The notes beneath the pieces are model-generated. The model was not told where the DNA came from, searched no databases, and saw only the letters and a list, made by a program, of their open reading frames with translations. A stretch of DNA of 16,242 bases from Fimbriimonadales bacterium (lineage in GTDB: Bacteria > Armatimonadota > Fimbriimonadia > Fimbriimonadales > Fimbriimonadaceae): NCBI GenBank assembly GCA_026392145.1, contig JAPLCS010000148.1, forward strand, positions 1-16,242. Reading direction: 5' to 3'. The position numbers and the translations under genes were made by a program. Numbering within the stretch: the first letter of the stretch is position 1; every line of letters begins with the position of its first letter. Positions 1-16,242 of this stretch are shown here, in pieces.

Positions 1-1144
1 GTCCCTTCATTTTATCCATAGAAACATTGAACCTCTCTGAAACGGCCAAAGCAATTTTCTGAAATCCCGGCTTTGAATAATCTGCCTGATAGTACTTCTC
101 AACTAACTTCTCGGCAAAATCAAGAGTAATTTCCTGATTCTGAATCGAGGCAAGGGCAATCATCTTAGTAATGGCGCCTTCAAGAACTCGGATATTTCCA
201 GGCACTGACTTTGCCAAGAACATTGCAACCTCAAACGGGAAAACAACTCCCTTAGCAACGGCCTTCGAAAGAATAATCGCACAGCGAGTCTCAGTATTGG
301 GGCTCAGGACATCTGCAACCAATCCACTTTCAAGGCGCGACCTTAGACGCTCATCCATCCGATAAATGTCTTTTGGTGGTCGGTCTGATGTCAAAACGAT
401 TTGATTACCGCCCTGATGCAAATAATTGAAAGTATGGAAAATCTCTTCTTGAGTCTTATCCTTTCCGGCTAAATGCTGAATATCGTCAAGCAACCAGACT
501 TTAACGTCTCGGTGTTGCCGGCGAAACTGTTCTACACGATTTGCTTGAAGAGCCAAAACAAAATCTTCGGCGAACTGTTGAGCCGAAATATAGGCAATGG
601 AAATCTTTGGATTGTTCTTTCGCAGTTCAGTGGCGATGGCATGCAACAAATGCGTCTTCCCCAACCCACTTGGTCCCCAAATGAAAAGAGGGTTATAAGT
701 GCCTCCTGGCTCAGAGGCGACCGCCTTAGCACCAGCAAATGCCAGTCGGTTGGTATCGCCGACTATGAAGTTTTCAAAATTAAATGACGGATTTGGCTCA
801 AAAGCGGTCGACTGAGAAACCACTTGAGGCGTGGCTACTACAGTAGTTGGCTCTTCGAGTTCTCGTTTTTCTCTTGGTCGAGCAACAATTTCCAGTTCAA
901 CCGAGTAACCGAGTTCATCGCTAATAAAACTCTGGAGCATTCCTGCAAATCGTTCACGCACCCACTCTTGCATGAATTTTCCAGGGGCAGCAAGCCGCAC
1001 AACATTCCCGTCCAATGACACAGGTTCCAAAGGCTTCAAGTACTTATTGACATGTGACTCATGGACCTCAGTGGCCAATCGTGCGAGTACATTTCGCCAA
1101 ACGACATGCAATTCGGAGTCATCAAAGGAAAACTGGTCTGACAT
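1..1144 (-). CDS. dnaA: Chromosomal replication initiator protein DnaA (partial, C-terminus off window)
   Basis: DnaA is the AAA+ ATPase that binds DnaA boxes and opens the replication origin. Reading the minus strand from ATG at 1144-1142 gives 381 codons with no stop before the left edge. Visible parts: domain I (about residues 1-87), a short variable linker (about 88-118), and the AAA+ domain III with Walker A GPSGLGKT (157-164), Walker B VWLLDDIQ (216-223), sensor-1 region LTSDRPP (251-257), the arginine-finger box ERLRSRLESGL (265-275) and sensor-2 region RVLEGAI (319-325). Only the start of the DNA-binding domain IV (from about 365) is in the window, so the HTH signature is not seen. 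The start is supported by a purine-rich GAAGAGA upstream and a perfect -10 box 45 nt upstream. It is divergent from thiN. The family assignment is very secure. Confidence 0.97.
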   Translation of the reverse strand, partial: MSDQFSFDDSELHVVWRNVLARLATEVHESHVNKYLKPLEPVSLDGNVVRLAAPGKFMQEWVRERFAGMLQSFISDELGYSVELEIVARPREKRELEEPTTVVATPQVVSQSTAFEPNPSFNFENFIVGDTNRLAFAGAKAVASEPGGTYNPLFIWGPSGLGKTHLLHAIATELRKNNPKISIAYISAQQFAEDFVLALQANRVEQFRRQHRDVKVWLLDDIQHLAGKDKTQEEIFHTFNYLHQGGNQIVLTSDRPPKDIYRMDERLRSRLESGLVADVLSPNTETRCAIILSKAVAKGVVFPFEVAMFLAKSVPGNIRVLEGAITKMIALASIQNQEITLDFAEKLVEKYYQADYSKPGFQKIALAVSERFNVSMDKMKG

Positions 1145-1188
1145 AGTTGTGGGATCTCTTCTTAACAGGCTGGGGTGCCGGGAGCAAG

Positions 1189-1194
1189 ATTATA
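1189..1194 (-). promoter_or_regulatory. Probable dnaA -10 element
   Basis: On the minus strand this is a perfect TATAAT, 44 nt before the dnaA ATG. Transcription would start near 1182 and leave a leader of about 38 nt. No good -35 sits 16-18 nt upstream. A TTGACC lies only 12 nt upstream of the -10, too close to be its partner. Sequence match only. Confidence 0.45.
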
Positions 1195-1337
1195 CAACTA
1201 TAAAGTGGTCAACAAAGGGGGGCATTTCTGAAGATTTTTGCACCCTTTTTCATACGGTATTCGTCTTGACATTTCTGCCTTCTTTTTGCAGACGAAACTT
1301 CCCTGCACATCTGTCAGGTGTTCATTTCATCTTTTGG

Positions 1338-1348
1338 TAGACTAACTT
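1338..1348 (+). promoter_or_regulatory. Possible thiN -10 region, short leader
   Basis: Two overlapping TAnnnT hexamers occur just before the thiN ATG at 1356: TAGACT (1338-1343) and TAACTT (1343-1348). The second leaves 7 nt before ATG, which would give an almost leaderless mRNA. No Shine-Dalgarno sequence is visible before this ATG, which agrees with leaderless initiation. No clear -35. Weak evidence alone, but it repeats the pattern at uvrB, the glycosidase and the PqqD-like gene. Confidence 0.3.
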
Positions 1349-1355
1349 ATCACCA

Positions 1356-2012
1356 ATGGCAAAAAATGTGGTCGGAGTCCTAGGAGGAAACTACACATCA
1401 AGCAGAATCCTTACCGGTTGGCTATCAGAAGCAGACTGCATTATTGGTGCTGACTCCGGAGCACATAGGATTCGCGAATTGGGGTTCTTGCCCCACGTCG
1501 TCCTTGGCGATTTAGACTCAATCCACCTCGATTCTCTTGAGTTCTTCCAAAATAGTCCAACCGTAGACGTGATAGAAATTCGACATCAAGACATTACTGA
1601 TTGTGGAAAGTTGCTTTCATTTGCGGAGCAGCAAGGCATTACCAAACTTTTGCTCACTGGCACGGAAGGAGACCTCATGGATCATCAACTTGATGCCATT
1701 CATACAGCGATTAAATCGCCACTTGATATCACCTTCGGTCTTGAACGCGGAATTGGAGCGATTCTAAAGGGAGAAGTATCAAAGCAATTCCAAGTAAAGG
1801 AGGGTTGTCGTTTGTCTTTGATTCCCATCACTGAATCAACGTGCGTGCACCTCACCGGAGTGAAGTGGACTCTTGAAAACACCACCCTTTCTCCAACTGG
1901 GTCAACCAGCATTTCAAACATTGCCACCTCAGAGGTTGTACGAGTATCTATTGCCAGCGGGGCGGTCTATCTTTTCATCGAAGGCATCACCTCGTTTAGC
2001 CAATTGCCCTAA
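1356..2012 (+). CDS. thiN: Thiamine pyrophosphokinase
   Basis: Transfers pyrophosphate from ATP to thiamine to make the cofactor thiamine diphosphate, in the cytoplasm. The 218-residue product has the usual family length. N-terminal catalytic-domain motifs are present: ADSGA (32-36), GDLDSI (51-56), and HQDITD (77-82), matching the family's acidic Mg/ATP motifs. GDLMDHQL (105-112) occupies the place of the usual GxRxDH motif, with Asp-His kept. The C-terminal part (about 135-218) fits the beta-sandwich thiamine-binding domain. The first ATG has no visible Shine-Dalgarno; a TAnnnT hexamer ends 7 nt upstream. uvrB follows after 89 nt with its own likely promoter. No TPP-riboswitch-like structure was noticed upstream. 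Confident on family. Confidence 0.9.
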   Translation: MAKNVVGVLGGNYTSSRILTGWLSEADCIIGADSGAHRIRELGFLPHVVLGDLDSIHLDSLEFFQNSPTVDVIEIRHQDITDCGKLLSFAEQQGITKLLLTGTEGDLMDHQLDAIHTAIKSPLDITFGLERGIGAILKGEVSKQFQVKEGCRLSLIPITESTCVHLTGVKWTLENTTLSPTGSTSISNIATSEVVRVSIASGAVYLFIEGITSFSQLP

Positions 2013-2089
2013 ACTAACTCAAAAAGCGAAATTTATACGAATCAAGCTACGGTTGCACCCAAGGCATTCAATAAGCAGGCTTCAAGGCG

Positions 2090-2095
2090 TATATT
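2090..2095 (+). promoter_or_regulatory. Probable uvrB -10 element, leaderless spacing
   Basis: TATATT ends 6 nt before the GTG at 2102, so a transcript starting at the usual distance would begin at the start codon itself. There is no Shine-Dalgarno between -10 and start. A weak TTCAAT (2067-2072) lies at 17-nt spacing as a possible -35. Confidence 0.45.
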
Positions 2096-2101
2096 TACAC
2101 T

Positions 2102-4177
2102 GTGTCCATCGTAAAATTCGATAATCCCCTCGTGCTCAGTAACGACTTTGAGCCTAAAGGGGACCAGGGTTCGGCCATTGCAACTCTGGTCGATGGATTA
2201 GACAGTGGTTACCGTTTTCAAACTCTGCTCGGAGCTACGGGTACAGGCAAAACTTTTACCATGGCGTCCGTTATCAAGGAAACTCAAAGACCAGCGCTCA
2301 TCCTTGCCCACAATAAAACCCTAGCTGCTCAGCTTTGCCAGGAATTCAGAGCTTTTTTTCCAGAAAACTCAGTTCAATATTTCATCTCATATTACGACTA
2401 CTATCAGCCCGAAGCTTACGTCCCCTCAAGCGATCTGTATATCGAAAAAGACTCAAGTGTCAATGATGAAATAGAACGCCTTCGCCACGCAGCTACCCAT
2501 GCACTGCTTGAACGAAAAGATGTGATTGTAGTCGCCTCGGTTTCCTGTATTTACGGTCTAGGTTCACCGGATACATATGCTGAATCAGTTGTCACATTCG
2601 AAACAAATATGACCTTTGAACTGGATGCCGTACTCAAAAAACTTGTCGGAATGCAGTTCACCAGAAATGCAATGGTGCTAGAGCGCGGGACGTTCAGAGT
2701 GCGCGGCGACACCCTCGAAATTCAGCCCAAAGACGAAGAAATCGTAACACGAATAGAATTCTTTGGCGATACCGTAGAACGGATTCGACTCGTGGACCCA
2801 CTCACTCAAGAGGTCATAGATGAACCTCAAAAGGTAAGTATCTTCCCCGCTACACACTATGTAACTCCCTGGGAACGACTTGAAGCAGTGATAGACCAAA
2901 TCAATGAGGAGGTCTCCGCACAGGAAGCGTTGTTCCAAAGTCAAGGCAAACTATTGGAAGCACAACGTATCCGCCAGCGCGTCGAATTTGATCTTGAAAT
3001 GATGCGCGAAGTCGGTTATTGCAACGGAATCGAAAACTATTCTCGGTACTTCGACGGAAGAGCACCTGGCACCGCCCCTTACACGTTGCTGGACTTCTTA
3101 CCAAGTGATGCAATCGTATTCATAGACGAAAGCCACCAAACCTTGCCTCAAATTCGAGCCATGTACAACGGAGATAAACAAAGAAAATCCGTTCTCGTAG
3201 ATTACGGTTTTCGGCTTCCAAGTGCACTCGACAACCGACCACTAAAGTTTGAAGAGTTCCTTGAGCGAGTGCCGCAAGTCGTGTATGTTTCCGCAACACC
3301 TGGTCCGTTCGAAAAAGAGACGCAGGCGCAAATTGCCGAGCAAATCATCCGTCCAACTTACATCGTTGATCCTGAAATCGATATTCGTCCCACCACCGGA
3401 CAAATTGATAATTTGCTGGCGGAAATTCAGACGGTAGTGGCTAAGCAACAAAGAGTCCTAGTGACCACACTCACGAAAAAAATGGCGGAAGATTTAACAG
3501 GATATTTACAAGACCTAGGAATAAAAGTTAATTATATCCACTCTAACGTGCACTCTCTTGAGCGGCCTGAAATCCTTAGAGACCTACGTTTGGGTGTCTA
3601 TGACGTGGTGGTGGGCGTGAACCTTTTGAGGGAAGGTCTTGACCTACCTGAAGTTACTTTGGTGGCGATTCTGGATGCCGACAAAGAAGGATTTTTACGT
3701 TCTGAAACCTCACTCATTCAAACCATTGGACGAGCTGCTCGAAACGTAGACGGCAGGGTCATTATGTATGCGGATCGAATAACTGGTTCCATGGAACGCG
3801 CTATCGAGGAAACCTCAAGGCGACGAGCGGTCCAACTTGCCTATAACCAAAAAAATAGCACCGCGCCAATTACCATTAAAAAAGAAGTAAGAGAAACGAT
3901 TCGATCCTACGAAATGGTCGCCGAGATGGCTGCCCAATACACTCCAGATACTCAAGGAAGAGTTGGCGCAGACGGTGCACCGGTGAGAGTCGAAGACATT
4001 CCTTTGCTAATTGAATCGCTTGAAAAAGACATGAAAGACTTCGCCAAGGCAATGGAGTTCGAAAAAGCGGCAAATGTCAGAGACGAAATTGAATCGTTGA
4101 GAAAAATTTTAGGAACAAGCGATGGTCGCTTGGGTCAAGAGAAGCGAAAGGTCAGACGCTTTGCTTCACGAAAATAA
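2102..4177 (+). CDS. uvrB: UvrABC system protein B (excinuclease subunit)
   Basis: UvrB is the damage-verifying helicase-like subunit of nucleotide excision repair: it is loaded by UvrA and recruits UvrC for incision. The 691-residue product is full length. Motifs seen: Walker A GATGTGKT (44-51); the aromatic beta-hairpin that clamps [15 protein letters not shown] (97-108) onward; Walker B region FIDESH (340-345); helicase motif [10 protein letters not shown] (540-547); and a C-terminal UVR domain (about 636-672, rich in Glu/Lys with [11 protein letters not shown]) that contacts UvrC. Start is GTG: no other start fits better, the protein begins as other UvrBs do, and a -10 box sits exactly one leaderless distance upstream. 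uvrA and uvrC are not in the window. No motif is missing. Confidence 0.98.
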
Positions 4178-4188
4178 GCTTTGCTGAC

Positions 4189-4194
4189 TATAAT
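4189..4194 (+). promoter_or_regulatory. Probable -10 element of the glycosidase operon, leaderless spacing
   Basis: A perfect TATAAT sits in the 22-nt gap between uvrB and the glycosidase gene and ends 5 nt before its ATG at 4200. A TTCACG (4165-4170), inside the end of uvrB, lies 18 nt upstream as a possible -35. The downstream gene has no Shine-Dalgarno, so a leaderless transcript is the simplest reading. Confidence 0.5.
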
Positions 4195-4199
4195 GTCTT

Positions 4200-6107
4200 A
4201 TGGCGCTTTTGACAGCAGTTTTAGCTGCATCTGCACTGATACGGACTGGCTTCCCTAATCAGGCGAACACTGCTCCACAACCCATATGGCCTGGATTTGG
4301 AGTAAACATTCACTTTACTGATACATCTCAGGCTGAATTTAATTTGCTCAAGCGAGGAGGATTCCAATATGCACGAATGGACTTTAGCTGGGAGTCTATC
4401 GAAACTTCTCCGGCCCAATACAACTTCTCAGCGTATGATCGATTGCAGAAAAATCTTAGCGACCGAGGCATTCGACCGCTTTTCATACTTGGGTACGGAA
4501 ACAAACTGTACCAAGAGGGTGCCCCATCCACTCCACAATCTCAAACTGCGTTTGCTCAATTCGCTGCCGCAGCTGCAGAACATTTTAAGGGAAAAGAAAT
4601 TCTTTGGGAGATTTGGAACGAACCAAATCTCGGACAATTTTGGCAACCTTCACCCTCACCAGAAAGCTACCAATCCCTCGCGTTAAAGACTTCCGCGCTC
4701 ATGAAGCAAGCCGATCCGAGTTGCCGCATCATCGTGGGAGCAACATCAACAATGGATTACGACTTTCTCACGAGAACTCTCAATCGTCAATTACTCTCAC
4801 AGGTAGATGGTGTTTCAGTACATCCATATAGAACCGGAGGTCCCGAAAGTGTTTGGAACGAATACGGCAAGGTGAGAGGAATCATTGAAGCGAATGCTCC
4901 AGAGAACCGAAAAAATTTGCCAATTATCTGCTCAGAATGGGGATATTCAACCTATGCCAAGGGAGTCTCCGAAGGCAGACAGGCAATGTACCTGGTGCGT
5001 TCTTGGTTAATAAATGCCGCCGCTGGAGTTCCAGTCAGCATCTATTACGACTGGAAAGATGACGGTCCTAATCCTAATGAAAACGAACACAGATTCGGCA
5101 TCGTAACCGAAAAACTCAAGCCGAAGCCAAGCTTTTATGCCGCTCAATACATGCTTGCTACATTTGCAGGTTGTACGAATTTCAGAAAAGCAGTGACAAA
5201 TGACCCATTGAACTGGGTGATCGAAGCGGCTGGCGTAAACAAAATGGCGAGAGCAAGTTGGTACCAAAAAGAGGGAAACGTGCCGAAGTATGAAATCTTA
5301 AAGGTAAGCGATGGTCCAAAAATGTACGCCGAAATAATGGGACACACTTTTGGAGACCGTCCTCCCGTGAGTCGACTGCCAATGACCGTTGCCTTTGCAC
5401 CACCAATTGATAATGAGGGCTGGTGTGCACTCATTAAAAAACCAACTGCCGATTCTACAAAAGTAGAATTTAGGTTTAAGAAGAAGGATAACGGCGCAAA
5501 AGTTACGTGTTTTGCAACCGTTAATGGATTCAATGCCATCGAAACACTTGGGGCATCAGATATCGAGTCAGAGGTGTCAACAACCCTTCCAGGAATCCCA
5601 AGCTTCACAAGTAAGTTGAGTCTGTTGCACTTCAATCCAAATGATTGGCAACTCCAGTTATTTAGCGAAAACACCGCTCAACCACGCACAAACCTCACTG
5701 GTGAACCGGGAGTTTCAAAATTAACTTACCAATTCCCAAAGGGCTGGCAGTATGTGACTCTAGTTCCGAAGGAAACGTTCGAAATCCCCGCAAAAGCACG
5801 CCAAGCAGTGATTTGGGTGAAATCAGATCAAACTGGAAACATGCTCCGCTCAAGGTTCAGAGACGAAACCGGTCAAGTGTTTCAGGTTGACCTAGGGAGA
5901 TTGGACGAAGAAGTCATGAGAAAGGGCATGAAAGCGTTCGTCATTCCACTAGATGGAACTGGGATTGGGACGTATTGGGGCGGCTCCAACGACGGCAAAC
6001 CATCCGGCAAACTTTTTTGGGATGCCCTCCTCCTAATTGATTCGGCAAAAAGAGAAACCGGTAGCCAAGGTACGATTGAGTTCGGTCCGATTGCCTATGA
6101 GCTTTGA
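4200..6107 (+). CDS. Secreted clan GH-A glycoside hydrolase (GH39/PslG-like)
   Basis: Predicted exported retaining glycosidase acting on a beta-linked polysaccharide; the substrate cannot be told from sequence. Residues 1-27 look like a short signal peptide with a hydrophobic core, though without the usual N-terminal Lys/Arg. A TIM-barrel domain follows (about 30-330). It carries the clan GH-A catalytic pair: acid/base Glu141 in IWNEPN after strand 4 and nucleophile Glu246 in CSEWG near strand 7. Also typical are HPY (208-210) and the GFGVNIHF opening (32-39). The C-terminal 300 residues look all-beta and may be a carbohydrate-binding or jelly-roll module. No earlier in-frame start exists, because a TAA lies at 4191-4193. 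The last 11 nt overlap the next gene, so the two are probably co-translated. GH39 is a best guess; GH5 or another GH-A family is possible. Confidence 0.8.
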   Translation: MALLTAVLAASALIRTGFPNQANTAPQPIWPGFGVNIHFTDTSQAEFNLLKRGGFQYARMDFSWESIETSPAQYNFSAYDRLQKNLSDRGIRPLFILGYGNKLYQEGAPSTPQSQTAFAQFAAAAAEHFKGKEILWEIWNEPNLGQFWQPSPSPESYQSLALKTSALMKQADPSCRIIVGATSTMDYDFLTRTLNRQLLSQVDGVSVHPYRTGGPESVWNEYGKVRGIIEANAPENRKNLPIICSEWGYSTYAKGVSEGRQAMYLVRSWLINAAAGVPVSIYYDWKDDGPNPNENEHRFGIVTEKLKPKPSFYAAQYMLATFAGCTNFRKAVTNDPLNWVIEAAGVNKMARASWYQKEGNVPKYEILKVSDGPKMYAEIMGHTFGDRPPVSRLPMTVAFAPPIDNEGWCALIKKPTADSTKVEFRFKKKDNGAKVTCFATVNGFNAIETLGASDIESEVSTTLPGIPSFTSKLSLLHFNPNDWQLQLFSENTAQPRTNLTGEPGVSKLTYQFPKGWQYVTLVPKETFEIPAKARQAVIWVKSDQTGNMLRSRFRDETGQVFQVDLGRLDEEVMRKGMKAFVIPLDGTGIGTYWGGSNDGKPSGKLFWDALLLIDSAKRETGSQGTIEFGPIAYEL

Positions 6108-7056
6108 TTCCAACTCAATCCCAGCCAAGCTCATTCAACTTGCCCTCGGAGCAACCCCCTCACCAGACTTTTTCGCTCCCCACTCCTATTCAGAAGTAGA
6201 GCCTTTGGCGAGACACCATCGCCTGCTTTCCCTTGCGGCTCAATGCTTCCCTGAAAATCCACAAGCCATCGCAGACCAAAGACAAATTGCACTAAGAGAC
6301 CTACAAATCAAAGCACTCACAAGTAGCCTAAAAAGCCAACTAACCCAAGCAGGCATTCCCCACTGGGAGTTCAAAGGAGCAGCTTTGGGCGACCGACTAG
6401 GTGAAAAAGTTTCTCGTGAAAGCCGAGATATCGATATCTTAATCCCTCCACAACACTTTCATGACGCCTACTCAATTGTTGTTCAAGGCCGAACAGTTCA
6501 AGGTCCCGGTTACCCAGAAATTGGACCAGCCAATGATAAATGGCGGGCAGTAAAAGATGTTCGAATTCTCAATAACCAGCCAAATATAAAAATCGAGCTT
6601 CATTGGAGAATAACCGCAAAATACTTACATTTGGATATAAATGAACTCGTTTGGGAGGACATTTCTCAATCAGGAGATATCACCGATTCCCTATTATCAT
6701 GGATACTTTGCGTTCACGCAGCAGAACATGGATTTTACAGAATTCGGTGGGCCCGGGACCTGGCTATATTAGAAAAACAAGGCAAAAACCCGTTCAGCGT
6801 ATCGAAGCAACTTCCAAAAACGAATGCAGTCAGCCTTGTGGAACAGGCCATGCAAAAATTTAAGGATCCTAGCATTAGCCTATCTAACGCTCAACCTTCA
6901 AAATGGGTCGAAAAAGTCCTTTCCGGTTCGACCTCCCCTCCGACTTGGATAGAAGACCACAAAATGCGTTTTGAAATGTGCCCGACCCTCTCCAGCAAAC
7001 TTCATTTGCTCGTTTGTCTTGCAAACGGAAAACTCTTTCCAATCACAAAGATTTAA
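6097..7056 (+). CDS. NTP_transf_5-family nucleotidyltransferase (RiPP-cluster type)
   Basis: 319-residue protein resembling Pfam NTP_transf_5 (PF14907), a pol-beta-like nucleotidyltransferase family often found in lasso-peptide and related RiPP clusters and also in polysaccharide loci; its reaction is poorly known. Seen here: FKGAALGDRL (92-101) followed by RDIDIL (110-115), with Asp111 and Asp113 as the likely metal-binding pair; a third acidic residue in IELHWRI (Glu167); and HAAEHGFYRIRWARDLAIL (207-225), matching the family's helical C-terminal signature. All key residues appear intact, so it is probably active. I chose ATG 6097 because it gives an 11-nt overlap with the glycosidase stop. 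The longer frame from TTG 6037 would add 20 basic, unsupported residues. The PqqD-like gene follows after 21 nt. Confidence 0.75.
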   Translation: MSFDSNSIPAKLIQLALGATPSPDFFAPHSYSEVEPLARHHRLLSLAAQCFPENPQAIADQRQIALRDLQIKALTSSLKSQLTQAGIPHWEFKGAALGDRLGEKVSRESRDIDILIPPQHFHDAYSIVVQGRTVQGPGYPEIGPANDKWRAVKDVRILNNQPNIKIELHWRITAKYLHLDINELVWEDISQSGDITDSLLSWILCVHAAEHGFYRIRWARDLAILEKQGKNPFSVSKQLPKTNAVSLVEQAMQKFKDPSISLSNAQPSKWVEKVLSGSTSPPTWIEDHKMRFEMCPTLSSKLHLLVCLANGKLFPITKI

Positions 7057-7065
7057 GAAACTAGA

Positions 7066-7071
7066 TAAAAT
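7066..7071 (+). promoter_or_regulatory. Possible -10 element of the PqqD-like gene, leaderless spacing
   Basis: TAAAAT ends 6 nt before the ATG at 7078. ATCACA (7042-7047) lies 18 nt upstream as a possible -35. A Shine-Dalgarno role for AGGGAA (7072-7077) is also possible but it touches the ATG, which is too close. The gene may therefore have its own start of transcription inside the operon. Confidence 0.35.
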
Positions 7072-7077
7072 AGGGAA

Positions 7078-7374
7078 ATGAACGAGCGTCCGCACACTCA
7101 TTACAAAGCCAAGGACGGTGTTTTTCTCACTAGAGTTGGGGATGAAGGCATGATTCTAAATGGCAACAATGAGATGTGTTACCAGCTGAACACTACCGCA
7201 ACAAAAATGTGGGAGCAACTGGCAAAAGGTGTTTCGTTCCAAGAGGTGGTCCAACAAATCCACGTTGAATATAAGATAGATCAAGCAAGAGTTGAGAATG
7301 ACCTGGGATTGCTTATAGATGTACTCACTTCAAAGGGGTTGCTTTGCGAATCGTTCGAATCATCAAACGTCTAG
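7078..7374 (+). CDS. PqqD-family protein (RiPP recognition element, lasso B1-like)
   Basis: 98-residue protein of the PqqD fold (PF05402), a winged-helix-like RiPP recognition element that binds precursor leader peptides and presents them to modifying enzymes. Seen: the beta-rich N-terminus FLTRVGDEGMILNGNNEMCYQLN (16-38), then helices with TATKMWEQLAKG (40-51), SFQEVVQQI (53-61), and the closing segment VENDLGLLIDVLTSKGLL (72-89), which match the family pattern. The next gene, a B2-type protease, overlaps its end by 31 nt; this pairing is the standard lasso-peptide B1-B2 order. No pqqA, B, C or E is nearby, so a role in PQQ synthesis is unlikely. Family confident; the partner peptide is unknown. 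Confidence 0.8.
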   Translation: MNERPHTHYKAKDGVFLTRVGDEGMILNGNNEMCYQLNTTATKMWEQLAKGVSFQEVVQQIHVEYKIDQARVENDLGLLIDVLTSKGLLCESFESSNV

Positions 7375-7736
7375 CAAAAGTCCCAACAGTTTGGTGGAAT
7401 CTACAACGATGTAACCTTTCACTAAAGTCAAATGGATACAAAGTTACAGCAACAAAAAGTTGGAGTAACAATCTGGAGTGCTTCACACAAGCTGAAATTA
7501 TCCAAATTCATTCCATAGCCGGAAAGTTATCACCATGGACAACTTGCCTCAGGCGCTCATTACTTCTCAAAGACGATATCCAATCGATTGGAAAACAAGC
7601 GGCACTCGTCCGAGGGGTCATGCAGGGACCTAACAATAAAATGCTTCTCCACGCCTGGGTAGAGGTTGAAGGAAAAGTCGTAGGTGATAACGTAAATTAC
7701 GTCTCAAAATACTCAAAAATTAACGATGAAGTATGA
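7344..7736 (+). CDS. Lasso peptide biosynthesis B2-type protease (McjB C-terminal / Transglut_core3)
   Basis: 130-residue cysteine protease of the transglutaminase fold (PF13471) that removes the leader peptide from RiPP precursors, best known from lasso peptides. The catalytic triad is visible: Cys68 in PWTTCLRRSLLL, His103 in LLHAWVEVEG, and Asp115 in KVVGDNV. The spacing and surrounding residues fit the family, as does the length. The N-terminus (IIKRLAKVPTVWW) is basic and hydrophobic, as in other B2 proteins. Start is TTG 7344: a strong Shine-Dalgarno AAAGGGG (7332-7338) lies 5 nt upstream, and no ATG fits. The 31-nt overlap with the PqqD-like gene implies translational coupling. A cyclase gene, the usual third partner, is absent from the window. 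Confidence 0.82.
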   Translation: MRIVRIIKRLAKVPTVWWNLQRCNLSLKSNGYKVTATKSWSNNLECFTQAEIIQIHSIAGKLSPWTTCLRRSLLLKDDIQSIGKQAALVRGVMQGPNNKMLLHAWVEVEGKVVGDNVNYVSKYSKINDEV

Positions 7737-7784
7737 ATCAGTGCCACGAAAGACACATTCAAATTAGAATCAAAATTCAATACC

Positions 7785-7790
7785 TAATCT
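7785..7790 (+). promoter_or_regulatory. Possible -10 element of the cytochrome gene
   Basis: TAATCT ends 7 nt before GTG 7798, an alternative start of the cytochrome gene, so leaderless initiation at GTG is possible. If ATG 7819 is used instead, the leader would be about 20 nt with AAAGAG (7808-7813) as Shine-Dalgarno. Weak hexamer match. Confidence 0.25.
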
Positions 7791-7818
7791 CAATTGGGTG
7801 CAAGATGAAAGAGTGCCA

Positions 7819-9372
7819 ATGAAACCTAGCAGAGAAAAGCGGTCCAAGCCATTCAAACTCTACAGTTTGGCGGGGCTTACCCTCGGCGGTGTTGCATTCA
7901 GCACGGTAGAGAGAAAACAGTTTTCCGACCCTTACATCCAACCCGAAGGCAAAAAACTTGAATCTGACATCCTATCGGAAGGGCTGAAAATCTGGAGAAA
8001 GCCAGGAGCAATCCAAAATGGCGCAGCGTGTGCGACATGTCACAGCCCAGACGGAATAGAACTCGCGGCATATAATTTCACCGACCAGGACATCACTCGC
8101 CGGGCACTTCCTCACGTTTCACAAGATGAAGCACAAGTTCTTGTTCAATACATCCATACGCTGCGAGCAAAGTACCAACTGACAACTCTGAAGAGTCCAA
8201 TGGAAGATCGACCCTTTCAGCCAGGAGGTTCCGTCTTGCCAGGAGTCACAGCCACTGAAAGAGATTTTGAGTTCAGCAAGCAACTAGCCACAAAGTTACC
8301 ACTGCTTTTTGGTAAACCAATCACCACCTTCGAACAAGCCAAGGCAGCTGAGCGCGAGCTATTGTCACTTGAGCCAGGAAAGCTCAGGATAGGGATTCCA
8401 CTGAACCGACTCGCTGAAGATGCATTTCACGGTAAAGAGCATGGCACTATCGCCCAATGGTTCCCCGAGGAGCCACCCAGCGTTTCGAACCAAGATCTAG
8501 AAGAATGGTACGCAGCGGAAGATAGTTACCTAGCTAATCCATCTCAAGAAGAACTTCATAAACTGCTATTGCTCCATTCAAAACTGGTCAATACGAACCG
8601 ATTGGCAGGATTTGCCGCCCTAAGCGCAATAAAGTTTCGCGCGAACCTCATCTTTCAACACCGACTGAGAACAAAGACCGATACGCTAGTTTCCAATCTA
8701 TCCCCAGAAGTAGCAATTTACCAAAATTTCAACCCCATGTGGGAGGTGGGCGAATTTGCGAGACAACTGATTGGTCGCCAACCAGAAGATATTGGAATGG
8801 ACCCCAAAAGCCATCAAAAGAAGCTTGCTGGTCCAACTTTCAACGAGCAACTACGATCCCTAAGAACCTCATGGTTTTGGGCAGGGTGGCTACAAGATCA
8901 AGGTCTATTCAGAACCAATCGAGATGACAAAACAAGATTAGGGCTTTGGTTTAATGAAAGTCTGCTCGAAGACGGTCCCTACACCATGCATAACTTTTTT
9001 GCGAACACAAGACGCCAAGCAGTAATTTCTAACGATGTAGGCTCATGGGCTGAAACCATCGCTCGAAAAAGAAGAATCTGGGACTATGCTGGGTTGAGAG
9101 CTTTTCAAAATCTGTACAAAGGAATGCCAGCAGATCCTTTCCATCGAAAGCTAATTACAACCTTTGCCTGCAACTGCTTCCGTATGAACCTGTTGTTGCT
9201 CACGGAAGACATCAAAAAATCTGGTTGGGTCTGGATAAAAATCAGTTCCAAATCCAACAGTTCTGAATTGCTTGACTTCATAGTCTCCCAACAACCCGAA
9301 ACAAAAGCCCAAACCGAAAAACTCCGAAAGGAACTATTTTCACTCATTGATACAGCAAAAGAGCGACCCTAA
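7819..9372 (+). CDS. Exported c-type cytochrome domain protein, large unknown C-terminal region
   Basis: 517-residue protein with a basic N-terminus (KPSREKRSKPFK) and a hydrophobic segment (about 14-27) that should export or anchor it in the membrane. A single haem-c site CATCH (71-75), preceded by GLKIWRKPGAIQNGAA and followed by SPDGIEL, marks a small cytochrome c domain over roughly the first 120 residues. The axial Met is not certain; PMEDRPF near residue 130 is one candidate. The remaining 380 residues are mostly helical and rich in Trp, Arg and Leu, with no domain I recognise. I prefer ATG 7819, with AAAGAG 5 nt upstream; GTG 7798 would add seven residues. It follows the B2 gene by 82 nt and converges on the propeller gene, with a hairpin between. 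An electron-transfer or oxidative role is inferred from the haem site only. Confidence 0.75.
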   Translation: MKPSREKRSKPFKLYSLAGLTLGGVAFSTVERKQFSDPYIQPEGKKLESDILSEGLKIWRKPGAIQNGAACATCHSPDGIELAAYNFTDQDITRRALPHVSQDEAQVLVQYIHTLRAKYQLTTLKSPMEDRPFQPGGSVLPGVTATERDFEFSKQLATKLPLLFGKPITTFEQAKAAERELLSLEPGKLRIGIPLNRLAEDAFHGKEHGTIAQWFPEEPPSVSNQDLEEWYAAEDSYLANPSQEELHKLLLLHSKLVNTNRLAGFAALSAIKFRANLIFQHRLRTKTDTLVSNLSPEVAIYQNFNPMWEVGEFARQLIGRQPEDIGMDPKSHQKKLAGPTFNEQLRSLRTSWFWAGWLQDQGLFRTNRDDKTRLGLWFNESLLEDGPYTMHNFFANTRRQAVISNDVGSWAETIARKRRIWDYAGLRAFQNLYKGMPADPFHRKLITTFACNCFRMNLLLLTEDIKKSGWVWIKISSKSNSSELLDFIVSQQPETKAQTEKLRKELFSLIDTAKERP

Positions 9373-9386
9373 CTGAGAGTCGCTCT
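9360..9386. terminator. Hairpin between convergent genes
   Basis: AGAGCGAC (9360-9367) pairs perfectly with GTCGCTCT (9379-9386) around an 11-nt loop that contains the stop codon of the cytochrome gene. On the minus strand the stem runs straight into TTTTGC, so it is a better terminator for the propeller gene than for the cytochrome gene, where only TCTTCAATG follows. It may serve both. Confidence 0.5.
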
Positions 9387-9414
9387 TCAATGTCTTGCGT
9401 CTGAGGGTGAGCTA

Positions 9415-11427
9415 TCAGCTTCCTACAACGTTCAAGTAATCAAGGTTGAGAGTAAATGGCGCCGGAGCAAGTCGACCAGGGGTCACACCTCTCACCAAAA
9501 CCTTCACCTTTCCATAAGCATCAAAGTACTGAGGACTGTTCTTAAGTGTTGCACTCAATCGAGTCGAACCTGCAGTAAAGGCTGTGGTGCTCACCAGAAC
9601 ATATTGTGAAGTCACAAAGTTGAACGCATACATTTGGGCCGTACCACCGTTTACACCCAATACATTAGCGGTAATCGCAAGGTTAGTCTTGTCTGTCCCA
9701 ATAATGTATCCAACTTCAATGGCAGCCACTTGGCCTGCGGTCGAAAGCATTGACATCACCGAGAAGTATTTGGAGTCTAGATACCAAATATCAGAAAGGC
9801 TCCCAGAACTCGACTTTCCTTGATACATGCTAATGTCACTAGCGCCAGGGGTACCAATAGCAAAGAGAATACAGTTGTTCATGGCGTACAACTTTCCGTC
9901 CGGGCCAATCGCCGTTGAAGTGTAAGCCTCACCCGTAGGCGGTTGAAGATTCAAATCCTCAACGAGCTTGTTAGTAACAAAACTCCACCGGTACATGTGT
10001 CCGTCCTCACAGTTAACAATTGCACTCTTTCCGTTCACATCAACTGCAGCAGCATTGATACACCACTCGTGTCGAGCATCTGGTTTAGCAGGGTCGTCAT
10101 TGGTTCGATTCGGAGCCACTACCGTCAAAATTTCATTCATGACCGCAATTCCCGACTGTCGATCTTTAGTAATCGAATCCGAAGATGGATCAAGTACGGC
10201 CAACATATTTTGACCATCCGCACCTGGGTCTCCACCCATGTCGTAGTTGTTATACTTGGTCAAAATTAAGTAGGGAGAAGTTCCTTTATAGCTTGGCACG
10301 GCGCTTGATGGAACCACCGAAGGTGTATCATCCCATCCGAAAGCACCCGCAGGGAATCGCTTTCCACTCGAGTTATTCGGGTTCAAGTTCCCATCAAACT
10401 GAAGCATCCAACCGTGACTCTGTCGCCATTGGTTCCCAAAAACTCCCATGAAAACATGTCCATCTGGTGCCACCATCGGACACGCGGATGATTCATTAAT
10501 GAGCGAGGCATTGGCACCTGGAATCGAAGGATCGGTTAATCGAACACTGGCGGTGGCGGCAAGGGAATTTGCATCCAACTTTGCCAGCATCCCCACCCCA
10601 CCCGTCAACGCAACATAGACCGACTTCTCATCAACACTGAGCGCTGGCCCCGCACTCCGAGCAGGTCGAGAAAGACTTCCACTGATTCCGAGCGCCTGAA
10701 CAGACTTGAAGGTCGAAACTCCAGTGGTTGCGTTTACTTTTGCAATCCCTCCCGTACCAAGATTGGCCATATTGGAAGGTAGAGAGCCTGTCACTTCGTA
10801 GCCAAAGTACAAGTTCCCTTGCTTGTCACTTGTCAGAGGAGTGTTGATCTTAATGACCGAATAAGTAGCCTTGTTCGCATTGAAGTCAGCTTGAGTGGTG
10901 TAAAAAGCAAACCGGTTGGTGGCGCTCGTCGTTGCATCAGCTGAACTACGCACCCAAACAGAGCCTGCCGCTCCAGCAGCAGCCACTCCAGTTCCACCCG
11001 TCACTTGGCAAAGTGTAGTCGGATAGGTTGTGGTCCAGCCATTTGGATAAATCTGGGGTGAGCTGTAATCAGTATCGAATGACCATGTCATGCTCCCATT
11101 GGAGCCATTGCGACCAATCATTCTCCAGTTATCGTAGGGACTACTACCACTACCGCCATTTTTGGTGAACCGATAAGCGTAAACCACGGTATTGGCAGAC
11201 GAAATCATGGGGCTGGCGAAGTGAGCCAATACGCTCCCACCGTAGTAACTCCGGTTGTCATCGAGCGAAGCTTGCCATTGAACTCGACGTGCGGGCTGAC
11301 TTGTACCGACATAAACTCCAGAGTGCTGAGCATTTCCGCCAACGCATTCCCAACTCTTGGTAGCCTGACCAAATCCTGCGAAAGGCAACGAACCAAGAAC
11401 GATCGCAAATGCCAAATTCCGAATCAT
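9415..11427 (-). CDS. Secreted PQQ-like beta-propeller repeat protein
   Basis: 670-residue protein with a clear signal peptide (residues 1-22: MIRNLAFAIV core, cleavage likely near GFGQA). The mature start, WECVGGNAQHSGVY (26-39), is the usual opening of PQQ-like/pyrrolo-quinoline quinone repeat propeller proteins. Repeated blade-like strands follow with phrases such as GGIAKVNATTG, KSVYVALTGGVGMLAKLD, GHMYRWSFVTNKLV and GKLYAMNNCILFAIG. The last 100 residues (about 570-670) look like a separate beta domain, perhaps for surface attachment or sorting. No catalytic Asp/Glu set or adjacent Cys pair of true quinoproteins is recognised, so it is probably a structural or binding protein. It is convergent with the cytochrome gene. 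Start ATG 11427 is preceded by a TACAAT box and a perfect 12-bp palindrome. Function unknown. Confidence 0.8.
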   Translation of the reverse strand: MIRNLAFAIVLGSLPFAGFGQATKSWECVGGNAQHSGVYVGTSQPARRVQWQASLDDNRSYYGGSVLAHFASPMISSANTVVYAYRFTKNGGSGSSPYDNWRMIGRNGSNGSMTWSFDTDYSSPQIYPNGWTTTYPTTLCQVTGGTGVAAAGAAGSVWVRSSADATTSATNRFAFYTTQADFNANKATYSVIKINTPLTSDKQGNLYFGYEVTGSLPSNMANLGTGGIAKVNATTGVSTFKSVQALGISGSLSRPARSAGPALSVDEKSVYVALTGGVGMLAKLDANSLAATASVRLTDPSIPGANASLINESSACPMVAPDGHVFMGVFGNQWRQSHGWMLQFDGNLNPNNSSGKRFPAGAFGWDDTPSVVPSSAVPSYKGTSPYLILTKYNNYDMGGDPGADGQNMLAVLDPSSDSITKDRQSGIAVMNEILTVVAPNRTNDDPAKPDARHEWCINAAAVDVNGKSAIVNCEDGHMYRWSFVTNKLVEDLNLQPPTGEAYTSTAIGPDGKLYAMNNCILFAIGTPGASDISMYQGKSSSGSLSDIWYLDSKYFSVMSMLSTAGQVAAIEVGYIIGTDKTNLAITANVLGVNGGTAQMYAFNFVTSQYVLVSTTAFTAGSTRLSATLKNSPQYFDAYGKVKVLVRGVTPGRLAPAPFTLNLDYLNVVGS
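10340..10362. repeat. 23-bp exact direct repeat, copy 1 (inside propeller gene)
   Basis: This 23-bp stretch, starting AAAGCACCCGCAGGG, recurs exactly at 11532-11554 in the spacer upstream of the gene. Read on the minus strand it encodes KRFPAGAF of the propeller protein. The bases on either side differ between the two copies. Confidence 0.85.
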
Positions 11428-11442
11428 AATGGCGCCATTGTA
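11428..11442 (-). promoter_or_regulatory. Propeller gene -10 element and overlapping 12-bp palindrome
   Basis: On the minus strand TGATACAAT gives an extended -10 (TGn then TACAAT, 11442-11437) with 9 nt before the ATG at 11427. The interval 11428-11439 is the perfect palindrome AATGGCGCCATT, which covers the expected transcription start. It could be an operator or a chance palindrome. A TTGTTC lies 18 nt upstream as a weak -35. Confidence 0.4.
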
Positions 11443-11531
11443 TCAGGATTTTCTGTGAATGAACAACCTTTTTAGCTTGAAAATCTGACCAAGATTTCGG
11501 AGCGGACAACTTCAATCAATAACGTCTCTCA

Positions 11532-11554
11532 AAAGCACCCGCAGGGAATCGCTT
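11532..11554. repeat. 23-bp exact direct repeat, copy 2 (intergenic)
   Basis: Exact copy of 10340-10362, lying about 105 bp upstream of the propeller gene start. On the minus strand it would read KRFPAGAF in a short frame bounded by stops, so it is not part of a gene today. Confidence 0.85.
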
Positions 11555-11826
11555 CGGACTTAAATGTGAGGATGGGAACGAGGCTCAAGATCGATTTTGA
11601 AATTAATGACAAGCTACTTCTTGGATATGTTTCCTCCATGGTCAAGAGTTCAATATCCTTGTCCAATCGAAAAGCACGAGCCTACCTTCTAACCGCTTTG
11701 AGTCCACAGATGGATTTTTGAAGTGCTGAATGCAAACATCAATTCGGTGTTTCAAATCTAGAACAACCTGCAACCCGAGCGAAGTGCAACAAAGTAAAAA
11801 ACTTCTCAAATTTAGAAAGTAAGTTG

Positions 11827-11832
11827 TAAGAT
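11827..11832 (+). promoter_or_regulatory. Possible -10 element of the pseudopilin operon
   Basis: TAAGAT ends 8 nt before GTG 11841, with TTCTCA (11803-11808) 18 nt upstream as a possible -35 (4 of 6 matches to TTGACA). It is the only promoter-like site I see ahead of the overlapping genes 11841-13780, and it would again give a near-leaderless transcript. Confidence 0.35.
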
Positions 11833-11840
11833 GAGAGACA

Positions 11841-12251
11841 GTGAGGATTGTAGATCAATTGTTCGCTGTACCTGCAGGTGTGCTTCTCGGCTGTTTTGTT
11901 GGATAGCAAGTCGAACTGTCCAAGAATTGGGCTGGAGTAGAAGCACAACCTTTAATCACATCAAATCCGTATCAGTTGCCTTCCTCACTGTCAAGCAACA
12001 TTCGTAACATTATCGTCCTTCAGGCAGTTGACTGTTGCAACGGTTTTTTGAACGACGCATACTCTCTTCTTCGCATTCGCCCATCAAATCACATAATCGT
12101 GATGGTCAACAGCCCCCAAGTAAAAGCTAAGCTGAAGCTTCAATCAAAGGTACTAGTTGATCCCAACTGCCGTCTTGCTGTTGGTTTCTACGTTCGCGAA
12201 TCAGAGATAAATTGGCTCAATTCAGATATCCGAAAGGAGTTGCAACATTGA
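11841..12251 (+). pseudogene. Possible membrane-anchored (redoxin-like?) protein with in-frame TAG
   Basis: From GTG 11841 the frame encodes RIVDQLFAVPAGVLLGCFVG, which looks like a signal or membrane-anchor helix, then meets TAG at 11904-11906. The same frame continues open for 114 codons to TGA 12249-12251, which overlaps the TTG start of the pseudopilin gene by sharing TTGA. After the TAG the only standard start before the middle of the frame is TTG 11976, without a Shine-Dalgarno. The downstream part has the alternating pattern IIVLQAVDCC, HIIVMVNS, VLVDPNCRLAV, which is loosely like a thioredoxin/redoxin core. That family call is weak, because no CxxC is present. The reading I favour is one gene of about 136 codons broken by a nonsense mutation. 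A shorter functional gene from 11976 (91 codons) or TAG readthrough are alternatives. Confidence 0.4.
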
Positions 12252-12856
12252 AAACAGTAAGACCGCTTCAAGGAACAACGATCATTGAGCTTTTAAGCTG
12301 CCTTGTAATCATTGCAGTTCTTTCGGCGATGCTATACCCAACGTTTTCAAGTGCGATGCTTGAAGCCAAGGCAACTTCTTCGAAGTTGAACGTTCGAAAT
12401 CAATGGGTTCACTTGAAACTCTATCAGTCCGATAATGGTGACGAAGTCGGTTCATTTGAATCTTGGGAAAAGGAGAACTATCCTGACGCCGGAACGTTGC
12501 TTTCGAATTTAGGATTCTTACCTAAGGAACGTAATCGCCAATCACCTTGTGGAGTCTTGCCCAATTGGTTTTTGTCCGGGGATGCCGTCGAGTATATGCA
12601 TCAACATATAAGCGACGATTCAAAAAACGGCTATGACGGGTGGAGCAACGCAGCTGACCTGAAAGCTTTCAAGGCAAAAGCAATTATGGTTGCTGATATT
12701 CAGTGCAATAAGTCCGTTGCGGACCCCAAAAAACAATATTGGAAAAAGCGTTCAATCGGTGTCGATGAGTCCGGCGCACTTCGGGTAATCACGGACGATC
12801 AGTGGCAACATTGGCAATCTTTTTTCTGGCGGCTTAAACGGGTTGAATCTCAATGA
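12248..12856 (+). CDS. Type II secretion/type IV pseudopilin (prepilin-type N-terminal domain)
   Basis: 202-residue pilin-like protein. After a short basic leader (MKTVRPLQG) lies the prepilin peptidase site G9|TTIIELL, with the conserved Glu at +5 (Glu14), then a hydrophobic helix LSCLVIIAVLSAMLYPTF (about 16-33) and a polar globular domain. This is the class III signal shared by type IV pilins and T2SS pseudopilins. Such proteins are inserted in the inner membrane, cleaved and N-methylated by PilD/GspO, then assembled. Start TTG 12248 is chosen because AAAGGAG (12233-12239) lies 8 nt upstream and it overlaps the previous stop. An in-frame ATG at 12212 would put 12 extra residues before the leader. 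The stop overlaps the next gene by 4 nt (ATGA). The specific pilus or secretion role is unknown. Confidence 0.82.
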   Translation: MKTVRPLQGTTIIELLSCLVIIAVLSAMLYPTFSSAMLEAKATSSKLNVRNQWVHLKLYQSDNGDEVGSFESWEKENYPDAGTLLSNLGFLPKERNRQSPCGVLPNWFLSGDAVEYMHQHISDDSKNGYDGWSNAADLKAFKAKAIMVADIQCNKSVADPKKQYWKKRSIGVDESGALRVITDDQWQHWQSFFWRLKRVESQ

Positions 12857-13167
12857 AAAGAATAAAAGTAATAACACTATCATTAACACTCCTTCTCACT
12901 GTGGTTGCACAAGGAGCGGATCAACTCGTTACTATCAAGGATGCACAGCCCCACCAAAGAAGAACTGGGTTTTCTGCAGTTCTGAAACTTGGCAGCGTGG
13001 GAGAGCTGTACGTTACTACGAATGTAAAAGATTTGATGAAAGCCCTTGGACTTGCCCAGTACCAAAATTTTTTAAGGAGTATCAGGAGACTTGGTCGGGT
13101 TCCAATACCCAATGCGGTAAGCAAGGTTGCTCCCCGATTTGAAAACCCCAACACCAAGTCGATTTAG
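12853..13167 (+). CDS. Small secreted protein of unknown function
   Basis: 104-residue protein with a good signal peptide: MKRIKVITLSLTLLLTVVAQGA, cleavage probably after QGA (about residue 22). The mature part is about 80 residues, basic and without cysteines. It includes a segment that may be helical (VKDLMKALGLAQYQNFLRSIRR). I recognise no family. The ATG overlaps the pseudopilin stop as ATGA, and the last 29-41 nt overlap the following gene, so it is probably translated as part of the same operon. This suggests an extracytoplasmic partner of the pseudopilin, which is inference from position only. Confidence 0.6.
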   Translation: MKRIKVITLSLTLLLTVVAQGADQLVTIKDAQPHQRRTGFSAVLKLGSVGELYVTTNVKDLMKALGLAQYQNFLRSIRRLGRVPIPNAVSKVAPRFENPNTKSI

Positions 13168-13780
13168 ACGCCTTGGTCTGCCAATCGCCGCCTGTATACT
13201 TGCGGGCGGCTATTGGTACTGGAATCGACCTGAGTCTGTCGCCGCAAAAGTTTCCAAGTTTCGTGAAGCTTGGAACAGACGAGATTATGCTGAACTGGAG
13301 AAGGCTCGTTCTGATGGAGACAGAGAAGCTTACGGTCTTTCAAAAGAGCAGTTCATCGTGCTTTTCGAGAAGTTTTTGGATGGCTCCATCAGGAGAGATT
13401 CACAATTCACTTCTCAGAGTGTAGAGGAAACTTCATCTGGAGCAATGTTCTCGATCCAAAGTAACCAGGAGGAGGTGGTTTTCCAAGGAAAAGCATCAAT
13501 CGTGAACGGAAGACTGATGATTCCTGAGTTCACCACTTTTTTACTTAGTTCAGCAGCGCTCGCAAAGTACGCTCGTCGAGAGAATAAGTCTTTTGCGTGG
13601 GAGGGCCTGTTCGCCATTGCCACGATGGCAGAAAAAGATGGTCCACTTTTAGCCAGTCTTGGCGTCCCCGAATACAAAACTGGGGGGGCTTCTTCTCCAT
13701 GGAATGAGATCGCAATCCGATACCGAAAGAGGGCCGAGTTTTATCGCATAAAAGAGTTAAGTCGAACGGGACAAAAGTAA
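13139..13780 (+). CDS. Single-pass membrane protein of unknown function
   Basis: About 213 residues from TTG 13139. A short basic cytoplasmic end (KTPTPSRFRR) is followed by one membrane helix (LGLPIAACILAGGYWYW, about 12-28). An exported domain then begins VAAKVSKFREAWNRRDYAELEKARSDGD, resembling the helical start of NTF2-like or similar small domains, but I cannot assign a family. TTG 13127 is an alternative start adding four residues; 13139 has AAGG 12 nt upstream, which is only weak support. It overlaps the preceding secreted-protein gene in another frame, closing the overlapping operon. The 3' end lies next to, and overlaps antisense, the open frame trailing from an IS630 transposase remnant. 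Real gene likely from its structure and context. Confidence 0.62.
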   Translation: MKTPTPSRFRRLGLPIAACILAGGYWYWNRPESVAAKVSKFREAWNRRDYAELEKARSDGDREAYGLSKEQFIVLFEKFLDGSIRRDSQFTSQSVEETSSGAMFSIQSNQEEVVFQGKASIVNGRLMIPEFTTFLLSSAALAKYARRENKSFAWEGLFAIATMAEKDGPLLASLGVPEYKTGGASSPWNEIAIRYRKRAEFYRIKELSRTGQK

Positions 13781-13890
13781 GAAGTGTTTCTGACAGGAAC
13801 TGTTCGGCACAATCGTTGCCGGTCGAATACATAAGTGAAATCAAAAGGCTCGTTATAGTATTTCAACGGAAATGAGACCGTACGCGAGTT

Positions 13891-14100
13891 TAGTGTCTCA
13901 CTCATCTCCCTGCATCTGGCAACTTTCTCGATGATCACTTCTGCTGGCGCAGTCCACTTGAACGATCTTGGATTGGAATTGTGGATACAAAGGAAGTCTG
14001 AAATCTCGTCTTCACGCTCAAGCACGATTGAGAAGCTTCCTCTTCTAATTCGTTTGGTGGTAATCAGGGCAAAGAAGCGTTCGACGAGGTTTAGCCAAGA
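13891..14100 (-). pseudogene. IS630-family transposase remnant (C-terminal fragment)
   Basis: On the minus strand the frame reads SWLNLVERFFALITTKRIRR and continues through GSFSIVLEREDEISDFL, HNSNPRSFKWTAPAEVI and EKVARCREMSETL. This is the conserved C-terminal end of IS630-type DDE transposases, including the last catalytic acidic residue in LNLVER. Upstream (above 14100) the expected two Asp motifs and the HFTPT segment are missing. Downstream the frame runs on without the usual stop to 13741, into the neighbouring gene. The fragment is therefore a decayed relic about 70 codons long. I could not define inverted repeats or the TA target duplication. Confidence 0.8.
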
Positions 14101-14466
14101 GCATATCATGAATGGTTACAACTGGAAAGTCGTAGGCGAAAAGACACTGAATGTCTATAAAACACTGCTTCTCTAAAAAATTTATCGGTAAGTATTGATG
14201 GAGAAATAGGTAGGGCAACTTGGAGGATTTTATCTGCAAGTGCCAAAGAATCTCTCAACCCAATCAATCAAGTGATAGACTCACACACAAGATGGCAGTG
14301 CTAACTATCGCCCTTGCTCAGCTGCTCAAATGCACCTCTGCTCAGCCCGTTTACCAATCAAACCCCGAACCACTCGGCACTTCCAAAATCCAATTCATAA
14401 GAACCCAACAGGCGGTCAAAAACTGAAAAATGCCTCCTGAGTGTCAGGATTGTCCACCCATCACAA
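14101..14466. other. Stretch without a firm gene, next to IS remnant
   Basis: Nothing here is well supported. A 44-codon frame (ATG 14292 to TGA 14426) begins MAVLTIALAQLLKCTSAQ, which looks like a signal peptide, and has a TAGACT hexamer 10 nt upstream. It could be a tiny secreted peptide, but it has no Shine-Dalgarno or family match, so I leave it as a possibility. The rest is probably debris from the IS630 insertion. Confidence 0.35.
14426..14449 (-). terminator. Weak terminator of the DUF5990-like gene
   Basis: TCCTGA (14435-14440) and TCAGGA (14444-14449) form a 6-bp stem with a 3-nt loop. On the minus strand it is followed after AGGCA by TTTTT (14430-14426), and it lies about 18 nt past the stop of the 14467-14814 gene. 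Short stem, so only moderate support. Confidence 0.35.
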
Positions 14467-14814
14467 CTATTCGCTAAGAATGATGGCAGTTGAACAGGCA
14501 GGTGAACCATCTCTCAGCACACCACTCACCACCACCGAATCACCAACGACTTGGTTTTGATACAGCTTCACTCGCCGAAACATCCGACCAGCCTCATTGC
14601 ACCACGAAAAATAAAGAAACCGGCGCCCATCTGAATTTCGCCCTACAGACGGACCGCTCCATTTCCCATCACGCAGCGGAATTTCAATCTCCCACTCGTG
14701 AGTCTTGCTCGAAGTGTGTTCCGGAGGTCTCACCCTCGACTGCCAAAACAGAGAAATCTTCCCTTCGTCAGCCCAAGTTTCTGGACAATGTCTAAATGTC
14801 ACCAGTAGTCGCAT
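14467..14814 (-). CDS. Small DUF5990-like protein
   Basis: 115-residue protein, cytoplasmic by lack of a signal peptide. The pattern of a short N-terminal strand, then CPETWADEGKISLFWQ, a strand EWEIEIPLRDGKWSGPSVG (40-58), DGRRFLYFSWCNEAGRMFRRVKLY (62-85) and a closing segment resembles DUF5990 proteins, whose function is unknown. The FxGPxVxG....RFLYxxW core is the basis of that call, made from memory. Start ATG 14814 is preceded by an extended -10 TGCTAGAAT (hexamer 14834-14829) that leaves a leader of about 8 nt. It is a single gene, between the IS630 debris and the divergent DUF4397 lipoprotein gene. Confidence 0.6.
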   Translation of the reverse strand: MRLLVTFRHCPETWADEGKISLFWQSRVRPPEHTSSKTHEWEIEIPLRDGKWSGPSVGRNSDGRRFLYFSWCNEAGRMFRRVKLYQNQVVGDSVVVSGVLRDGSPACSTAIILSE

Positions 14815-14828
14815 GCCTGTTATTGCCT

Positions 14829-14837
14829 ATTCTAGCA
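14829..14837 (-). promoter_or_regulatory. Extended -10 promoter of the DUF5990-like gene
   Basis: On the minus strand TGCTAGAAT matches the extended -10 form (TGn plus TAGAAT). The hexamer ends 14 nt before the ATG at 14814. Extended -10 promoters can work without a good -35, and none is obvious here. Confidence 0.4.
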
Positions 14838-15081
14838 GGTATCCAAGCCACTCAAAATGCTCACTTTTCTTCAACTAATCACCGGTGGTTTCAACTTTTC
14901 GATCCATCTAAATGGGACAAGAGCTGAATTCTTTTGACTCTAAAATCGATATTTTGACAAGCAAATTGCACCAAACATCAAGACTTGTCCCAACATAAAA
15001 GTCCAAAGATTTTCAACACGGTTTTTTGAGCATTTTCCTTTGGTACGTTACTGATGGCGAACAAGCCAAGACGTGAAAACA

Positions 15082-15768
15082 ATGAAAACATTCCCCCTAG
15101 TTCTGACCCTCGGAATCACCGCTCTCTCCATCATCGGATGCGGAGGTAGTGGCGTAACCACAACCCCTGAAACCAAACTGCGCGTGGTCCATGCATCACC
15201 AACCGCTCCAAACGTTGACGTTCTCGTTGGCAACACCGTGGCCTTCTCAAACGTGGCGTACTTTGCAGAGGGCCTAAAAACGGTCCCTGCTGGTACCACT
15301 CAAGTGCGAGTGCGGGCAACTGGTGGTACTACCGATGTCATCAACGCAAGCCCTAGTCTCGCAACTGGCAACTACACAACCATTCTTGCCATCAACAACC
15401 TCGCACAAATCGAACCGCTGGTGGTAACAGAACCAGATCAAGGTCCCGGTTCAGGTCAAGCCAGAGTAAGGCTCGTGCACGCCTCCCCAAGCACAGGCAA
15501 CGTAGATATTTACGTAACCGCTCCAACCGCCGCCCTACCAGCAACACCCACAGTCGCAAACGTTCCCTTCAAAGGAGTCAGCGCCGCCATTACCGTACCA
15601 TCAGGTAACTACAGAGTACGCATCACTCCAGCTGGCACCCCAGGAACCATTGCAATTGATACAGGATCAATCGCACTTGCATCAAACTCAGTCACAATCG
15701 CGGTCGCACTCGACAAAGCAACCGGTGGATCGCCACTAACATCCAGACTCTACACAACCAACTACTGA
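15082..15768 (+). CDS. DUF4397 domain lipoprotein
   Basis: Lipoprotein of about 228 residues. A signal peptide MKTFPLVLTLGITALSIIGC ends in a lipobox with Cys20, so the protein should be lipid-anchored outside the cytoplasm. Two repeats of the DUF4397 type follow, opening LRVVHASPTAPNVDVLVG (about 33-50) and VRLVHASPSTGNVDIYV (about 133-149), each predicted all-beta. The function of DUF4397 is unknown; it is common in secreted bacterial proteins. GTG 15073 is an alternative start that adds MKT before the same signal. No Shine-Dalgarno is evident for either. The stop codon lies inside the first unit of a 13-bp tandem repeat, and a strong terminator follows. It appears monocistronic. Confidence 0.8.
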   Translation: MKTFPLVLTLGITALSIIGCGGSGVTTTPETKLRVVHASPTAPNVDVLVGNTVAFSNVAYFAEGLKTVPAGTTQVRVRATGGTTDVINASPSLATGNYTTILAINNLAQIEPLVVTEPDQGPGSGQARVRLVHASPSTGNVDIYVTAPTAALPATPTVANVPFKGVSAAITVPSGNYRVRITPAGTPGTIAIDTGSIALASNSVTIAVALDKATGGSPLTSRLYTTNY

Positions 15769-15810
15769 GCCCAACTACTGAGCCCAACTACTGAGCCCAA
15801 CTATTGAGCC
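15759..15810. repeat. Four tandem copies of a 13-bp unit spanning a stop codon
   Basis: CAACTACTGAGCC is repeated four times head to tail (15759, 15772, 15785, 15798); the last copy has one change (ACTATTGAG). The first copy encodes the final Asn-Tyr and TGA stop of the DUF4397 gene. As 13 is not a multiple of three, the copies place a TGA in each reading frame. Confidence 0.95.
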
Positions 15811-15815
15811 AAACC

Positions 15816-15854
15816 CTCCAGCCCTTCATTCCCGAAGGGCTGGAGTTTGCTTTT
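15816..15854 (+). terminator. Strong Rho-independent terminator after the DUF4397 gene
   Basis: CTCCAGCCCTTC (15816-15827) pairs perfectly over 12 bp with GAAGGGCTGGAG (15834-15845) around a 6-nt loop, followed by TTTGCTTTT. It lies 48 nt past the stop codon, immediately after the tandem repeat. This is the clearest terminator in the window. Confidence 0.9.
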
Positions 15855-15877
15855 CAAAATCACTTCACCCAAGTACC

Positions 15878-15919
15878 AAGATTCTGCAAAAGCATCTTAT
15901 AAGCGTCTCTAAGAATCTT
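15878..15919. repeat. 8-bp inverted repeat upstream of the methyltransferase gene
   Basis: AAGATTCT (15878-15885) and AGAATCTT (15912-15919) are perfect inverted copies 26 nt apart, ending 28 nt before the ATG at 15948. It could be a regulatory hairpin or a chance match. Confidence 0.3.
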
Positions 15920-15947
15920 TCAAATTTGACCGAGAATTCACTTACCT

Positions 15948-16242
15948 ATGATTGAACTCGACGGTCGTCCCTATACGATAGAGGTCCCAATGGACAATGG
16001 TAGCTCGTTACTGATCACCCACGACGGGCAGCAAACCATCCGCCCTCCGTATACTTATGCCGCCGACGGATTTGCGACCCACCATAATGCGTCCTGTCTG
16101 CTAGAACCCAAATTTCAAGAAGCGTATAACCTAGGCGCCAACTCAGGCCACACACTCATTCCACAAGGACAGCAGTTACATGTTGAATGGAGAGTGCACC
16201 AGTACATTTGGGCCGCTTGGCACTGCAAACAGTTAGAAGGAG
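15948..16242 (+). CDS. Probable TylF/MycF-type O-methyltransferase (partial, C-terminus off window)
   Basis: The first 98 codons of a gene running off the right edge. No signal peptide. The segment FQEAYNLGANSGH (60-72) and then VEWRVHQYIWAAWHCKQLEG (79-98) matches the region just before SAM motif I in macrocin O-methyltransferase-like (TylF/MycF) proteins, where the next residues are usually DFVECGV; these are outside the window. Such enzymes methylate sugar or phenolic hydroxyls in natural products or polysaccharides. The ATG has no clear Shine-Dalgarno; TTGACC (15926-15931) lies upstream, without a matching -10. The family call rests on recalled similarity of about 40 residues. Confidence 0.5.
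   Translation, partial: MIELDGRPYTIEVPMDNGSSLLITHDGQQTIRPPYTYAADGFATHHNASCLLEPKFQEAYNLGANSGHTLIPQGQQLHVEWRVHQYIWAAWHCKQLEG

Follow-up and report, generated by a model that had tools for sequence, protein, structure and literature searches.

A three-gene set in the window (the whole 16,242-nt stretch analyzed, a contig from a Fimbriimonadales bacterium) is read, tentatively, as an orphan RiPP cassette of lasso origin that would work in trans, with the gene of its substrate peptide located elsewhere, and give a product that is probably linear. The genes lie on the plus strand in the order N-B1-B2 (Table 1) and, together with similar sets in distant relatives, suggest a way of making short linear peptides about which little is known.

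Table 1. Features of the trio and its surroundings, with profile scores
Feature	Positions	Strand	Evidence
Glycosidase (GH5/GH39-like)	4200..6107	+	PF00150 36.6 bits, PF01229 27.5 bits
NTP_transf_5 nucleotidyltransferase (N; PsmN/LppN-like), 319 aa	6097..7056	+	PF14907 69.7 bits
Low-G+C stretch that differs between strains: the last two thirds of N and, presumably, PqqD and B2	6436..7795	+	
PqqD-like discrete RRE (B1), 98 aa	7078..7374	+	PF05402 42.6 bits
B2 leader peptidase, Transglut_core3, 130 aa, TTG start	7344..7736	+	PF13471 47.2 bits, NF033537 44.9 bits
ORF of 29 codons whose start overlaps the B2 stop (ATGA)	7733..7822	+	Sequence only; may be chance

The three family assignments made in a first-pass annotation were borne out by profile searches, each score exceeding its Pfam cut-off (31.2 bits for PF14907, 23.4 for PF05402, and 26 for PF13471), and its view of B2 as a lasso-type leader peptidase agrees with the match to the NCBIfam lasso B2 model NF033537 (cut-off, 33 bits). 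The Cys-His-Asp triad is located, as had been described, at C68, H103, and D115; all 12 rows of an alignment keep C68 and H103, and D115 is not general, being Glu in G073 and Gly in L032 and G092 (His+12, counted by eye). Likewise, the 31-nt overlap between the PqqD and B2 genes holds, provided that B2 starts with the TTG at 7344. The closest NCBIfam models to PqqD are the lasso models NF033530 and NF033536, with scores under their cut-offs, and N matched no NCBIfam model. Residues R107, D111, and D113 of N are invariant, and E167 nearly so, in a 14-row alignment, suggesting that these four are catalytic. An AF2 model of N (mean pLDDT, 84.9) found nucleotidyltransferases as its nearest, weak matches in a fold search against the PDB (best E value, 0.022; none ≤0.001), and the B2 fold search gave weak matches to cysteine-peptidase, arylamine-acetyltransferase, and transglutaminase-like folds (best E value, 0.027). 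Sequence searches of the PDB returned no matches, and homologue searches with PqqD and B2 returned their own clusters only.

Neither a cyclase nor a recognizable precursor lies within 2 kb on either side of the trio, in agreement with the first reading. Of the two neighbors that it named, the glycosidase is upheld by Pfam matches, while for the "cytochrome" (7798-9372) Pfam gave no match and the one sign is a CxxCH motif, seen by eye. The glycosidase gene overlaps the N gene by 11 nt, which ties the trio to it; the two are perhaps on the same transcript, and the glycosidase is at most a possible member of the pathway. It was rejected as a conserved partner, since its homologues in the seven genus loci examined have different neighbors. 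YxxP-type small ORFs in the window were dismissed as precursors, as they occur only on the opposite strand, inside genes, or without the remaining motif. The 29-codon ORF behind B2, which ends in an ATGA containing the ATG of the next gene (7819), was also discarded in this role: it has no RRE motif, and cuts placed by a Thr or Ile/Val at -2 left no Asp or Glu that could be seen at positions 7-9. A defense system was likewise rejected, with no match returned by PADLOC, and a search beside dnaA with the chosen DnaA-box pattern had no match.

The source genome (G000) is 89.9% complete in 437 contigs, with 10% missing. No lasso cyclase was found in this 89.9% by PF00733; the sole match was excluded as a cyclase, being NadE-like by eye. 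In two genomes of the same family, this profile does pick up lasso-type cyclases, at 97.1 and 98.5 bits. The earlier proposal that the cyclase lies elsewhere thus gained no candidate and is kept as a possibility. A profile search of these contigs (89.9% complete) also detected no HprK-like kinase (best score, 20.3 bits), and the kinase of G169, a genome of the same family, was found at 99.5 bits despite lying outside the profile. A precursor profile search of G000 gave a best E value of 0.74 for a sequence that is not precursor-like, a weak test, which also missed the G214 candidate described below. With respect to known classes, the B2 with Cys-His-Asp and the RRE/B1 of lasso pathways are present, and the Asn-synthetase-like macrolactam cyclase was not found in G000 as sequenced (89.9%). 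For phospho-lasso pathways of the pseudomycoidin/paeninodin type, N occurs in one set with B1 and B2, and for linear polyphosphorylated peptides (LPP), an RRE and an NTP transferase occur without a cyclase; the HprK-like kinase of both classes was not found in G000.

In trees, the B2, PqqD, and N proteins of the window group with rows from lasso loci (cyclase loci or Fictibacillus), apart from a cyclase-free clade; this lasso-side placement is not decisive (AU p = 0.107 for B2), and the branches of all three proteins are very long. The B2 groups with those of G073 and G169 and the PqqD with that of G073, on long branches. PF13471 matches in 39 other relatives were rejected as kin of the window B2, as nearly all of the matches listed are in open frames of ~450-590 aa, not in stand-alone B2 proteins. 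In a larger set of relatives, genus genomes included, only the window, G073, and G092 exceed the NF033537 cut-off. A cyclase and precursor adjacent in close relatives, which the first-pass annotation would have taken as a sign of local gene loss, are missing from the genus, where none of the 19 other genomes has a B2 above the cut-off, and present in the same-family genome G073, where cyclase (C), precursor candidate (A), kinase (K), PqqD, and B2 are all on one contig.

Cyclase-less sets recur in the phylum. B2 was found in 18 of 291 genomes, at 20 places (E ≤ 1e-7): a cyclase lies in the surrounding stretch at 8, the B2 is at a contig end at 1, and there is no cyclase at 11, the window included. 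Nine B2s form a clade (support, 96/98) with no cyclase near any of them, and five of its seven genomes, namely G246, G248, G249 (98% complete), G264, and G214, have no PF00733 match above 30 bits. Comparison of gene order, as had been proposed, showed that G246 (L182) shares the order N-B1-B2, with no kinase or precursor found within 20 kb; its proteins are 17-23% identical to those of the window, from which it differs in having its B2 inside the cyclase-free clade. Candidate precursors with [Y/F]xxP leaders were found in three clade genomes (two in G264, one each in G247 and G214), and their predicted cores appear unable to form a lasso ring of 7-9 residues. NF033521 scores over its cut-off for three of the leaders (both from G264 and the one from G247); the G214 candidate matched no NCBIfam model. 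The cyclase-free pathway, offered earlier as one of two options, therefore gains support from these distant relatives, although the window B2 itself sits nearer to lasso B2s. PF00733 also has seven matches of more than 200 bits (in G247, G092, and G250), which were rejected as lasso cyclases acting in trans: for every one, the top-scoring model is that of the XrtA/PEP-CTERM amidotransferase, with a score under its cut-off, and six pass the asparagine-synthase cut-off. A home-made cyclase profile matches all seven and thus cannot, alone, separate lasso cyclases from asparagine synthases. A further G092 match to PF00733 (52.8 bits) lies outside the seven scanned.

In the preferred reading, the N-B1-B2 cassette would derive from phospho-lasso machinery: the substrate, a peptide with its gene elsewhere, would have a YxxP-type leader to which B1 binds and which B2 removes by means of its Cys-His-Asp residues, and N would, like PsmN, attach a hexose or nucleotidyl group to the peptide through a phosphate. 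Since no cyclase or kinase was found in G000 (89.9% complete), the product most likely stays linear. Nucleotidylation, as first suggested, seems less likely than hexose transfer to phosphate by analogy with PsmN, which acts on phosphoserine; in the portions of the PsmN reports drawn on here, the choice between the two is itself unsettled (PMC8498205, PMC9266682). Standing against the preferred reading, no kinase was found despite this phosphoserine substrate, neither the window nor G246 has yielded a precursor (in G000 from a weak profile search), the three proteins of the window group with lasso-locus rows in the trees, and 10% of the genome is missing.

According to the sections of the 2026 report used here, LPP are cyclase-free RiPPs of Bacillota, a class that its authors restrict to that phylum, so that RRE+K+N pathways without a cyclase exist, and their leader protease is the signal-peptidase-I-like LppS (PMC13381572). 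The window resembles them in its discrete RRE, NTP transferase, and absence of a cyclase, and its relatives G264 and G247 share three more features with LPP: an HprK-like kinase, a leader with [Y/F]xxP, and a Ser among residues 1-4 of the predicted core. In place of the LppS of LPP loci (PMC13381572), the window and the cyclase-free clade have a B2; in the window it stands beside the RRE, with no adjoining kinase or precursor. No ABC transporter, such as the MsbA-like one of LPP, was recognized among the window proteins scanned. With pseudomycoidin/paeninodin-type phospho-lasso loci, as the consulted parts describe them, the window has B1, B2, and N in common but not C, A, or K (PMC8498205, PMC9266682); similarly, of the Fictibacillus L032 order C-A-K-B1-B2-N it has only B1, B2, and N. 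The lasso-type clusters of G073 and G169 (L113/L188, L253) come from the same family as the window but carry a cyclase, precursor candidate, and kinase.

The N gene is a strain mosaic, with residues 1-113 being 96% identical between alleles and the remainder 27%: alleles P0003 and P0004 are identical at 108 and 109 of the first 113 residues and afterwards at only 53 and 54 of 197. The lowest-GC segment within 1356-9372 is 6536-7795 (41.4% versus 46.6%; matched by 3 of 100 block shuffles), and PqqD and B2 probably vary together with the C-terminal part of N. Window-type alleles are intact, forming clusters at the 97-98% identity level that contain 74, 17, 14, and 10 sequences, which argues against decay; two other NTP alleles are likewise intact over their full length.

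Three other explanations were weighed. An ordinary, possibly phosphorylated, lasso peptide is conceivable, if rather doubtful; its precursor, kinase, and cyclase module (A-K-C) would sit in the tenth of this genome (89.9% complete, 437 contigs) that was left unassembled or unbinned. Such a split has parallels in G073, where an opposite-strand gene parts C, A, and K from B1-B2, and in G169, where A-K-C is on a different contig from B2, and it accords with the lasso rows nearest to the window B2 and PqqD; the failed cyclase and kinase searches count against it, as does the lack of any B2 above the cut-off in the other 19 genus genomes, none of which shows the full set. That the trio is a relic of a lasso cluster, having lost cyclase and precursor locally and being kept by chance, as an immunity trait, or on its way to disappearing, is unlikely: the very long branches, lasso-side placement, and missing precursor would suit it, but all three frames are intact, as are the clustered window-type alleles and the two other NTP alleles.

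A repurposed set with no ribosomal peptide product, for instance a protein modification linked to the glycosidase or to envelope sugars, appears improbable. The 11-nt overlap could be taken as such a link, and genes that look Wzz-like by eye adjoin NTP_transf_5 and PqqD genes in L118 and L119, in one case joined by an HprK-like gene; however, B2 passes the lasso B2 cut-off and is directly coupled to the RRE, and the seven genus homologues of the glycosidase are unlinked to such genes.

More speculatively, and with no great confidence, these sets may represent a cyclase-free RiPP class outside Bacillota, in which B2 would free short linear peptides (predicted GTVSGE, GLESRTG, QGGSLITGASFF, and VSSPNPPPLNPPGGPFLSY) in which an early Ser bears a group linked through phosphate; the window would be a trans-acting N-B1-B2 member in which strains exchange the specificity half by recombining immediately after the catalytic DxD. 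If B2 regularly works without a cyclase, a "lasso" annotation based on B1/B2 alone would mislabel a clade of genomes, the same enzyme kit would have short linear phospho- or phosphoglyco-peptides as its second product, and LPP and lasso pathways would be joined as alternative ends of one leader-recognition system. G264 and G247 provide ready-made precursor/enzyme sets for testing. In G246, an HprK-like gene is located on a separate contig, beside a radical-SAM-like gene.

Leader peptidases of the B2 type were detected in 18 of 291 genomes of the phylum, at 20 places (NF033537 E <= 1e-7, every match also lying over the model cut-off). Nineteen of these places were fetched, the window being the twentieth, and their six frames were scanned with home-made profiles for five families. 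A cyclase-like gene is present within the fetched stretch at 8 places (genomes G215, G118, G119, G101, G127, G128, G126, and G073), and one B2 lies at a contig end (G169). At the other 11 (G264, G247, G246, G248, G249 and G250 twice each, G214, G092, and the window's own genome, G000) no cyclase-like gene was found in the stretch; among these, G214 and the two G250 places sit on small contigs or close to a contig end, and the trio in the window is flanked by only 6 and 8.5 kb of DNA. A genome-wide search of ten genomes with PF00733 returned no match over 30 bits in G000, G264, G246, G248, G249, or G214. The weaker matches in these six, over PF00733's low cut-off and inspected by eye alone, lie in frames between 214 and 371 aa long, many of them starting with an SGGxDS-type motif in the manner of NadE, QueC, LarE, or MnmA, plus one 547-aa frame in G248. 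Seven matches over 200 bits, in G247, G092, and G250, were rejected as lasso cyclases: all seven scored best with an XrtA amidotransferase model, and six passed the asparagine-synthase cut-off.

In a B2 tree of 21 rows including Fictibacillus, with cyclase labels fixed by the survey beforehand, nine rows (G264, G247, G246, G248, G214, and both copies of G249 and G250) are separated from the rest by a branch supported at 96/98. None of the nine has a neighboring cyclase, compared with 10 of the 12 others if G169 is counted (Fisher p 0.0002) or 9 of 12 if not (p 0.001), kinship being ignored in both tests. Two cyclase-less rows, G092 and the window, lie outside. The window B2 joins G073 and G169 (84/73) or, with those left out, G101 (89/89), remaining on the lasso side in both trees. 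Its branch is long, at 2.3-2.4 changes per column, and topologies that place it inside the cyclase-free clade (p-AU 0.107) or hold all 11 cyclase-less rows together (p-AU 0.0985) were not rejected. In the PqqD tree, which carries a long-branch warning, the window's partners are four lasso rows (89/95), and in the NTP transferase tree its partner is Fictibacillus (86/85); both placements are unstarred. The cyclase-free B2 clade is thus a stronger finding than the window's possible membership in it.

Core peptides were delimited by predicted cut sites, using either Thr at -2 (excerpts of PMC10885120) or Ile/Val at -2 (excerpts of PMC10368454). Asp occupies core position 8 or 9 in all nine predicted cores of cyclase loci; for G073 and G169 the Ile/Val(-2) reading was chosen, Thr(-2) placing Asp at 11. 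No precursor was found in cyclase loci L173, L178, L179, or L181. None of the four predicted cores from cyclase-free genomes can close a 7-9 ring leaving a threadable tail, the first G264 peptide under the Ile(-2) reading ending in Glu at position 7 and so lacking any tail. Ser stands at position 4 in three of them and at positions 2 and 3 in the other. Both G264 leaders (21.0 and 21.3) and that of G247 (20.1) exceed the NF033521 cut-off of 19, and the G214 candidate matched no NCBIfam model; Tyr opens the leader motif in G264, and Phe does so in both G247 and G214. No precursor was found in the remaining cyclase-free loci, including G246 and the window.

Coordinates of features and predicted core peptides
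Feature	Location	Strand	Remark
Partial dnaA	window 2-1144	-	Bac_DnaA 204.9 bits; left contig edge
NTP_transf_5 (N)	window 6097-7056	+	PF14907, 69.7 bits
PqqD-like RRE (B1)	window 7078-7374	+	PF05402, 42.6 bits
Leader peptidase (B2)	window 7344-7736	+	PF13471, 47.2 bits; NF033537, 44.9 bits (cut-off 33)
N residues 1-113	window 6097-6435	+	shared with other alleles
Low-G+C stretch	window 6536-7795		41.4% vs 46.6%
29-codon ORF	window 7733-7822		ATGA overlap with B2 upstream, also with next gene's ATG downstream
Four-precursor lasso-type array	L171 (G215) 3645-4831	+	Asp at predicted core position 8 in 4/4
Fused B2 + NTP_transf_5	L171 (G215) 9524-11149	+	cyclase locus
Fused PqqD + B2	L179 (G128) 9768-10829	+	cyclase locus
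Two near-identical precursor genes + truncated third	L174 12060-12543	-	flanked by PqqD and HprK; predicted cores just 6 and 7 residues
Second B2 + HprK-like pair (G249, G250)	L185 9869-11242; L186 1229-2632		adjoins glycosyltransferase-like gene (by eye); no PqqD or precursor found beside it
Core, cyclase locus L032 (Fictibacillus)			AGPGLKTPD..
Core, cyclase locus L172			GQGFGSGAD..
Core, cyclase locus L176			ASRVGSKLD..
Cores, cyclase locus L171			LSPGTNID.., ISAGSFID.., GSPGTAID.., ALAGTGID..
Core, cyclase genome G073			GAGSATNVD..
Core, cyclase genome G169			NTGPSTTND..
Cores, cyclase-free genome G264			GTVSGE, GLESRTG
Core, cyclase-free genome G247			QGGSLITGASFF
Core, cyclase-free genome G214			VSSPNPPPLNPPGGPFLSY; beside HprK-like gene, on a different contig from B2

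Gene content among the relatives varies. G264 and G247 have B1, precursor, HprK-like kinase, N, and B2 genes, and G246 has N-B1-B2 in the same order as the window, confirmed by Pfam and NCBIfam (161.4, 59.0, and 53.7 bits); elsewhere in G246 (contig C156) lie a PqqD-like gene (by eye) and HprK-like and radical-SAM-like genes. At loci L118 and L119, NTP_transf_5 and PqqD genes adjoin Wzz-like genes (by eye), the L119 set also with HprK-like and radical-SAM-like genes. Within the window's family, one G073 contig carries PqqD and B2 as well as a lasso-type cyclase (best model NF033535, 108.6 bits, below the cut-off of 525), an HprK-like kinase, and a precursor candidate; the NTP_transf_5 of G073 is on a separate contig. 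In G169, of the same genus as G073, kinase, precursor, and cyclase (NF033535 likewise best, 159.9 bits) share a contig and B2 ends another. In Fictibacillus, cyclase, precursor, kinase, B1, B2, and N are consecutive, followed by an ABC transporter (by eye). None of the 19 other genomes of the window's genus has a B2 over the NF033537 cut-off.

The window is an entire contig (C150) of a 2.56-Mb metagenome-assembled genome (437 contigs; contamination 3.07%), in whose 89.88% complete assembly no lasso cyclase was found via PF00733, the single match being a NAD synthase-like frame (24.7 bits). Since PF00733 detects the cyclases of G073 (97.1 bits) and G169 (98.5 bits), both of the window's family, a cyclase on the assembled contigs should have been detected. 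No HprK-like kinase was found either: an 8-row HprK profile gave at best 20.3 bits, compared with 99.5 for the G169 kinase, which is outside the profile's own rows. No YxxPxL-type precursor stands in a credible place on the window's forward strand, and a 9-row precursor profile, with E values no higher than 3e-9 for the sequences it was trained on, gave at best E 0.74 genome-wide, in a frame unlike a precursor; this negative is weak because the profile also missed the G214 candidate, which was spotted by eye.

The first-pass annotation's observation of the trio is sound and beyond chance, and the Cys68-His103-Asp115 triad it placed in B2 was borne out by residue location. C68 and H103 are invariant across 12 aligned B2 rows, and Asp at His +12 is not universal (by eye, Glu in G073, Gly in L032 and G092). 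Forward-strand genes run thiamin pyrophosphokinase, uvrB, glycosidase, N, B1, B2, and CxxCH protein; N overlaps the glycosidase gene end by 11 nt and B2 the PqqD gene end by 31 nt. All four intrinsic-terminator-like sites in 4000-9500 are on the minus strand, making a single transcript plausible. The trio lies ~5 kb from the partial dnaA, and no TTWTNCACA boxes were found across the window.

Excerpts of published work provide the closest comparisons. Linear polyphosphorylated peptide (LPP) clusters of Bacillota, which phosphorylate core Ser3, combine an RRE, HprK kinase, NTP transferase, SpI-like peptidase, and transporter without a cyclase (PMC13381572). PsmN, the pseudomycoidin NTP transferase, decorates the phosphoserine of that peptide with one or two hexoses in vivo, its status as glycosyl- or nucleotidyltransferase being unsettled (PMC8498205, PMC9266682), and an uncharacterized nucleotidyltransferase was described in ~30% of the genomes studied of rumen bacteria with lasso clusters (PMC7533575). 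The RRE-Finder authors noted nearly 8,000 discrete lasso-type RREs, of which only ~4,000 are accompanied by both a peptidase and a cyclase (PMC7470986). Judged by gene content, the phylum surveyed here may be Armatimonadota. Lasso clusters were already known from Armatimonadetes (PMC7298704), for which four clusters of unspecified type were also counted (PMC8692599); a literature search, mostly of article listings, found no earlier report of a B2-based set without a cyclase. Taken singly, the window trio is an orphan of uncertain pathway. Comparison with its relatives points toward a variant of LPP-like RiPPs that uses B2 and dispenses with the cyclase, and of which the window is only a possible member.

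Searching with the N protein recovered the 98% cluster to which it belongs (74 members), two clusters of other alleles, P0003 (2 members; contig of 312,851 bases) and P0004 (18 members), and three distant proteins. Among 20 genus genomes, relatives of P0003 were found solely in G000 itself. Residues 1-113 of N are 96% identical to P0003 and P0004 (108/113 and 109/113), compared with 27% for residues 114-319 (53/197 and 54/197); P0003 and P0004 share 110/113 and 153/199 in these parts. The boundary falls immediately behind the DxD motif S-R-D-I-D (111-113). In the predicted model this point belongs to strand 111-115, suggesting a position inside the palm of the nucleotidyltransferase and not at a domain border. 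The simplest reading is that recombination swapped the remainder of N, possibly along with PqqD and B2. Downstream of the boundary follows the low-G+C stretch; block shuffles, scanned at a coarser step, attained its contrast in 3 of 100 cases, which makes the stretch supportive only.
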